Below, piece by piece: positions 1 to 64,000 of a DNA stretch of 64,000 nt. Under the pieces are notes generated by a model. It saw nothing but the letters and a program-made list of their open reading frames with translations. It did not search any database and was not told the origin of the DNA. The position numbers and the translations under genes are program-made. Source of the DNA: Sphingosinithalassobacter tenebrarum (GTDB taxonomy: Bacteria > Pseudomonadota > Alphaproteobacteria > Sphingomonadales > Sphingomonadaceae); NCBI RefSeq assembly GCF_011057975.1, contig NZ_CP049109.1:2139001-2203000 (forward strand), given 5' to 3'. Numbering within the stretch: the first letter of the stretch is position 1; each line of letters opens with the position of its first letter.

Positions 1-931
1 GCGCCGATCCGGCGAGGGTTCCGTCGGCGCCCTTGCATACGCCGTCCTCGACCCGGATAGTCTGCCCCATAAGGCTGAATTGCTGCATTTGCCCGCCGAC
101 CGGCGGCATCGCGTCCGTGACCAGCATCGCGCCGTCGAGCCCGCGCGCGGCAAGCGCGATCTTCACCGTCGCCGGATGGACGTGATGGCCATCGACGATG
201 ATTCCGAAATGCGTATCCCGGTTTTCGAGGGCTGCGCCGACCATGCCCGGTTCGCGCGCCTGAAGCTGATTCATCGCATTGAAAAGATGTGTGAAACCGG
301 CAAGTCCTTGATCAAGGGCGCTGCGGGTTTCGCGATAGTCCGCCAGGCTGTGCCCGGCGCACACCCTGATGCCTGCGTCGGTCAGCTTGCCGATCGCGCC
401 CGGCGCCGCGAGCTCGGGGGCCAGGGTCACGATCCGGCGCCCGAGCGTGGGAGCTGTGAGCAGGGCAATCGCGGACTCATCCAGTTGGGTGAATTTCTCG
501 GCGAGATGGATGCCCTTCTTGCCGGGGTTGAGATGCGGCCCTTCGACATGCAGCCCCAACAGGCCGGGCACTTTCGCCTCGATCGCCTGCTCGGTAGCCG
601 AGATCGCAGCGGCGACGACGGGCCGGTCGTCGCTGATCAGGGTCGGCATGATCCCTGTCGTGCCGAACCGCCGGTGCGCACGCGCGATCGCGTCTATTCC
701 CGCAACGGTGGGCTGATCGTTCAACAGCACGTCGCCGCCGCCATTGACCTGCGTGTCGATAAAGCCGGGCAACAGCCAGCCGCCGCCCAAATCGCATCGC
801 GTATGAGCGGCGGGCACGTCCGCGACCGGAACGAGGCCGCCAATGCGACCGTCGGCGATCAGAAGGGCGTGATCGGAGACAACTGCGTCGGGAAGGACGA
901 TGCTTGCGCCAAGCAGGGCGGCGGTTTTCAT
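1..931 (-). CDS. nagA: N-acetylglucosamine-6-phosphate deacetylase (3' end outside window)
   Basis: Cytoplasmic metal-dependent amidohydrolase that removes acetate from GlcNAc-6-phosphate to give glucosamine-6-phosphate. About 310 N-terminal residues are present; the C terminus lies beyond the left edge. Reading the minus strand gives the family's DTQVNGGG segment near residue 60, the metal-binding HVEGPHLNPGKKG motif around residues 128-138 (E130), an AGHS histidine, the GFTHLFNAM histidine and LVTDAMPP with the catalytic Asp, so the visible part looks active. The ATG (929-931) overlaps the TGA of the upstream SIS-domain gene as ATGA, implying translational coupling. The product feeds directly into the deaminase encoded just upstream. 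Family assignment is secure. Confidence 0.93.
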   Translation of the reverse strand, partial: MKTAALLGASIVLPDAVVSDHALLIADGRIGGLVPVADVPAAHTRCDLGGGWLLPGFIDTQVNGGGDVLLNDQPTVAGIDAIARAHRRFGTTGIMPTLISDDRPVVAAAISATEQAIEAKVPGLLGLHVEGPHLNPGKKGIHLAEKFTQLDESAIALLTAPTLGRRIVTLAPELAAPGAIGKLTDAGIRVCAGHSLADYRETRSALDQGLAGFTHLFNAMNQLQAREPGMVGAALENRDTHFGIIVDGHHVHPATVKIALAARGLDGAMLVTDAMPPVGGQMQQFSLMGQTIRVEDGVCKGADGTLAGSA

Positions 932-1992
932 AAAGTGCGCGTGACCTTCCGCAGGTGAGGCGGCTGATCGGGATTGCGATGCCGCATCACGGCTATTCTG
1001 TTGGCCAGTGGATAGAAGCTCAGGATGGAAGCGATGGCGCCGAGCGCCGGATGGCGCGCGTCCACCGTGGGCAGCCTGAAGTCGGCCAGGGCGATATCCT
1101 CGGCCATTCCCGATGCGATGATCCGGGTTTCGCGCTGATGAAAATCGGAAAGCCTGTCGGACAGCCCCGCGCGCGCCGCGTCCACGGGGCCGATCACCAG
1201 AACGGTATCGCCGCGGCCAACCAGCGTCATGGGGCCGTGTGCCACTTCGGCAATGCTGAAGGCTTCGGCATGCAACCCGGCCGCTTCCTTGAATTTCAGC
1301 GCTGCCTCACCCGCGATCGGGAGGGTCAGGCCACGCCCGAGAACCAGCAGGCTTTCCGTTTCGGCGAGCAGCGGCGCGGCCGACGCCCAATCCGCGTCCC
1401 GGGCGCGTCGCAACAGATCGCCGATCGTTTGCAGTTCGTCGAGCAGCAGGTGATCCTGGGTCCACTCGGCGATCAGATGCGCGATCGCGACAAGCGTGCA
1501 AACGAAGCTTTTGGTAGCGGCGACGCTCTCTTCCTTCCCGGCATGCACCGGAACCACCCAGTCGGAAAGCGCGGCCAGCGGCGATTCGACGTCGTTGACC
1601 ACCGCGATGATCATTGCGCCCTGTCGGGCTGCATCTTCGGCTGCGGCGATCAGATCGGGACTGCGGCCCGATTGCGAGACCACGATAAGCGGGATGTCGC
1701 AGAATTTGGGCGAGGTAGTGCGATAGAGCGAGCCGATCGATGGTGCATGGCTAAGCGTCGGCGGCCCGCCGCGGGTTTCGGTCAGCACCTTGGCGAAGCC
1801 CGCTGCCTGATCCGAACTGCCGCGCGCAAGCGTCGCCATGAAGTCGGGGTCGAGCGCACGAAGCCTTTTGCCGAGCGCGCGCATCAAATCCGCATTCGCG
1901 GCGATCTGTGCCTCGCACCTTTCAGGGCTTTCCGCTGCCTCGCTAAGCATCAGCGATGATTGTCGATCCAATGAGTCTGTCTCGCTTGCCAT
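928..1992 (-). CDS. nagB-II: Glucosamine-6-phosphate deaminase, SIS-domain type (NagB-II)
   Basis: A 354-residue protein with two SIS (sugar isomerase) domains and no glutaminase domain, like the GlmS isomerase half. The first SIS domain carries LARGSSDQAA and VVSQSGRSPDLI near residues 55-115, followed by the GKEESVAATKSF phosphosugar signature. The second has LGRGLTLPIAGEAALKFKEAAGLHAEAF. Proteins of this architecture next to nagA replace classical NagB, converting GlcN-6-P to fructose-6-P and ammonia in the cytoplasm. The gene overlaps nagA by 4 nt and is divergent from anmK. The ATG at 1990-1992 has only a weak ribosome binding site, and an AGTGGTATTA-like half-site lies within 10-20 nt upstream. 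AgaS-like specificity is the main alternative. Confidence 0.88.
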   Translation of the reverse strand: MASETDSLDRQSSLMLSEAAESPERCEAQIAANADLMRALGKRLRALDPDFMATLARGSSDQAAGFAKVLTETRGGPPTLSHAPSIGSLYRTTSPKFCDIPLIVVSQSGRSPDLIAAAEDAARQGAMIIAVVNDVESPLAALSDWVVPVHAGKEESVAATKSFVCTLVAIAHLIAEWTQDHLLLDELQTIGDLLRRARDADWASAAPLLAETESLLVLGRGLTLPIAGEAALKFKEAAGLHAEAFSIAEVAHGPMTLVGRGDTVLVIGPVDAARAGLSDRLSDFHQRETRIIASGMAEDIALADFRLPTVDARHPALGAIASILSFYPLANRIAVMRHRNPDQPPHLRKVTRTL

Positions 1993-2000
1993 GCGTTTCT

Positions 2001-2043
2001 AATACCACTTTGTTCAAAATGCGCAATTGGTTTTATAATGGTT
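2001..2043. promoter_or_regulatory. Putative GntR/HutC operator in the nagB-II/anmK divergent region
   Basis: Two imperfect elements: AATACCACTT (2001-2010, AGTGGTATT on the minus strand), abutting the nagB-II start, and TTGGTTTTATAATGG (2027-2041). Both share the TGGT...TA composition of HutC-subfamily operators, and the first half-site recurs upstream of the TonB receptor. The cluster's own GntR regulator is the likely ligand. Assignment is by inspection only. Confidence 0.4.
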
Positions 2044-2164
2044 GCATCGCTGGCTAGCCCTGTGCAGAAGACCCCCGGCACTGGCGCGTGGCGGCGGCGC
2101 AGCCTCTCCCTCGCCGAATCGGCGGCTCGTCCGCGCTTTCTGACATCAGATGGAATAGGGCCAT

Positions 2165-3271
2165 ATGCGCGTTTTGGGATATATGAGCGGCACATCGCTT
2201 GATGGCGTCGACGCGGCAATCATCGATACGGACGGCCATGAGGTCCGGCATTTCGGTCCTGCGGCATTCACTGCCTTTACCGATGGCGAGCGAAAGACCA
2301 TCGGGCGCGCGGTCGAACTTGGCCTGCGCTGGAACGGCTATGGCGAGACACCGGCGATATTCATCGCCGCGAGCGCCGCCTTGCACGACGTGCACTTGCG
2401 GACGGCCGGCAAGCTGCTTGCCGCAAATGGCGGTGCGCTGGATCTTGTCGGATTCCACGGCCAGACAGTGCTTCACCGTCCCGAACGGGGGCTGACGATC
2501 CAGATCGGCGACCCGGACCGGCTTAGCCAGGATCTGGGCGTGCCTGTCGTCGCCGGGATGCGTCATGCGGACATGGCGAATGGCGGGCAGGGCGCGCCGC
2601 TCGTTCCCGCCTATCACGCGGCGCTTGCTCCCCGGGTCGCGGCGGGTGCCGGGCCGGTGGCGTTCCTCAATCTCGGCGGTGTCGCCAATGTGACCTGGGT
2701 GGGCGCCGACGGTACGCTGATAGCGTTCGATACCGGGCCTGCTTGCGGGTTGATCGATTCGCTCGTGCAGGCACGCGGGGCAGGCGCCTATGATGCGGAC
2801 GGCGCCCTCGCGGCGCGCGGCAAAGTCGATGGTGCGATCCTCGACGCCATGCTTGGCCATCCCTATTTCCGCCAGCGCCCCCCGAAATCGCTGGATCGCT
2901 ACGACTTCTCGACAAGTCGTGTCGATCCTTTGAGTCTTGAAGATGCGGCCGCGACGCTCACGGCGTTCACGGTAGAGGCGGTCGCGCTTGCATGTGAGGT
3001 ATTTCCCCGGCCGCCGCGCACGTGGGTCGTATGTGGGGGCGGGCGTCACAACGCGACAATGATGCGCGCGCTGGCGTTGCGGCTGGGGGATTGCCGGTCC
3101 GCGGACGACTTCGGATTGCGCGGTGATTTCATTGAGGCGGAGGCGATGGCGTTTCTCGCCGCCAGGTCCCGACTGGGCCTCCCCCTGACCTTTCCCGGCA
3201 CCACCGGGGTGGCCCGGGCCATCAGCGGCGGAACGCTGTCGCTGCCCGCCCGCGCTCCTGAGTGGTTATAA
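2165..3271 (+). CDS. anmK: Anhydro-N-acetylmuramic acid kinase
   Basis: Cytoplasmic kinase that hydrolyses the 1,6-anhydro ring of anhydro-MurNAc and phosphorylates it to MurNAc-6-phosphate, the substrate of MurQ encoded downstream. The 368-residue length is normal for the family. Visible motifs are the N-terminal ATP-binding GYMSGTSLDGVDAA (residues 5-18), GFHGQTVLHRP, LNLGGVANVT, FDTGPACGLIDS and the C-terminal VCGGGRHNATMM. No signal peptide is present. The gene is divergent from nagB-II and followed by the TonB receptor. Its stop codon lies inside the putative operator of that receptor, so the two may be separate transcription units. The assignment rests on strong motifs. Confidence 0.96.
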   Translation: MRVLGYMSGTSLDGVDAAIIDTDGHEVRHFGPAAFTAFTDGERKTIGRAVELGLRWNGYGETPAIFIAASAALHDVHLRTAGKLLAANGGALDLVGFHGQTVLHRPERGLTIQIGDPDRLSQDLGVPVVAGMRHADMANGGQGAPLVPAYHAALAPRVAAGAGPVAFLNLGGVANVTWVGADGTLIAFDTGPACGLIDSLVQARGAGAYDADGALAARGKVDGAILDAMLGHPYFRQRPPKSLDRYDFSTSRVDPLSLEDAAATLTAFTVEAVALACEVFPRPPRTWVVCGGGRHNATMMRALALRLGDCRSADDFGLRGDFIEAEAMAFLAARSRLGLPLTFPGTTGVARAISGGTLSLPARAPEWL

Positions 3272-3290
3272 TACCATATGTATACCACTA
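3263..3290. promoter_or_regulatory. Putative GntR/HutC operator upstream of the TonB receptor
   Basis: TGGTTATAATACCA (3263-3276) is a near-palindrome with TGGT/ACCA arms. It is followed by a second ATACCACT half-site at 3282-3289. A TTGACA hexamer follows at 3292-3297, so the operator would abut a -35 element, although no convincing -10 is seen at the right distance. The same AGTGGTAT half-site occurs upstream of nagB-II. The anmK stop codon overlaps the palindrome. Confidence 0.45.
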
Positions 3291-3414
3291 CTTGACATGT
3301 CGAAAGATTGTATTGAAAAGGTAACGAGAGTGACATGTCGTGTTCACCTGGATCGCCGTCGCAAACGGATGCGTGACAGGGGGGGGTAAATCAGAGATCA
3401 TGGAGGTCAGCATC

Positions 3415-6165
3415 ATGAAGCGTAATCTTGGCAATATGGTTGGCTGGGCGGCCTTGGCCGTTTCGCTCGCATCGCTCCCTGGCGTCGCATCGGCTCAGGT
3501 GGCGGATGCCGATCAGGCGGATGAAGACGCCTCCTGGCAGGGTGATATCGGCGAAGAGATCATCGTCACCGGCTCGCGAATTCCAACTGCCGGGTTGCAG
3601 ACAACCAGTCCGGTCGTTGCAGTGTCGCAGGAGGACATCCAGCTTCAGACCGCCCTCACGGTCGAGGATTTCTCGGTCAAGCTACCGCAGCTTTCGGGCG
3701 GTGTCCGCCAGGGTTCGCAAGGCAGCGATTCGTTCGGCGCGCAGGTGCTGGAACTGCGTAATTTCGGCCAGAGCCGCTCGCTGGTCCTGATCAACGGAAC
3801 CCGGGCCGCGCCGTTCAGCTTCCGAAACTCGGCCGACGTCAATGCGTTGCCGGCTTCGTTGATCAAGCGAGTCGAAGTGCTGACCGGCGGCGCCGCCGCG
3901 GTTTATGGCGCCGATGCGGTCGCGGGCGTGGTCAACTTCGTCCTGAATGACGATTTTTCGGGCATGCAGGCTTCGGGCGCCGCGCGCCTTTCTGAGCATG
4001 GCGGTGAGCAATATGGCGGATCGCTGATGGTCGGCGGTTCGCTTGGCGATCGCGGCCATGTGGTGGTCGCGGCGGACTATACCCGGCGCACGGGCTTCGA
4101 GGCGGCCAGTCGCGACTGGGCGGCAACACCCGGTGCCACGATTCCGAGCATCGGCGGGTTCTTCACCGACGTTTCGAGCGGACGGACTTTCGGGTTCACC
4201 GATGATGGTCAGTTCACGCTCACGCCGTCGGCCGTTTCGAACATCAGCGATCAGTATCCGGTCGTGTCGGGTCTCGAGCGGATAAACGTCGCGGCGCTGT
4301 TCAAATATGAACTGGCGCCCGCAGTCGAGGCCTATGGCCGCGTGATGTACACCAATGTGCAGACCGATGAGACCGGTACGCCGGGTGCCAACCCTCCGGC
4401 AATCGATCAGGTCGTCCAGATCTCCGAAACCAACCCGTATCTGACGCCCGATATTCGCAGCCAGCTCACCTTCGTGGGCGGCGTTGCGGATGTGCGCGTC
4501 CAGCGGTCGCTCGCGGAACTGGGCGTGATGACCTATAATACCGAACGCGATACGTTTCAGGGTCAGTTGGGCTTTCGCGGTCCGGTGACCGACAATATCC
4601 GCTGGAACGTCTATGCCCAATATAGCCGATCGACCGAAGAATCGCCGATCACCGGCGACGGGCTGGTACGCAACAGCTCCGGCCAGAGTGTCTTCGGGCA
4701 GGTCGTGAACCAGATCGACATTTTCGGTCCCAATGGTGAAGGGGTGGCCGCGGCATTGGGCAGTACCATCTTCAGCAACGGGCGTGATCGCGACCAGTTC
4801 GTGACGTCGGCAACTTTCAGCGGGACGTTCGATGATTTCGTGGTGCTTCCGGCCGGGTCGATCGGCTTTGCGCTGGGCGCGGAATACCGCCGGGAAACGG
4901 CGAGCATTACGCAGGACACCGCCATTCTGACAGGCAACACCTACCGCCAGGGGGTGCGCGCCGCCTATAGCGGCGATTTCGACGTCGCCGAACTCTACGG
5001 CGAATTGCTGGTTCCGGTGCTCCATGATCTGCCGCTGATCGAGCAACTGGATCTAGGGGGCGCCTATCGTCTAGCCGACTATGATCGCTTCGGCACGCAC
5101 GGAACCTGGAAGGTCGAGGCCAACTGGAAAGTGGACGACAATGTCCGGCTGCGCGGCACCTACCAGAGCGTGTTGCGCACTCCCAATTTCGGCGAATTCG
5201 CGGCGGATACCTCGTCGCTGCCGTTCAGCAATCTCATCACCGTCGCGCGGCTGACGCCGCGTTATGGCGGCGACCCCTGTGTGCTGGGCACCGGCGACGC
5301 GGCGCAGTGCGCGCGTTTCGGGGCGCCGGGTGTCGGGTCCGCCGATTCGTTCGATCCCGCCTATCTTTCGGGATCCTATTTCTATGGCGGCAACCCGGAC
5401 GTGCAGCCCGAAAGCGGCAAGACGACGACGATCGGTGTCGTCCTGACGCCCGAATTCGCGCCGACGCTGAACATCACCGTCGACTGGTACGAGCTCGACC
5501 TGGAAGGCGCCGTGGGCGTAATCCAGCCGGTCGCCGCGATCACCAGCTGCTATATTACCGATCCGCGCGCGGATAATCCGCTTTGCGGCCTGGTGACGCG
5601 CGATCCGACGACTGGGTATTTCGTCGATGCGTTCGTCAATCAACAGAATCTGGGCCGCATCAATCAGAAGGGCATCGATATCTCGGCGGTATATACGCTC
5701 GAATCGCCTGCTCTGCCGGGCCGCGGTATTCGCTTCAGCTACCAGGGCAATATTGTCACCAGCTACACCATCCAGGCGAATTCGACCGTCGATCCGGTCC
5801 AGTGCAAGGGCACGTTCGGCGCGACTTGTTCGAGCGATTCGACCACGCTCGTTCAGCCCGATTACCGCCATGATGCCTCGGTGTCCTGGCTGTTGGCGGG
5901 TGGGCTGGTGCAGTTCAACTGGCAGCGGATAGGCAAGGTCGACAACAGCGCCCCGGGCGCGACGGACAGCATCCCCGCGCAGAACATCTTTGACCTGACC
6001 GGTTCGATGGACCTGAACGATATGTTCACGCTGAATGCCGGCATCTACAATCTGTTCGACAAGGAGCCTCCCTTTGTGGCGAGCGGCGGGGTATTCAACA
6101 CCTTCCCCGACACGTACGACATCCTCGGCCGGACCTATGGCCTCTCGCTGACCGCTCGTTTCTAA
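3415..6165 (+). CDS. TonB-dependent outer-membrane receptor of the amino-sugar cluster
   Basis: A 916-residue TonB-dependent transporter. The start is placed at 3415 because GGAGG (3402-3406) precedes it and a clean signal peptide follows (about residues 1-27, ending VASAQ). The mature N terminus has an EEIIVTGSRIP TonB-box-like segment. Next comes a plug domain with LELRNFGQSRSLVLINGTR and VEVLTGGAAAVYGADAVAGVVNFVL, then a beta-barrel ending in aromatic YGLSLTARF. Its place between anmK and a symporter gene points to import of a peptidoglycan- or chitin-derived sugar across the outer membrane. The substrate is inference. An upstream reading-frame extension to 3340 lacks a ribosome binding site. 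Confidence 0.9.
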   Translation: MKRNLGNMVGWAALAVSLASLPGVASAQVADADQADEDASWQGDIGEEIIVTGSRIPTAGLQTTSPVVAVSQEDIQLQTALTVEDFSVKLPQLSGGVRQGSQGSDSFGAQVLELRNFGQSRSLVLINGTRAAPFSFRNSADVNALPASLIKRVEVLTGGAAAVYGADAVAGVVNFVLNDDFSGMQASGAARLSEHGGEQYGGSLMVGGSLGDRGHVVVAADYTRRTGFEAASRDWAATPGATIPSIGGFFTDVSSGRTFGFTDDGQFTLTPSAVSNISDQYPVVSGLERINVAALFKYELAPAVEAYGRVMYTNVQTDETGTPGANPPAIDQVVQISETNPYLTPDIRSQLTFVGGVADVRVQRSLAELGVMTYNTERDTFQGQLGFRGPVTDNIRWNVYAQYSRSTEESPITGDGLVRNSSGQSVFGQVVNQIDIFGPNGEGVAAALGSTIFSNGRDRDQFVTSATFSGTFDDFVVLPAGSIGFALGAEYRRETASITQDTAILTGNTYRQGVRAAYSGDFDVAELYGELLVPVLHDLPLIEQLDLGGAYRLADYDRFGTHGTWKVEANWKVDDNVRLRGTYQSVLRTPNFGEFAADTSSLPFSNLITVARLTPRYGGDPCVLGTGDAAQCARFGAPGVGSADSFDPAYLSGSYFYGGNPDVQPESGKTTTIGVVLTPEFAPTLNITVDWYELDLEGAVGVIQPVAAITSCYITDPRADNPLCGLVTRDPTTGYFVDAFVNQQNLGRINQKGIDISAVYTLESPALPGRGIRFSYQGNIVTSYTIQANSTVDPVQCKGTFGATCSSDSTTLVQPDYRHDASVSWLLAGGLVQFNWQRIGKVDNSAPGATDSIPAQNIFDLTGSMDLNDMFTLNAGIYNLFDKEPPFVASGGVFNTFPDTYDILGRTYGLSLTARF

Positions 6166-6178
6166 TGGTCTCTGCGTC

Positions 6179-6206
6179 GGGTGTCCGGCCGCTGCGCCGG
6201 ACACCC
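6179..6206 (+). other. Intercistronic hairpin between TonB receptor and symporter genes
   Basis: A perfect 11-bp stem (GGGTGTCCGGC at 6179-6189, GCCGGACACCC at 6196-6206) with a 6-nt loop lies 13 nt after the receptor stop. No T-run follows, so this is more likely an mRNA-stabilising or attenuating hairpin than a full terminator. It could let receptor mRNA exceed symporter mRNA. Confidence 0.55.
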
Positions 6207-6230
6207 GCGCGTCGGAAGTGAGGCACTGGA

Positions 6231-7793
6231 ATGTTGCCCTTTAGTAGCATCGACTGGATCGTGATCGCGATCTACATCCTCCTGCTGGGCCTGGTCGGCT
6301 GGCTATGTTCTCCGAAGAAGACCGAATCCGCGCGGGACTATTTTCTCGCCGGCGGGACGGTGCCCGCCTGGCTGGCGGCCGTTTCGGTGCTGTCCACCAC
6401 GCAGTCGGCGGCGACGTTTCTCGGCGGGCCCGATTACGGCTACAAAGGGGACCTTACCTATCTGAGCACCATCCTGGGCGCGTTTCTGGGGTTTGCATTC
6501 GTCGCGCATGTTCTGATCCCGCGCTTTTACGCCATGCGTGCGACAACTGTGTACGAACTGCTCGGCCAGCGCTTCGGTGAGCGGGCGATGAAATGGGCGG
6601 GCGGAATGTTCCTTGTGGGGCGGCTGCTGGCCAGCGGCGCGCGCGTATATCTTGCCGCGATCGCGATCGCGATGGTGATGACCGGCATGGTCACCTCGGC
6701 CACCGTGATGGCTGCGTCGGCCCTGCTGGTGATCGTCAGTCTCGGCTTCACGTTCTTCGGCGGGCTGAAGTCGGTGATCTGGAACGATTTCCTTCAGTTC
6801 AATGTCTATGTCGTCGCGGCACTGGCCATCCTGGTCTATCTGCGCCTTTCCATCCCCGTCTCGAACGAGGAAATACTGGCGGCGCTTTCCGCCGCGCCGG
6901 ACGGTATGAACAAGCTGCGCCTGTTCGATCTGTCCCTGGACCTTTCGCACCCCTTCTCGCTGCTGGCGGTACTGACCGGGGTCGCGCTGCTCTATGTCGC
7001 CAATGCCGGGCTCGATCAGGATACCACCCAGCGGTTGCTCGCCTGCAAGGATGCCAGGGAAGGGGCCCGCGGTCTGTATATTTCGGCTGCGGCAACGCTG
7101 CCGGTCATCGCGATCTTCGTGTTCATCGGTTCGCTGCTTCACATCTATTATGGCCGACCGGACCTGATGCAGGGCGCCGGCGGCCAGGCGGGTGAAGCGA
7201 TCTCCGGCGAGAAGGTGAACGTCTTCATGTACTATATTCTGACGGAAGTTCCTTCGGGCCTGCGCGGGCTGGCGACGATCGGCATCGTGGCGGCGGCGGT
7301 GGGCACGACGAATTCGGCGCTCAACTCGATGTCGTCGGTGCTGATCCAGGATTTCTATCGGCCCTGGCGGGAACGGCGCGGTCAGGTCGCTGAGTATCAC
7401 TTCGTCGTCGCGGGGCGCGCCGGAATGGCGCTTATCGGGCTCGGAATGTTCGTGCTCTCGGCACTTTCCTATTATTGGCAGAGAAATACTGAAATGGGAC
7501 TCCTCGAGTTCGCACTTCAGGTCATGGTATTCGCATATGCCGGGCTGCTGGGGGTCTATTTCACCGCGGTGTTCACGCAGCGCGGCAATAGCGGATCGGT
7601 GGTCGCGGCGCTGTTCGCCGGTTTCGTCACCGTTCTTCTGTTTCAGCCGGCGATCGCGCAGATGCTGCATTTCCCCGCAGTCCTCGCCGGGCTCTCCTTC
7701 CCCTTCCAGCTCTGCCTGGGCACGCTGGTTGCTGCGATAGTCTGCGCGGCACCGGCGGGTCACAAGGCATCCATCAAGCCGCAATTCAGTTGA
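6231..7793 (+). CDS. Sodium:solute symporter (SSS family), putative amino-sugar importer
   Basis: A 520-residue inner-membrane protein with roughly 13-14 hydrophobic helices. The N-terminal SSS hallmark is visible as DYFLAGGTVPAWLAAVSVLSTTQSAATF (residues about 36-63). The GIVAAAVGTTNSALNSMSSVLIQDFYRP segment is the family's conserved Na-binding helix region. It lies between the TonB receptor and murQ, 7 nt before the latter, so it is the only inner-membrane transporter of the cluster. The neighbouring anmK and murQ suggest anhydro-MurNAc, MurNAc or GlcNAc as substrate. That is inference, because SSS substrates cannot be read from sequence. Confidence 0.85.
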   Translation: MLPFSSIDWIVIAIYILLLGLVGWLCSPKKTESARDYFLAGGTVPAWLAAVSVLSTTQSAATFLGGPDYGYKGDLTYLSTILGAFLGFAFVAHVLIPRFYAMRATTVYELLGQRFGERAMKWAGGMFLVGRLLASGARVYLAAIAIAMVMTGMVTSATVMAASALLVIVSLGFTFFGGLKSVIWNDFLQFNVYVVAALAILVYLRLSIPVSNEEILAALSAAPDGMNKLRLFDLSLDLSHPFSLLAVLTGVALLYVANAGLDQDTTQRLLACKDAREGARGLYISAAATLPVIAIFVFIGSLLHIYYGRPDLMQGAGGQAGEAISGEKVNVFMYYILTEVPSGLRGLATIGIVAAAVGTTNSALNSMSSVLIQDFYRPWRERRGQVAEYHFVVAGRAGMALIGLGMFVLSALSYYWQRNTEMGLLEFALQVMVFAYAGLLGVYFTAVFTQRGNSGSVVAALFAGFVTVLLFQPAIAQMLHFPAVLAGLSFPFQLCLGTLVAAIVCAAPAGHKASIKPQFS

Positions 7794-7800
7794 GGATCCC

Positions 7801-8700
7801 ATGAATACTGAAGCCCGTGATCCTCGTTATGTGGAGATTGACCGCTGGCCCACATCGGTGGCCGTCGCCGCGATGATCGAAGCCCAGATATCCGCCGTCG
7901 CCAGTCTGCAGTCACAAACCGAACGGATCGCCGAGGCGGCCGAGGGCGCGGCCGAAAGGCTCGGTGACACAGGGCGGCTCGTCTATGTCGGCGCGGGCAC
8001 TTCGGGCAGGCTGGCTGTTCAGGACGGTGCCGAACTGTTCCCGACCTTCGGCTGGCCGCATGAGCGGCTGGCCTTTCTGATGGCCGGTGGAATCGAGGTG
8101 TTCACGAAAGCGGCCGAGATGGCCGAGGACGATGCGGATACCGCGCGCCAGGAGATTGCCGCCGCCGGGATCGGACGTGACGATGTAGTGATCGGCGTGG
8201 CTGCCAGCGGACGGACGCCGTACACGCTTGCCGCGATCACATCGGCGCGTGAGGCCGGGGCGCTGACGATCGGCGTGGCGAACAATCCCGGCAGCGCCCT
8301 GCTGGAAGCGGCGGAAATCGGTCTGCTCGCCCGGACCGGTGCCGAAGTAATCGCGGGGTCCACTCGCATGAAGGCCGGAACGGCCCAGAAAGTCCTTCTC
8401 AACACGCTGTCTACGGCAATCATGCTCCGGCGCGGGCTCGTTTACGACGGCATGATGGTCAATATGAAGATCTCGAACGAAAAGCTTCAGAGCCGCGCCG
8501 AACAAATGGTGCAGGATATCGCCAGGGTGGATACCGATACTGCCGCCGCGGCGTTGGATTCTGCGGATCTGGATATAAAATTGGGCGTGCTGTTGGCGCT
8601 GGGTCTGAGTAAGGTGGCGGCGATCCAGCTTCTTCACGCGCACAAGCAGAACTTACGTCAGGCGCTGAACGCAATGCAAAAGGCAACGGCGAATGCGTGA
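7801..8700 (+). CDS. murQ: N-acetylmuramic acid 6-phosphate etherase
   Basis: Cytoplasmic lyase that cleaves the D-lactyl ether of MurNAc-6-phosphate, giving GlcNAc-6-phosphate and D-lactate. At 299 residues it matches the usual length of about 298. The SIS-domain motifs VYVGAGTSGRLAVQDGAEL (residues about 60-78), with the catalytic Glu, and the family signature around ARTGAEVIAGSTRMKAGTAQK are both present. GAGGA precedes the ATG. The gene starts 7 nt after the symporter and overlaps the regulator by 8 nt. It links anmK to nagA in one pathway. Confidence 0.97.
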   Translation: MNTEARDPRYVEIDRWPTSVAVAAMIEAQISAVASLQSQTERIAEAAEGAAERLGDTGRLVYVGAGTSGRLAVQDGAELFPTFGWPHERLAFLMAGGIEVFTKAAEMAEDDADTARQEIAAAGIGRDDVVIGVAASGRTPYTLAAITSAREAGALTIGVANNPGSALLEAAEIGLLARTGAEVIAGSTRMKAGTAQKVLLNTLSTAIMLRRGLVYDGMMVNMKISNEKLQSRAEQMVQDIARVDTDTAAAALDSADLDIKLGVLLALGLSKVAAIQLLHAHKQNLRQALNAMQKATANA

Positions 8701-9421
8701 AATATTCGGTGACTTTAAGAGTGACAGCACGCCGCTTTACCTGCAGCTTGCTCGAAATCTGCGCGACCATATCGAAAGTGGTGCCGTGCAGCCCGGCAGC
8801 GCATTGCCGTCCGAGCGTGAGCTATCGGAAATGGCTGGGCTGTCGCGGGTCACGGTCCGCAAGGGGATCGGGCAACTGATCGCCGAAGGCGTACTGGTTC
8901 GCAAACGTGGATCCGGGACCTTTGTAGCGCGGCGCATCGAGGCGCCCGGCTCGACTCTGACAAGCTTCAGTGACGACACCAGAGCGCGCGGCGAAGAGCC
9001 GGGCGTGGTCTGGATGATCAAGGAGCAGGCACAGCCGACGCAGGAAGAAGCGGCGGTCCTGAAAATAGGCACAAATCAAATCGTCGCGCGATTGAGCCGC
9101 GTTCGTCTGGCCGATGGGGAGCCGCTGGCAATCGAACATGCGGTCGTGTCGTCGGAGTTTCTGCCCGATCTCGATGCCGTGGGCGATTCGCTCTATCTCG
9201 CGCTTGAATCGAATGGCTTTCGTCCCACTGCGGGCACCCAACGAGTGCGCGCGTCACTCGCGTCGCCGACAGAGGCGGGCATCCTGCGTATCATGCAGAA
9301 TTCCGAGGTAATGCGCATCGAGCGCGTGACTCGCATCCCGGACGGTCGGATCGTGGAATATACGCGCTCGGTATATCGCGGCGATCGGTACGATTTCGTC
9401 ACGGACATCAACAGCCCATAG
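8693..9421 (+). CDS. nagQ: GntR-family (HutC/UTRA) transcriptional regulator of the amino-sugar cluster
   Basis: A 242-residue regulator. The N-terminal winged-helix GntR domain (about residues 12-80) contains PLYLQLARNLRDHIESG, ALPSERELSEMAGLSRVTVRKGIGQL and RKRGSGTFVA. A C-terminal UTRA effector domain follows (about 95-235). HutC-type proteins in this context sense phosphorylated amino sugars such as GlcN-6-P. It is the last gene of the rightward operon, overlapping the murQ stop. Likely targets are the half-sites upstream of nagB-II and the TonB receptor. The NagQ name is by analogy with alpha- and gammaproteobacterial clusters. Confidence 0.85.
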   Translation: MREIFGDFKSDSTPLYLQLARNLRDHIESGAVQPGSALPSERELSEMAGLSRVTVRKGIGQLIAEGVLVRKRGSGTFVARRIEAPGSTLTSFSDDTRARGEEPGVVWMIKEQAQPTQEEAAVLKIGTNQIVARLSRVRLADGEPLAIEHAVVSSEFLPDLDAVGDSLYLALESNGFRPTAGTQRVRASLASPTEAGILRIMQNSEVMRIERVTRIPDGRIVEYTRSVYRGDRYDFVTDINSP

Positions 9422-9738
9422 CGCGCGGCAACGGGCATCGCCGCACAGGGTGTGACGATACAACCCGAAGCGATGTGCCGCATGCTGTTTTCTTTTCCTG
9501 CGCTCGCTGCAGCTGAGGGCGATCACTGCGGTGGTTCCATCAGCGGTGGACGCGGCTGTGGCCGAAGGGAGCACGGCCTGTTCGGATCGACCGACGCAAA
9601 TCACAGATAGCCGGGGATTGGCAGGATACGCTTCCGCGCAGGGCTTTTGCCCGGGCCGGCGCGCTCGTATCCGCATGAAAATATCAGTCGAATATCTTCC
9701 GGCTTGCGCACCGCTTCACCTGACCTTTCGAAAAAGGT
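9422..9738. other. Non-coding stretch between nagQ and tRNA-Glu
   Basis: About 317 nt between nagQ and the tRNA. I see no convincing gene, terminator hairpin with T-run, or repeat. An open frame at 9531-9779 runs into the tRNA and ends in the TPTGLEP peptide typical of a false translation of a tRNA 3' end, so I do not call it. Confidence 0.5.
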
Positions 9739-9814
9739 TGGTGACCCCTACGGGACTCGAACCCGTGTTTCAGCCGTGAAAGGGCCGCGTCCTAGACCGC
9801 TAGACGAAGGGGCC
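9739..9814 (-). tRNA. tRNA-Glu (TTC anticodon)
   Basis: Read on the minus strand, the 76-nt sequence begins GGCCCCTTCGTCTAGCGG and ends GGTTCGAGTCCCGTAGGGGT plus ACCA. The acceptor stem GGCCCCT pairs with AGGGGTC with one G-U pair. The anticodon loop reads CTTTCAC with a TTC anticodon, and the T-arm has GTTCGAGTC. CCA is encoded at 9739-9741. No identical attachment repeat is seen nearby. Confidence 0.96.
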
Positions 9815-9859
9815 ATGCCGAAGCGTGGACCGGCCGGTTAGGGAATAGATTCGCTGCGG

Positions 9860-10123
9860 TCAAGCGCTGCGTTCAAAAGCGACCATTCTTCGTCCCGCAC
9901 CGCGTGCTTTTGCCAGCAATGCGCGCCAGTCGCGGCGGAAACCCGGCAGCGTTTCGAGCTGGCGAATCAGCCGCGACCAGATTTGCGAGCGTTCGTGAAA
10001 GAAATAGCGGCGGCCGCGCATCTCGACTTCGCAGCAAAGCAGCTCCGCCTGCGGGTCGATGCGCTTGTAGAAGGTAACGTTGCGAATGTCGCTCAGCGAC
10101 AGCGGCATCTTCAATCGGCCCAT
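9860..10123 (-). CDS. Conserved hypothetical protein downstream of recJ
   Basis: An 87-residue soluble, basic protein that I do not recognise beyond being a small sphingomonad-type conserved neighbour of recJ. It has no signal peptide or membrane segment. It includes FYKRIDPQAELLCCEVEM and the aromatic YFFHERSQIWSRLI. The start at 10123 is chosen because GGAGGA lies 6-7 nt upstream. It overlaps the end of recJ by 13 nt, implying co-transcription. A downstream ATG at 10108 is possible. Confidence 0.7.
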   Translation of the reverse strand: MGRLKMPLSLSDIRNVTFYKRIDPQAELLCCEVEMRGRRYFFHERSQIWSRLIRQLETLPGFRRDWRALLAKARGAGRRMVAFERSA

Positions 10124-11874
10124 GCGGCGTCCTCCACATGCAGTTCGGCGGCGGGGCGGGCGCCCCAGTCGTCGATCTTCGCGCGCCCCGCGATCCACAG
10201 CTTGCGATAGGGAGGCGCCGAAAGCAGCGCCTGACCCAGCTCGCTGTCCGCCTGACGAAAGGCGACGCTCTTGATCGAGCGGCCATCATCGCCCGCAACG
10301 ATTGCACGCACATGACCATTGCCGACGATATCTGCCTTCACGACCTTTACCGGCCCGGCGGCGACGCGCGGCGCGGGCCAGCCCATGCCATAGGGGCCGC
10401 CTTCCTCCATCGCGGTGACCAGATCGGGATTGATTCCGCCCGGCGCGAGTACTGCATCGAGCAGCAGCGCACGTTCGCCGCGCGCCTTCGCCACACGGTC
10501 GGCGAGCTGATCCTCGAGAAATTCCTCGAAACGGTCGATGTCGGCTTCGGCGAGCGTCACGCCCGCCGCCATTGCGTGGCCGCCGCCCGCCTGCAGCAAC
10601 CCGCTTTCCTTGGCCGACAGGATCGCCGCGCCGAGATCGACTCCGGCGATCGAACGGCCCGATCCCTTGCCGATGCCATGTTCGTCGACCGCGATGACGA
10701 TGGCGGGGCGCCCCATCTTTTCCTTGATGCGGCCCGCGACGATGCCGATGACGCCGGGATGCCAGCCGCGCGCGGCGACGACGGCGACCGAATGATTGCC
10801 CTTGGTCTCGCACAGCTGTTCGGCTGCGGACTGAACCTCAGCCTCGATCGCGCGGCGCGCCTGGTTGAGCTCGTCGAGTTCCTGCGCGATGGCGCGCGCT
10901 TCCTCGGCATCCTGTGTGGTGAGCAGGCGTACGCCGAGATCGGACTTGCCGACGCGCCCCCCGGCATTGATCCGCGGCCCGAGCGCGAAGCCGAGATCGC
11001 TGCAGGTCGGCGCCCGAGTGAGGCGGGAGGCTTCGATCAGCGCGTTGAGGCCGATATTGCGCCGCTGGCCCATCACCTTCAGCCCCTGTGCGACAAAGGC
11101 GCGATTTAGCCCGCGCAGCGCCGCGACGTCCGCCACGGTGCCCAGCGCGACGATATCGAGCAGGTCCAGCAGGCGAGGCTCGGGGCGTTCCTTAAACCAG
11201 CCGCGTCCGCGCAATTCGCGCACCAACGCCGCGCCGAGCAGCCACGCCATGCCGACCGCCGCGAGATGGCCGTGCGCGGCGCCTTCGTCTTCGTCGAGCC
11301 GGTTGGGATTGACCAGCGCATGGGCAAGCGGGAGTTCGGATGCGCATTTGTGGTGATCGACCACGACCACGTCGACGCCCGCGTCACGCGCCATTTCCAG
11401 CGCGTCGAACGCTTGCGCGCCGCAATCGACCGTGACGATCAGGCTTGCCCCTTCACCATGCAGCCGCACCAGAGCTTCGCCCGAGGGGCCATATCCTTCC
11501 ATCAGCCGGTCGGGGATATAGGCGCGCGCTTCGAGCCCCAGATCGCGCAGCAGGCGGATCAGCAGCGCGGCGGAGGTCGCGCCGTCGACATCATAGTCGC
11601 CGAAGATCGTAACCGACTCCCCCGACTGGACGGCATCGGCCAGCCGCCGGGCCGCGCTGTCCATGTCGCGAAAGATCGACGGGTCGGGCATGAACTCGCG
11701 GATGCTGGGCGCGCGGTGGCGATCAATGTCCTCGCGCGGGCATCCGCGCGCCAAAAGTAACTGCGTGACCAGATCGTCCGGCGCGAAACCGGGATCGCGC
11801 GCGTCGGTGGCGAGCCCCCGCCAATGCCAGGGCTGGCCGAGAATCGATCGATGGATATTGAGAACCGGAGACAT
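10111..11874 (-). CDS. recJ: Single-stranded-DNA-specific exonuclease RecJ
   Basis: A 5'-3' ssDNA exonuclease of recombination and mismatch repair (DHH/DHHA1 phosphoesterase). At 587 residues it is near the usual 560-590. Motifs visible are SVTIFGDYDVDGATSAALL (motif I, residues about 92-110), VTVDCGAQAF, VVVDHHK (the DHH triad) and NPNRLD. The C-terminal DHHA1 region has GRSIAGVDLGAAI and QAGGGHAMAAGVTL, followed by an OB-like segment. An in-frame GTG at 11880 also precedes the ATG at 11874; neither has a strong ribosome binding site. Assignment is secure. Confidence 0.96.
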   Translation of the reverse strand: MSPVLNIHRSILGQPWHWRGLATDARDPGFAPDDLVTQLLLARGCPREDIDRHRAPSIREFMPDPSIFRDMDSAARRLADAVQSGESVTIFGDYDVDGATSAALLIRLLRDLGLEARAYIPDRLMEGYGPSGEALVRLHGEGASLIVTVDCGAQAFDALEMARDAGVDVVVVDHHKCASELPLAHALVNPNRLDEDEGAAHGHLAAVGMAWLLGAALVRELRGRGWFKERPEPRLLDLLDIVALGTVADVAALRGLNRAFVAQGLKVMGQRRNIGLNALIEASRLTRAPTCSDLGFALGPRINAGGRVGKSDLGVRLLTTQDAEEARAIAQELDELNQARRAIEAEVQSAAEQLCETKGNHSVAVVAARGWHPGVIGIVAGRIKEKMGRPAIVIAVDEHGIGKGSGRSIAGVDLGAAILSAKESGLLQAGGGHAMAAGVTLAEADIDRFEEFLEDQLADRVAKARGERALLLDAVLAPGGINPDLVTAMEEGGPYGMGWPAPRVAAGPVKVVKADIVGNGHVRAIVAGDDGRSIKSVAFRQADSELGQALLSAPPYRKLWIAGRAKIDDWGARPAAELHVEDAAWAD

Positions 11875-11920
11875 CGCCACTGTCTAGCGTCACAGCGGGA
11901 TCAGGGGAACGGAGTCGCGA

Positions 11921-12679
11921 TCAATAGGCCTGGAAGGAGGTGCGGATCCACGGGCCTTCGCGGAACCATTTGGTGATGATGTATTTGGTGCCTTCGATCA
12001 CGGCCATGCCTTCATGAAGCGTGTCGTAATTCGGGCTGCCGTCGCGCGACATGTTGTTCCAGACGACGAGCATGCCCTTTTTCGGCGCGATCCTCAGGCC
12101 TGCACGCGGGAACCATGTGGCGCCGCCTTCCTCGACATCGTTGAGGAAGATCATCGCGGTCCAGGTCCGCTGCCCGCCCTGTTTCTCCATTGCGGGCCAA
12201 TAGGGCTCGGTTTCGTGGAAATAGTCGCAATGGGCCCGGAACTGCTGGCCGGGGGCATAGCGCTGCCCCTGCATCGTTTCGCCATTTTCCGGCGAGATGC
12301 CGAGAAGGTGGGCCAGCCGCTCGTCAATCGCACGTACCGCCGGATCCCAACGATCCATGTCGCAGCTTTCGCTGGTGCGAAACTCGGGGTCCTCGTGCCG
12401 CGACAGCAGAGTCGAAGGACGCCGATTGGCATCGATCCGCTCGACCAGCATCGCGCATTCCTCATCCGTCAGATAGTCGGGATAATAATAGAGCTGGGCG
12501 TGCTCGGTCTTCGCACGGCGCAGGCCGGGCGTGGATTCCAGCCGACCGGTCACGTCACGGCTGATGCGGGCGCGGGCCGGGGAAGGGCGGCCATTTCGTT
12601 TCAGTGCTTGAGCCACGCGACGCAGATTGCGTGCCTGCGCGCCGATTGCAAGCAATAACCCCGGGCGCGGCGTCCGCAC
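11921..12679 (-). CDS. Prolyl 4-hydroxylase-like 2OG-Fe(II) oxygenase
   Basis: About 250 residues with the C-terminal double-stranded beta-helix of prolyl 4-hydroxylase alpha-subunit homologues. The iron ligands appear as FRAHCDYF (HxD) and, about 70 residues later, TLHEGMAVIEGTKYIITKWFRE with the distal His and the Lys that binds 2-oxoglutarate. WTAMIFLNDVEEGGATWFP is the typical core strand. The N-terminal 70 residues are low-complexity and uncertain: the GTG at 12679 lies inside the hairpin after the RcnB-like gene, so a later start (for example GTG 12616) is possible. The hydroxylation target is unknown. It lies between recJ and the RcnB gene on the same strand. Confidence 0.85.
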   Translation of the reverse strand: MRTPRPGLLLAIGAQARNLRRVAQALKRNGRPSPARARISRDVTGRLESTPGLRRAKTEHAQLYYYPDYLTDEECAMLVERIDANRRPSTLLSRHEDPEFRTSESCDMDRWDPAVRAIDERLAHLLGISPENGETMQGQRYAPGQQFRAHCDYFHETEPYWPAMEKQGGQRTWTAMIFLNDVEEGGATWFPRAGLRIAPKKGMLVVWNNMSRDGSPNYDTLHEGMAVIEGTKYIITKWFREGPWIRTSFQAY

Positions 12680-12686
12680 CCGGGGC
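12659..12686 (-). terminator. GC-rich hairpin downstream of the RcnB-like gene
   Basis: On the minus strand, GCCCCGGGTGCG pairs with CGCGCCCGGGG around a short loop, followed by TTATTG, 9 nt after the RcnB-like stop codon. The tail has only a short T stretch, so terminator strength is uncertain. It overlaps the proposed GTG start of the oxygenase gene. Confidence 0.45.
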
Positions 12687-12694
12687 TGATCGGC

Positions 12695-13564
12695 TCACCA
12701 GAAGATGTCGTATTCGACGTCGACGATCCGGCCGGTGCGAATATCGATCAGGAGCGCGTCGTTATAATAGCGCACCCAGCGATAGGGGCCGTAGGCCGGC
12801 GGCAGGCGATACTGCCAGGGATCGTTGATCCAGTAGTTCGGCGCAAAGAGCATCGAACCGATAGTCAGCCCGATCGAAAAGCGCCGGTAGCCGTAATGAT
12901 AGTTCCGCGGCGCATAATAGCGCGGCAGGCGGTACACGTTGCGGTGCGAGCGGCGATAGTGGCGCCAGTTGTAGCGATCGTTCCGGCGCCATTCGCGCGA
13001 CCAGTTGCGGCGGTCGTCCCAACCGCGGCGATAGCGGGCATCGTCGCGCCAGTCGTTGTAGCGGCGCTGCGCATTGTGGCGGCGCTGCTGTGCCTCGCGA
13101 CGTTCGCGCGCCTCCTGACGGCGCTGTGCCTCGCGGGTCAGACGGGCACGGTCAACGCGCCGGTCTCCGCGATCCTGCCGCTGGTCGCGACGCCATTCCT
13201 GGCGATTGTCCCGGCGATCCTGCCGCCAGTCGCCGCGATTGTCCTGACGGCCGCGGCGGGCATCCTGGCGATCGCCCCGGCGGTCACGACGGGCGTCCTG
13301 TCGGTCGTCCCGGCGGTCGCGTCGCGCGTCCTGACGGTTATCCTGACGTCCGCGACGGGCGTCCTGGCGGTCGCCGCGGTTGCTGCGCCTATCCTGGCGC
13401 GCATCCTGACGCTGCTGGCGTGCCTGCTGCGTATAGCGCTGGCGCTGATTTTCGAACCGCTCCTGGCGCGACTGGCCCTGGATACGGTCGCCACGCTGAG
13501 CGCTGGCCGAAACAGGCGCAAGTGCGGTTGCGGCGATCAGCGCCGCAATGAAATATCTGTTCAT
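12695..13564 (-). CDS. RcnB-family periplasmic protein with Arg-rich 11-residue repeats
   Basis: A 289-residue secreted protein. The signal peptide is residues 1-23 (cleavage after ASAQ). A very long Arg/Asp/Gln-rich region follows (about 24-165), including roughly seven 11-residue repeats at 61-136. The C terminus has YRLPPAYGPYRWVRYYNDALLIDIRTGRIVDVEYDIFW, the hallmark of RcnB-type proteins, named for nickel/cobalt homeostasis. GGAGGA precedes the ATG. Its role here is unknown; metal or envelope stress function is a family-level guess. The repeat region is highly charged and probably disordered. Confidence 0.85.
   Translation of the reverse strand: MNRYFIAALIAATALAPVSASAQRGDRIQGQSRQERFENQRQRYTQQARQQRQDARQDRRSNRGDRQDARRGRQDNRQDARRDRRDDRQDARRDRRGDRQDARRGRQDNRGDWRQDRRDNRQEWRRDQRQDRGDRRVDRARLTREAQRRQEARERREAQQRRHNAQRRYNDWRDDARYRRGWDDRRNWSREWRRNDRYNWRHYRRSHRNVYRLPRYYAPRNYHYGYRRFSIGLTIGSMLFAPNYWINDPWQYRLPPAYGPYRWVRYYNDALLIDIRTGRIVDVEYDIFW
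13157..13384 (-). repeat. In-frame 33-nt tandem repeats inside the RcnB-like gene
   Basis: About seven consecutive units of 33 nt encode variants of GRQDNRQDARR / DRRGDRQDARR. The first four units are nearly uniform; the last three have drifted (for example DNRQEWRR). Period was judged from GTCCTG cores at 13262, 13295, 13328 and 13361 on the + strand. Confidence 0.8.
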
Positions 13565-13665
13565 AGGTTCCTCCGCCGGTCCGGCGCTCTGCCGGCTCCA
13601 AGTAACGCTTTGGTAACAAGTGGGAGATGAGCAGAGGCTGAATTGCGTTGAAATAAACCGTAAAG

Positions 13666-14184
13666 CTAAGCCCCGTTTCCAAATCCGGGGGAAGGCGATC
13701 CTTCTCCGTTTTCCCCGGGCGCCTGCGTCTCGCCCCGGGCGATACTTGCCGCATGGCTGATCGCATCGACCAGACGGGGATAGATGCCGCAGCGGCAGAT
13801 ATTGGGGATCGCGCCCTTGATATCGGCTTCGGAAGGCGAGCGATTGCCCTGCAGCAGCACGGCGGCGGACATGACGACGCCCGGGATGCAATAGCCGCAT
13901 TGCGGCACGTTCGCTGCGATAAGCGCCTGTTGTACCGGGTGGCCGCGATCCTTCGCCAGCCCCTCGATCGTCGTGACGAAGGTCCCTTCCAGCGAAGCGA
14001 TCGACATTTGGCAGGCCGGACGCGCGGCGCCGTCGACAATCACCATGCACGCCCCGCATTCGCCCGTGCCGCACCCGTATTTTGTGCCGGTTAGGTTCGA
14101 TGCGTCACGCAGCGCCCAGAGCAGCGGCGTGTCGGGGTCCATCTTGTATTCGATGGGCTTGTTGTTGACCGTGAAGCGAGTCAT
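13666..14184 (-). CDS. Orphan (2Fe-2S) subunit, isoquinoline 1-oxidoreductase alpha-type
   Basis: A 172-residue small subunit of a molybdenum hydroxylase (xanthine oxidase family). The plant-type ferredoxin cluster is seen as YGCGTGECGACMVIVDG, with the fourth Cys in PACQMS. The second 2Fe-2S cluster is CGYCIPGVVMSA plus CRCGIYPRL. It would pass electrons from a molybdopterin subunit to an acceptor. No large subunit gene is adjacent: upstream is a divergent dioxygenase-like gene and downstream the RcnB gene. Partners must be encoded elsewhere. Family assignment is firm; substrate is unknown. Confidence 0.9.
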   Translation of the reverse strand: MTRFTVNNKPIEYKMDPDTPLLWALRDASNLTGTKYGCGTGECGACMVIVDGAARPACQMSIASLEGTFVTTIEGLAKDRGHPVQQALIAANVPQCGYCIPGVVMSAAVLLQGNRSPSEADIKGAIPNICRCGIYPRLVDAISHAASIARGETQAPGENGEGSPSPGFGNGA

Positions 14185-14252
14185 GCCGTGTTTCTAGCCG
14201 CAAAGCTATGCTTTCCGAAACCGGGATTGTGCAGGGTCGCTACGCACCCGAC

Positions 14253-15062
14253 ATGAGCGGTATGAAACAGCCCTCCCTTTTCCTGCCGCATGGCGGCGGA
14301 CCCTGCTTCTTCATGGACCCCGATGGCGGCCCGGCCGACCTGATGTGGCAACCGATGCAGGACTATCTCGCCCATGCGATCGCCGATCTGCCCGAGCGAC
14401 CGCGCGCGATCCTTTTGATCTCCGGCCATTGGGAGGAGGATGTCGTAACCGTTCATACCGGCAACGGCCAGCCGTTGCTCTATGACTATTACGGCTTTCC
14501 CGAACATACCTATCGCTTGCGCTGGGATGCGCCGGGTGCCCCGGACGTTGCCGCGCGCGCCAGGGCACTGATCGAAGGCGCCGGTTTTCCGGCGGGCGAG
14601 GAGCACGAGCGCGGTTGGGATCACGGGGTGTTCATTCCGATGAAGGTGGCAGTGCCCGAGGCCGACATCCCGCTCGCGCAACTGTCGCTGCGCAAGGATC
14701 TCGATCCGGCCGACCATATTGCGATCGGTCGTGCGCTGGCGCCGCTTCGCGACGAAGGCGTGCTGATCGTCGGATCGGGGATGAGCTTCCACAATCTGCG
14801 TCAGCGCGGACCGCAGGTGACGCCGACTGCCGACGAATGGGATCGCGCGCTGACCGACGCGGTTACCGACCCGGATCCGAAACGTCGCGCCGAACGCGTC
14901 GCCGCATGGGACCGGCTGCCGCACGCGCACTATGCCCATCCGCGCGAGGAACATCTGCTACCGCTGATGGTCGCGCTGGGGGCAGGGGGCGACGATTCCG
15001 CCGCGCTCGATTTTCGCGGCGAAGTGATCGGCTGGGTCGTCTCGGGGTATCGATTCGGCTGA
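14253..15062 (+). CDS. DODA-type (class III) extradiol ring-cleavage dioxygenase-like protein
   Basis: About 269 residues of the LigB/YgiD-DODA superfamily. The metal-binding and catalytic residues are visible in SLFLPHGGGPCFFMD (His near the N terminus), LLISGHWEED, WDHGVFIPMK and GSGMSFHNLR. These enzymes use Fe or Zn to cleave catecholic rings; the true substrate here is unknown. Start choices are ambiguous: 14208, 14253 or 14262. I chose 14253 because related proteins begin only a few residues before the PSLFLPHGGGP motif. It converges on the class II aldolase gene with 6 nt between stops. Confidence 0.87.
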   Translation: MSGMKQPSLFLPHGGGPCFFMDPDGGPADLMWQPMQDYLAHAIADLPERPRAILLISGHWEEDVVTVHTGNGQPLLYDYYGFPEHTYRLRWDAPGAPDVAARARALIEGAGFPAGEEHERGWDHGVFIPMKVAVPEADIPLAQLSLRKDLDPADHIAIGRALAPLRDEGVLIVGSGMSFHNLRQRGPQVTPTADEWDRALTDAVTDPDPKRRAERVAAWDRLPHAHYAHPREEHLLPLMVALGAGGDDSAALDFRGEVIGWVVSGYRFG

Positions 15063-15068
15063 GCCGCG

Positions 15069-15830
15069 TCAGTTGCGCCAACTGGTGTCGATGCGATCGA
15101 CAAGCCGCACCATCGCGTCGAAATCCGCCTTGCCGGGGCCGCCGGGGATCTGGACCTTGGACAAGTCGCGCTGGTGTACCGCGACGACGTCCTCGGGCAC
15201 ATGAACCGGCTGGCCCATCGAAAGCGTCGCCATCTGGATCTCGCAGGCGCGCTGAAGCCCCCAGTGCATCAGGAAGGCCTGCGGAAGCGTCTTGCCCATG
15301 ACGAGAATGCCGTGGTTGCGCAGGAACATCGCGCGCTTGTCGCCGAGATTGGCGATCAGCCGCTCGCCTTCCTCTGCCCGCACGGTGACCCCTTCGAAAT
15401 CGTGATAGGCGACCTGACCGATGAAGTTGCAGGCATAGAAATTGATCGGCTGCAGCCCGCCTTCGAGCGCGCTGACGGCCATCCCGGCGGTGGTATGGGT
15501 GTGCATCACGCAATGCGCGTCGGGCAGATGGCGGTGAAAGACGCTGTGCTGCGTGAACCCCGCCGGGTTCACCGGATAGGGATTGTCGGTCAGCTTGTTG
15601 CCGTCAATGTCGATCTTGACGAGGTTCGACGCGCAGACTTCGCTGAAATGCAGGCCATAGGGGTTGATCAGGAAGGCATTGTCCTCGCCCGGCACCTTCA
15701 CCGTAATGTGGTTGTAGATCATCTCGTCCCAGCCGAGCATCGCGAAGACGCGGTAGCAGGCGGCCAGCTCCTGCCGCGCCTCCCATTCGGCATCGCTGAC
15801 TTGCGGGCGGGCAATCGCTGCGGTGGCCAT
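15069..15830 (-). CDS. Class II aldolase/adducin-family protein
   Basis: A 253-residue Zn-dependent class II aldolase/adducin-domain protein. The metal ligands are visible in CVMHTHTTAGMAVS (HxH) and the downstream RNHGILVMGKTLPQAF histidine. The start at 15830 follows GGAGAGA. Family members include fuculose-phosphate aldolase, but stand-alone bacterial homologues like this often have unknown substrates. It lies downstream of pccR on the same strand, 108 nt away, with no obvious functional tie to propionate metabolism. Confidence 0.85.
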   Translation of the reverse strand: MATAAIARPQVSDAEWEARQELAACYRVFAMLGWDEMIYNHITVKVPGEDNAFLINPYGLHFSEVCASNLVKIDIDGNKLTDNPYPVNPAGFTQHSVFHRHLPDAHCVMHTHTTAGMAVSALEGGLQPINFYACNFIGQVAYHDFEGVTVRAEEGERLIANLGDKRAMFLRNHGILVMGKTLPQAFLMHWGLQRACEIQMATLSMGQPVHVPEDVVAVHQRDLSKVQIPGGPGKADFDAMVRLVDRIDTSWRN

Positions 15831-15938
15831 GACATTCTCTCCGGTTTGTTTTGCGGGAGAATGCCACGCGCGTGCGAGTCCGCGCAAATCGCGGGGGTGT
15901 CGTAGCGTTCACACCTTCCCCGTTGGTGCTGAGCTTGA

Positions 15939-17342
15939 TCAGCGAAAGCTGTACGGCACCGCCGCGCGCACATCGGGATCGATCTCAATGATCGAAGCCG
16001 CCGGCGGAAACGCGCGCTGGTCGCAATTACGGCGGGGGCAGATGCGGCAGCTCGTGCCGATCGGCGTTGCCGCCTCGTTGCTGCCCAGCGCATCGGCATA
16101 GACGAAGTCGGCGGCGTGCTCCTCCTCGCATCCCAGCGCGACGGCATAGCGACGCGGGGTGCGCGCGAAGCTGCCCGAAGGCTTCACCAGCCCCTTGGCC
16201 ATCGAGACATAGCGCGTCCCGTCGGGCATTTCGGCGCGCTGGACGAGCACGCGGTCGGGGATCGCGACGGCCTCATGCACCACCCAGAGCGGGCAGGCGC
16301 CGCCGAAGCGCGCGAATTGCAGGCGTGTCGCCGAATGGCGCTTGGTGATGTTGCCAGCCATGTCGACGCGGCAGAAGAAGACGGGCAGGCCGACATCGCC
16401 CGGCCGCTGCAGCGTGGAGAGCCGGTGGCATGCCTGTTCGAAACTTACCCCGAAGCGCTGGCGCAGGCGGTCGATATCGTGGCGCACTTCCTGCGCCTGT
16501 GCGCGAAATGCGCCATAAGGCATCAGCATCGCGCCGGCCGCATAGTTGGCGAGGCCGACGCTCAGCAGCTCGCGCGCGGCATCGGTCGCCAGCTCGGCAT
16601 TTTTCGCCACCAGCCGCATTTCGTTGGGCAGCTCCAGCCGCACGAGCAGATTCGCCAGGAGGAATGCGCGGCTTTCGGGCGGAAGGCCGGTGTTGAGCCG
16701 AAATACGCGCGCCTTCTTGTCGAAGCTGCTAAGTCCGGTCGCGTCGCTGTCGTCGCGTTCGACGCGTACCGCGTGCCACAGCCGCAGCCGATCCTCGATC
16801 GCGCGGTCTAGCGGTTCGTTGTCGGCGAGCGTATCGCGCAGCACTTCTGCCGAACGATCGAGCGCGTCGATATAATTGCCCTCGGCCTGAAACCAGTCGC
16901 GCACTTCCTCCCAGGGAAGCTGCGGCCCTTCCGCCGCGCCGCTTTCCACCCGGTCGTCGAGCACGCGGAGCTGCTCCTGGCTGCGGCGATAGGCTTCGTG
17001 GACGGCGATCAGGCGGCGGGCGAGGAGAGGTTGCTGCTCCATCGCGCGCTGCATCGCGTCCTCGTCGAGCCGGTCGCGCGGCACGCTGACGTCGGTCGCC
17101 GCCTCCACCGCGGCGCGCAGCACGGGGAGCTGATCGTCGCTCTCGATATTCTCGAACGGAAATTCGCGTGCGATCGCCAGCAGCACCGGTGGCGTGATCG
17201 GCCGGTCGTTATTTTCGATCTGCGAGAGATAGCTGACCGAGATGCCGAGCCGCTCGGCAAGCGCCGCCTGGGCGATGCCGTGGCGGTTGCGCAGCTCGCG
17301 CAGCTTGTATCCGGCAAAGAGGCGCTGACGGGCGGGTTTCAT
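15939..17342 (-). CDS. pccR: Short-chain fatty acyl-CoA regulator, PccR-like
   Basis: A 467-residue one-component regulator of the ScfR family. The N-terminal XRE helix-turn-helix (residues about 10-65) has [31 protein letters not shown] long middle region resembles IrrE/ImmA-associated domains (about 160-330). A C-terminal cysteine motif is visible, [16 protein letters not shown]. Homologues in Rhodobacter (PccR) and actinobacteria (RamB) sense short-chain acyl-CoAs and control propionyl- or acetyl-CoA genes. It is divergent from pccB, and TTTGCAAA-like boxes lie between the two, supporting autoregulation plus control of the pcc operon. Confidence 0.9.
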
Positions 17343-17356
17343 GCCCGCATTCTATA

Positions 17357-17399
17357 TTTGCAAACCCCCTAACGGCAAGTTTGCAACATTGCAGTTGCA
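17357..17399. promoter_or_regulatory. PccR-type TTTGCAAA operator cluster
   Basis: TTTGCAAA (17357-17364) is followed by TTTGCAA (17380-17386) and two further TTGCA cores at 17389-17393 and 17395-17399. They fill the short region between the pccR start and pccB. PccR of Rhodobacter sphaeroides is described as binding paired TTTGCAAA boxes. The position would control both divergent genes. Confidence 0.7.
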
Positions 17400-17401
17400 T
17401 C

Positions 17402-18931
17402 ATGACAAGAGGATTGAAAGGGAGAACGACCGAATTCAGGAGGTTGGATGCTGGAAATCCTCGAAAAGCTCGAAGCGCGGCGCAACATGGCAAGGGCAAG
17501 CTCACCGCGCGCGAGCGGCTCGACGTGCTGCTCGATCCGGGCTCGTTCGAAGAATATGACATGTATGTCGAGCATAACTGCGTCGATTTCGGCATGCCCG
17601 ATCAGGTGGTGCCCGGCGACGGCGTGGTGACCGGCTCAGGCACGATCAACGGCCGCCTCGTCTTCGTGTTCAGCCAGGACTTCACGGTGTTCGGCGGATC
17701 GCTGTCCGAGCGGCATGCGCAGAAGATCTGCAAGGTCATGGACATGGCGATGAAGGTCGGCGCGCCGGTGATCGGCCTCAACGATTCGGGCGGCGCGCGT
17801 ATTCAGGAAGGCGTCGCGAGCCTTGCCGGCTATGCCGAAGTGTTCCAGCGCAACGTGATGGCCTCCGGCGTGATCCCGCAGCTTTCGCTGATCATGGGCC
17901 CGTGCGCGGGCGGGGCGGTGTACAGCCCGGCGATGACCGACTTCATCTTCATGGTGAAGGATTCGAGCTACATGTTCGTCACCGGGCCCGATGTGGTGAA
18001 GACCGTCACCAACGAAGTGGTGACGCAGGAGGAATTGGGCGGCGCCGTTACCCACACCACCAAATCCTCGGTCGCCGACGTCGCGTTCGAGAACGATATC
18101 GAGGCGCTGCTCGCCGCGCGCGACTTCATCGATTTCCTCCCCGCGTCGAACCGCGAGGAAGTTCCCGAGCGCCCGACCGACGATCCCTGGGACCGCGCCG
18201 AGCAAAGCCTCGACACGCTGATCCCGCCCAACGCAAATCAGCCCTATGACATGCACGAGCTGATTTCGAAGACGCTAGACGACGGCGATTTCTTCGAAGT
18301 GCAGCCGGGCCATGCCGGCAACATCCTCTGCGGCTTCGGCCGGATCGAGGGGCGCACGGTGGGCGTGGTCGCCAACCAGCCGATGGTGCTGGCGGGCGTG
18401 CTCGACATCAACAGCTCGAAAAAGGCCGCGCGGTTCGTGCGCTTCTGCGACGCGTTCGAAATCCCGATCCTGACCTTTGTCGACGTGCCGGGCTTCCTGC
18501 CGGGCGTCGGGCAGGAGCATAACGGCATCATCAAGCATGGCGCGAAACTGCTCTTCGCTTATGCCGAGGCGACCGTTCCCAAGATCACCGTCATCACGCG
18601 CAAGGCCTATGGCGGCGCATACGATGTGATGGCATCGAAGCACCTGCGCGGTGATTTGAACTATGCCTGGCCGACCGCCGAGATCGCGGTGATGGGCGCC
18701 AAGGGCGCGGTCGAGATCATCTTCCGCGGCCGCACGCCGGAGGAAATCGCCGAGAAGACCAAGGAATATGAAGACCGCTTCGCCAACCCCTTCGTGGCGG
18801 CGAGCAAGGGCTTCATCGACGAGGTCATCATGCCGCATTCCACGCGCCGCCGCATCGCGCTGGGGCTCCGCAAGCTGCGCAACAAGCAGCTCGAGAACCC
18901 GTGGAAGAAGCATGATAATATTCCGCTGTGA
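17402..18931 (+). CDS. pccB: Propionyl-CoA carboxylase beta subunit, 5' end frameshifted
   Basis: Carboxyltransferase subunit that moves carboxyl from biotin to propionyl-CoA. From residue about 37 on, the protein is intact: [63 protein letters not shown] terminus WKKHDNIPL. The expected N terminus, [16 protein letters not shown], is encoded from ATG 17448 behind a perfect AGGAGG, but in another frame that ends after 60 codons. The body frame is open back to ATG 17402 (no ribosome binding site, unrelated peptide). The two frames join at AACATGGC (17484-17491), consistent with loss of about 43 nt. Either a real mutation or a sequence error; if real, activity is doubtful. Confidence 0.85.
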
Positions 18932-18940
18932 GACGACCGC

Positions 18941-19378
18941 ATGAAATCCCTCATCATTACATTCGCGGCGATTTCTCTCGCAGCTTGTGGCTCCTCACCG
19001 AGCGGTAGTCCTAACGAGCAGGCTGCTTCGTCGGTCGGTACGACCCTCATTTACGATATCCCGTCCATGGTTGGGATGAGCAAAGAGGCGATCGATGTGC
19101 AATGGGGTGAACCCAATTGCCCGCCAAAGAACTCTTGCGAGTACGGTGACAAGCTGACGGTTTATTTTGTCGAAGGTCGCGCCGCGAACTTCACTTTGCC
19201 TCCGGTTGATGACGTTCGTGCATACGGCTTTTCGGTCGGGGCGCCGAGTTTTGAAAACACCGGTGTAACTCGCTGGAATGTGGATATTGGCGGGCTGGGA
19301 GCTGAGATCAGCTCCTTCGAAGACAACTTCGTGTACGTAAGCACTGTTAACCCATCGGAAGTGCCGACTTCGTGGTAA
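18941..19378 (+). CDS. Small hypothetical lipoprotein inside the pcc operon
   Basis: A 145-residue protein with a lipoprotein signal peptide; the lipobox LAAC puts the lipidated Cys near residue 16. The rest has no recognised domain. A segment SMVGMSKEAIDVQWGEPNCPPKNSCEYG resembles the N-terminal repeat of SmpA/BamE-like lipoproteins, but this is weak. Base composition is visibly less GC-rich than the flanking genes, suggesting later insertion. It lies 9 nt after pccB and 13 nt before mce, so it is co-transcribed. Confidence 0.75.
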   Translation: MKSLIITFAAISLAACGSSPSGSPNEQAASSVGTTLIYDIPSMVGMSKEAIDVQWGEPNCPPKNSCEYGDKLTVYFVEGRAANFTLPPVDDVRAYGFSVGAPSFENTGVTRWNVDIGGLGAEISSFEDNFVYVSTVNPSEVPTSW

Positions 19379-19391
19379 TTGAGGTGAAAAC

Positions 19392-19832
19392 ATGAAACTA
19401 GGCCGTCTCAATCATGTCGGCGTCGCCACGCCGGACCTCGACGCCTCGATCGCGCATTATCGCGATATCATGGGCGCGACCGACATTACCGAGCCGTTCG
19501 TGCTCGACAGCCAGAAGGTGCGCGTCTGCTTCGTCAATACGCCGGGCGAGAACGGTACTGCGGGGACGCAGATCGAGTTGCTCGAACCCACCGATCCCGA
19601 CAGCGCGGTCGGCAAGTGGATCGAGAAGAACCCGCTCGGGGGCCAGCATCATATCTGCTACGAAGTGCCCGACATTCACGAGGCGAAGGCGTGGTTCGAG
19701 AGCAAGGGCAAGCGCGTCCTCGGCGAACCGCGCATCGGCGCGCACGGCACGCTGATCTTCTTCGTCCACCCCAAGGATATGGGCGGGCAGCTGACCGAGA
19801 TCATGGAAACGCCGAAGGATGGGGCGCACTGA
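19392..19832 (+). CDS. mce: Methylmalonyl-CoA epimerase
   Basis: A 146-residue VOC-fold enzyme that interconverts (S)- and (R)-methylmalonyl-CoA. The metal ligands are visible: His in LNHVGVATPDL (near residue 8), His in GGQHHICYEV, and Glu in the C-terminal GGQLTEIMETP. Length is typical. GAGGTG precedes the ATG. It connects propionyl-CoA carboxylase to the mutase encoded downstream. Confidence 0.95.
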   Translation: MKLGRLNHVGVATPDLDASIAHYRDIMGATDITEPFVLDSQKVRVCFVNTPGENGTAGTQIELLEPTDPDSAVGKWIEKNPLGGQHHICYEVPDIHEAKAWFESKGKRVLGEPRIGAHGTLIFFVHPKDMGGQLTEIMETPKDGAH

Positions 19833-19861
19833 TGCCGAACACCCCGTTTGCTTCGAGCGCA

Positions 19862-19995
19862 GGTTCGAGCTTGTCGAGAACCGAAGTCGAGAAGGCTGTG
19901 ATCGGTTAGGGTTCTCGACGGGCGCATCTCGACTTCGCTCGATGCTGCTCGAACCAAGCGGACAGTCGAGAACCGGTTCTCGACAAGCTCGAACC
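19862..19995. repeat. Dispersed palindromic (REP-like) element between mce and scpA
   Basis: A 21-nt arm at 19862-19882 (containing TTCGAGCTTGTCGAGAAC) recurs as an exact inverted copy at 19975-19995. Further TCTCGAC/GTCGAG fragments lie between them. The arrangement matches the TTCTCGACAAGCTCGAAC-type palindromes scattered in sphingomonad intergenic regions. It could form a long stem between the two genes in mRNA. Confidence 0.8.
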
Positions 19996-20043
19996 AAACG
20001 GGATTTTGATCCTCACGGAATGCGTATTTAGGGACTGGACAGG

Positions 20044-22185
20044 ATGACCGACAAACCCACGCGCGACGACTGGAAGGCGCTGGCCGACAAGGAAGTGAAG
20101 GGGCGCGACCTCACCTGGCACACGCCGGAGGGGATCGACGTCAATCCGCTCTACACGGCTGACGATACCGAAGGCTGGGACCCGGGCCTGCCGGGCTTCG
20201 CGCCGTACACGCGCGGTGTGAAGGCGTCGATGTATGCCGGGCGCCCCTGGACGATCCGCCAGTACGCCGGTTTCTCGACTGCCGAGGAGTCGAACGCATT
20301 CTATCGCCGCAACCTCGCGGCGGGGCAGAAGGGGCTTTCGGTCGCCTTCGATCTCGCCACCCATCGCGGCTATGACAGCGATCATCCGCGCGTGACGGGC
20401 GATGTCGGCAAGGCGGGCGTCGCGATCGACAGCGTCGAGGACATGAAGATCCTCTTCGATCAGATCCCGCTCGACCAGATGTCGGTTTCGATGACGATGA
20501 ACGGCGCGGTGATCCCGTGCCTCGCTTTCTACATCGTCGCCGCCGAGGAACAGGGCGTTTCGCCGGACCAGCTGACGGGCACCATTCAGAACGACATTCT
20601 GAAGGAGTTCATGGTCCGCAACACCTATATCTATCCGCCGCAGCCGAGCATGCGGATCATTTCGGACATTTTCGCATATACCGCGAACAACATGCCGAAA
20701 TTCAACAGTATTTCGATCTCCGGCTATCATATGCAGGAAGCCGGCGCGACGCAGGTGCAGGAGCTTGCCTTCACCATCGCCGACGGCATCGAATATGTGA
20801 AATACGGCGTTGCTTCGGGCCTCGATATCGACAAGTTCGCGGGGCGCCTGAGCTTCTTCTTCGCGATCGGCATGAACTTCTTCATGGAAGTGTCGAAGCT
20901 GCGCGCCGCGCGCACGCTCTGGTACAATGCGATGACCAAGCTGGGCGCGCAGAGCGATCGTTCGAAGATGCTGCGCACCCACTGCCAGACCTCGGGCGTG
21001 TCGCTGACCGAGCAGGACGTTTACAACAACGTTATCCGCACGACCGTTGAGGCGATGGCCGCGATGCTGGGCGGCACCCAGTCGCTCCACACCAACGCGC
21101 TCGACGAAGCGATTGCGCTGCCGACCGATTTCTCCGCGCGCATCGCCCGCAACACGCAGATCATCCTGCAGGAAGAGACGGGGATGACGAACGTCGTCGA
21201 TCCGCTCGGCGGCTCCTATTATGTCGAGGCGCTGACCAGGGATCTGGTCGACAAGGCGCAAGAAATCATCGACCGCGTCGAGGAAGAAGGCGGCATGGCC
21301 AAGGCGGTTGCCGCCGGCTGGCCCAAGAAGATGATCGAGGAGGCTTCGGCCGCTCGCGCCGCGCGCGTCGACCGCGGCGACGACACGATCGTCGGCGTCA
21401 ACAAATATCGCCCGGAGCAGGACGAGGAAATCGAGATCCTCGACGTCGACAACCACAAGGTCCGCCAGTCGCAGATCGCGCGCATCCAGAAGATGAAGGC
21501 CGAGCGCGACGAGGCGAAGTGCCGGGCCGCGCTCGATGCGCTGCGCGAAGGTGCCAAGGGCGATGGTAACCTGCTCGCGCTCGCCGTCGATGCCGCACGC
21601 GAACGCGCGACGCTGGGCGAGATTTCGTCGGCGATGGAGGACGTGTTCGGCCGTTACGACACCATGCCGACGCCGGTGAAGGGCATCTATGGCGGCGCCT
21701 ATAAGGACGACCGCAAATGGGCTGCGCTGGAGGAAGGCGTCGAGGCCACCGAACGCCGCCTCGGCCGCAAACCGCGGATGATGGTCGCCAAGATGGGGCA
21801 GGACGGGCATGACCGCGGCGCCAATCTGGTCGCCTCGGCATTCGGCGATCTCGGCTTCGACGTCACCGCCGGGCCGCTGTTCCAGACGCCCGAGGAAGCG
21901 CTCAAGCTCGCGCTCGAACGTGATGTCGACGTGATCGGCGCGTCGAGCCTCGCGGCGGGCCACAAGACGCTGATCCCCGAGCTGATCAAGCTGCTCGAGG
22001 ATGCCGGCCGCAGCGATATCAAGGTGATCGCCGGCGGCGTGATCCCGGCCAAGGACTATGATTATCTGCGCGATGCTGGCGTGCAGGCGATCTTCGGACC
22101 GGGCACCAATCTGGTCGAGGCCGCCGAGGAAGTGCTGCGCCTGCTCGGCCACAACATGCCGCCGCTGGATGAGGCTGCGGAGTGA
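20044..22185 (+). CDS. scpA: Methylmalonyl-CoA mutase, adenosylcobalamin-dependent
   Basis: A 713-residue single-chain mutase converting (R)-methylmalonyl-CoA to succinyl-CoA. The substrate-binding TIM barrel occupies about residues 30-540, with the conserved [18 protein letters not shown] and [21 protein letters not shown]. The C-terminal B12-binding domain (about 575-700) has the DGHDRG base-off histidine motif followed by SSLAAGHKT and GGVIP. It resembles homodimeric ScpA/MutB-type enzymes. No MeaB/ArgK chaperone GTPase gene is in the window. It follows the palindromic repeat and precedes bioB. Confidence 0.97.
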
Positions 22186-22203
22186 ACTTGCCTCTTGCGC
22201 TCG

Positions 22204-22290
22204 TCACCCCGAACTCGTTTCAGGGGCCACCGTGCAACATGCTCGGTCTTAGCGAATGGAGGAGTGGATGCTGAAACAAGTTCAGCATGA
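22204..22290. repeat. Imperfect inverted repeat spanning the bioB start
   Basis: TCACCCCGAACTCGTTTCAG (22204-22223) is an imperfect inverted copy of CTGAAACAAGTTCAGCATGA (22271-22290). Both arms are typical of dispersed sphingomonad palindromes of the 'gctgaaacaagttcagcatga' type. The right arm encodes the first residues of BioB (MLKQVQHDE), and the ribosome binding site lies between the arms. Confidence 0.7.
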
Positions 22291-23320
22291 TGAAGGTGTT
22301 TACGGTGTCCGTACCGACTGGACCCGCGAGGAAATCGCCGAGCTGTTCAACTTGCCGTTCGGCGAGCTCTTGTTCCGCGCGCAGACCGTGCATCGCGAGC
22401 ATCATGCGCCCGATCAGGTGCAGCTCTGCACGCTGCTGTCGATCAAGACCGGCGGCTGCCCCGAGGATTGCGGCTATTGCTCGCAATCGGCGCATGCCGA
22501 CAGCGGCGTGAAGGCAACCAAGCTGATGGACCCGCGCCAGGTGCTGCAGGCGGCGGCGCAGGCGAAGGATGCCGGGTCGCAGCGCTTCTGCATGGGCGCG
22601 GCGTGGCGCAATCCCAAGGAGCGCGACATGCCCGCGATCGTCGAGATCGTGAAGGGCGTCCGCGCGATGGGGATGGAAACCTGCATGACGCTCGGCATGC
22701 TGACGCCCGACCAGGCGGCGCAGCTCAAGGACGCCGGGCTCGATTATTACAACCACAATATCGACACCTCGCCCGAACGCTATGCCGAGGTGATCACGAC
22801 GCGCACGTTCGAGGAACGGCTCGATACGCTGAGCAATGTCCGCGACGCTGGGATCAACGTCTGCTCGGGCGGGATCGTCGGCATGGGCGAAAGCCGCAGC
22901 GACCGCGTCGGCTTCCTCCATGCGCTCGCGACGCTCGAACGCCATCCCGAAAGCGTGCCGGTCAATGCGCTGGTGCCGGTAAAGGGCACGCCGCTCGGCG
23001 ACATGCTCGCCGATACGCCGCTCGCCAAGATCGACGATATCGAATTCGTCCGCACCGTCGCGGTGGCGCGCATCACCATGCCGATGAGCATGGTGCGCCT
23101 CTCGGCGGGCCGCGAAAGCATGAGCGAGGCGACGCAGGCGCTCTGCTTCATGGCGGGCGCCAATTCGATCTTCACCGGCGACAAGCTGCTGACCGCCGAC
23201 AATGCCGGCGACGATGCCGACGGCGCGCTGTTCGCGAAGCTGGGGATTACGCCGCTGCAGGGCGAGGAACCGCTGCGCGCTGGGTGCGGCTGCGGCGATA
23301 TGGTCGACGCGGCGGAGTGA
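22268..23320 (+). CDS. bioB: Biotin synthase
   Basis: A 350-residue radical-SAM enzyme inserting sulfur into dethiobiotin. The SAM-cluster motif is [13 protein letters not shown] (Cys triad near residues 61-68), followed by the family segments [27 protein letters not shown] and [10 protein letters not shown]. The start at 22268 follows GGAGGAG; ATG 22256 has no ribosome binding site. The first nine residues come from the dispersed repeat. Biotin is the cofactor of PccA encoded downstream, explaining the gene's place in this operon. No other bio genes are present. Confidence 0.95.
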
Positions 23321-23438
23321 AATTTTGTTGTCCAGCACCCCGGTTTGGCTCGGTATTGGTAATTTCGAAAAGCCGCGCGGTCGTGTGTTGCTCGCTGGAT
23401 ATTTTCGAAAGTGTGAGGGTCAGGGCTGGTTGGCAGAT

Positions 23439-23798
23439 ATGTTGAGAATGATGACACTTCTCTGCGTCCTGCTGGCTGGTTGCGCGTCGGAAAATGGCGC
23501 TATCTGCGAAGTTCCGAAATCAAACGACTGGAGCAATCCGGGGCCATGTGTTCATCGTCGTGCTTATCAACTCGCCGGCGCGCCGGGTTCGTCTTCGGAA
23601 GTCTCAAAGGCTGTGGTCGCTGCGTGCGAAGCCGAAATTGAGAGCTTCGCACAAGCCAACGCCAAGGGGGATGATGCTAAGTCAAAACGGGAAGCTCACG
23701 ACGAGATCGTAGATTCTGTTCGTGATGTGTTGGAGCGAGATGCGCTGTTCCGGGTCACTCAGGCTCGCGCCGGAAATTGCCAGCCAATCGGGAATTGA
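23439..23798 (+). CDS. Small hypothetical lipoprotein upstream of pccA
   Basis: A 119-residue protein starting MLRMMTLLCVLLAGCAS: a short lipoprotein signal peptide with lipobox LAGC. The mature part is polar and helical with three further Cys and no recognised domain. The ribosome binding site is weak; ATG 23448 or 23451 are alternative starts. Like the lipoprotein gene after pccB, it has lower GC than its neighbours. It sits 118 nt after bioB and 20 nt before pccA. Confidence 0.65.
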   Translation: MLRMMTLLCVLLAGCASENGAICEVPKSNDWSNPGPCVHRRAYQLAGAPGSSSEVSKAVVAACEAEIESFAQANAKGDDAKSKREAHDEIVDSVRDVLERDALFRVTQARAGNCQPIGN

Positions 23799-23818
23799 TA
23801 GAGGTTCTAGGAGGGTAA

Positions 23819-25864
23819 GTGTTCAAGAAAATCCTGATCGCCAATCGCGGCGAAATCGCATGCCGCGTGATGCGGACCGCCAAGCGGATGGGGATCGCCA
23901 CGGTCGCCGTCTATTCGGACGCCGATGCGCGCGCGCCGCATGTGCTGATGGCCGATGAAGCCGTGCATCTCGGCCCGCCGCCGGCCAGCGAAAGCTATCT
24001 GATCGCCGACAAGATCCTCGAAGCCGCCAAGGCGACCGGCGCGGACTGCATCCATCCCGGATATGGCTTTCTGTCCGAGCGCGAGAGCTTCGCCAGGGCA
24101 TGCGCCGACGCCGGCATCGCTTTTGTCGGCCCGCCGCCCAAGGCCATCGCCGCGATGGGCGACAAGATCGAATCGAAGAAGCTCGCCAAGGAAGCCGGCG
24201 TCAATGTCGTCCCCGGCTTTGTCGGCGAAATCCGCGACACCGATCATGCCGTCGAGATTTCGAACGACATCGGCTATCCGGTGATGATGAAGGCCTCGGC
24301 CGGCGGTGGCGGCAAGGGGATGCGGCTCGCCTGGTCCGAACAGGATGTCCGCGAAGGCTTTGAAGCCACCAAGCGCGAAGGCCTTGCCAGCTTCGGCGAC
24401 GACCGCGTCTTCATCGAGAAGTTCATCGAAAGCCCGCGCCATATCGAGATCCAGGTGCTCGGCGACCAGCACGGCAATGTCCTGTATCTGGGTGAGCGCG
24501 AATGCTCGATCCAGCGCCGCCACCAGAAGGTGGTCGAGGAAGCCCCGTCGCCCTTCGTCGACGAAGCGATGCGCAAGAAGATGGGCGAACAGGCCGTCGC
24601 GCTGTCCAAGGCGGTGGGCTATTTCAGCGCGGGCACGGTCGAGCTGATCGTATCGGGCGCCGACAAGACCGGCGAGAGCTTCTACTTCCTCGAAATGAAC
24701 ACCCGGCTTCAGGTGGAGCATCCGGTCACCGAATGCATCACCGGGCTCGATCTGGTCGAACAGATGATCCGTGTCGCGGCGGGCGAGAAGCTCGCTTTCG
24801 GTCAGGACGATGTGAAGCTCAACGGCTGGGCGATCGAGAACCGTGTCTATGCCGAGGACCCCTATCGCGGCTTCCTGCCCTCGACCGGGCGCCTCGTCCG
24901 CTATCAGCCGCCCGCCGCGACCGAGACCGATTATTCGCATCCGTTCGAAGCGACGCCCGACCAGAAGGGTTATATCCGCGTCGATGACGGCGTCACCGAA
25001 GGTGGCGAAGTTTCGATGTTCTACGATCCGATGATCGCCAAGCTCGTCACCTGGGCGCCGACGCGGGACGAAGCCGCCGATCTTCAGATCGCGGCGCTCG
25101 ACCGCTTTCGGATCGAAGGGGGCGGCAACAATATCGATTTCGTTTCGGCGATCATGCAGCATCAGCGCTTCCGCGACGGTGCGCTGACCACTGGCTTCAT
25201 CGCCGAGGAATATCCCGAGGGCTTTCAGGGCGCCGCGACTTCGCCCGAACTGCTGCGCAAGCTGGCGGCAGTGGCGATGGTGGTCGATCTGGCGCAGGCG
25301 CAGCGCGCCGCGTCGATCTCCGGCCAGCTTGCCGAAGGTTCGGTCAAGCTCTCGCCCGAGCGCGTCGTGCTGATCGACGGTGAGCGTTTCGAGCTGTCGC
25401 TGGTGGGCAGCGACGGTGGTTTGCTGATCGAACATGGCGGCGACCAGCCGTACGACATTGTCGGTAACTGGCACCCCGGCCAGCCGCTCTTCGCCGCGAC
25501 GATCGACAATGAACCGCTTTCGGTGGGGATCAAGCCGGTGCGCGCGGGGTGGAGGTTGACCGCGCACGGCGCGAGCCATGTCGCCAGGGTCTACAGCCCG
25601 CGCATCGCCGAGCTTTCCGAGCATATGATCGAAAAGATCCCGCCGGACATGAGCAAGTTCCTGCTCTGCCCGATGCCGGGTCTGCTGACGGCGCTGCATG
25701 TTGAAGTCGGCGACAAGGTGGAGGCGGGGCAGCCGCTTGCGGTGGTCGAGGCGATGAAGATGGAAAATATCCTGCGCGCCGAGAAGTCCGCGGTGGTGAA
25801 GGCTGCCAATTTCGCGCCGGGCGACAGCCTCGCGGTCGACGCGGCGATCCTCGAATTCGAGTGA
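23819..25864 (+). CDS. pccA: Propionyl-CoA carboxylase alpha subunit (biotin carboxylase + BCCP)
   Basis: A 681-residue subunit that carboxylates its own biotin using ATP and bicarbonate. The biotin carboxylase domain (about 1-450) starts FKKILIANRGEIACRV and contains the ATP-grasp KASAGGGGKGMR and the EMNTRLQVEHPVTE active-site segment. A BT-type linker follows. The biotinyl domain at the C terminus has VVEAMKMENIL with the biotinylated Lys about 30 residues from the end. The start is GTG behind AGGAGG. It is separated from pccB by five genes but in the same operon direction, and it overlaps the next gene by GTGA. Confidence 0.97.
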   Translation: MFKKILIANRGEIACRVMRTAKRMGIATVAVYSDADARAPHVLMADEAVHLGPPPASESYLIADKILEAAKATGADCIHPGYGFLSERESFARACADAGIAFVGPPPKAIAAMGDKIESKKLAKEAGVNVVPGFVGEIRDTDHAVEISNDIGYPVMMKASAGGGGKGMRLAWSEQDVREGFEATKREGLASFGDDRVFIEKFIESPRHIEIQVLGDQHGNVLYLGERECSIQRRHQKVVEEAPSPFVDEAMRKKMGEQAVALSKAVGYFSAGTVELIVSGADKTGESFYFLEMNTRLQVEHPVTECITGLDLVEQMIRVAAGEKLAFGQDDVKLNGWAIENRVYAEDPYRGFLPSTGRLVRYQPPAATETDYSHPFEATPDQKGYIRVDDGVTEGGEVSMFYDPMIAKLVTWAPTRDEAADLQIAALDRFRIEGGGNNIDFVSAIMQHQRFRDGALTTGFIAEEYPEGFQGAATSPELLRKLAAVAMVVDLAQAQRAASISGQLAEGSVKLSPERVVLIDGERFELSLVGSDGGLLIEHGGDQPYDIVGNWHPGQPLFAATIDNEPLSVGIKPVRAGWRLTAHGASHVARVYSPRIAELSEHMIEKIPPDMSKFLLCPMPGLLTALHVEVGDKVEAGQPLAVVEAMKMENILRAEKSAVVKAANFAPGDSLAVDAAILEFE

Positions 25865-26889
25865 CCGTCTATACCGGCCTGATCGGGTTCGGGCTCGCAG
25901 GCTCGGCCTTTCATGCCCCCATGATTGCGGCGGCGGAGGGATTGCATCTCTCTGCCGTCGCTACCTCGCGCGCCGATGCTGTGAAGGCGGCGTGGCCGGA
26001 TGCTGCCGTGACCACGCCGGAGGCATTGATCGCCGATCCGGCGATCGATTTGGTGGTGATTGCCACGCCCAATGACAGCCACGCCTCGCTGGCGCGAGCC
26101 GCGCTGGAAGCGGGCAAGCATGTCGTGGTCGACAAGCCGTTCGTTCTCGATATCAGGGATGGCGAACAAATCATTGCACTTGCTGCGGAAAAAGGATGTT
26201 TGCTTAGCGTCTATCAGAACCGGCGCTATGACGACGATTTCCTGACGCTGGCACATATGCTCGCCAACGACAGGGTGGGTGAAGTCAGCCTTTTCGAATC
26301 GCGGTGGGACAAGCTGCGCACGGCGATCAAGCCGGGATGGCGCGAACAGCCGGGCCCCGGTGCGGGCCTCCTTGCCGATCTCGGCCCGCATCTCATCGAT
26401 CAGGCGCTGCGCCTGTTCGGGATGCCCGATGCGCTGACCGCCGACATCGCGATCCAGCGCCCGGAAGCGCGGGTGGACGACTATTTCGAACTGACGCTGC
26501 ATTATGGCGCGATGCGCGCGATCCTGTCGGCCTCGACGCTCGTGGCCAGGCCGCGCCCGCGCTTCGCGCTGCATGGGACGGCAGGCAGCCTGTTCAGCCA
26601 CGGTCTCGACCCGCAGGAGGCCAGTCTGCGCGCCGGGCTGAAGCCCGATACGCAAGGTTTCGCGCAACGTGCCGAGCACGAGGCGAGCGCGACTTTGTTT
26701 ACCGGCGACGGTGACGCGATTGAAGTGCGCTATTTTCGGGGCAACTACGCCGCCTTCTATGCCGACATGGCCGATGCTATCACAAAGGGCCATGAACCGC
26801 CGGTCGATCCGGCCGATGCGCTGGCGGTGATGCGGCTGATCGCCTTGGCCCGGCAGAGCGCGAAGACGGGCGCGCGGATCGCCTGCTGA
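25861..26889 (+). CDS. Gfo/Idh/MocA-family NAD(P)-dependent oxidoreductase
   Basis: A 342-residue oxidoreductase. The N-terminal Rossmann fold has GFGLAGSAFHAPMI (residues about 6-19), then VIATPNDSHASLARAALEAGKHVVVDKPF with the catalytic KP Lys. The C-terminal half has DLGPHLIDQALRLFG, the usual His-bearing helix. Overall it resembles YdgJ/YvaA-type sugar or inositol dehydrogenases. The GTG start overlaps the pccA stop (GTGA), so it is translationally coupled to pccA. No obvious propionate function is known, so it may be a passenger. Substrate is unknown. Confidence 0.88.
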   Translation: MTVYTGLIGFGLAGSAFHAPMIAAAEGLHLSAVATSRADAVKAAWPDAAVTTPEALIADPAIDLVVIATPNDSHASLARAALEAGKHVVVDKPFVLDIRDGEQIIALAAEKGCLLSVYQNRRYDDDFLTLAHMLANDRVGEVSLFESRWDKLRTAIKPGWREQPGPGAGLLADLGPHLIDQALRLFGMPDALTADIAIQRPEARVDDYFELTLHYGAMRAILSASTLVARPRPRFALHGTAGSLFSHGLDPQEASLRAGLKPDTQGFAQRAEHEASATLFTGDGDAIEVRYFRGNYAAFYADMADAITKGHEPPVDPADALAVMRLIALARQSAKTGARIAC

Positions 26890-26965
26890 TATCCCATGCG
26901 GATCGGTAGACGTCTCCTACAAGGACCATCCGCACCGTCCTTGCTTTTGGCACTTCAGGCAAGCA

Positions 26966-26979
26966 TGGTAGCGCTATCC
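26966..26979. promoter_or_regulatory. XylR/LacI-type operator upstream of the acetylesterase gene
   Basis: TGGTAGCGCTATCC lies 27 nt before the GTG start of the esterase gene. It differs from the window consensus TGGTAGCGCTATCA at one position. It is the left-most member of the set shared by the xyloglucan/xylose genes. Confidence 0.75.
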
Positions 26980-27005
26980 AAACCAAAATCCTATAGGAGA
27001 ACGGC

Positions 27006-28886
27006 GTGACGCGAACGGCATTGGCCCTGGCATCGAGCATGATTGCATTGAGCGCGGTGCCGGCCTCGGCACAGGATTTGCGGCTCGATCCGATTTTCTC
27101 CGACAATATGGTTCTGCAGCGCGGACGCGATTTTCCGGTCTCCGGCATCGCGATGCCCGGTGCGCGCGTGACGGTTGCGCTCGATGGCGCAACGCCGGTT
27201 GTAACCCGCGCAGATGCAAACGGAGCTTGGCGCGCGATGTTGCCGGCGCACAGCGCGCGCGAAGGCGCGACGCTTGCCGTGCGTTCGGGCGACGGCATGC
27301 TGGAACTTACCAATGTCGCGATCGGCGATGTCTTCCTCTGTTCGGGGCAGTCGAACATGGAATTCACGCTGAGCCACGCGACCAATGCGAACGTCTCCGT
27401 GGCACAGAGCGCCGACCCCGACCTGCGGCTGTTCAACGTCCCGCGCCAGACGAGCACAACGCCGCAAAGCGAATTCGGGGCACCCGTCGCCTGGGAGGTC
27501 TCCGGGCCGGACAGCACGCCCGATTTCTCAGCCACCTGCTATTTCATGGGTGCGCATCTGCGCGAAACCCGGGATGTTCCGGTGGGGCTGATCGCCGCGT
27601 CCTGGGGCGGCTCGATCATTCAGGACTGGCTGAGCCGCGACGGGCTGATGAGCAACGGCGGCTATGCCGATGGGTTGGCGCTGCTGGCATTGCGCGGTCG
27701 CGATCCCGATGCCGCGCAACGGCAATGGGCCGATCAGGCCGAAAGCTATTTCGGACGCGCCACGGCAGAACTCGGGGAACCAGTGACCGCTGACGTCCAC
27801 AATTTCTGGGAAGAATGGGGCGAGGACCTGCACAGCTATGACGGTACCGGTGTCTATTCGACTCGCGTCACGCTAACCGCCGATCAGGCTGCGCATGCGC
27901 GGACCATCTATCTCGGTGCAGTCGACGACATTGACCAGACGCTGGTCAACGGCACGCCGGTCGGCGCGACGATCGGTTGGAATGTCCAACGTGTCTATGA
28001 TCTTCCGGCAGATGTGCTTCATGCCGGCGAAAACCGGATCGAACTGCGCGCGATCGACACCGGCGGCGGTGGCGGCATGTGGGGCGTCGCGCCGCTGCGG
28101 ATCGCGCTAGACAATGGCGAGACGGTGTCGCTCGAAGGCGAGTGGCAGTTCCGCCGCGGACTTTCGACCGGCGAGGCGGGGCCGGCGCCTGCCGTTCCCT
28201 GGATCGGCGGGAATGGCCTGACGACGCTTTACAACGGCATGATCGCGCCGATCGGACGGATCCCGCTTGCGGGTATCTCCTGGTATCAGGGCGAGGCGAA
28301 TGTTGCCGACGCCGAGGGCTATCGCACGCTGCTGACCTCGCTGATGGCAGACTGGCGCGCGCGGTTTTCGACCGAACGGTTCGCGGTCGTTCAGCTTGCC
28401 GACTTCGGGCGGATGCGGAGCGGGCCGGTCGAATCCGACTGGGCCGAACTACGCGAGGCGCAGCGGAGCGTGGTCGACGCCGATGATGCGGCGGGGCTGG
28501 CGGTCGCCATCGATATCGGGCAGCCGGGTGATATTCATCCCACCAACAAGCAGGATGTCGGACTGCGGCTCGCTCTGGCGATGGACGGCGCGAACAATGC
28601 GGCGTTGCCGGTTGCCACGCGACAGGGCGACAGCGTTCGGCTGACTTTCGATCGTCCGCTTCAGGTGATCGGTGACGCGCGCCCGGTGGGGTTCGAGGCG
28701 TGCGCGGCAAACGGGTGCCGCTATGTATCCGCGCGCATGGCGGCGGGGGACACCGTGGCCTTCGACGTCCGCCCCGACGAGACGCGTGTCCGCTATCTGT
28801 GGGCCGACAGCCCGATCACCAATCTCTACGACGGTGACATGCTGCCGGTCACACCGTTCGAAATGCCAATACCGCGCCGGCGTTAA
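27006..28886 (+). CDS. SASA-type acetylesterase (sialate O-acetylesterase-like), likely xyloglucan/xylan deacetylase
   Basis: A 626-residue secreted SGNH-type esterase. The signal peptide ends ASAQ (about residue 23). Catalytic Ser is in CSGQSNMEF (residue about 118) and a second block is ASWGGSIIQDW. The C-terminal DIHPTNKQDVG supplies the Asp-His pair. A jelly-roll insert (about 255-375, with VTLTADQAAHARTIYLGAVDDIDQTLVNG) interrupts the esterase domain, as in CE20-like xyloglucan esterases of Xanthomonas. Given the LacI-type operator just upstream and the glycosidases around it, removal of O-acetyl groups from plant polysaccharide is the best guess, not sialate. GTG start. Confidence 0.85.
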   Translation: MTRTALALASSMIALSAVPASAQDLRLDPIFSDNMVLQRGRDFPVSGIAMPGARVTVALDGATPVVTRADANGAWRAMLPAHSAREGATLAVRSGDGMLELTNVAIGDVFLCSGQSNMEFTLSHATNANVSVAQSADPDLRLFNVPRQTSTTPQSEFGAPVAWEVSGPDSTPDFSATCYFMGAHLRETRDVPVGLIAASWGGSIIQDWLSRDGLMSNGGYADGLALLALRGRDPDAAQRQWADQAESYFGRATAELGEPVTADVHNFWEEWGEDLHSYDGTGVYSTRVTLTADQAAHARTIYLGAVDDIDQTLVNGTPVGATIGWNVQRVYDLPADVLHAGENRIELRAIDTGGGGGMWGVAPLRIALDNGETVSLEGEWQFRRGLSTGEAGPAPAVPWIGGNGLTTLYNGMIAPIGRIPLAGISWYQGEANVADAEGYRTLLTSLMADWRARFSTERFAVVQLADFGRMRSGPVESDWAELREAQRSVVDADDAAGLAVAIDIGQPGDIHPTNKQDVGLRLALAMDGANNAALPVATRQGDSVRLTFDRPLQVIGDARPVGFEACAANGCRYVSARMAAGDTVAFDVRPDETRVRYLWADSPITNLYDGDMLPVTPFEMPIPRRR

Positions 28887-28923
28887 AGGGGGCGCCGGCG
28901 CAGGCGGAGGAGGGGCCGAACCC

Positions 28924-30144
28924 CTATTCGACGGGCTTTTTAAGCCCCTCCTTCGTCCCCTCGGTGATCACCGCCGCCGTCGCCGGATAGGCGAGTTGCG
29001 CGCGGCCGCGGTTGAACAGACCGCTATTGTGATTGCTGGTATAGCCATTGTCCCAGTACATCGGAATCAGGCCATGCCGCACCGCCGAATAGGTGATGTA
29101 GAGATCCCAGTAATTGCGGTATTTCTGTTCCCGGTCGCGATCTTCGCGCAGGCTGGAGGCATATTCTCCCAGGATCACCGGCACACCGTTGTCGATGAAC
29201 GTCCGTTTTACCTTCGCGAACTGCGCGTCTGCATAGGCTTCGTCGAAACCAGGCACTGTCGCGCTGCGATCGGTCGCAATCGCGCCCCATTGCCATTTGT
29301 CGCTCTTGGTATCGAGCGTGAAGTCATAGGGGTCGTAATAATGGACTTCCATCATCAGCCGGTCGCTGGCGCTGTCGGTCGGCAGCTCGGCGTTGCAGGC
29401 GATGGTCCAGTCGATGTTGGTGTTATAACCCTGCACGACCAGCCAGCGTGTCGCATTCGCGCCTCCGGTCGCGCGCACGGTGTCGACGAAGATCTGGTTG
29501 AAGCCGTTCTGCACCTCGCAATTCTCGTCGGTCGGCGCGGTATAGACATCCGTCACCATCACTTCGTTGGTTCCCGCGAACAGGACATGATCGTCGGCGT
29601 CGCGGAACGCCGTCGCGATCTGCGTCCAATAGTTGGCGAGCTTGGCATCGACCGCTTCACGACCTTCATAGACAGGCTGCAGCCAGCCGCCGTCCCAATG
29701 GACGTTGATCAGCACATAGAGCCCGGCATTTCGGGCGTACCCGACGACTTCCTTCACCCGCGCCATCCAGGCCGGGCTGATATTGCCGTTCCGATCGGCA
29801 TATTGATCCCAGGACAGGGGGATGCGCACGCTCTTGAACCCGGCTTCCGCCACGGCGTCCATCATTTCCTGTGTGACCGGCGGATTGCCCCAGGCTGTTT
29901 CCTGCGAACTGGAAAAGGGGCCTGGTCCGTTGCCGATCGCTTCGAGCGTGTTGCCGAGATTCCATCCCGGCGACATCGCCTCGAGCATAGCGCGTCCATC
30001 GGCGGCAGAGGGCGCCTGCGAAGGCGCGTCCTGCGCGAATGCGACCGGCGCAGTCGCTCCGGCAATCGTTATTGCAGCGCCTATCAAGCACGCGCGTCGG
30101 GTCATCCGCTTGAACGCGGACCGATGGTTCTTCAGGCTGTTCAT
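28924..30144 (-). CDS. GH5 endo-beta-1,4-glucanase / xyloglucanase
   Basis: A 406-residue secreted glycoside hydrolase. The signal peptide ends around residue 38 (VAFAQ). GWNLGNTLEA, FKSVRIPLSW and VHWDGGW are GH5 core strands. Acid/base Glu is E194 in FAGTNEV, and the nucleophile is E327 in VILGEYAS. EVHYYDPYDFT holds the conserved His-Tyr. The N-terminal WNLGNTLEA pattern resembles GH5 subfamily 4, which includes xyloglucan-active enzymes; subfamily is inference. It is the last gene of the six-gene leftward operon starting at the TonB receptor. Ribosome binding site GGAGAGAG. Confidence 0.9.
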   Translation of the reverse strand: MNSLKNHRSAFKRMTRRACLIGAAITIAGATAPVAFAQDAPSQAPSAADGRAMLEAMSPGWNLGNTLEAIGNGPGPFSSSQETAWGNPPVTQEMMDAVAEAGFKSVRIPLSWDQYADRNGNISPAWMARVKEVVGYARNAGLYVLINVHWDGGWLQPVYEGREAVDAKLANYWTQIATAFRDADDHVLFAGTNEVMVTDVYTAPTDENCEVQNGFNQIFVDTVRATGGANATRWLVVQGYNTNIDWTIACNAELPTDSASDRLMMEVHYYDPYDFTLDTKSDKWQWGAIATDRSATVPGFDEAYADAQFAKVKRTFIDNGVPVILGEYASSLREDRDREQKYRNYWDLYITYSAVRHGLIPMYWDNGYTSNHNSGLFNRGRAQLAYPATAAVITEGTKEGLKKPVE

Positions 30145-30161
30145 GTCTCTCTCCGCTTCGC

Positions 30162-31814
30162 TTAGTCGCTGTCGCGACCGCAGGGCAGTGCGCGATATTG
30201 CAGGTCCCGGAATGTCGCGCGCCCGTCGCCGGCCGCGTAGAAACCGGGGCGCAGGCTCAGAAAGCCGTCGGCGACATTGTGGTTATAGCCGGCGACTTCG
30301 AACGAGCGCTCCTTGGTCCAGTCTCCGTCGCCGATCTTGTAAAAGAAGGTGACGACGTTGGCCTCGTTGACCAGATTCATCTGCATCCGCCTGGCCTCGG
30401 TGGGGATGCCGCCGGGCCAGCGTTCCTTGTTGCCGATGCGATAGGCCTGGATCGCGCCCGATCCCACACCGATGCCGCAGAACAGCTTGTCGTTGTAGAA
30501 GAGGATCAGGCCGGCTTCGGCGCCGCCCGAAATCTCGACATCGACGGTCACTTCATACGAACGGTCGCCGGTCGCGAAGAGGATCGGCGAGCAATCCGCC
30601 GGACCGGTCCCCTGGCCGTCGACGCGCATCGTGCCGTCGGCGATGCGAACGCGGCTCAGATAATCGCCCAGCGGTGCGAAAACGGAGAGCTTCTTGTCGA
30701 ACGCATCGTCGGTGAAGCCCGACAGCGCGATTCCGTGGGGACCTGCCGGCACGCCCTTCGGCTTGGCGAGCGGGCGCGCGAGATCGCCGCCCAGCGCGCG
30801 CGGCCAGCCATCGGCGGTCCATTCGAACGGTTCGAGCAGCATCTGGCGCCCGAGCGTGCGGAAGCCGTTTTCATAGCCGTGATAGACCATCCACCACTGG
30901 CCGCCGGGCCCTTCGACAAACGTCGCGTGGCCGCGCGACCACCAGGGTTCGTAGCGGCTTTCGGTGCGGACGATCGGATTGTGCGGGCAGTTTTCCCACG
31001 GCCCGTTGATCGAGCGCGACCGCGCGACGACGACCATGTGGCTGGTCGGCGGGCCGGCCGTGCCGCCCTGACCCGACACCATGTAGAACCAGCCATTGTG
31101 GCGCAGCAACTTCGGCCCTTCGAGCGCGAAGCCTTCGATCACCCACTCTTCGGGGATGGGCCAGCCATTATAGACATGCTCGACTTCACCGTCGGCACGC
31201 AGCCCGTCATCGGTCAGCTTCACGCGGTTGCCGCCGTTGAAGAACAGATAGCGCTTGCCGTCCTCGCCGACGCAATGACCAGGGTCGATCATGTTGTCGA
31301 TGTGCATGTCGATCGGCTCGCTCCACGGGCCGGCCATGCTGTCCGCGTGAATCACCCATGTCTTGATCCCGCGCACCGAATCCTCGGGATCGAGCGCGGG
31401 GATGTAAATATAATAGCGGCCGTCATGCTTGGCGATGTCGAGCGCCCAGACGATGCCGATATAGGTCTTGAGCGGCGAAGTGAGCGGAGTCCAGTTCACC
31501 AGATCGCGCGAATGCCAAATCGGCACGCCTGGATAATATTGGAACGAAGAAAAGGCGGCATAATAATCGTCGCCGTCCTTGAGGACATTGGGATCGGGGC
31601 GATCGCCCGCGATCACCGGGTTCAGGTAGCGCCCATCGCCCAGATCCGCCTTGCGCTGGCCTTCGATACCGCGCGGCCAGGGGAGGTTGGGCGCACCGCA
31701 GCCACCGCCAAGCGGCGCGGCCTTTGCCGGCGCCGCATTGGCGCCGCCAGGCAGCGTCATCCCGCCCGCTGCGGTGAGGGCGAGGATCATGGCTTCGCGG
31801 CGGGTCGGTTCCAT
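30162..31814 (-). CDS. GH43 arabinofuranosidase / beta-xylosidase with C-terminal beta-sandwich
   Basis: A 550-residue secreted GH43. The start RREAMILALTAAGG resembles a twin-arginine signal. The five-blade propeller shows the three carboxylates: base D74 in DRPDPNVL, modulator D177 in MIDPGH, and acid E232 in FALEGPKLL. The C-terminal 180 residues form a beta-sandwich of the xylosidase-associated type. It would remove terminal arabinofuranosyl or xylosyl groups. It is 33 nt downstream of the GH39 gene and 17 nt upstream of the GH5 gene in the same operon. Exact specificity cannot be read. Confidence 0.9.
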   Translation of the reverse strand: MEPTRREAMILALTAAGGMTLPGGANAAPAKAAPLGGGCGAPNLPWPRGIEGQRKADLGDGRYLNPVIAGDRPDPNVLKDGDDYYAAFSSFQYYPGVPIWHSRDLVNWTPLTSPLKTYIGIVWALDIAKHDGRYYIYIPALDPEDSVRGIKTWVIHADSMAGPWSEPIDMHIDNMIDPGHCVGEDGKRYLFFNGGNRVKLTDDGLRADGEVEHVYNGWPIPEEWVIEGFALEGPKLLRHNGWFYMVSGQGGTAGPPTSHMVVVARSRSINGPWENCPHNPIVRTESRYEPWWSRGHATFVEGPGGQWWMVYHGYENGFRTLGRQMLLEPFEWTADGWPRALGGDLARPLAKPKGVPAGPHGIALSGFTDDAFDKKLSVFAPLGDYLSRVRIADGTMRVDGQGTGPADCSPILFATGDRSYEVTVDVEISGGAEAGLILFYNDKLFCGIGVGSGAIQAYRIGNKERWPGGIPTEARRMQMNLVNEANVVTFFYKIGDGDWTKERSFEVAGYNHNVADGFLSLRPGFYAAGDGRATFRDLQYRALPCGRDSD

Positions 31815-31847
31815 ACGCTTTCCTTTACGCTGTCGTTTCGTACGTGC

Positions 31848-33434
31848 TTATTCGGCCGCGACGGCCACGAGTTCGGCCAATACAACGTCGTTGGCGCGCA
31901 TCGGCACGGTGACGGCAAAGCTGCCGTCCTCGCCCACGCTGACGGTCTCTTCGCGCTCGGGTTCGTCCTGCGCCTGAGCCTGCAGCCGCGCGAGTTGTGA
32001 CGGCGTCAGCTCGTCGGGTGACCCCATTTCGAGATAGGCGGTATGCGCGTCATTGGCGTGCAGGCCGACGCGACGGATGGTCAGGCGATAGTCGCCCGGC
32101 ATCAGGCCGGTGAAACGAAGTTCCGCGGGCTTGCTGTCCGCCGTGGGAAGCACCGTGGTGTAGAACGGGCGATTGCTCTCTTCCTGCTCGGGCCGCTGCC
32201 AGTCCCAGACGAGTACATGCGCGCCGCCGTCCTCGCTCGTAGCCATCGCCTGCGTGTCGCCGGTTGCGATTTCGCCGCCTTCGAGCTCGCCGAGATATTT
32301 GAACGCGAAATAGGCCGGCTTGCGGATGCCCTCGCGGTTCATCAGGCCGAAGCCGCCGTGAAAGGGCGTGGGGGGCGGACCGGGCTCTTCGAACAGGTCG
32401 CTATAGGCCCAGTAGCTCATTCCCTGCGCCATCCCGCTCACACCGCGCAGCTTGGTCAGGATATAGGCGGCGCTGATATAGCTGTCGTGCACCGGGTCGC
32501 GCGGGTTGTAGCTGGTGCTCCATTCGGTGATGAACAGCGGGATACCGGGATAAGGCGATTCCGCGATCTCCTGCCGCACCTTGCGCACGTCCTGCACGAC
32601 TGCGTCGGGATTGCGCGACAGGCGATTGTCGTCATGCCCCATTTCGTCGAGAAAGCCGCCATCGACGCCATAGGTGTGCGTGGCGATGAAATCGACCGGC
32701 AGACCACGTTCGTGCGCGAAGGCCGTGAATTCGGGCACCCAGGCCGCGCCTGCAGTCGCCGGGCCGCCGACGCGCAGTTGCGGGTCGATTGCCTTGATGG
32801 CGCGCGCGGTGACATCATAAAGCTCGAAATATGCCTGCTGATCGGCATTTTCCCAGAAGCCGTCGAGATTGGGCTCGTTCCACAGCTCGAAATACCAGCT
32901 GCGCACTTCCTCCTGTCCGTAGCGCTCGATTAGATGGCGGACGAACGCGTCGACCAGATCGCGCCAGGGCCCATGCTGCGGATGCGAGGTATTGCCCTTC
33001 CAGTAGAAGATCGTCTGGTCGGACGTCTTCATCGCCTCGGGCGTATAGCCGAGTTCGACGAACGGCTTGATCCCCATGCCGAGCATCGCGTCATAGAGCT
33101 CGTCAATCTTCGTCCAGTCATAGACATACTGGCCGTCGACCAGCTTCACCGTGCCCAGATCATCGTGAAAGATGGCGTGGAAGCGCATGTAGCGAAAGCC
33201 GATCTCGTCGGCGACCGTGCGCAGCTGTGCGAGATTCTCGGGCCGCAAATTGGTGCCGGCATAATCGGCGCCGACCGAGAAGGTGTACATCGGGTCGATC
33301 GGATCGCCTGCGGTTGCCATATCGACGGCGATGCGGCGAACGCCCTCCCCATCTTCCTGGGCATGGGCGGGGAGGGCGGACGCCATCGCGGCGCCCAGGG
33401 CGAGCGTCGCGAAAGCGGAGGAGAGGGTGCGCAT
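31848..33434 (-). CDS. GH39 beta-xylosidase-like glycoside hydrolase
   Basis: A 528-residue secreted retaining glycosidase. The signal peptide ends at LPAHAQ (about residue 26), which favours the start at 33434 over the longer frame. The acid/base is E187 in FELWNEPNLDGFW and the nucleophile E304 in LFITEWSTSYN, both exact GH39 motifs. A C-terminal beta-sandwich follows from about residue 370. GH39 enzymes release xylose from xylo-oligosaccharides, and xylose is the substrate of the Weimberg genes downstream. It is 4 nt after halogenase gene 1. Confidence 0.9.
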   Translation of the reverse strand: MRTLSSAFATLALGAAMASALPAHAQEDGEGVRRIAVDMATAGDPIDPMYTFSVGADYAGTNLRPENLAQLRTVADEIGFRYMRFHAIFHDDLGTVKLVDGQYVYDWTKIDELYDAMLGMGIKPFVELGYTPEAMKTSDQTIFYWKGNTSHPQHGPWRDLVDAFVRHLIERYGQEEVRSWYFELWNEPNLDGFWENADQQAYFELYDVTARAIKAIDPQLRVGGPATAGAAWVPEFTAFAHERGLPVDFIATHTYGVDGGFLDEMGHDDNRLSRNPDAVVQDVRKVRQEIAESPYPGIPLFITEWSTSYNPRDPVHDSYISAAYILTKLRGVSGMAQGMSYWAYSDLFEEPGPPPTPFHGGFGLMNREGIRKPAYFAFKYLGELEGGEIATGDTQAMATSEDGGAHVLVWDWQRPEQEESNRPFYTTVLPTADSKPAELRFTGLMPGDYRLTIRRVGLHANDAHTAYLEMGSPDELTPSQLARLQAQAQDEPEREETVSVGEDGSFAVTVPMRANDVVLAELVAVAAE

Positions 33435-33438
33435 CGGG

Positions 33439-35007
33439 CTATGAAACTGGAGCAAATTGTCCCCCTTGCATGGAATGGCGGTTCTCAGGCGCGGCACAGT
33501 GGCGCGCGACGAACTCCTGGTGGGCGGGCATGGCTTCGGCGGTCTGCGCGATCACGCCGCGCAGATGCGCCATGAAACGCGTCGTTTCATCGACCGGCAG
33601 TGTAGCGACCAGGGGATCGGCGGCGTGCGGAATGACATTTTGGCCGAGCAGCACGGCGATCCAGCTCTCAATGGTGAAGAGCGAGTTATGCGCCGGAAAG
33701 AACCGCCCCTTTTCACGCCAGAGTGCCAGCTTTTCCGCGAGGCTGTCCGGGATTTCCATCGTCCGAACGTGATTCCAGAAGTCGGAATCGTTGCGGTTGG
33801 TGGCATGATAATGGAGGATGATGAAGTCGCGGACGTGCTCATATTCCTCGACGAGCCAGTGGTTGTACGCGTCGATCTCGCGGGGATTGAAACCCGTGTC
33901 CGGGAAGAGCGCCATCAGGCGAAAGATGCCTGACTGGATAAGGTGGATGCTGGTCGATTCAAGCGGTTCGATGAACCCGCCCGACAGGCCGATCGCGACG
34001 CAGTTCTTTTCCCACAGCTTTTCGCGGCGCCCGGCGGTGAAGCGCAGCGTACGCGGGTCGGCGATCGACTTGGCGTCGAGCCCGTCGAGAAGCTTCTGCA
34101 ACGCCGTCTCATCGTCGACATGCGCCGAGGAGAAGACATGGCCGTTGCCGACGCGATGCTGCAGCGGAATCCGCCAGCGCCAGCCGGAGGCTTCTGCGCT
34201 CGATCGCGTATAGGGGATGGGCGGGCCGGCATGTTCACTGGGGATCGCGATCGCACTGTCGCAGGGTAGCCAGTGCTGCCAGCTGCGATAGGGTATGCCG
34301 AGCGTCTGCCCGAGAAGCAGCGAACGAAAACCGCTGCAGTCGACAAAGAACTCGCCTTCGATCCGACGCCCGTCCTCGAGCACGACCGCGCTGATGTCGC
34401 CGCTTTCGGGGGCCTGCTCGACCGTTCCGATCTTGCCTTCGATCCGAACAACGCCGTTCGCTTCGGCGTAGCTGCGCAGATATTTCGCATAGAGCCCGGC
34501 ATCGAGGTGATAGGCGTAGGAAAGCGAGGAGAGCACTGCGTCCGCCTTGGCCGCCGGCTTCGCGAACCTTCCGCGGCGCGCCGCCGCGATGGCGATCGCA
34601 TAATCATCGATCGGCCCGGGATCGTTTGCCGGATCGTTCAACAGATGCTGGCGCAGCCATATCTGGTGAAAATCAATGCCGAACATCGAACGACCATATT
34701 TGCCGAACGGGTGGATATAGCGGTCGCCCGCCTTGCCCCAGTCGACGAATTCGATGCCGAGCTTGAAGGTGCCCTGCGTCGCCGCGACGAATTCGTCTTC
34801 GGCTATGCCGATCGCCGCGTTGAAATCGTGCAGCGAGGGGATCGTCGCCTCGCCGACACCCACCGTGCCGATCGCTTCGGATTCGACCAGAGTGACCGAC
34901 ACGCCCGCCCCGGTGAGGCGGGAGACGGCCGCCGCGGTCATCCAGCCGGCAGTGCCGCCGCCGACGATCACCAGCTTGCGGATCGGCGGATGAGACGCGC
35001 CGCTCAT
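33439..35007 (-). CDS. Flavin-dependent 'tryptophan halogenase' family protein 1
   Basis: A 522-residue FAD protein of the tryptophan halogenase family. The FAD-binding KLVIVGGGTAGWMTA is at residues 11-25. The conserved Lys that forms the chlorinating species is K82 (GTFKLGIEF). The diagnostic WxWxIP motif is WRWRIP at 276-281. GGFIEPLESTSIHLIQ holds the Glu near the active site. All halogenase motifs are therefore intact. No flavin reductase gene is adjacent. Such genes recur beside TonB receptors and glycosidases in Caulobacter, Xanthomonas and sphingomonads, with no clear function. It overlaps halogenase gene 2 by 4 nt. Confidence 0.9.
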   Translation of the reverse strand: MSGASHPPIRKLVIVGGGTAGWMTAAAVSRLTGAGVSVTLVESEAIGTVGVGEATIPSLHDFNAAIGIAEDEFVAATQGTFKLGIEFVDWGKAGDRYIHPFGKYGRSMFGIDFHQIWLRQHLLNDPANDPGPIDDYAIAIAAARRGRFAKPAAKADAVLSSLSYAYHLDAGLYAKYLRSYAEANGVVRIEGKIGTVEQAPESGDISAVVLEDGRRIEGEFFVDCSGFRSLLLGQTLGIPYRSWQHWLPCDSAIAIPSEHAGPPIPYTRSSAEASGWRWRIPLQHRVGNGHVFSSAHVDDETALQKLLDGLDAKSIADPRTLRFTAGRREKLWEKNCVAIGLSGGFIEPLESTSIHLIQSGIFRLMALFPDTGFNPREIDAYNHWLVEEYEHVRDFIILHYHATNRNDSDFWNHVRTMEIPDSLAEKLALWREKGRFFPAHNSLFTIESWIAVLLGQNVIPHAADPLVATLPVDETTRFMAHLRGVIAQTAEAMPAHQEFVARHCAAPENRHSMQGGQFAPVS

Positions 35008-36560
35008 GCCGCGCGGCCCTGACCGAAGCGCGCGTTCTGCGCATGGCGCAGCAAGTCCCTGTTGGTCGGAAGCTGCTGCAGCGCATAGTCGCCATGCTGG
35101 CGGATCGTGGCGAATGCGGCCCTGGCTTCGTTGCCCAGGCGGAAGACAGGCGCCTTGGCCGACAGGTCGGTCTTCCAGCCCATGCCGTAGAGGACATATT
35201 GCCAGCTCGGCGCGCCGAAAATGTCGATATTCGGATCGAAATCGAGTTCGTTGGGCGGGCGGAAACGCCAGCGGTCGAGCAGTTCCATCAGGCTGTCCGG
35301 CGTGGTTTCAGGGCGCACATTGTCGCGCCAGAAGTCGCTGTCGCGCCGCTGGCTCAGGAAATAGTGCATCTTGATGAAGTCGCGAGCGCGTTCGTACCGC
35401 GCACGCAGATTTGCGTTGTACTGCCGCGCCGAGGTTTCGAAGTCGCCGCCCCAGGGGAAGAGATTGGCGACGAGCTGCGCGGCAATTTCCGAAAAGACGA
35501 TGCCGGTCGCTTCGAGCGGTTCGAAGAAGCCGCTCGACAATCCGATTGCGACACAGTTCTTGTGCCAGTTCGTCTCGCGATAGCCTGCGTCGAAACGGAA
35601 GCTGCGCGTCTCCAGCTTTTCGCCCGCCGGCCCCGCATAGGCGCGCAGTGCGGCTTCGGCGGCATCGGCATCGGTATGCGCGGACGAGAAGACGTGACCG
35701 ACGCCGCGGCGAGAGCCGAGCGCGATGTCCCAGATCCAGCCTGATTGCTGGGCGGTCGAAACCGTATAGGAAGCGATCGGCGCGTCGGGACTGTCGTACG
35801 GGATCTGCATGGCGATGGCGCTGTCGCAGAACAACGTGTCGCGGCACGACGTCCAGGGCTGCCCCAGTGCCTTGCCGATCAGCTCGGCACGAAAGCCGGT
35901 GCAGTCGATATAGAGGTCGGCGGTCAGTACGCCGTTTTCCGCTGTCCGCACGCCCGCGATCGCTCCATCGTCGGAGAGTGCCACTTCGCTGACAGTGTCG
36001 GCGATGTGGCGCACGCTATTCGCGATCGCCTGTTCGCGCAGCAAGACGGCAAGCGCCTTGGCGTCGAAATGATAGGCGTAGTTGAGCGGGCCGACGAAAT
36101 CGGAGTGGCTGGGCAATTTGGGGCCGCGACATGCGTCACCCGCGCGCTTTTGCGGCGTGGCGGCTTCGTCCCAGCGCGCATCGCCGGCCATGCCGAGCAG
36201 CCAGTAGGGGAGGAGTTCGGGGCCGTTCTGATCGTCGGCCGTCTGAAATCCGTGAAGATAATGATCGCTGGCGGCAGTTCCCGGCTCGGCCTGCCAGTGA
36301 ACGAACTTGGCGCCCTGTTTGAAGGATGCGTCACAGCGCCGGATCAAGTCGGCTTCGTCGATGCCGATGCGCGCCAGCGTCTTGCGGATTGTCGGGAAGG
36401 TACCTTCGCCGACGCCCAATATTCCGATATCGGGCGACTCCACAAGCGTGACGGAGACACCGCCCGGCCGTTCCGCGCCTAGCATCTTCGCCAGATAGCC
36501 TGCGGTGATCCAACCGGCGGTTCCGCCGCCGACGATGAGAATATTGCGCGCCACGGTCAT
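35004..36560 (-). CDS. Flavin-dependent 'tryptophan halogenase' family protein 2
   Basis: A 518-residue paralogue of the next gene. FAD-binding NILIVGGGTAGWITAG is at residues 6-21, and the catalytic Lys is K81 (ASFKQGAKF). The WxWxIP motif is altered here: SGWIWDIALG, so Ile-Ala replaces Ile-Pro. SSGFFEPLEATGIVFSEIA keeps the active-site Glu. It is 61 nt downstream of the TonB receptor gene and overlaps halogenase 1 (ATGA). The start at 36560 is chosen because the FAD motif should begin within about ten residues. Whether it halogenates anything is unknown. Confidence 0.88.
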   Translation of the reverse strand: MTVARNILIVGGGTAGWITAGYLAKMLGAERPGGVSVTLVESPDIGILGVGEGTFPTIRKTLARIGIDEADLIRRCDASFKQGAKFVHWQAEPGTAASDHYLHGFQTADDQNGPELLPYWLLGMAGDARWDEAATPQKRAGDACRGPKLPSHSDFVGPLNYAYHFDAKALAVLLREQAIANSVRHIADTVSEVALSDDGAIAGVRTAENGVLTADLYIDCTGFRAELIGKALGQPWTSCRDTLFCDSAIAMQIPYDSPDAPIASYTVSTAQQSGWIWDIALGSRRGVGHVFSSAHTDADAAEAALRAYAGPAGEKLETRSFRFDAGYRETNWHKNCVAIGLSSGFFEPLEATGIVFSEIAAQLVANLFPWGGDFETSARQYNANLRARYERARDFIKMHYFLSQRRDSDFWRDNVRPETTPDSLMELLDRWRFRPPNELDFDPNIDIFGAPSWQYVLYGMGWKTDLSAKAPVFRLGNEARAAFATIRQHGDYALQQLPTNRDLLRHAQNARFGQGRAA

Positions 36561-36621
36561 CCGATCGCCTGTGTAAAAAGGGGGAGGGCCGCACATGCGA
36601 GCCTCCCCCGAATTAGCGCAA

Positions 36622-39600
36622 TCAGAAGGCGACGTTAACGCCGACCTTCACCCGCCGGTCGCTCTGGAACCAGCTACGGGTATAGAGCGAACCGTTCGGA
36701 TACCCGCCCATCAGCGTCTTCTGGGTGGCGTTCGTCAGGTTCGTCCCCTGGATGGTGAACGAGAACGCTTCCGTCACCCGGAAGGTCACGCCGGCGTCGA
36801 GCGAGCCGTAGGAAGAGCCATAGACCGGCAGCGCCAGCTGGATCTCTTCCACCGGTGCACCCGGCGCCGGATAATAGTTGAACAGCGGGTTGGTGCCGTT
36901 CGAATTGGTCGACTGCAGGTACTTCGAACGCCAGCTATAGGCGACGCGGAACGAGATCGGGTCGTGCTCGTACAGGAAAGCCACGTTGAAGTTGTGGCGC
37001 GAAAGGCCCTGCAACGGCGCATCGTCCTGAACATTGCCGAGGATGTCGCGATAGATATCACCCGGGTTGGCGCTGTCGATGAACGTATAGTTCGCCTCCA
37101 GCCCGATGCCGTTGAGCCATCCCGGCAGCGAGTCGAGGAACACGCGCCCGCCGACCTCGACGCCCTTGACGGTCGCCGCTTCCTCGGAATTGCGGACGGC
37201 GTTTGAAGTCGCCATCGTGTCCTCGGTGGTGCCGTCGTTGTAGTAGATGGTCACCGGACGCTGCTGGATCGCGTAGATCGGCAGATTGGTGAGGCGCTTG
37301 TAGAAGCCGGCGATGTGGAACGTGGTGCCGGGACGCGGATACCATTCGAACGACAGGTCGAAATTGTTCGACATGGTCGGTTCGAGGTCGGGAGCGCCCT
37401 GGGTGGTGGTGAACCGGTTGAAGATACCCGGATCGCCCGCCACGGGATTTGCGGTCGTCGCGACACCGACTTCGCCCGCGGCGCTGAGCGCCTGGAACGA
37501 GGCGTTGTCCATCGTGATGTTATAGGCACCACGAACGCGGATCTTGTCATCCGGCGCATAGATCACGTTGATCGCGGGCAGGAAGCGCGTGAAGTTGCCC
37601 CCACCCTCGCGCGGCGTGATCACTTCGGCCAGCGTCACGGTCTGCCCGTTGCGGATATAGGTGTTCGAAAGCTGACGGATCACGCCCTGGCTTTCATTTT
37701 TCACGTTGACCACGCGAACGCCGACATTGCCCGACAAATTGCCGTCCCCGAGCGGCGTATCATAGGTGGTCATGATATAGCCGGCGAGCGTGCGGGTGGA
37801 GAAGTCGCGCTGATCGTTCGGCAGCAGGAAGCCCGACTGGCGATAGTCGCTGCCGCCGTAACCGGACTGCGGAAGCGGGCCTGAGGGCACGCAGTAATAG
37901 GGGTCGGCGCAGAAGCCGGCCGGCGGCGAGCGGTGCAGCAGATCGACGTCGAGCGTACCCGCCAGCGCGAGGCTGGGATAATAGACCTGGCCGGGCAGCG
38001 CGATCGCGCCGCGGAAGAAGTCCTTATAGGGGTGTAGCTCGGAATCGCCCGGCGCCGAGTTGACGAAGGTCAGCTGCGGATCGCCGTTCCAGCCGCGACC
38101 AAGCGCGGCCCAGGCATAGCCGTTGTTGAAATCGCGCTCGGTACGGTTCGACCAGCGACCACCGACCTTCACCTTGCGGAAAAAGCTGGAGTCGACATCA
38201 TATTCGATGTCGAGCGCGGCCGAATCCATCTTGCCGGTATTGTCTTCGTTGTGCGGCATCGCCGCCGTCCAGAGATAGCGCGACTGATCGTCATACTGCG
38301 CCTGACCAAATCCGCCGGGCACGGTCACGCTCGGCAGATCGCCGGTCAGATCGAGGCCATATCCGGTCGGACCGGAAAAGTCGCGGAACACCGAAAGGCT
38401 GTTGGCCTCGGAGGTCGAGAAGATGTGCTGATAGCTGCCGCGAATGGCGACGCGCGAATCCGCGGGTGCCCAAGCAAAGGCGATCGACATGTCCTGCGTC
38501 TTGGTGCGGGTCTTGTTGACGCCGGTCGTGCCACCCTGGGTGATTGCACCACCGGTCGGATTGAACGTCGCCGGATCCCGCAGATACAGGTTCGGAGTCG
38601 AAACCAGCACACCGTTCGAATCGAACTGGCTCTGGGTCGGGTCGACGGCGAAGGTCTGCTGCGCGACGATTTCCGCCCATTCGTCGCCGCGGTTGCGATA
38701 GCGCGACTGGAAAAAGATGCCGGTGAAGGTCAGGTCGTCATTGGGTGCCCACTGTGCGGCGGCGTAGATACCGTCGCGCTTGCGCTGGAATGCCTGCTCA
38801 CCATAGTCGAAACCGCCGGGGACGAAGTAATCGTCGCCCTGCAGCGTGGTGAGGAAATAGGGCTCGATACGGAAGAATTGCGAGCGCGACGTAAGCTGGC
38901 TGTATGCACCATCGACCAGAAGGCCGACTTCGCCGATCGGCGTGTCCCAATGGCCCGCGATCAGGCCCGAAACCGAATAATCGGCTTCGTCGGCCAGGTC
39001 GCCGACACTGACATCGGCAGAACCGGCGGCATGAAGGCCCATGTCGAAATCGAACGGCAATTTGGTGCGCAGGTCGACGCTGCCGCCCGTGCCGCCTTCG
39101 ATCTGATCGGCGGAAGACGATTTATAGACGTCGACGGCCTGCATCAGTTCGGGTGTGACATCACCCCAAAGCAGCGAACGGCCGGCATTGGCGCTGAAGA
39201 TTTCGCGACCGTTGAGACGCGATGCGACGCCCGAAAGCCCGCGGACCTGAATGCCCGATCCCTCGACCGAAAAATGGTCGGGATCGTTGAGAGCGGAGAA
39301 GCGAACGATGGTGACGCCCGAGACACGCTGCAGCACTTCGGTGATCGAATTGTCGGGCAGCTTGCCAGCATCGTCGGCGACGACCGAATCGATGATCGTA
39401 TCGGCGTTCTTCTTGCGCTCGTCGGCCGACTGAAGCGCTTCGCGGCGACCCGTGACGACGATTTCCTCGCCCATGATCAGATCGTCGCCGGTCTGCGCGC
39501 TGGCGTCCTGGTCAGCGGCGGCGTCCTGCGCCCAGGCGGGGGCGGCGGTGCCCATCGCGATGATGGCGAGCAGCGACGCGCCGCTCGCGGTCATGGCGCG

Positions 39601-39636
39601 ACGGCGCGCATGACGATCAGACAAAAACTTTCTCAT
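36622..39636 (-). CDS. TonB-dependent outer-membrane receptor of the xyloglucan/xylan locus
   Basis: A 1004-residue receptor. The signal peptide ends at about residue 36 (PAWAQ), preceded by an Arg-rich N region. The TonB-box-like GEEIVVTGRRE is followed by a plug domain (VLQRVSGVTIVRFSALND..., DVYKSSSADQIEGGTGGSVDLRT). A large beta-barrel ends in the aromatic VKVGVNVAF. It is the first gene of an operon with two halogenase homologues, GH39, GH43 and GH5, and a LacI-type operator lies 22 nt upstream of its ATG. Oligosaccharide import is the likely role. GGGGAGGA precedes the ATG. Confidence 0.92.
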   Translation of the reverse strand: MRKFLSDRHARRRAMTASGASLLAIIAMGTAAPAWAQDAAADQDASAQTGDDLIMGEEIVVTGRREALQSADERKKNADTIIDSVVADDAGKLPDNSITEVLQRVSGVTIVRFSALNDPDHFSVEGSGIQVRGLSGVASRLNGREIFSANAGRSLLWGDVTPELMQAVDVYKSSSADQIEGGTGGSVDLRTKLPFDFDMGLHAAGSADVSVGDLADEADYSVSGLIAGHWDTPIGEVGLLVDGAYSQLTSRSQFFRIEPYFLTTLQGDDYFVPGGFDYGEQAFQRKRDGIYAAAQWAPNDDLTFTGIFFQSRYRNRGDEWAEIVAQQTFAVDPTQSQFDSNGVLVSTPNLYLRDPATFNPTGGAITQGGTTGVNKTRTKTQDMSIAFAWAPADSRVAIRGSYQHIFSTSEANSLSVFRDFSGPTGYGLDLTGDLPSVTVPGGFGQAQYDDQSRYLWTAAMPHNEDNTGKMDSAALDIEYDVDSSFFRKVKVGGRWSNRTERDFNNGYAWAALGRGWNGDPQLTFVNSAPGDSELHPYKDFFRGAIALPGQVYYPSLALAGTLDVDLLHRSPPAGFCADPYYCVPSGPLPQSGYGGSDYRQSGFLLPNDQRDFSTRTLAGYIMTTYDTPLGDGNLSGNVGVRVVNVKNESQGVIRQLSNTYIRNGQTVTLAEVITPREGGGNFTRFLPAINVIYAPDDKIRVRGAYNITMDNASFQALSAAGEVGVATTANPVAGDPGIFNRFTTTQGAPDLEPTMSNNFDLSFEWYPRPGTTFHIAGFYKRLTNLPIYAIQQRPVTIYYNDGTTEDTMATSNAVRNSEEAATVKGVEVGGRVFLDSLPGWLNGIGLEANYTFIDSANPGDIYRDILGNVQDDAPLQGLSRHNFNVAFLYEHDPISFRVAYSWRSKYLQSTNSNGTNPLFNYYPAPGAPVEEIQLALPVYGSSYGSLDAGVTFRVTEAFSFTIQGTNLTNATQKTLMGGYPNGSLYTRSWFQSDRRVKVGVNVAF

Positions 39637-39657
39637 ACCGTCCTCCCCAAAGGTTTA

Positions 39658-39671
39658 TGGTAACGCTATCA
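39658..39671. promoter_or_regulatory. XylR/LacI-type operator upstream of the TonB receptor operon
   Basis: TGGTAACGCTATCA, near-palindromic and one base off the window consensus. It is centred about 28 nt upstream of the receptor ATG, so it would overlap the promoter or the leader of the six-gene operon. Confidence 0.75.
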
Positions 39672-39880
39672 CAATTATGCGCAGCGAGTTGCCCCATGTC
39701 TTAAAAGCTGAACGTGATTGCGTCCAGTAAGAATCGTTGCTGCAGCTGCTATATCACGAGGTTATGGGCCATACTGTACCAAATTCGGGCGTTTCCGAAG
39801 GCCTGTCGCTGTATCGAAAAACGAGTCGCCAGACGTTTTGGTAGCGCTTTGCTGCAGTGCAATGCCGTAACAGTACGGAG
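39672..39880. other. Non-coding region between the TonB-receptor operon and the aldehyde dehydrogenase gene
   Basis: About 210 nt without a gene. It should hold the promoter of the leftward receptor operon. A degenerate second operator copy, TGGTAGCGCTTTGC, is at 39839-39852: the left half matches the XylR-type site, the right half does not. No clear -35/-10 pair was picked. Confidence 0.5.
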
Positions 39881-39925
39881 GGGGTTGATTGCCGGGCACG
39901 CGAGGCGACTCCGGCAATCAACCCC
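39881..39925 (-). terminator. Strong inverted repeat downstream of the aldehyde dehydrogenase gene
   Basis: A perfect 15-bp stem (GGGGTTGATTGCCGG at 39881-39895, CCGGCAATCAACCCC at 39911-39925) with a 15-nt loop. It starts 12 nt beyond the aldehyde dehydrogenase stop. There is no T-run, so it may stop transcription weakly or protect the mRNA 3' end. Confidence 0.55.
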
Positions 39926-39937
39926 ATTTGGCCGGGA

Positions 39938-41509
39938 TCAGTTTTCGGGCGAGCCGTCGATCGTGCGCGGCAGGTCAAAGGGGTTGGCCGATCGCACCGC
40001 CTTGGGCAGCAGCCCGTCGGGCAGATCCTGATAGCAGACCGGACGCAGGAAGCGCTCGATGGCCGCCGTGCCGACGGATGTCGTGCGCGGATCCGACGTC
40101 GCGGGGAAAGGCCCGCCATGCACCATCGCCGTCGACACTTCGACTCCGGTCGGCCAGCCATTGGCCAGAATGCGACCGGCCTTGCGTTCGAGCACCGGAA
40201 GAAGCGGCTCCGCGGCTTCGACATCGGCATCATCGAGCTGGATCGTCGCGGTGAGCTGACCTTCCAGCCGCTCGAGCAACGCGATGACTTCGTCCATGTC
40301 CTTCGCGGCGATCAGGATCGAGGCGGCGCCGAACACTTCCTGGCTGATTTCGGGATCGCCAAGGAAAGTCTGCGCATCGGTGCGGAACAGCGCGGCACGG
40401 CCCAGCGTGCAGCCAGTGCCTTCGGCGCCCTTGGCGAGCAGCGTCACGCCGTTCTTGCCTTCGAGCGCGTCGACACCCTGATCATAGGCACCCTGGATGG
40501 CAGCGGTCAGCATGACCTGCGGCTGCGCGGCCTCCACCGCTTCGGCCGCAGTCCTGGCGAAGGCGTCCAGATCGTCGCCGGCGATGCCGATCACGATGCC
40601 GGGATTTGTGCAGAACTGACCCGCGCCGAGCGTCATCGATCCGGCATAACCCTTGGCCAGCGCTTCGCCGCGTGCGGCAAGCGCTGCCGGCATCAGCACG
40701 ACGGGGTTGATGCTCGACATTTCGGCATAGACCGGGATCGGTTCGGGCCGGGCCTGTGCCAGTGCGACAAGCGCGAGGCCGCCCGCGCGCGAACCGGTGA
40801 AGCCGACCGCCTTGATCCTCGGATCAGTGACGAGCGCGGCGCCGAGTTCGTTGGCCGGGCCCTGGACGAGCGAGAACACGCCTTCGGGCAGGCCCTTCGC
40901 GGCAACCGCCTTCTGGATCGCGCGCGCGACCAGTTCGGTGGTGCCGGGATGGGCAGGATGCCCCTTGACGACCACCGGGCATCCGGCGGCGAGCGCCGAA
41001 GCGGTGTCGCCGCCGGCAACCGAGAAGGCGAGCGGGAAGTTCGACGCGCCGAATACCGCGACCGGGCCGACCGCGATCCGGCGCTGGCGCAGGTCGGGAC
41101 GGGGAAGCGGCTGGCGATCGGGCAGCGGCGTGTCGAACGTCACGTTCATCCAGTCGCCGCGACGCAGATGCGCCGCGAACATGCGCAGCTGACCGCAGGT
41201 GCGGCCGCGCTCGCCGGTCAGCCGTGCCTGGGGCAGGCCGCTTTCGGCCATCGCGCGTTCGACCAGCTCGTCGCCAAGCGCCTCGATCTGGCTCGCGACT
41301 TCCTCAAGGAAGGCGGCGCGATCCTCGGGGCTGGTTTCGCGGAACGTGTCGAACGCCTTGGCCGCGAGGGCGCATGCCTCGGCAACGTCCTCGGTGGTGG
41401 AGACCGAAAAACGCGGTTCGATCGTTTCGCCGGTCGTCGGGTTATGGGCTTCGAAGCCCTGGTCGCGCGAAACCATGCGCGCGCCGATGGGGAAGCTTCC
41501 GTCGATCAT
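39938..41509 (-). CDS. xylA: 2-oxoglutarate semialdehyde (2,5-dioxovalerate) dehydrogenase, Weimberg pathway
   Basis: A 523-residue NAD(P)-dependent aldehyde dehydrogenase. Catalytic C300 is in LGAGQFCTNPG and general base E263 in PVYAEMSSINPV; the oxyanion Asn is in FGASNFPL (N157). The fold and these motifs match the KGSADH/2,5-dioxovalerate group, which oxidises 2-oxoglutarate semialdehyde to 2-oxoglutarate as the last Weimberg step. In Caulobacter this gene is called xylA, not to be confused with xylose isomerase. GGAGAT precedes ATG 41509. It follows GH3 by 16 nt in one operon. xylB, xylC, xylD and xylX in the same locus support the function. Confidence 0.9.
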   Translation of the reverse strand: MIDGSFPIGARMVSRDQGFEAHNPTTGETIEPRFSVSTTEDVAEACALAAKAFDTFRETSPEDRAAFLEEVASQIEALGDELVERAMAESGLPQARLTGERGRTCGQLRMFAAHLRRGDWMNVTFDTPLPDRQPLPRPDLRQRRIAVGPVAVFGASNFPLAFSVAGGDTASALAAGCPVVVKGHPAHPGTTELVARAIQKAVAAKGLPEGVFSLVQGPANELGAALVTDPRIKAVGFTGSRAGGLALVALAQARPEPIPVYAEMSSINPVVLMPAALAARGEALAKGYAGSMTLGAGQFCTNPGIVIGIAGDDLDAFARTAAEAVEAAQPQVMLTAAIQGAYDQGVDALEGKNGVTLLAKGAEGTGCTLGRAALFRTDAQTFLGDPEISQEVFGAASILIAAKDMDEVIALLERLEGQLTATIQLDDADVEAAEPLLPVLERKAGRILANGWPTGVEVSTAMVHGGPFPATSDPRTTSVGTAAIERFLRPVCYQDLPDGLLPKAVRSANPFDLPRTIDGSPEN

Positions 41510-41525
41510 CAAAATCTCCGTAAAT

Positions 41526-43934
<2,409 letters not shown>

Positions 43935-43982
43935 CGCACTCCTCCCTATCTGCTTTGGGCGCGGAACATAGGGATGCAAAGC

Positions 43983-43996
43983 TGATAACGCTACCA
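43983..43996. promoter_or_regulatory. XylR/LacI-type operator between GH3 and the regulator
   Basis: TGATAACGCTACCA; its reverse complement TGGTAGCGTTATCA differs by one base from the window consensus. It is 48 nt upstream of the GH3 start and 56 nt upstream of the regulator start, so it can serve the divergent promoters and give autoregulation. Confidence 0.78.
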
Positions 43997-44052
43997 CAAT
44001 ATGTCGCGCGATATGCTTCCGTTTCCGCTTCAGCTGGTGCTAGGGAGAATGG

Positions 44053-45150
44053 ATGTCAGGGGGAACACGCAAACCAAGGGCCGGGACGTCGCGGCAGACC
44101 GGCGCGCCGACCATCGCCGACGTCGCCAAGCTGGCCGGCGTCTCGCTGATGACGGTATCACGCGTCATCAACGCCGAGGCCAATGTCCGCGACGCGACGC
44201 GCGAGGCGGTGCAGGCCGCGATCGTGAAGCTCAACTATGCGCCCAATCGCGCGGCCCGGCGGCTCGCCGGCGCGGTGCAGCTGCGCATCGGTCTCTTCTA
44301 CAGCAACCCTTCGGAGGCCTATCTGAGCGCCTTTCTGCTCGGCAGTCTCGACCAGGCGAGCCGTTCGGACATCCAGCTTGTCGTTCAGCACGCCGATCCC
44401 CATCACAATGCCAGCGAAGTCGCGCGGCGTTTCATCGAAAGCGGCGTCGACGGAATCATCCTGCCGCCGCCGCTGTGCGATTCGCGCGAGGTCCTCGACC
44501 TGCTCGCTGCCGCCGGCGTTCCGACCATCGCCGTCGCAACGGGCAGCCAGCCCGACCATGTCGCTTCGGTCTCGATCGACGATCGCGGAGCAGCGCGGGA
44601 GATGACCGAACATCTGCTCAGACTGGGGCATGAGCGTATCGGCTTCATCATCGGTGATCCCAATCTGGCCGCCAGCGGCGAACGCCTCGAAGGATATCGC
44701 GAAGCGTTGCGCGCGCGCGATATTGTTCCAGACGACGCCCTGATCGCTCAGGGCTATTTCACCTATCGTTCGGGCCTCGACGCGGCCGAGCAATTGCTCG
44801 AAATCGGCGATCCGCCGTCGGCGATCTTTGCCAGCAACGACGATATGGCGGCGGCGACGGTCGCCGTCGCGCATCGGCGCGGCATGGATGTGCCGGGGGA
44901 CCTGACCGTGGTCGGGTTCGACGATTCGGCGCTGGCGACCACGATCTGGCCTGAACTGACCACGATTCATCAGCCCATCGCGGAAATGAGCCGTGCAGCG
45001 ATGCAATTGCTGATCACAATGCTCCAGAGTCGCCGTAACGGCGGCACGGCGCCGCCCCAACATCAGGTGCTCGATTATACCCTGGTGCGGCGCCAGTCCG
45101 ATGCCGCGCCGCGACGCCGTCCGCGACCCTCGGTCCGCAAGGTCGATTGA
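44053..45150 (+). CDS. xylR: LacI-family transcriptional regulator, XylR-like
   Basis: A 365-residue repressor. The N-terminal LacI helix-turn-helix is PTIADVAKLAGVSLMTVSRVIN (residues 19-40) with the hinge LNYAPNRAARRLAG. The periplasmic-binding-protein-like effector domain covers about 75-345 (GFIIGDPNLAASGERLEGYREAL, IFASNDDMAAATVAVAHRRG, VVGFDDSALATTIWPELTTI). It sits amid the xylose and xyloglucan operons, and a XylR-type operator lies in front of it and of most neighbouring operons. The likely effector is xylose or an early metabolite. The xylR name is by analogy with Caulobacter. Confidence 0.88.
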   Translation: MSGGTRKPRAGTSRQTGAPTIADVAKLAGVSLMTVSRVINAEANVRDATREAVQAAIVKLNYAPNRAARRLAGAVQLRIGLFYSNPSEAYLSAFLLGSLDQASRSDIQLVVQHADPHHNASEVARRFIESGVDGIILPPPLCDSREVLDLLAAAGVPTIAVATGSQPDHVASVSIDDRGAAREMTEHLLRLGHERIGFIIGDPNLAASGERLEGYREALRARDIVPDDALIAQGYFTYRSGLDAAEQLLEIGDPPSAIFASNDDMAAATVAVAHRRGMDVPGDLTVVGFDDSALATTIWPELTTIHQPIAEMSRAAMQLLITMLQSRRNGGTAPPQHQVLDYTLVRRQSDAAPRRRPRPSVRKVD

Positions 45151-45159
45151 TCCGGCGGT

Positions 45160-45990
45160 TCAGGCCGATGTGATCCGCATCCCGGCCTGCATCGTCTTCC
45201 CCGGTGCCAGCACGGCCGCTTCATCATGGTTCACGGCGTCGGGCATCGCCGTGACCGGTTCCGCGCAGAAGAATGCTTCGCCGGGCGGCAGAAAAATGTG
45301 CAGGGCAGGGGTGCCGCTGCCCGCCAGCCGGATATCGCCATCATCCCGAGTCACGATTGCCGAACCGTTCCAATCGGCATAGCAGTGGTCGATCAGCTGC
45401 GGCTGTTCGAGCGGCAGCGCCGCCGACCAGTCGCCGAAATGATCGGCAGGCGCCGTCTTGGTCGGCAGCATCTGATCATCGGCCAGCCAGACATGCCCCG
45501 CTTCGAATTGCAGCGCTGTTGCGCCGTCGCGACTGAAATAGGGATGAAATCCCAGGCTGACCGGCATCGCGCCGCGATCATCGTTGCGGATTTCCAGCCA
45601 CGCATTCAGCCCCTCGGCGTCGAGTTCCAGACGCTGCACCGCCGTAAAGCTCCAGGGCCAGTGCCGGTCGGCGGGACGTTCGCGCTGCATCGTGACGCTC
45701 TTCGCGTCGCTTTCGACGATATCCCAGCGTTCGCGCCATCCCGTTCCGTGAAGCGGATGCGTCTGGCCCGGATGGTTGCGCGGAAGGTGGTGCAGCCGTC
45801 CTTCCCACTCGAGTGTCCCGAAGGCGATGCGATTGGCATAGGGGACGAGCGGAAAGCAGGCATGGTCGAACGGGTCGCTTGCCCCTTGCGGGGTCAGGCG
45901 CAGGATATCGCGTCCGTTCCGCCGTAACGAAAGGATCGCCGCGCCTTCCGGCGCGACGACCATTTCCCAGGGCCCGCAGGCGAGCTTCAC
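45160..45990 (-). CDS. Cytoplasmic aldose 1-epimerase family protein
   Basis: A 276-residue mutarotase-fold protein without a signal peptide. Visible are PLVPYANRI, the His-bearing HPLHGTGWRERW, the second His in SLGFHPYFSR, and a C-terminal Glu in FFCAEPVTAMPDA. It probably interconverts anomers of imported xylose or another aldose before the dehydrogenase. The ATG overlaps the transporter stop (ATGA). It converges on the regulator gene with 9 nt between stops. It is the last gene of the xylX-xylB-xylC-transporter operon. Confidence 0.88.
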   Translation of the reverse strand: MKLACGPWEMVVAPEGAAILSLRRNGRDILRLTPQGASDPFDHACFPLVPYANRIAFGTLEWEGRLHHLPRNHPGQTHPLHGTGWRERWDIVESDAKSVTMQRERPADRHWPWSFTAVQRLELDAEGLNAWLEIRNDDRGAMPVSLGFHPYFSRDGATALQFEAGHVWLADDQMLPTKTAPADHFGDWSAALPLEQPQLIDHCYADWNGSAIVTRDDGDIRLAGSGTPALHIFLPPGEAFFCAEPVTAMPDAVNHDEAAVLAPGKTMQAGMRITSA

Positions 45991-47405
45991 CCTTCCATTT
46001 CCTCCAGTTCGCGGCCGCGCGTCTCATTGACCATCGCGCGAACGAAGAAGAAGGAAACCGCCGCTGCCAGGGCGTAGAAGACGTAGGTGATTGCAAGTCC
46101 CGGCCAGGCCGCCAGTGTCGGGAAGCTGACCGAGATCGCGGCATTCGCCATCCACTGGGCGAAACCGGCTACGGCGAGCGCCGAACCGCGGATCTGGTTC
46201 GGGAACATCTCGCCGAGCATCACCCACATCACCGGGCCCCAGCTGAGGTTGAAGAAGATGACGTAGAGATTGGCGGCGGCCAGCGCGATCACGCCCGAAT
46301 TGCCGGGCAGGGTGAGGCCGCCGGCGCCGTCCGAGACAGCCGTCGAGAATGCCCAGGCGACGGTTGCCAGCGTCACTGTCATGCCCGCCGAGCCGATGAG
46401 CAGCAGCGGCCTGCGTCCGATCCGGTCGATCAGCGCGATTGCGCCAAGGCAGGCGCCGATCGAAAGAACGCCCGACAGGATATTGACCTGCAACGCATTG
46501 TCTTCGGTGAAGCCCACCGCTTCCCAGAGCGTCGCGCCGTAGTAGAAGACGACATTGATGCCGACGAGCTGCTGGAACACGGCAAGACCAATGCCGACCC
46601 AGACGATCGGGCGCAGCTTGCCGGTGCCGCTGACAAACAGGTCCGAAAGCTTGGGCTTGTGATGATCGGAGGCTAGCGAGGCGCGGATGTCACGCACGGT
46701 ACGCGCGGCATGCGCGGCACCGAACAGGCGCGTAAGAACGCTTTCGGCCTGATCGTCCTTGTCTTTCATCGTCAGATAGCGCGGGCTTTCCGGGATGGTC
46801 AGCAGCGCGAGAAGATAGAGCGCGGCGGGGATGACCTGCAGGCCGAACATCCAGCGCCAGGCGGGTATGTCGAACCACAGGGGATCGGTCGAACCGCCGG
46901 CGAGCCGGGCCAGGAAGAAATTGGCGACGAACGCACCGGTGAGACCAGAGATGATCATCACCTGCTGCACGCTCGAAAGGCTGCCGCGCATCTTCGCGGG
47001 GGCGACTTCGGAGATGTAGACGGGCGAAGTGACGCTTGCTGCGCCGACGCCGAGACCGCCGATGATGCGGGCGAGGATGAAGATTTCCGACGAACCGGCA
47101 GCCGAAGCCATCGCGGCCGAGACGATGAAGAGAAACGCCGACACCATCATCGTCGCGCGACGCCCGATCAGGTCGGAGAGGCGGCCGGCGCCGAACGCGC
47201 CGATCGACGAGCCGACCAGGATCGCACCGACATTGATGCCAATGCCCAGCCTGCCGAGATCAAACGCGGCTTCGAGACCCTTTTGGGTGCCGTTGATCAC
47301 GCCCGAATCATAGCCGAACATGAAGCCGCCGATCGTCGCCACCGCGACGATACGAAGGGTCAAAGCCCTGTTGAATTCGCTAACCACCTGACTTGCCTCT
47401 CCCAT
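45987..47405 (-). CDS. xylE: MFS sugar porter, probable D-xylose:H+ symporter
   Basis: A 472-residue inner-membrane transporter with 12 predicted helices. Sugar-porter signatures are seen: GGFMFGYDSGVINGTQ (helix 1), GRLSDLIGRRATM, PESPRYL, and the helix-7 QQLVGINVVFYYGATLW. LIDRIGRRPLL follows. It resembles XylE/AraE-type proton symporters. Its position between xylC and a mutarotase in the xylose operon points to D-xylose. A GTG six codons downstream, with GGGAGAGG before it, is an alternative start. Confidence 0.88.
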   Translation of the reverse strand: MGEASQVVSEFNRALTLRIVAVATIGGFMFGYDSGVINGTQKGLEAAFDLGRLGIGINVGAILVGSSIGAFGAGRLSDLIGRRATMMVSAFLFIVSAAMASAAGSSEIFILARIIGGLGVGAASVTSPVYISEVAPAKMRGSLSSVQQVMIISGLTGAFVANFFLARLAGGSTDPLWFDIPAWRWMFGLQVIPAALYLLALLTIPESPRYLTMKDKDDQAESVLTRLFGAAHAARTVRDIRASLASDHHKPKLSDLFVSGTGKLRPIVWVGIGLAVFQQLVGINVVFYYGATLWEAVGFTEDNALQVNILSGVLSIGACLGAIALIDRIGRRPLLLIGSAGMTVTLATVAWAFSTAVSDGAGGLTLPGNSGVIALAAANLYVIFFNLSWGPVMWVMLGEMFPNQIRGSALAVAGFAQWMANAAISVSFPTLAAWPGLAITYVFYALAAAVSFFFVRAMVNETRGRELEEMEG

Positions 47406-47411
47406 TCGGTG

Positions 47412-47428
47412 GCGTTGCCGGGCAACGC
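47412..47428. other. Compact inverted repeat between xylC and the sugar porter
   Basis: GCGTTGCC-G-GGCAACGC, an 8-bp perfect inverted repeat with a one-base centre, 7 nt before the porter ATG. On the + strand it is followed by a run of seven T, but no rightward gene ends here. It may be a protein-binding site or an intercistronic hairpin affecting porter translation. Confidence 0.5.
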
Positions 47429-47438
47429 ACCTCTTTTT

Positions 47439-48299
47439 TTAGCTGTTTGCTGGTACCAGCGGCGCTGCCGCAACGGCCACCGGAAATGTGAAAACGTCCC
47501 CGGCCAGCGACTGGGCCTCGAGCGCGGCGGCGTCGAGCCCCTGCCGCGCGGTTGTGGCATAGGCGGTGCGCCCATCGGGGCCGCCAAGTGCTACCTTGGT
47601 GACATTGGCGACGGGAAACCGGACTTCATCCGTCATCGTGCCGTCGGGCGCATAGCGCCGCGCGGCCCAGCCGCCGTAAAAGCCGATCCAGACGCCGCCT
47701 TCGCTGTCGCAGATCGCGCCGTCGGGATGGCCCTCGTCGCCGCTGAAGGCCAGGAACGGATCGCCGGGACCAAGCGTCCCATCGCCTGCGATCGCATGGC
47801 GCGTGATCGTCCGCGCGAGCGTGTCGACATGGAAAAGATGGCTGCAATCGGGTGCCACGGCGGGGCCGTTGGTGATGATCGTCGCATCGAGCACGGTTTT
47901 TCGCACAGCGCCGTGATCGAGCAGATAGACGCAGCCATTGGGCCGCGTCTCTTCATTGTCCATCGTGCCGAAGAAGATGCTTCCCCGTGCGTCGACCGCG
48001 GCATCGTTGAGCCGGTTGTCGGGCAAGTCGGCATCGATCGTCGCGATGCGCGTGAAGCTGCCGGTGTCGGGCGCGAAGCGATGCGGACCCGATTGCAGCC
48101 CGACGATCATGTCGCCGCGATGCGAGGGCAGGACCCACCCGACCATTTCGGGAGCGTCCCAGCGATCGGTTGTGCCGCTCTCCGGGCGGTGGCGATAGAG
48201 GTGCAGCCGCTTGATATCGACGAACCACAGCGCGTCGCCGATCCACACCGGACCTTCGCCCAGCTCGGCGCCGACCGAAAGGAGATGGCTCGCCTCCAT
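47439..48299 (-). CDS. xylC: SMP-30/gluconolactonase-family xylonolactonase
   Basis: A 286-residue six-blade propeller lactonase that hydrolyses xylono-lactone to xylonate. The divalent-metal ligands are visible: E15 in GAELGEGPVW, N98 in LPDNRLNDAAVD, N144 in IITNGPAV and D193 in GHPDGAICD. There is no signal peptide. The ATG overlaps the TGA of xylB as TGATG, arguing for the short start at 48299. It stands between xylose dehydrogenase and the porter, as in Weimberg operons. Confidence 0.92.
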   Translation of the reverse strand: MEASHLLSVGAELGEGPVWIGDALWFVDIKRLHLYRHRPESGTTDRWDAPEMVGWVLPSHRGDMIVGLQSGPHRFAPDTGSFTRIATIDADLPDNRLNDAAVDARGSIFFGTMDNEETRPNGCVYLLDHGAVRKTVLDATIITNGPAVAPDCSHLFHVDTLARTITRHAIAGDGTLGPGDPFLAFSGDEGHPDGAICDSEGGVWIGFYGGWAARRYAPDGTMTDEVRFPVANVTKVALGGPDGRTAYATTARQGLDAAALEAQSLAGDVFTFPVAVAAAPLVPANS

Positions 48300-49105
48300 C
48301 AGCGCCAGCCCGCGTCGACCCAATATTCGTGCCCGGTGCACATGCGTGCATCGTCCGACGCGAGGAACAGTGCCAGCGCAGCGACGTCGGCGGGCTGGAT
48401 ACGGCCATCGAGGCATTGCGCGTCGACGATCTTCTGGCCTTCCTCGGGGGTATACCAGCGTTCCTGCCGCGGAGTCTGGACATTGCCCGGCACGATCGCG
48501 TTCACGCGAACGCCGTCGCGCCCGACTTCGCGCGCCAGCCCGCGCGTCATGCCCTCGATCGCCGCTTTCGCGGTCTGATAAAGGACCAGATCGGGCAGGC
48601 CGAGATGCCAGCTGATCGAGCCCAGATTGAGGATCACGCCGCTACCGGCGTCGCGCATCGCGGGAAGCACGGCCTGCGCGGCGAAGAACTGGTGGCGCAG
48701 GTTCACGTTCATCCGTTCTTCCCAATATTCGGGAGTGACGTCGGGAACGCTGTGACGATCGTCGCTGGCGGCATTGTTCACCAGCACGTCGACTCCGCCC
48801 ATCGCTTCCATCACCTCGAGCAGCGTGCGCGAAACACCGCCGAGATCGGTCAGGTCGCAATGGCGATAGAGCGGCGTGTGCTTCGCGCCCTGGCCAAGCG
48901 TTTCGGCGAGCCGGTCGCCATCCGCGTCGCGAATGTCAAGAAACGATACGCGCGCACCCTGGTCGACGAAAGCCTCGACCATCCCGGCGCCGATGCCCGA
49001 TGCGCCGCCCGTCACGATCACGCGTTTGCTCTCGAGGCTCGGATAGCGGGCGCGCTCTCCGGCGCGGATGGAGCGATGCAGCACTTTTGTCTCCAGGTTC
49101 GTCAT
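48299..49105 (-). CDS. xylB: SDR-family D-xylose 1-dehydrogenase
   Basis: A 268-residue short-chain dehydrogenase. The cofactor motif is VTGGASGIG (31-39), then LVNNAAS, catalytic Ser in LGSIS and YQTAK (Y176, K180). The N-terminal 25 residues before the fold are somewhat long. NAD-dependent oxidation of D-xylose to xylonolactone is inferred from its overlap with the lactonase (TGATG) and with xylX (ATGA), the same content as the Caulobacter xyl operon. The start at 49105 is set by the ATGA overlap. Confidence 0.9.
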   Translation of the reverse strand: MTNLETKVLHRSIRAGERARYPSLESKRVIVTGGASGIGAGMVEAFVDQGARVSFLDIRDADGDRLAETLGQGAKHTPLYRHCDLTDLGGVSRTLLEVMEAMGGVDVLVNNAASDDRHSVPDVTPEYWEERMNVNLRHQFFAAQAVLPAMRDAGSGVILNLGSISWHLGLPDLVLYQTAKAAIEGMTRGLAREVGRDGVRVNAIVPGNVQTPRQERWYTPEEGQKIVDAQCLDGRIQPADVAALALFLASDDARMCTGHEYWVDAGWR

Positions 49106-50226
49106 GATGCGATCAGGCCGCGCGCGGCGAGATTGCGGAACAGATCGGCGATGCCGAAACGCCATGCAGGCGCGTCGCGCGATGTCGTCACCGGGTTGAC
49201 GAGCGTACCGAGCCGCTCGCTCGCAATGGTGACGGTGTCTCCGATCTTGTGCGTGAAGCCCCGGTCGGGCTCGTCGCGGTCCTGCGTCGGGGCGAACAGC
49301 GTGCCGCAGAACAGGACGAAACCGTCGGGATAATGATGTTCGCTGCACGCCTGGCGCAACAGCTCGGCCGGATCGCGGCTAATCTCGCGCATGTTGCTTG
49401 CGCCTTCGAGCACGAAGCCGTCGGTCCCTTCGATCGTCAGCGCGACATCGGCGGCACGGACATCGTCGAGCGAATAGCCATCGTCGAACAGGCGGATCAT
49501 CGGACCCATCGAGCAGGAGGCGTTGTTGTCCTTCGCCTTGCTCAGCAGCAGTGCCGAACGCCCTTCGAAATCGCGCAGATTGACGTCGTTGCCGAGGCAC
49601 GCGCCGACCGCTTCGCCAGCGGAATCGGCAATCAGCACGATTTCCGGTTCGGGGTTGTTCCAGGTCGAATCCGAACGGATGCCGATCGATGCCCCCCAGC
49701 CGACGGTCGAGAGTACCGGCGACTTGGTGAAGATTTCCGCGTCCGGGCCGATCGCGACTTCCATATATTGCGACCACATGCCGTCGGCGATCAGCGCCTC
49801 CTTCAGCTGCGCGGCCTGCGGAGAGCCGGGGACGACACTGCGCAGATTGCCGCCAAGCGCGGATTCCAGCCGCTTGCGCACCTCGGCCGCGCGGGCATGG
49901 TCGCCGCGAGCCTGTTCCTCGATGACGCGCTCGATCGCGGACACGGCAAAGGTGACGCCTGCGGCCTTGATCACATGAAGATCGACCGGGCTGAGCAGCG
50001 CATCATCGGCAATGGCCGCCGGATCACCGATATCGACGCCGCCGTCGAAGGCGCGGTCGGCGATCAGCATCGACACGGTCGGACGAACCGAGCTCATGTC
50101 ATAGGCGCGCCCCCCGCGCAGCATGATGGGCGAGGGGCCGGCATCAGTTGCGATACGCCCGACGAAACAACCCTGCCGCCAATCGGCGGGCAAATGTTCG
50201 AGCCACGAATGGCCGCGTGCAGTCAT
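49102..50226 (-). CDS. xylX: 2-keto-3-deoxy-D-xylonate dehydratase (FAH family)
   Basis: A 374-residue fumarylacetoacetate-hydrolase-fold enzyme. The C-terminal core has metal-ligand motifs around SWNNPEPE-like TWNNPEPEIVL, NDVNLRDFEGR and CSMGPMI. In the Weimberg route the XylX group converts 2-keto-3-deoxy-xylonate to 2-oxoglutarate semialdehyde. It is the first gene of a leftward operon xylX-xylB-xylC-porter-mutarotase. The start at 50226 has GGAGAGGA. It is divergent from GH74, with a weak XylR-type site between them. Confidence 0.9.
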   Translation of the reverse strand: MTARGHSWLEHLPADWRQGCFVGRIATDAGPSPIMLRGGRAYDMSSVRPTVSMLIADRAFDGGVDIGDPAAIADDALLSPVDLHVIKAAGVTFAVSAIERVIEEQARGDHARAAEVRKRLESALGGNLRSVVPGSPQAAQLKEALIADGMWSQYMEVAIGPDAEIFTKSPVLSTVGWGASIGIRSDSTWNNPEPEIVLIADSAGEAVGACLGNDVNLRDFEGRSALLLSKAKDNNASCSMGPMIRLFDDGYSLDDVRAADVALTIEGTDGFVLEGASNMREISRDPAELLRQACSEHHYPDGFVLFCGTLFAPTQDRDEPDRGFTHKIGDTVTIASERLGTLVNPVTTSRDAPAWRFGIADLFRNLAARGLIAS

Positions 50227-50243
50227 GTGGTTCCTCTCCGTTG

Positions 50244-50257
50244 TGTTAGCGGTATCG
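50244..50257. promoter_or_regulatory. Degenerate XylR-type site between xylX and GH74
   Basis: TGTTAGCGGTATCG retains the TGTTAGCG left half of the Caulobacter-type XylR operator and the TATC of the right half. It is 17 nt upstream of the xylX ATG and 76 nt upstream of GH74. Weaker than the other copies. Confidence 0.5.
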
Positions 50258-50333
50258 TTTATGCCATATGCTGCGTCAAGGGCACTCGTCGGAACCGTGC
50301 TCGGCGTAGAAAAACCGGAGAGGGGCAACAGCG

Positions 50334-52574
50334 ATGGGAAGATGGCGCGCGCGATTCCTGATGTGCCTTGGCTTCCTTGCGAACGTTGGCGCTAACGCGT
50401 GGTTATGCGAAGCCCGTGCGCAGGAGGCGCCGGCATATCGCTGGCAGAATGTCACGGTCGGCGGCGGCGGCTTCGCGCCCGGGATCGTCTTCAGTCCGGC
50501 GGAAGCCGGTCTCGCTTATCTGCGCACCGATATGGGCGGCGCCTATCGCTGGGATTCGGCCAGGTCGCGCTGGATTCCGCTGCAGGATGGCGAAACCGAA
50601 TCGAGCTATATGGGGATCGAAAGCATCGCGCCCGATCCGGTCGATCCCGACATCGTCTATCTCGCTGCGGGTATGGGCAGCTGGGGGCCGGCGGCGATTT
50701 TCCGGTCCGGGGATCGCGGCGCGCATTGGCGCAAGACGCCGGTGCCGTTCCCGATGGGCGGCAACGAAGGCGGGCGCGGACTGGGCGAGCGGCTTGCGGT
50801 CGATCCGCATCACAATCATCGGCTGTTCTTCGGGTCGCGCCATGACGGCCTGTGGCGGAGCACGGATTCAGGCGCGCACTGGCGCACGGTGGACAGCTTT
50901 CCGTTGCCGGGACTCGATACTCCCGAAAGCCCTCGGCAGACGCATGGAGGCTTGTCTTTCGTGATCTTCGATCCTGCACATGCAGGGCGCGTCTATGTCG
51001 GCAGTGCCGATCCGGGCGCGCGGCATCTGTTTCGCTCCGACGATGGCGGGGAAAGCTGGCGCGCGGTGGCAGGCGGACCGGAGGCGACGCTCTTGCCCGT
51101 CAAGGCAGCGGTCGGCAGCGACGGCGTGCTGACCATCACCTATTCGGACGATATCGGCCCCAACGGCATAACGCGCGGTGCGGTGTGGCGCCACGACCCG
51201 GCTAGCGGCGCGTGGCGGGACATCACGCCGGAAGCCGGGCCGGACGCTCCGGTGGGCGGCTATATGGGCGTCGCGGTTTCCGCCGAAGACCCTGAGGCGA
51301 TCGCCGTCAGCACTATCGGTCGGTTCCAGCCCGGCGACACAGTGTGGCGTTCGCACGACGCGGGCGAAAGCTGGATCGAACTGCGCAAGATCAGCGAACG
51401 CGATGTCTCCGCTACGCCGTTTCTGTTCTTCGATCACGAAAGGGTCGCTTTCGGCCACTGGATTTCCGGGCTGGCGATCGATCCGTTCGACTCTGAACAC
51501 GCCGCCTATGTCACTGGCGCAACGCTCTATGCAACGCAGCAATTCGGGACCCGCCGGGACATGGTGTGGAAGCCCTGGACCAGGGGAATCGAGCAGACGG
51601 CGATCATCACGTTCGTCAGCCCCACCGGCGGCGCGCATCTGGTTTCGGGCTTTGGCGATCTCGGCGGCTTCCGCCACGACGACCTGACGGTGTCGCCGCC
51701 GCATGTGCATCGCAACCCAATGCTCACCAACACCAATTCGCTCGATTATGCGGGTCTGGCGCCACAAGTGATGGTCCGCAGCGGCAATACCCATCAGCCG
51801 ACCGTGCCCGACAGCTCGCTTGCCTGGTCGAACGACGGCGGAGAAAGCTGGACGCCGCTTTATACGCCCGACCTAGCCAGCATGTCGCCAGACGCGCCCG
51901 AGCGCACCGGCAATGCGGCGATCACGGTGTCGGCCGACGGTTCGACCTTCCTGGTGGAAACTCGCGATCCGCTGGTTACGGAGGATCGCGGGGAGAGCTG
52001 GGCGCCGGTCCTCGGCTTGCCCTTCGGCAGCCGTGTCACGGCCGACAAGGTCGATCCGCAGCGTTTCTACGCAATCGATTTCGAAGCGAACAAGCTGCTG
52101 CGGAGCGACGACAGCGGCGCGCACTTCCGCCCTGCCGGAAGCACGGGATTGCCCGACGATCTTTCCGGTGCGCGGACGCACGGCCGCGAGGCGGCCAACC
52201 CGCTGGTTGCGGTTCCCGGATCAGCGGGGCACCTCTGGCTGCTGATCGGCGACACGCTCTATCGGTCGGCGGATTACGGGGAAAGCTGGGAACGGGCGGG
52301 CAACGGCATCGCGATCAAGCGCTATGGCCTCGGCAAGGCCGCCGAAAACAGCGACTGGCCGGCCATCTATGCGATTGCGACGCTTTCCGGCGTTACCGGA
52401 ATCTACCGATCGATCAATGGTGGCTCAAGCTGGGGCCGCATCAATGACGATGCCCATCAATGGGGTCTTCGGTTCCGGGTCATCACGGGCGATCCGCGCA
52501 TTTTCGGCCGAGTCTATCTCGGCACGGACGGGCGCGGCATCTTCTATGGCGACCCGGCCGAGCGAGAGGAGTAA
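50334..52574 (+). CDS. GH74 endo-xyloglucanase
   Basis: A 746-residue secreted GH74 with two seven-blade propellers built from BNR-like repeats (many SxDxGxxW, e.g. FRSGDRGAHWRK, WRSTDSGAHWRT, WSNDGGESWTP). The signal peptide ends near residue 30 (ARAQ). The N-terminal WQNVTVGGGGFAPGIVF...YLRTDMGGAYRWD is the diagnostic GH74 start, with catalytic base D66. A second catalytic Asp is expected in the WSNDGGESW repeat near residue 500. It cleaves the xyloglucan backbone. It heads the GH74-GH35-GH31 operon. GAGAGGGG precedes the ATG. Confidence 0.93.
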   Translation: MGRWRARFLMCLGFLANVGANAWLCEARAQEAPAYRWQNVTVGGGGFAPGIVFSPAEAGLAYLRTDMGGAYRWDSARSRWIPLQDGETESSYMGIESIAPDPVDPDIVYLAAGMGSWGPAAIFRSGDRGAHWRKTPVPFPMGGNEGGRGLGERLAVDPHHNHRLFFGSRHDGLWRSTDSGAHWRTVDSFPLPGLDTPESPRQTHGGLSFVIFDPAHAGRVYVGSADPGARHLFRSDDGGESWRAVAGGPEATLLPVKAAVGSDGVLTITYSDDIGPNGITRGAVWRHDPASGAWRDITPEAGPDAPVGGYMGVAVSAEDPEAIAVSTIGRFQPGDTVWRSHDAGESWIELRKISERDVSATPFLFFDHERVAFGHWISGLAIDPFDSEHAAYVTGATLYATQQFGTRRDMVWKPWTRGIEQTAIITFVSPTGGAHLVSGFGDLGGFRHDDLTVSPPHVHRNPMLTNTNSLDYAGLAPQVMVRSGNTHQPTVPDSSLAWSNDGGESWTPLYTPDLASMSPDAPERTGNAAITVSADGSTFLVETRDPLVTEDRGESWAPVLGLPFGSRVTADKVDPQRFYAIDFEANKLLRSDDSGAHFRPAGSTGLPDDLSGARTHGREAANPLVAVPGSAGHLWLLIGDTLYRSADYGESWERAGNGIAIKRYGLGKAAENSDWPAIYAIATLSGVTGIYRSINGGSSWGRINDDAHQWGLRFRVITGDPRIFGRVYLGTDGRGIFYGDPAEREE

Positions 52575-52578
52575 GGAT

Positions 52579-54210
52579 ATGGTTCGGCGCTTGTGCCGCG
52601 GATTGGCACTGATGGGATTGGCGCTCGCGGCGAGCGCACAGGCACAGGATCGGGTGGCGACAGAGCTGCCCCGGCTCGAACGCCATGACGGCAAATATGC
52701 CTTCATTGTTGACGGCGCGCCTTTCACAATGCTTGCGGCCCAGGCCAACAATTCGAGCAACTATCCCGCCATGCTCGATCAGGTCTGGCCGTTGCTCGAT
52801 CGCATCCACGCCAACACGCTGGAAATGCCGATCGCCTGGCAGCAGGTCGAGCCGGTCGAAGGGGAGTTCGATTTCTCCTTCCTCGACACGCTGCTCGAAC
52901 AGGCGCGCGCGCATGACAAGCGGCTGGTGCTGCTGTGGTTCGGCAGCTGGAAGAATACCAGCTACGCCTACACGCCCGACTGGGTGAAGCTCGACAGCGA
53001 GCGCTTTCCGCGGATGCAGCTGCCCGACGGCAGCGATCACGGCGTCCTGAGTGCACACGGCACGGAGACGCTGGCCGCCGATCGTCGTGCGTTCGTGCGG
53101 CTGATGGCGCATCTGCGCGACCATGATCCGCAGAACACCGTCATTCTGGTGCAGGTGCAGAATGAGAGCGGCAGCTATCGCAACCCCCGCGATTACAGCG
53201 ATACCGGTGACCGACTGTTCGCGCAGCAAATCCCCGACGCACTTGCGGCGGCGACCGGCAAATCGGGCAGCTGGAGCGAGGCATTCGGTGAGCAGGCGGG
53301 CCGGGCGTTCAACACCTGGTATGTCGCTTCGTACATCAATGCGATCGCCAAGGCGGGGAAGGCGGTGAAGCCGCTTCCCATGTACGTCAATGCATCGCTG
53401 GCCGGGCCGTCCAACGTTCCCGATCCGATGGGCGTCGCCAGCGGCGGGCCGCAGCAGGACGTGCTCGATATCTGGAAGGCGGCGGCGCCCGCGATCGACT
53501 TCGCCGCGCCCGATATCTATGACCGGTCGAGCGAGAATGTGGCTTCCTATCTCGATCAATATGCCCGGCCCGACAATCCGCTGATGGTGCCGGAAATCGG
53601 CAACTCACGGCTGTTCGCGCGCTTCTTCTACGAAGCGCTCGGGCATGGCGCGATTGGCTTTGCGCCGTTCGGCATCGATAAGACCGGCTATTTCAACTAT
53701 CCGCTCGGCGCGAAGGAACTCGACGAAACGACGCTCGATGCCTTCGCGCTCCCCTACGCGGCGGTGGGTTCGATGATGCGCGACTGGGCGCGGATCGCGG
53801 CTACGCGGCCCACCTGGGGCGCTGCAAAGCCCGATGACGGAGCGGAAGTTTCAACGCGCATGGGCAACTGGACCATCACCGGCAATTGGGGCGAGTGGCA
53901 GTTCGGTTTCAAGGAATGGACCTGGCTCGAATCCGATCCGCCCGAATGGGCTGACAAGCCGGTCGGCGGGCTGGCCGTCGCGCAGCTTTCGGAAAACGAA
54001 TTCCTGCTGATCGGCGATCATGTTCGCGTCGATTTCCACGCCGCGCCGGGCACTGCGCCGAACGGCATGATCCTGCGCGTCGAGGAAGGCGGTTTCGAGG
54101 ACGGCCAATGGGTCGTCAAACGCATCTGGAACGGCGACCAGACTGACTACGGGATCAATCTGGTCGATCGTCCGCAGGTTCTCAAAGTGACTATGGGCCG
54201 GTATCGCTAG
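52579..54210 (+). CDS. GH35 beta-galactosidase, copy A
   Basis: A 543-residue secreted GH35 with C-terminal DUF5597-type domain. The signal peptide ends at ASAQAQ (about residue 23). The acid/base is E196 in VQVQNESGS and the nucleophile E339 in PLMVPEIGNS. The architecture is like Cellvibrio Bgl35A, which removes galactose from xyloglucan side chains. It starts 4 nt after the GH74 stop with AAGGAT as ribosome binding site, and ends 22 nt before GH31. It is a clear paralogue of the GH35 gene at 57-58.8 kb. Confidence 0.92.
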   Translation: MVRRLCRGLALMGLALAASAQAQDRVATELPRLERHDGKYAFIVDGAPFTMLAAQANNSSNYPAMLDQVWPLLDRIHANTLEMPIAWQQVEPVEGEFDFSFLDTLLEQARAHDKRLVLLWFGSWKNTSYAYTPDWVKLDSERFPRMQLPDGSDHGVLSAHGTETLAADRRAFVRLMAHLRDHDPQNTVILVQVQNESGSYRNPRDYSDTGDRLFAQQIPDALAAATGKSGSWSEAFGEQAGRAFNTWYVASYINAIAKAGKAVKPLPMYVNASLAGPSNVPDPMGVASGGPQQDVLDIWKAAAPAIDFAAPDIYDRSSENVASYLDQYARPDNPLMVPEIGNSRLFARFFYEALGHGAIGFAPFGIDKTGYFNYPLGAKELDETTLDAFALPYAAVGSMMRDWARIAATRPTWGAAKPDDGAEVSTRMGNWTITGNWGEWQFGFKEWTWLESDPPEWADKPVGGLAVAQLSENEFLLIGDHVRVDFHAAPGTAPNGMILRVEEGGFEDGQWVVKRIWNGDQTDYGINLVDRPQVLKVTMGRYR

Positions 54211-54232
54211 GCTGCAGGAGAGGGTAGAGAGA

Positions 54233-57106
54233 ATGCATATGAAGAAGAAACTGATCGTCGCCGCGCTGTTTTCTGGTAGCGCTATCTCCAGTCCGGCTTT
54301 CGCGCAGGGCTATCAGACCATCCCGGACGGCGTTGCCGTGACGCCGGACGCGACTTCGGCTTCGCGTGTCGAAGTGACGTTGCACGGCGACGGTATCTTC
54401 CACGTCGTTGCCGCGCCGAGTCAGGTCGATACCGGCGAAATGGCGCCCAGCCTGATGGCGCCGCAACCCCCGGCCGCGGGCCAGTATCAGGTGAGCGCGA
54501 CCGACGGCCATGTCCGCATCACCGCCGCGCGCGCCACCGCCGAAATCGATACCGCGACGGGACAGGTCCGCTTCCTCGATCCCAACGGCAGCGAATTGCT
54601 CGCCGAATCGGGCTCGCCGACGTTCACGCGCACCAGCGCCGACGGAAAGCCGTTCGTCCGGGTCTCGCAGCAATTCAATCGCGGTACGTCCGAAGGCGTG
54701 TTCGGCCTTGGGCAGCATCAGCAGTCCGCGATGGACATGATGGGCGAGGATGTCGAACTCGCGCAGCACAACATGGATATCGGCGTCCCGTTCCTGGTTT
54801 CCACGCGCGGCTACGGCCTGTTGTGGGACAATGAATCGATCACGCGCTTCGGCAATCCACAGCCTTATCAGCCGGTCGGCGAGGGAATGAAGGTCACGTC
54901 GAACGGCAAGCCGGGCTTCACCGCGCAATATTTCCTGAACGACGATCTGGTGGTGACGCGGCAGGAAGCGACGATCGACTATCAGTATATCCGCGATCAG
55001 GACAACTGGCCGCAGGCGGCGACCGCCGCGACCGAAGCTGCGTCGAGCGGGCAGAACACGGCAGGCAATGCGGTGCAGAAGCAGACCGTCGTCTGGACCG
55101 GCACGCTCCACCCCGAAACCACCGGCACGCACAAGTTCCAGCTTTACGGCTCGAGCTATTTCAAGGTTTTCGTCAACGGCGAGGAAATGCTCGATCGCTG
55201 GCGGCAGAACTGGAACCCCTGGTACGCCAATTTCGAAGTGCCGATGACCGCGGGCGAACCGGCCGACATCCGCATCGAGTGGGAGCCGAACGCAGGCTAT
55301 ATGGCGCTGCTACACAGCGATCCGCTGCCGATGGAGGATCGCAACTCGATCTGGTTCACCAGCGACGTCGCGCAGGGCAAGGATTACTGGTTCATTCCCG
55401 GAGGCAGCATCGACGGCGCGATCGCGGGCTATCGCGAACTGACCGGCAAGGCGGAAATGCTCCCCAAATGGGCCTATGGCTTCTGGCAGTCGCGCCAGCG
55501 CTATGACACGGCCGAGGAACTGACCGATGTCGTCGATACCTATCGGCAGCTGCAGATTCCGATCGACAATATCGTCCTCGACTGGCGCTATTGGCGTGAC
55601 GATGAATGGGGCAGCCACAATTTCGACCCCAGTCGCTTCCCCGATCCCAGTGCGATGGTGCAGGCCGCGCATGACCAGAACACCAATGTGATGATCTCGG
55701 TCTGGCCGAAATTCTATCCGACCACTGACAATTATGCCGAGCTCGAAGCGGCGGGCGCGGTCTACAAGGGCAATATCGAGCAGGGGAACAAGGATTGGGT
55801 CGGCCCGGGCTATCTCAGCACCTTCTACGATCCCTATTCGGCCAAAGGGCGCGAGATTTTCTGGCGCCAGATCGAAGAGCAGATCGCCGTGCACGGCTTC
55901 GACGCCTGGTGGGCCGATGCCAGCGAGCCCGACATGCATTCGAACCTTTCGATCGAGGAACGGATCGACACAATGGGTCCGACCGCGATCGGACCGGCGG
56001 CGCAATATTTCAACAGCTTCCCGCTGATGAACGCCGAGGCCTTTTATGATGGCTGGACCGCGTACAAGCCCGATGTCCGTCCGTTCCTGCTGACCCGGTC
56101 GGGTTTCGGCGGACTTCAGCGTTATGCTTCGGCCATCTGGTCGGGCGACGTCGCGGCGCGCTGGTATGATCTGCGCGCGCAGATTTCGGCGGGCGTCAAT
56201 GCGTCGATGTCGGGCATCCCCAACTGGACGCACGATATCGGCGGCTTCTCCGTCGAAAATCGCTACAACAGCGAAAACCCCACTGCGGCTGATCTGGCCG
56301 AGTGGCGCGAGCTCAATGTGCGCTGGTTCCAGTTCGGCGCATTCACGCCGCTGTTCCGCAGCCACGGCGAGTTTCCGTATCGCGAAATCTACGAGCTGGG
56401 CGCCGCAGGGTCGCCCACGCGCGATGCGATGGTGTGGTATGACGAGCTTCGCTATCGCCTGATGCCCTATATCTACACGGTCGCCGCCGACACCTATATG
56501 AAGGATGGCAGCATCATGCGGGCGCTGGCGGCCGACTTCCCCGAAGACGGCGAGGCTCGCGATCTCGACGACCAATATATGTTCGGCAAGGCATTCATGG
56601 TCGCCCCGGTCACCGAATATCGAGCGCGCTCGCGCGACGTCTATTTCCCGGGAACCGGGCTCTGGTATGATTTCTACAGCGGCGCGCTGCATCGCGGCGG
56701 CAATACCGACACGGTCGACGCACCGTATGAACGCATGCCGCTCTTCGTCCGCGCCGGCAGCATCGTGCCGATGGGACCGGTGACGCAATATGTCGACGAA
56801 AAGCCGGACGCCCCGCTGACGATCACGGTCTATACCGGTGCGGACGGCAGTTTCTCGCTTTACGAGGATGATGGCCGCAGCATGGGCTACAAGCGGGGCG
56901 CGTGGAGCCGCATTCCGATCGCCTATGACGATGCCAGCGGCAACGTCACGCTGGGCGCGCGCGAAGGCGAGGGCTGGGATGGCATGCAGACGCGCCGCAC
57001 TGTCCGCATCCGCTGGGTCAGCGAAGGCAAGCCGGTAACCGACGACAACGGCTATGACGCCGAAGTCACCTATGGCGGCGAGCCGATTGTAGTGGCACGG
57101 CCGTAA
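54233..57106 (+). CDS. GH31 alpha-xylosidase with PA14 insert
   Basis: A 957-residue secreted enzyme releasing alpha-linked xylose from xyloglucan oligosaccharides. The signal peptide ends at about residue 25 (PAFAQ). An N-terminal beta-sandwich is followed by a PA14-like insert at about 235-370 (TVVWTGTLHPETTGTHKFQLYG...). The TIM barrel has LDWRYWRDDEWG and nucleophile D562 in AWWADASEPDMHS; GIPNWTHDIGGF is the typical later motif. PA14 insertion is known from the Cellvibrio alpha-xylosidase CjXyl31A. A XylR-type operator lies within codons 14-19. The ATG follows GGAGAGGGTAGAGAG. Confidence 0.94.
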   Translation: MHMKKKLIVAALFSGSAISSPAFAQGYQTIPDGVAVTPDATSASRVEVTLHGDGIFHVVAAPSQVDTGEMAPSLMAPQPPAAGQYQVSATDGHVRITAARATAEIDTATGQVRFLDPNGSELLAESGSPTFTRTSADGKPFVRVSQQFNRGTSEGVFGLGQHQQSAMDMMGEDVELAQHNMDIGVPFLVSTRGYGLLWDNESITRFGNPQPYQPVGEGMKVTSNGKPGFTAQYFLNDDLVVTRQEATIDYQYIRDQDNWPQAATAATEAASSGQNTAGNAVQKQTVVWTGTLHPETTGTHKFQLYGSSYFKVFVNGEEMLDRWRQNWNPWYANFEVPMTAGEPADIRIEWEPNAGYMALLHSDPLPMEDRNSIWFTSDVAQGKDYWFIPGGSIDGAIAGYRELTGKAEMLPKWAYGFWQSRQRYDTAEELTDVVDTYRQLQIPIDNIVLDWRYWRDDEWGSHNFDPSRFPDPSAMVQAAHDQNTNVMISVWPKFYPTTDNYAELEAAGAVYKGNIEQGNKDWVGPGYLSTFYDPYSAKGREIFWRQIEEQIAVHGFDAWWADASEPDMHSNLSIEERIDTMGPTAIGPAAQYFNSFPLMNAEAFYDGWTAYKPDVRPFLLTRSGFGGLQRYASAIWSGDVAARWYDLRAQISAGVNASMSGIPNWTHDIGGFSVENRYNSENPTAADLAEWRELNVRWFQFGAFTPLFRSHGEFPYREIYELGAAGSPTRDAMVWYDELRYRLMPYIYTVAADTYMKDGSIMRALAADFPEDGEARDLDDQYMFGKAFMVAPVTEYRARSRDVYFPGTGLWYDFYSGALHRGGNTDTVDAPYERMPLFVRAGSIVPMGPVTQYVDEKPDAPLTITVYTGADGSFSLYEDDGRSMGYKRGAWSRIPIAYDDASGNVTLGAREGEGWDGMQTRRTVRIRWVSEGKPVTDDNGYDAEVTYGGEPIVVARP
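54274..54287. promoter_or_regulatory. XylR/LacI-type operator inside the GH31 coding sequence
   Basis: TGGTAGCGCTATCT, one base off the window consensus, is 41 nt downstream of the GH31 ATG and within the signal-peptide codons (SGSAIS). It also lies 64 nt after the GH35A stop. It could block read-through transcription or control an internal promoter. Confidence 0.65.
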
Positions 57107-57130
57107 CGGCGGATCCCTTCGCGAAACGCA

Positions 57131-57172
57131 AAAGGGGCGGAGCGCCTGGTCGGCGCTCCGCCCCTTTCTTTT
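57131..57172. terminator. Bidirectional Rho-independent terminator between GH31 and GH35B
   Basis: A 13-bp perfect GC stem (GGGGCGGAGCGCC at 57134-57146, GGCGCTCCGCCCC at 57152-57164) has a 5-nt loop. It is flanked by AAAA on the left and TTTCTTTT on the right, so it can terminate both converging operons. It lies in the 78-nt gap between the two stops. Confidence 0.92.
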
Positions 57173-57184
57173 GCCGTTCGCTGC

Positions 57185-58810
57185 TCAGCGTTTCGGATAA
57201 GTGGCCAGCTTCACCCGCAGCATTTGCGGCGCCGAAGTGAAGTTCAGTCCCCAATCGACCTGATCGCCGTTCCATACGCGCTCGAACACCCAGTTGCCGT
57301 CTTCGTCGTAATGGCCCTGTTCGACGCGATCGAAGATCAGGTTTTCGTCCTCGGAATCGGCCATCGAAAATTCGACGCGCGCGAAATAGCCGGCGACGAG
57401 ATATTCGTCGGGGCCGAGCCGTGCGATCGCAACGCCACCCTTGGGCCGGTCATTGCCCTTGGCTTCGGTCGGCCCCCAGTCGCCGGTACCGAAGCTGGCG
57501 GTGGCGACATGGCTGCCGAGCTGCATAACCTGCTTGTGTTCGTCGGCGGGGTCGTTGGGTTCGGAGGCGCCCCAGACTTTTCCTTCGAACGCCAGCCGCG
57601 CCCAGAGCCGGTCGATCGGTCGGAAAAGCTCATAGTTGGCGGAAAAGTCGCGGATCGCCTCGAAGTTGAGCTTGGGCGTGATCGGGCGGCTCGGCAGGAA
57701 GCGCAGATGATCCACGCCGAAGGGCGACCAACCGATCGCGCCGCGCCCCATCGCTTCGAAGAAGAAGCGCGCATAGTCCGGCGTATGGCCCGTTTCGGGG
57801 ATCATCAGCGGATTGTCCGCCCGGTCATAGGCATCGAGAAAACCGAGATATTTCCTGTGGTCGGTCGTGTAGATATCCGGCGCGACCAGATCGAGATGCG
57901 GCGCCGCGGCCTTGTAGACATCGACCACGGTATTGGCCGGGCCGCCGCTGGCATAGCTGTTGGGATCCTGCCATTCGAAAGGGCTGCCGGTCAGTGCGGC
58001 ATTGGCGTACATGGGCAGCGGCTTTACCGCCTTGCCCGCTTCGGCCACCTGATCGATGTAGCGCGCGACGTACCAGCTGTGGAAATAGAGCTCGGCGTCG
58101 CGACCATATAGCTCGGTCCATGTTCCCGGCTGCTTGCCCGTTTGCCGCACCAGCGCATCGGGTACCGGTCCTGCAAACAGCGCATTCGCTTCGGACGAAT
58201 GGTCGCGGGCCAGGCCATAGGTGCCCGGCTCGTTCTGCACCTGCACCATGATGACTGTGTTCTGCCGGTCATGGTCGCGCAAATATTCCATCAGCTTGAC
58301 GAAGGCGCGCTTGTCTGCCGCAAGTGTTTCCTCGCCGAAGGGAGAGAGCGCGTAGTGAAAATCGCCGTCGGCGCGGCGCATGCGGGGAAAGCGATCATTG
58401 TCGAGCTTGACCCAGCGCGGCGCATATTGCGGGTTGGTGTTTTTCCACGTCGCGAACCAGAGCAGCACCAGCCGCACGTCATGTTCGCGCGCCTGCGCGA
58501 TCAGCGTGTCGAGGAAGGAGAAGTCGAACGCACCCTCGACCGGCTCGATCTGCTCCCACGCTACCGGCACTTCGACGGTGTTGAGGTTGAGCTCCTCCAT
58601 CACCGGCCAGACATGCGGCAGCGCGGCGGGATAGTTGCTCGAATTGTTCACCTGAGCCGCAAGCATCAGATAGGGTTCGCCGTCGACGATCAGCGCGTGG
58701 CGCCCGTCCTGCGACACGATATGCGGCACTTGCTGTGCCGCGGCGGGCGCCGTGGCGAGCAATCCCGCGCTCAGCAGCGCGGCGAAGCGCGCCATCCATC
58801 CGGTCTTCAA
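57185..58810 (-). CDS. GH35 beta-galactosidase, copy B
   Basis: A 541-residue secreted GH35/DUF5597 paralogue of copy A. The signal peptide ends at APAAAQQ. The acid/base is E194 in VQVQNEPGT and the nucleophile E339 in PLMIPETGHT; the two copies align almost without gaps and share long runs such as TLAAD and KAVKPLPMY. The start is TTG (58810) with GGGGATGG upstream; ATG 58795 is an alternative. It is the last gene of the leftward mutarotase-xylD-GH29-GH35B operon. Different linkage or side-chain preference from copy A is likely but not readable. Confidence 0.9.
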   Translation of the reverse strand: MKTGWMARFAALLSAGLLATAPAAAQQVPHIVSQDGRHALIVDGEPYLMLAAQVNNSSNYPAALPHVWPVMEELNLNTVEVPVAWEQIEPVEGAFDFSFLDTLIAQAREHDVRLVLLWFATWKNTNPQYAPRWVKLDNDRFPRMRRADGDFHYALSPFGEETLAADKRAFVKLMEYLRDHDRQNTVIMVQVQNEPGTYGLARDHSSEANALFAGPVPDALVRQTGKQPGTWTELYGRDAELYFHSWYVARYIDQVAEAGKAVKPLPMYANAALTGSPFEWQDPNSYASGGPANTVVDVYKAAAPHLDLVAPDIYTTDHRKYLGFLDAYDRADNPLMIPETGHTPDYARFFFEAMGRGAIGWSPFGVDHLRFLPSRPITPKLNFEAIRDFSANYELFRPIDRLWARLAFEGKVWGASEPNDPADEHKQVMQLGSHVATASFGTGDWGPTEAKGNDRPKGGVAIARLGPDEYLVAGYFARVEFSMADSEDENLIFDRVEQGHYDEDGNWVFERVWNGDQVDWGLNFTSAPQMLRVKLATYPKR

Positions 58811-58848
58811 AATCCATCCCCTTCTTCTTTCGGGAGCGGGGAGGGCGT

Positions 58849-60474
58849 TCAGGCGACCCCGGCTCCTTCGATCTTCACCACCGGTACGAAACCAGTTGCT
58901 GGTTTGAGCGTGAGTGTGAGTGAATCGCCCCGCTGCGAATATGCGACGGGCCCTGCGCCCAGCTGCGTCGCGCGCGCCACGCGCCCGTCCCAGCGATTGC
59001 GGCCAAGCGCCGCGATCGAAATTGGTCGGGACGGCGCCCCGAGGAACAGCACGTAGAGCGCGCCGTCCTTCGTGGTGAAACGCACATCGCGCTCGTCGAA
59101 CCCCTCGAACCCGGCTTCGTTCTGCATGCCCGCAGTGAGCTGCGTCGGACCTTCGCCATAGATGTGGAAAGGCCGCGACCCGAAGATCGCTTCATCGTTT
59201 ACCGCCATCCACGCCGCCAGTTCGTCGAGGATCTTCTCTTCCTCGCTGTCGATGCTGCCATCGCCGCGCTGGGGGATGGAGAGCAGCAGATTGCCGTTCT
59301 TCGACACGACATCCGCCAGCCGCTGCACCACGTCTCGCGCGCTCTTGTAGCTGCGGTCGGTGTAGCGGGCGCGGTTGTAGAACCAGTCACCGATGCAGGT
59401 GTCGGTCTGCCACGGCTCGTCCGACAGATGGTCCGAAAAGCCGCGCTCGACATCCTGTACGACGCCGAAGCGCATGTGCGGCTGCAGCTGCTTGGCAGTC
59501 AACACAACGTCGATTTCGCCATGCCATGCGATCGAGCGGTTGTAATAGTCCGCCGCCGCCTCGAGCCCGTAGCGATCGAAGGGCAGGCCGTAATTATCGA
59601 AATAGCAGAAATCGGGCTTGTAGCGCGCGACCAGATCCTGCTGGCGCAGCAGCCATTGCCGCGCGAATCCGGTGTCGCCCGGCGGAATGGTTTCGATCCA
59701 CTGGCCGTCATGCGCGTCGTGCCACGCGTTCATCGCATCGATGCTGTCGATGCCGTCGGGCGCCACCATGTGGCGGCCGGTGTAGAGTTGCTGGGGATCG
59801 AGCCCTTCCCAGAAGGTGCCCGCGCCATCGGCTTTGCTTAGGCGGTACGCATCATAGCGCTCGCCCTTGTGCGGCCCGACGGGGTCATAGCCATAGGCGG
59901 GCTGGAACCAGTGCCATGCATGCGAGATATGGTTCGAGACGCCGAAGCGCAGCCCGGAGGCACGCGCCGCGCGCTCCCATTCGCCAACAACGTCGCGCTT
60001 CGGCCCGATGCGGGTGGCGTTCCAGCCGTGATGAGCGCTTTCGAAACAGTCGAAATTGTCGTGGTGGCAGGCGAGCGAGACAAAGTACTTGGCGCCGGCC
60101 TTCACGAAGCGTCGCATCAGTGCTTCGGGCTCCCATGCATCGGCAGTCCAGCGCGGGAAAATATCCTTCATTCCCACTTCGGTCGGATGGCCATAGGTCT
60201 GCCGATGAAAGTCAGCCATCGGATGGCCCTGCATGTACAGGAACCGCCCGTACCAGTCGCCCTGCTCGGGCACCGATTGCGGCCCCCAATGCGACCAGAT
60301 CCCGAACTTGGCGTCGCGAAACCAGTCGGGATAGCGGTAATTGTACACCAGCGACGGCCAGTTGGGCTGCACCGGACCACCCACGCCGCCTCCCCTGCCG
60401 CGCGCGGCGATCAGCGCAGGGGCGGCGGCGGCGGCGCCGAGTACCGCGCGGCGGGAAGGGGGCGGACCAGCCAT
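58849..60474 (-). CDS. GH29 alpha-L-fucosidase
   Basis: A 541-residue exported retaining fucosidase. The N terminus SRRAVLGAAAAAPALIAARG looks like a Tat or Sec signal. KFGIWSHWGPQSVPE and KYFVSLACHHDNFDCFES are the GH29 active-site segments, and the nucleophile is D293 in FCYFDNYG. It would remove fucose from fucosylated xyloglucan side chains. The ATG overlaps the TGA of xylD (TGATG), so it is translationally coupled. Together with GH35 and GH31 it completes a set for fucogalacto-xyloglucan. Confidence 0.92.
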   Translation of the reverse strand: MAGPPPSRRAVLGAAAAAPALIAARGRGGGVGGPVQPNWPSLVYNYRYPDWFRDAKFGIWSHWGPQSVPEQGDWYGRFLYMQGHPMADFHRQTYGHPTEVGMKDIFPRWTADAWEPEALMRRFVKAGAKYFVSLACHHDNFDCFESAHHGWNATRIGPKRDVVGEWERAARASGLRFGVSNHISHAWHWFQPAYGYDPVGPHKGERYDAYRLSKADGAGTFWEGLDPQQLYTGRHMVAPDGIDSIDAMNAWHDAHDGQWIETIPPGDTGFARQWLLRQQDLVARYKPDFCYFDNYGLPFDRYGLEAAADYYNRSIAWHGEIDVVLTAKQLQPHMRFGVVQDVERGFSDHLSDEPWQTDTCIGDWFYNRARYTDRSYKSARDVVQRLADVVSKNGNLLLSIPQRGDGSIDSEEEKILDELAAWMAVNDEAIFGSRPFHIYGEGPTQLTAGMQNEAGFEGFDERDVRFTTKDGALYVLFLGAPSRPISIAALGRNRWDGRVARATQLGAGPVAYSQRGDSLTLTLKPATGFVPVVKIEGAGVA

Positions 60475-62267
60475 CAGTGATTGTCGCGCGGCAGGCCCTT
60501 GGTCTGGGCGATGCGCTGATATTTCTCGGCACCTTCAAGGATCGCGCCGCTGTCCATCTGGCCGACCATCGAGCGCTGGATCTCCTGCCAGGGCGTTTGC
60601 GAGGCGGGATATTGATACCCGCCCGCGGCAAGCAGCGCCTCGCGGCGTTCGGCAAGCTCCGCTTCGGAAATCAGCACGTCGAGCTTACCCTTTTTCAGGT
60701 CCATGCGCACCCGATCGCCATCCTTGAGCAGCGCCAGGCCGCCATTGGCCGCCGCCTCGGGCGAGGCGTTGAGGATCGACGGGCTGCCGCTCGTCCCCGA
60801 CTGCCGGCCATCGCCGATGCAGGGCAGGGCGCTGACCCCTTCGGTGATGAGGTAGGACGGCGGCCGCATGTTCACGACTTCGGCCGCGCCGGGATAGCCG
60901 ATCGGCCCCGCACCGCGCATGAACAGCAGTGTATCGGGCGTGATGCCGACAGAGGGATCGTCGATGCGGTGATGGTAATCCTCCGGTCCGTCGAAAACGA
61001 TCGCCTTGCCTTCGAATGCTTCGGGATCATCGGGGTTGGACAGATAGCGCTGCCGGAACTCATCGCTGATGACGCTGGTCTTCATGATCGCGGCGTCGAA
61101 GAGATTGCCCGACAGGACCAGGAATCCGGCTTCCTCGACCAGCGGCTGATCGAAACGGCGGATGACCTTCTCGTCCTCGATCTCGACGCCGCGGCAATTG
61201 TCGCCCATCGTCTTGCCGTTGACGGTCATCGCACCTTCGCGGATCAACCCCTGCTCGATCAGTTGCGATACGACGGCGGGAACGCCGCCGGCGCGATAAT
61301 AGTCCTCGCCGAGATACTCGCCCGCAGGCTGGAGGTTGACCAGCAGCGGCACGTGATGCCCTTCGGTTTCCCAGTCCTTGAGCGGCAAGTCGACACCGAC
61401 ATGGCGAGCGATTGCGGCAAGGTGGATCGGCGCATTGGTCGATCCGCCAATCGCCGAATTGACCACGATCGCGTTGTGGAACGCATCGAGCGTCATGATG
61501 TCGGAGGGCTTCAGATCCTCATGCACCATGTCGACGATCCGCTTGCCGGTGCGCCACGCGACTTCCTGCCGGTCGCGATAGGGCGCCGGGATCGCAGCCG
61601 ATCCGGGCAGCATCATGCCGAGCGCTTCGGCAAGGCTGTTCATCGTCGTCGCCGTGCCCATCGTGTTGCAGTAGCCGGTCGAGGGTGCCGAGCTGGCGAC
61701 AAGCTTGATGAAGCCTTCGTCGTCGATCTTGCCCGCCGCCAGAAGCTGGCGCGCATGCCAGACGATTGTGCCGGAGCCTGTGCGCTCGCCCTTGAACCAG
61801 CCGTTGAGCATCGGGCCGACCGACAGCGCGATCGCGGGAATGTTCACCGTCGCGGCCGCCATCAGCAGCGCGGGGGTCGTCTTGTCGCAGCCGGTAGTCA
61901 GAACCACGCCGTCGAGCGGATAGCCGTAAATCGCCTCGACCAGCCCCAGATAGGCCAGGTTTCGATCAAGCGCGGCAGTCGGCCGCTTGCCGGTTTCCTG
62001 AATCGGATGGACGGGAAATTCGAGCGCGATGCCGCCCGCTTCGCGAATACCCTCGCGGATGCGCTCGGCAAGGACGAGGTGATGGCGATTGCACGGCGAA
62101 AGGTCGCTGCCGGTCTGGGCGATGCCGATGATCGGCTTGCCCGAACGCAGTTCCTCGAGGCTCAGCCCGAAGTTCAGATAGCGTTCGAGATAGAGCGCGG
62201 TCATGTCGACATTGGCGGGGTTGTCGAACCATGCGCGGCTGCGCAGCTTCTTGTCGGGGGTCGTCAT
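60474..62267 (-). CDS. xylD: D-xylonate dehydratase (IlvD/Edd family)
   Basis: A 597-residue Fe-S dehydratase. The cluster cysteines are visible as C59 ([10 protein letters not shown]), C127 ([10 protein letters not shown]) and C200 ([11 protein letters not shown]), the pattern of pentonate dehydratases. [15 protein letters not shown] and a C-terminal [17 protein letters not shown] are also conserved. It converts xylonate to 2-keto-3-deoxy-xylonate, the substrate of XylX. L-arabinonate dehydratase activity is possible, as these enzymes are often broad. It starts 12 nt after the mutarotase gene stop. Confidence 0.9.
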
Positions 62268-62279
62268 TGGAATCTCCGA

Positions 62280-63425
62280 TCAGCGTGCCACGGACACGCG
62301 GTAGATCATGCGGTGGTGATAAGTTTCGCCCGGATCGACACGCGCCGTGCCAAAGGAGGGCTGGTTGGGCGTGTCGGGGAAAAGCTGGGGTTCGAGCGCG
62401 ATGCCGTCGCCCATGCGATAGAGGTGGCCGTTCTTCCCGATCAGCGTGCCGTCGAGGAAATTGCCCGAATAGAATTGCAGGCCCGGTTCGGTACTGAGCA
62501 CTTCGAGCACGCGGCCGCTGGCCGGGTCTTCCAGCCGGGCGACCAGTTCGGGCGCGTCGGTCCGGCCCTTGTCGAGCACGAAATTATGATCATAGCCGCG
62601 GCCCAGAACGATCTGTTCGTCGCTGCCGTCGCGGATGCCATCGGCAAGGACGCGGCCTTCGCGGAAATCGAACACGCTGCCTTCAACCGGGCGTAATTCG
62701 CCGGTCGGAATCAGCGCTTCGTCGACGGGGGTATAGCGGCTCGCCGGAATGGTGAGGCGATGCTTCAGCGTTCCGATGTCCGAGCCTTCGCCGCCCAGAT
62801 CGAACAGCGCGTGGTTCGTCATGTTGATGACGGTCGGCGCGTCGGTCGTCGCATCGAAATCGATGGTCAGTTCGCCCTGATCGTCAAGGGCATAAGTGAC
62901 GCGCGCCTGGACCGTGCCGGGATAGCCCTGATCGCCGTCGGGGCTGGTGAGCGACAGGACGACACGGGCAACGGGCCCCTGTTCGACCTTCTCGATTTTC
63001 CACACCCGGATGTCCCAGCCTTCGGTGCCACCGTGCAGCGACGCGGTGCCGTTGTTGAGCGTCAGCTGAAAGACTGCATCGTCGAGCGTGAAACGTCCGC
63101 CGCCAATCCGATTGGCGTAGCGACCGATCGTCTGGCCCCAATAATTGGGGTGGGAGAGATAGGATTGCGGATCGTCATAGCCGAGCGTGATGTCGGCGAT
63201 GTCGCCGTTGCGGTCCGGTGCCTCGAACGCCTGCAGCGTCGCACCGAGCGTGATGATTCGCACCGAAACGCCATTGTCGCCGCGCAGCGTGACCGACTCG
63301 ATGGTAGTGCCGTTGTCGAGCGTGCCGAACGTGCCGCGCTCGGCGCTGGCGGCACTTGCGCCCGTCGCCCAGCCGGTAGCGCTCAGCATTGCCAGCGCCA
63401 GCATTCCTGAATTGCCTGCCTTCAT
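62280..63425 (-). CDS. galM: Periplasmic aldose 1-epimerase (mutarotase)
   Basis: A 381-residue secreted galactose mutarotase-type enzyme. The signal peptide ends near residue 25 (TGASAAS). Key motifs are YWGQTIGRYANRIGGG, LHGGTEGWDIRVW (His), INMTNHALFDLGG (catalytic His), YDHNFVL and the C-terminal ALEPQLFPDTPNQP (Glu). It would equilibrate anomers of sugars freed in the periplasm. It has AGGAGAGAG before the ATG at 63425 and heads the leftward operon with xylD, GH29 and GH35B. It is divergent from the FucP-type transporter. Confidence 0.93.
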   Translation of the reverse strand: MKAGNSGMLALAMLSATGWATGASAASAERGTFGTLDNGTTIESVTLRGDNGVSVRIITLGATLQAFEAPDRNGDIADITLGYDDPQSYLSHPNYWGQTIGRYANRIGGGRFTLDDAVFQLTLNNGTASLHGGTEGWDIRVWKIEKVEQGPVARVVLSLTSPDGDQGYPGTVQARVTYALDDQGELTIDFDATTDAPTVINMTNHALFDLGGEGSDIGTLKHRLTIPASRYTPVDEALIPTGELRPVEGSVFDFREGRVLADGIRDGSDEQIVLGRGYDHNFVLDKGRTDAPELVARLEDPASGRVLEVLSTEPGLQFYSGNFLDGTLIGKNGHLYRMGDGIALEPQLFPDTPNQPSFGTARVDPGETYHHRMIYRVSVAR

Positions 63426-63507
63426 CGCTCTCTCCTGCGCTTGTTCGCTTTTTTTGGTTGACCGTTGGTTTGATCTCTCTACCGCGTTGGACAGCGACCG
63501 CACAAGA

Positions 63508-63521
63508 CGGTAGCGCTATCA
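63508..63521. promoter_or_regulatory. XylR/LacI-type operator between galM and the FucP-type transporter
   Basis: CGGTAGCGCTATCA, one base off the window consensus, is 82 nt upstream of the galM start and 22 nt upstream of the transporter ATG. It can serve both divergent genes. Confidence 0.75.
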
Positions 63522-63543
63522 TAAATTTCACAGGAGAGATTCG

Positions 63544-64000
63544 ATGGCAGGTGGGGCAACACCGGTTGGTAGCAAGACTGGCGGCGGAGGTGGCGCGTCC
63601 TACCTTCCTGCGCTCACGCTTCTCGCAAGCCTCTTCTTCATGTGGGGCTTCATCACCGTCATCAACAACACGCTGCTGCCGCATCTGCGCAGCGTATTCG
63701 ATCTGAGCTATACCCAGACGACGCTGATCGAGAGCGTGTGGTTCATCGCCTATTTCTTCGCGTCGATTCCCTCGGCCAAGCTGATCGAGCGAGTCGGGTA
63801 CAAGAGTTCGCTGGTCATCGGCCTGGGCATCATGGCCGCCGGTTCGCTCGGCATGACCCTGGCGGCGAGCATTCCCTCCTACGGCGTCACGCTGTTCATG
63901 CTGTTCGTCATCGCCAGCGGCATCACGCTGCTGCAGGTGGCGGCCAACCCCTATGTGGCAGTGATCGGAACGCCCGAAACCGCGTCGTCGCGGCTCAATC
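63544..64000 (+). CDS. MFS sugar transporter, FucP/GluP type (3' end outside window)
   Basis: The first 152 residues of an inner-membrane sugar symporter. A Gly-rich N-terminal tail is followed by LTLLASLFFMWGFITVINNTLLPHLR and FIAYFFASIPSAKLIERVGYK, the classic FucP/glucose-galactose porter signatures. LLQVAANPYVAVIGTPE is also typical. It could take up fucose, galactose or glucose released by the periplasmic glycosidases. CAGGAGAG precedes the ATG. The operator 22 nt upstream places it in the locus regulon. Substrate is inference. Confidence 0.88.
   Translation, partial: MAGGATPVGSKTGGGGGASYLPALTLLASLFFMWGFITVINNTLLPHLRSVFDLSYTQTTLIESVWFIAYFFASIPSAKLIERVGYKSSLVIGLGIMAAGSLGMTLAASIPSYGVTLFMLFVIASGITLLQVAANPYVAVIGTPETASSRLN

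Follow-up and report, generated by a model that had tools for sequence, protein, structure and literature searches.

A probable recent 43-nt frameshifting deletion in the pccB gene of Sphingosinithalassobacter tenebrarum

Intact PccB is represented by the structures 3n6r and 6ybp, with which the intact 508 aa PccB of a relative (G011) can be aligned over residues 1-508. We have analyzed a pccB locus in a window of 64,000 nucleotides from Sphingosinithalassobacter tenebrarum (positions 2,139,001 to 2,203,000 of contig NZ_CP049109.1); the window is the whole of this stretch, and coordinates refer to it and to its + strand unless stated otherwise. The downstream frame of the window gene aligns to PccB through its end. 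It differs from the intact protein in that the N terminus lies in another frame, and a 14-residue block that includes the sequence GGG is missing. A second comparison is with pseudogenes formed by slipped-strand deletion. As in these, a short stretch has been lost, a repeat is found in register (in the relative G253) and the rest of the gene is undecayed, but here the junction does not fall exactly at the G253 repeat. The lesion is of an ordinary pseudogene type, although a clean one. No treatment of it is apparent in the titles and abstracts of the papers listed on propionyl-CoA carboxylase and pccB in Sphingomonas and on the structure of the beta subunit. We consider it probable that the deletion is real and recent, and that it most likely leaves the organism with little or no propionyl-CoA carboxylase.

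Reading frames at pccB and comparison with relatives

The ribosome binding site of pccB is an AGGAGG at 17438..17443, located 4 nt from ATG 17448 and giving a duplex of −11.0 kcal/mol for that start. The frame beginning at this ATG (17448..17630) is the original start of the gene. It opens with the normal PccB N terminus but then stops after 60 codons, at TGA 17628-17630. The remaining PccB coding frame (17483..18931) runs from CAA 17483 to the stop at 18931, one base back (−1) from the ATG 17448 frame. It has no internal stop, and matches PF01039 with 658.4 bits over profile positions 2-493, so that the domain is present over its length. What is absent is the N-terminal GGG...R block in frame with the domain behind the ribosome binding site, as expected of a functional PccB. 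These three features, i.e. a normal start behind AGGAGG, termination after 60 codons and the remainder of PccB in a different frame, had been described in a preliminary description of this DNA, and all are confirmed. A simple promoter scan of the + strand over 17250-17600 gave no site, and RNA folding of 17400-17520 gave z = −2.2.

The frame is broken relative to intact orthologues, as in a recent pseudogene. The preliminary description attributed this to a deletion of about 43 nt, and suggested a comparison with the 5' ends of pccB in close relatives. We found 43 extra bases in G011, G253 and G181. A blastn alignment of 17353-17700 with G011 contains 43 gap columns, drawn as 26 + 17 and all at the frame break, with 1620 subject bases aligned against 1577 query bases. 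A four-way alignment places them in a single gap of 43 in the window, at which G011, G253 and G181 all have bases. G011 and G253 thus carry exactly 43 more bases together with an intact gene, and in G253 PccB is encoded in one open frame from the same start. The deletion junction can be placed within 17475..17484, most likely next to 17483.

The difference is equally clear at the level of the protein. About 14 residues had been said to lie normally between the two parts of PccB, and this is borne out. The 14-residue block preceding Gln-His is present in frame at each of 122 distinct loci, a set that left out two loci cut by contig ends, loci with <70% identity and the window's own copies. When later-fetched loci were added, the block was in frame, with an in-frame start codon upstream, in 128 of 128 usable loci. 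Glycines 6, 7 and 8 of the block (the GGG sequence) and arginine 11 are invariant in all 128. This larger set left out 27 loci: four of the window itself, 15 with <70% identity and eight others. Of the last, L105, L114 and L159 are cut at a contig end, L187 (G282), L188 (G121), L189 (G243) and L164 (G162) have the anchor behind a later break, and L191 (G260) comprises just the second half of a split gene. L187, L188 and L189 do contain the 5' part of pccB, which there has a frame of its own and begins at residue 1 or 7. The named loci with the closest PccB are mostly from Sphingomonas and other sphingomonads (80 loci kept).

A protein search of the genus covering 295 genomes, including the window genome, gave the same picture. 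Among the 150 matches listed, 149 begin at PccB residue 1-6, and the window genome alone begins at residue 20. The genome set holds one genome per species. No other strains of the species were found, the best identity being 91% among the at least 120 matches listed in a protein search that reports clusters.

Neighboring genes and the state of the remaining gene

The genes around pccB are whole. An intact, divergent gene of 467 codons (15939..17342, − strand) encodes an ScfR-type (RamB/PccR-like) regulator, for which the gene order suggests the name PccR. It matches NCBIfam NF038139 (RamB) with 400.7 bits, below the cut-off of 700, and has a single full-length match in each of G011, G253 and G181. 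Two TTTGCAA elements (17357-17363 and 17380-17386) that resemble ScfR operators stand in the interval separating the regulator gene from pccB. They are identical in G011 and G253, and changed in G181. A pattern search for paired TTTGCAA elements up to 14 nt apart gave nothing, because the two stand 16 nt apart. PMC6765138 gives TTTGCAAA as a site of the related PrpR.

Downstream there follow an intact methylmalonyl-CoA epimerase gene (19392..19832; TIGR03081 above cut-off), the methylmalonyl-CoA mutase gene mcm (20044..22185; NF006944 above cut-off, full length in G011 and G253), the biotin synthase gene bioB (22256..23320; TIGR00433 above cut-off) and the gene for the alpha chain of propionyl-CoA carboxylase (23819..25864). 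The last matches biotin carboxylase families and is probably pccA, a name that rests on its family and its place. The epimerase matches its G011 counterpart over residues 1-143 of 146, and the regulator, mutase, bioB and pccA each give a one-frame, full-length match to the corresponding G011 gene. The earlier statement that the rest of the operon is intact agrees with what we find for the epimerase, mutase, bioB and pccA on comparison with relatives. A 145-codon lipoprotein-like ORF (18941-19378) lies between pccB and the epimerase gene; it has no match in the fetched neighborhoods of five relatives and no NCBIfam family. In G253 (L150, 13148-13354, reverse complement) there is a second mcm match, to residues 646-713, behind the full-length mcm.

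The remaining PccB shows no sign of decay, having no residue that is unseen in 121 distinct homologous segments. We tried relaxed selection as a clock for the lesion, and rejected it for want of power. The window pccB has 5 private codon changes that alter the amino acid and 26 that are silent, compared with 2 and 52 in G011 and G253 together (Fisher p = 0.09). The corresponding figures for mcm are 4 and 26 in the window and 1 and 51 in the two relatives (p = 0.06). The same trend is seen in mcm, and it is therefore not specific to pccB. Given the undecayed body of PccB and the intact neighbors, the lesion is probably recent. Either the lesion would be young, or the PccB protein would still be in use.

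Probable origin of the deletion, rival explanations and predicted metabolic consequence

It had been proposed that the deletion occurred between two copies of AACATGGC, and this is not supported. Such a repeat would need Asn-Met-Ala at the left-hand position, yet this is encoded there in 0 of the 122 loci; AAA is found in 56 and EAA in 34, with the others scattered. G011, G253 and G181 all encode Glu-Ala-Ala. An ancestral left-hand copy of AACATGGC is therefore unlikely, and we have rejected it as the ancestral repeat.

A different repeat is found in G253, where CGGCAAGGGCA (11 nt) is present twice, exactly 43 nt apart. On matching the G253 sequence to itself, an offset of 43 gave the longest match (11 nt) of the 40 offsets tried (20-59); in G011 and G181 it is not the best repeat offset. 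The window has a single copy of GGCAAGGGCA (17489..17498). G253 has two copies of this word at a spacing of 43 nt, and the match grows to 11 nt if the C before it is counted. The five bases before the window copy, AACAT, match the right-hand flank (Gln-His), and the junction should therefore lie upstream of GGCAAGGGCA, next to 17483. It follows that simple slippage at the CGGCAAGGGCA repeat alone does not give the junction. At the position next to 17483 G253 offers just 1 nt of identity. Six of the 122 loci have GCGGCGC as the last bases before Gln, and if the ancestor had this sequence it would give 7 or 8 nt of identity at the junction. Imperfect direct repeats with a spacing of 43 nt, of which CGGCAAGGGCA is the best part, probably gave rise to the deletion through slipped mispairing, but the exact path can only be surmised.

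Might the lesion be real and PccB still be made, in sufficiently active form, from another start? The PccB frame is open upstream as far as 17237, and the undecayed body of the protein could mean that it is still made and used. TTG 17444 (495 aa) is the sole in-frame start at the strong AGGAGG, but it adjoins it with zero spacing. ATG 17402 (509 aa) is present in the window genome and missing at the aligned place in G011 and G253, but it has no Shine-Dalgarno pairing (+0.9). Rescue from this ATG (17402-17404) is conceivable but improbable. At TTG 17414 the pairing is of moderate strength (−5.8 kcal/mol) and seems to adjoin the codon itself. GTG 17624 is next to the TGA that ends the short frame; its value is −6.7, and its product would be about 70 residues short. 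The products of all four starts are without the block whose GGG and one Arg are invariant in the 128 loci. Rescue by TTG 17444, ATG 17402 or TTG 17414 is unlikely in our judgment. The preliminary description had considered that the lesion would either disable PccB or force the use of a start without a ribosome binding site. The second part is broadly right; TTG 17444 touches AGGAGG. A programmed −1 frameshift joining the two frames would be consistent with both being open from 17448 to 17630 and differing by −1. Yet over this interval the ATG frame contains no heptamer of the form X XXY YYZ, and the two-frame arrangement occurs in none of the 128 usable loci, so that we regard such frameshifting as exceedingly improbable.

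If the break were an error of sequencing or assembly, pccB would be intact in the organism. Genomes in the set do contain breaks that point this way: in G018, and likewise in G243, two frames of a single contig share atpA, a gene that should be intact, and two carboxylase genes of G162 show several breaks. In the window genome, however, 43 nt are missing at one point, the assembly is a single contig of 3,859,475 bases and the neighboring genes are full length, which is an unusual form for an error. Nor is there a long exact repeat that could have collapsed; ordinary assembly does not collapse exact repeats as short as 11 nt. We judge an error to be distinctly unlikely, and take the assembled DNA as probably correct.

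A real deletion would mean that, near the 5' end of pccB, 14 conserved residues have lost their codons and one further base is gone, with a shift of frame as the result. Initiation at ATG 17448 would then give a peptide of 60 residues that follows PccB for no more than its first dozen or so, and PccB made from any other start would be without the conserved GGG...R block. The predicted outcome is little or no propionyl-CoA carboxylase in a strain whose regulator, operator-like site and remaining methylmalonyl-CoA pathway are intact.

We searched the window genome for a backup, either a second PccB or PrpB and PrpD, and found none at cut-off. PF01039 has four matches: PccB, an MccB-like protein that is 35% identical to PccB, and two partial matches, which from the region of the profile that they cover we take to be the subunits of acetyl-CoA carboxylase. 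A second close PccB was not found in this search, and the pccB of this locus appears to be the only clear copy in the genome. The scores for PrpD (103.9 bits; cut-off, 458) and PrpB (64.2; cut-off, 354.4) both fall far short, so that no methylcitrate route is evident from these two models. As neither a further close PccB nor a PrpB or PrpD reaching cut-off was found, propionyl-CoA carboxylase is likely to have been lost, in agreement with the suggestion that PccB would be disabled. Loss of propionyl-CoA assimilation would be likely to follow unless rescue occurs. If this is correct, a natural mutant in propionyl-CoA carboxylase has been sequenced, one that retains the regulator and downstream pathway. 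From general knowledge of the pathway it would be expected to grow poorly on propionate, odd-chain fatty acids, valine and isoleucine, and genome-based predictions that score pccB as present would be wrong.

Other broken pccB genes in the genus

We made a second search of 25 genomes whose best PccB score in the genus search was weaker than about 1e-240. In seven of these (G005, G081, G121, G165, G243, G260 and G282) pccB is broken in other ways. In G005 (L184) an 11-nt tandem duplication shifts the frame near codon 350. The G081 gene (L186) is without codons 256-478 (about 670 nt) and has a frameshift at the junction. In G260 (L190/L191) the two halves of pccB lie about 41 kb apart on opposite strands, in an insertion-sequence-like split. 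Read by eye, the ends of the two halves resemble the terminus of an insertion sequence, GGCACCGTCAA / TTGACGGTGCC, and GCCGTATG is present at both junctions, as after an insertion plus an inversion. The remaining four (G121, G165, G243 and G282) have indels of one or so bases. G084 and G251 (contig ends) and G162 (80% complete, with several breaks) were not counted as broken. The other 15 of the 25 genomes have no close PccB, and five of these 15 are <90% complete.

The search was extended to mcm and pccA in 22 genomes. Near full-length matches to both were found in G005, G081 and G165, on the same contig as pccB in G005 and G081. In G121 they lie on a different contig from pccB. The mcm match is divided in two within a single open frame in both G121 and G260. 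Residues 1-376 are covered by the best pccA match in G260 and by the pccA match in G282. Neither gene was found in G243. Nine of the 22 genomes gave no mcm match: G243, and eight of the ten without a close PccB that were tested. PrpD at or above cut-off was found in none of the 22. These lesions are like that of the window in that pccB is broken with mcm and pccA still whole in G005, G081 and G165, but they differ from it in site and kind.

Four of the lesions (window, G005, G081 and G260) are structural and cannot be explained by a single-base error. pccA and mcm are whole in three of these four cases, and PrpD is below cut-off in all. With at least four independent structural lesions, pccB might be a recurrent weak point of the genus, with its loss repeatedly tolerated or favored, but we find this doubtful and offer it tentatively. 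We compared pccB with atpA in 264 genomes with a completeness of ≥90% and a contamination of ≤5%, selecting low best scores and then looking at the pieces. This procedure misses lesions near the gene ends of both genes, including that of the window itself. Breaks within a contig or by rearrangement were found for pccB in 7 of 264 and for atpA in 2 of 264 (G018 and G243; Fisher p = 0.18). Adding the window lesion gives 8 against 2 (p = 0.11). The control gene is also broken in two genomes, and an excess of broken pccB in the genus over atpA is therefore not shown among these 264. Low atpA scores in G006, G106, G176, G251 and G275 (contig ends), G161 (two contigs) and G193 (no atpA found) were not counted. 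If the window lesion is real, it would form with the other broken copies a small natural series on when the pathway is dispensable.

In G018 (L214) the split of atpA between two frames lies inside one contig of 3.8 Mb. This gene should be needed, and the split is therefore most likely a sequencing error.

Seven genomes (L163 and L165-L170, corresponding to G220, G226, G189, G283, G001, G277 and G173) have neither a close PccB nor mcm. They contain a different carboxylase that is 41-49% identical to PccB, located near a PccA-like protein of 61-66% identity.
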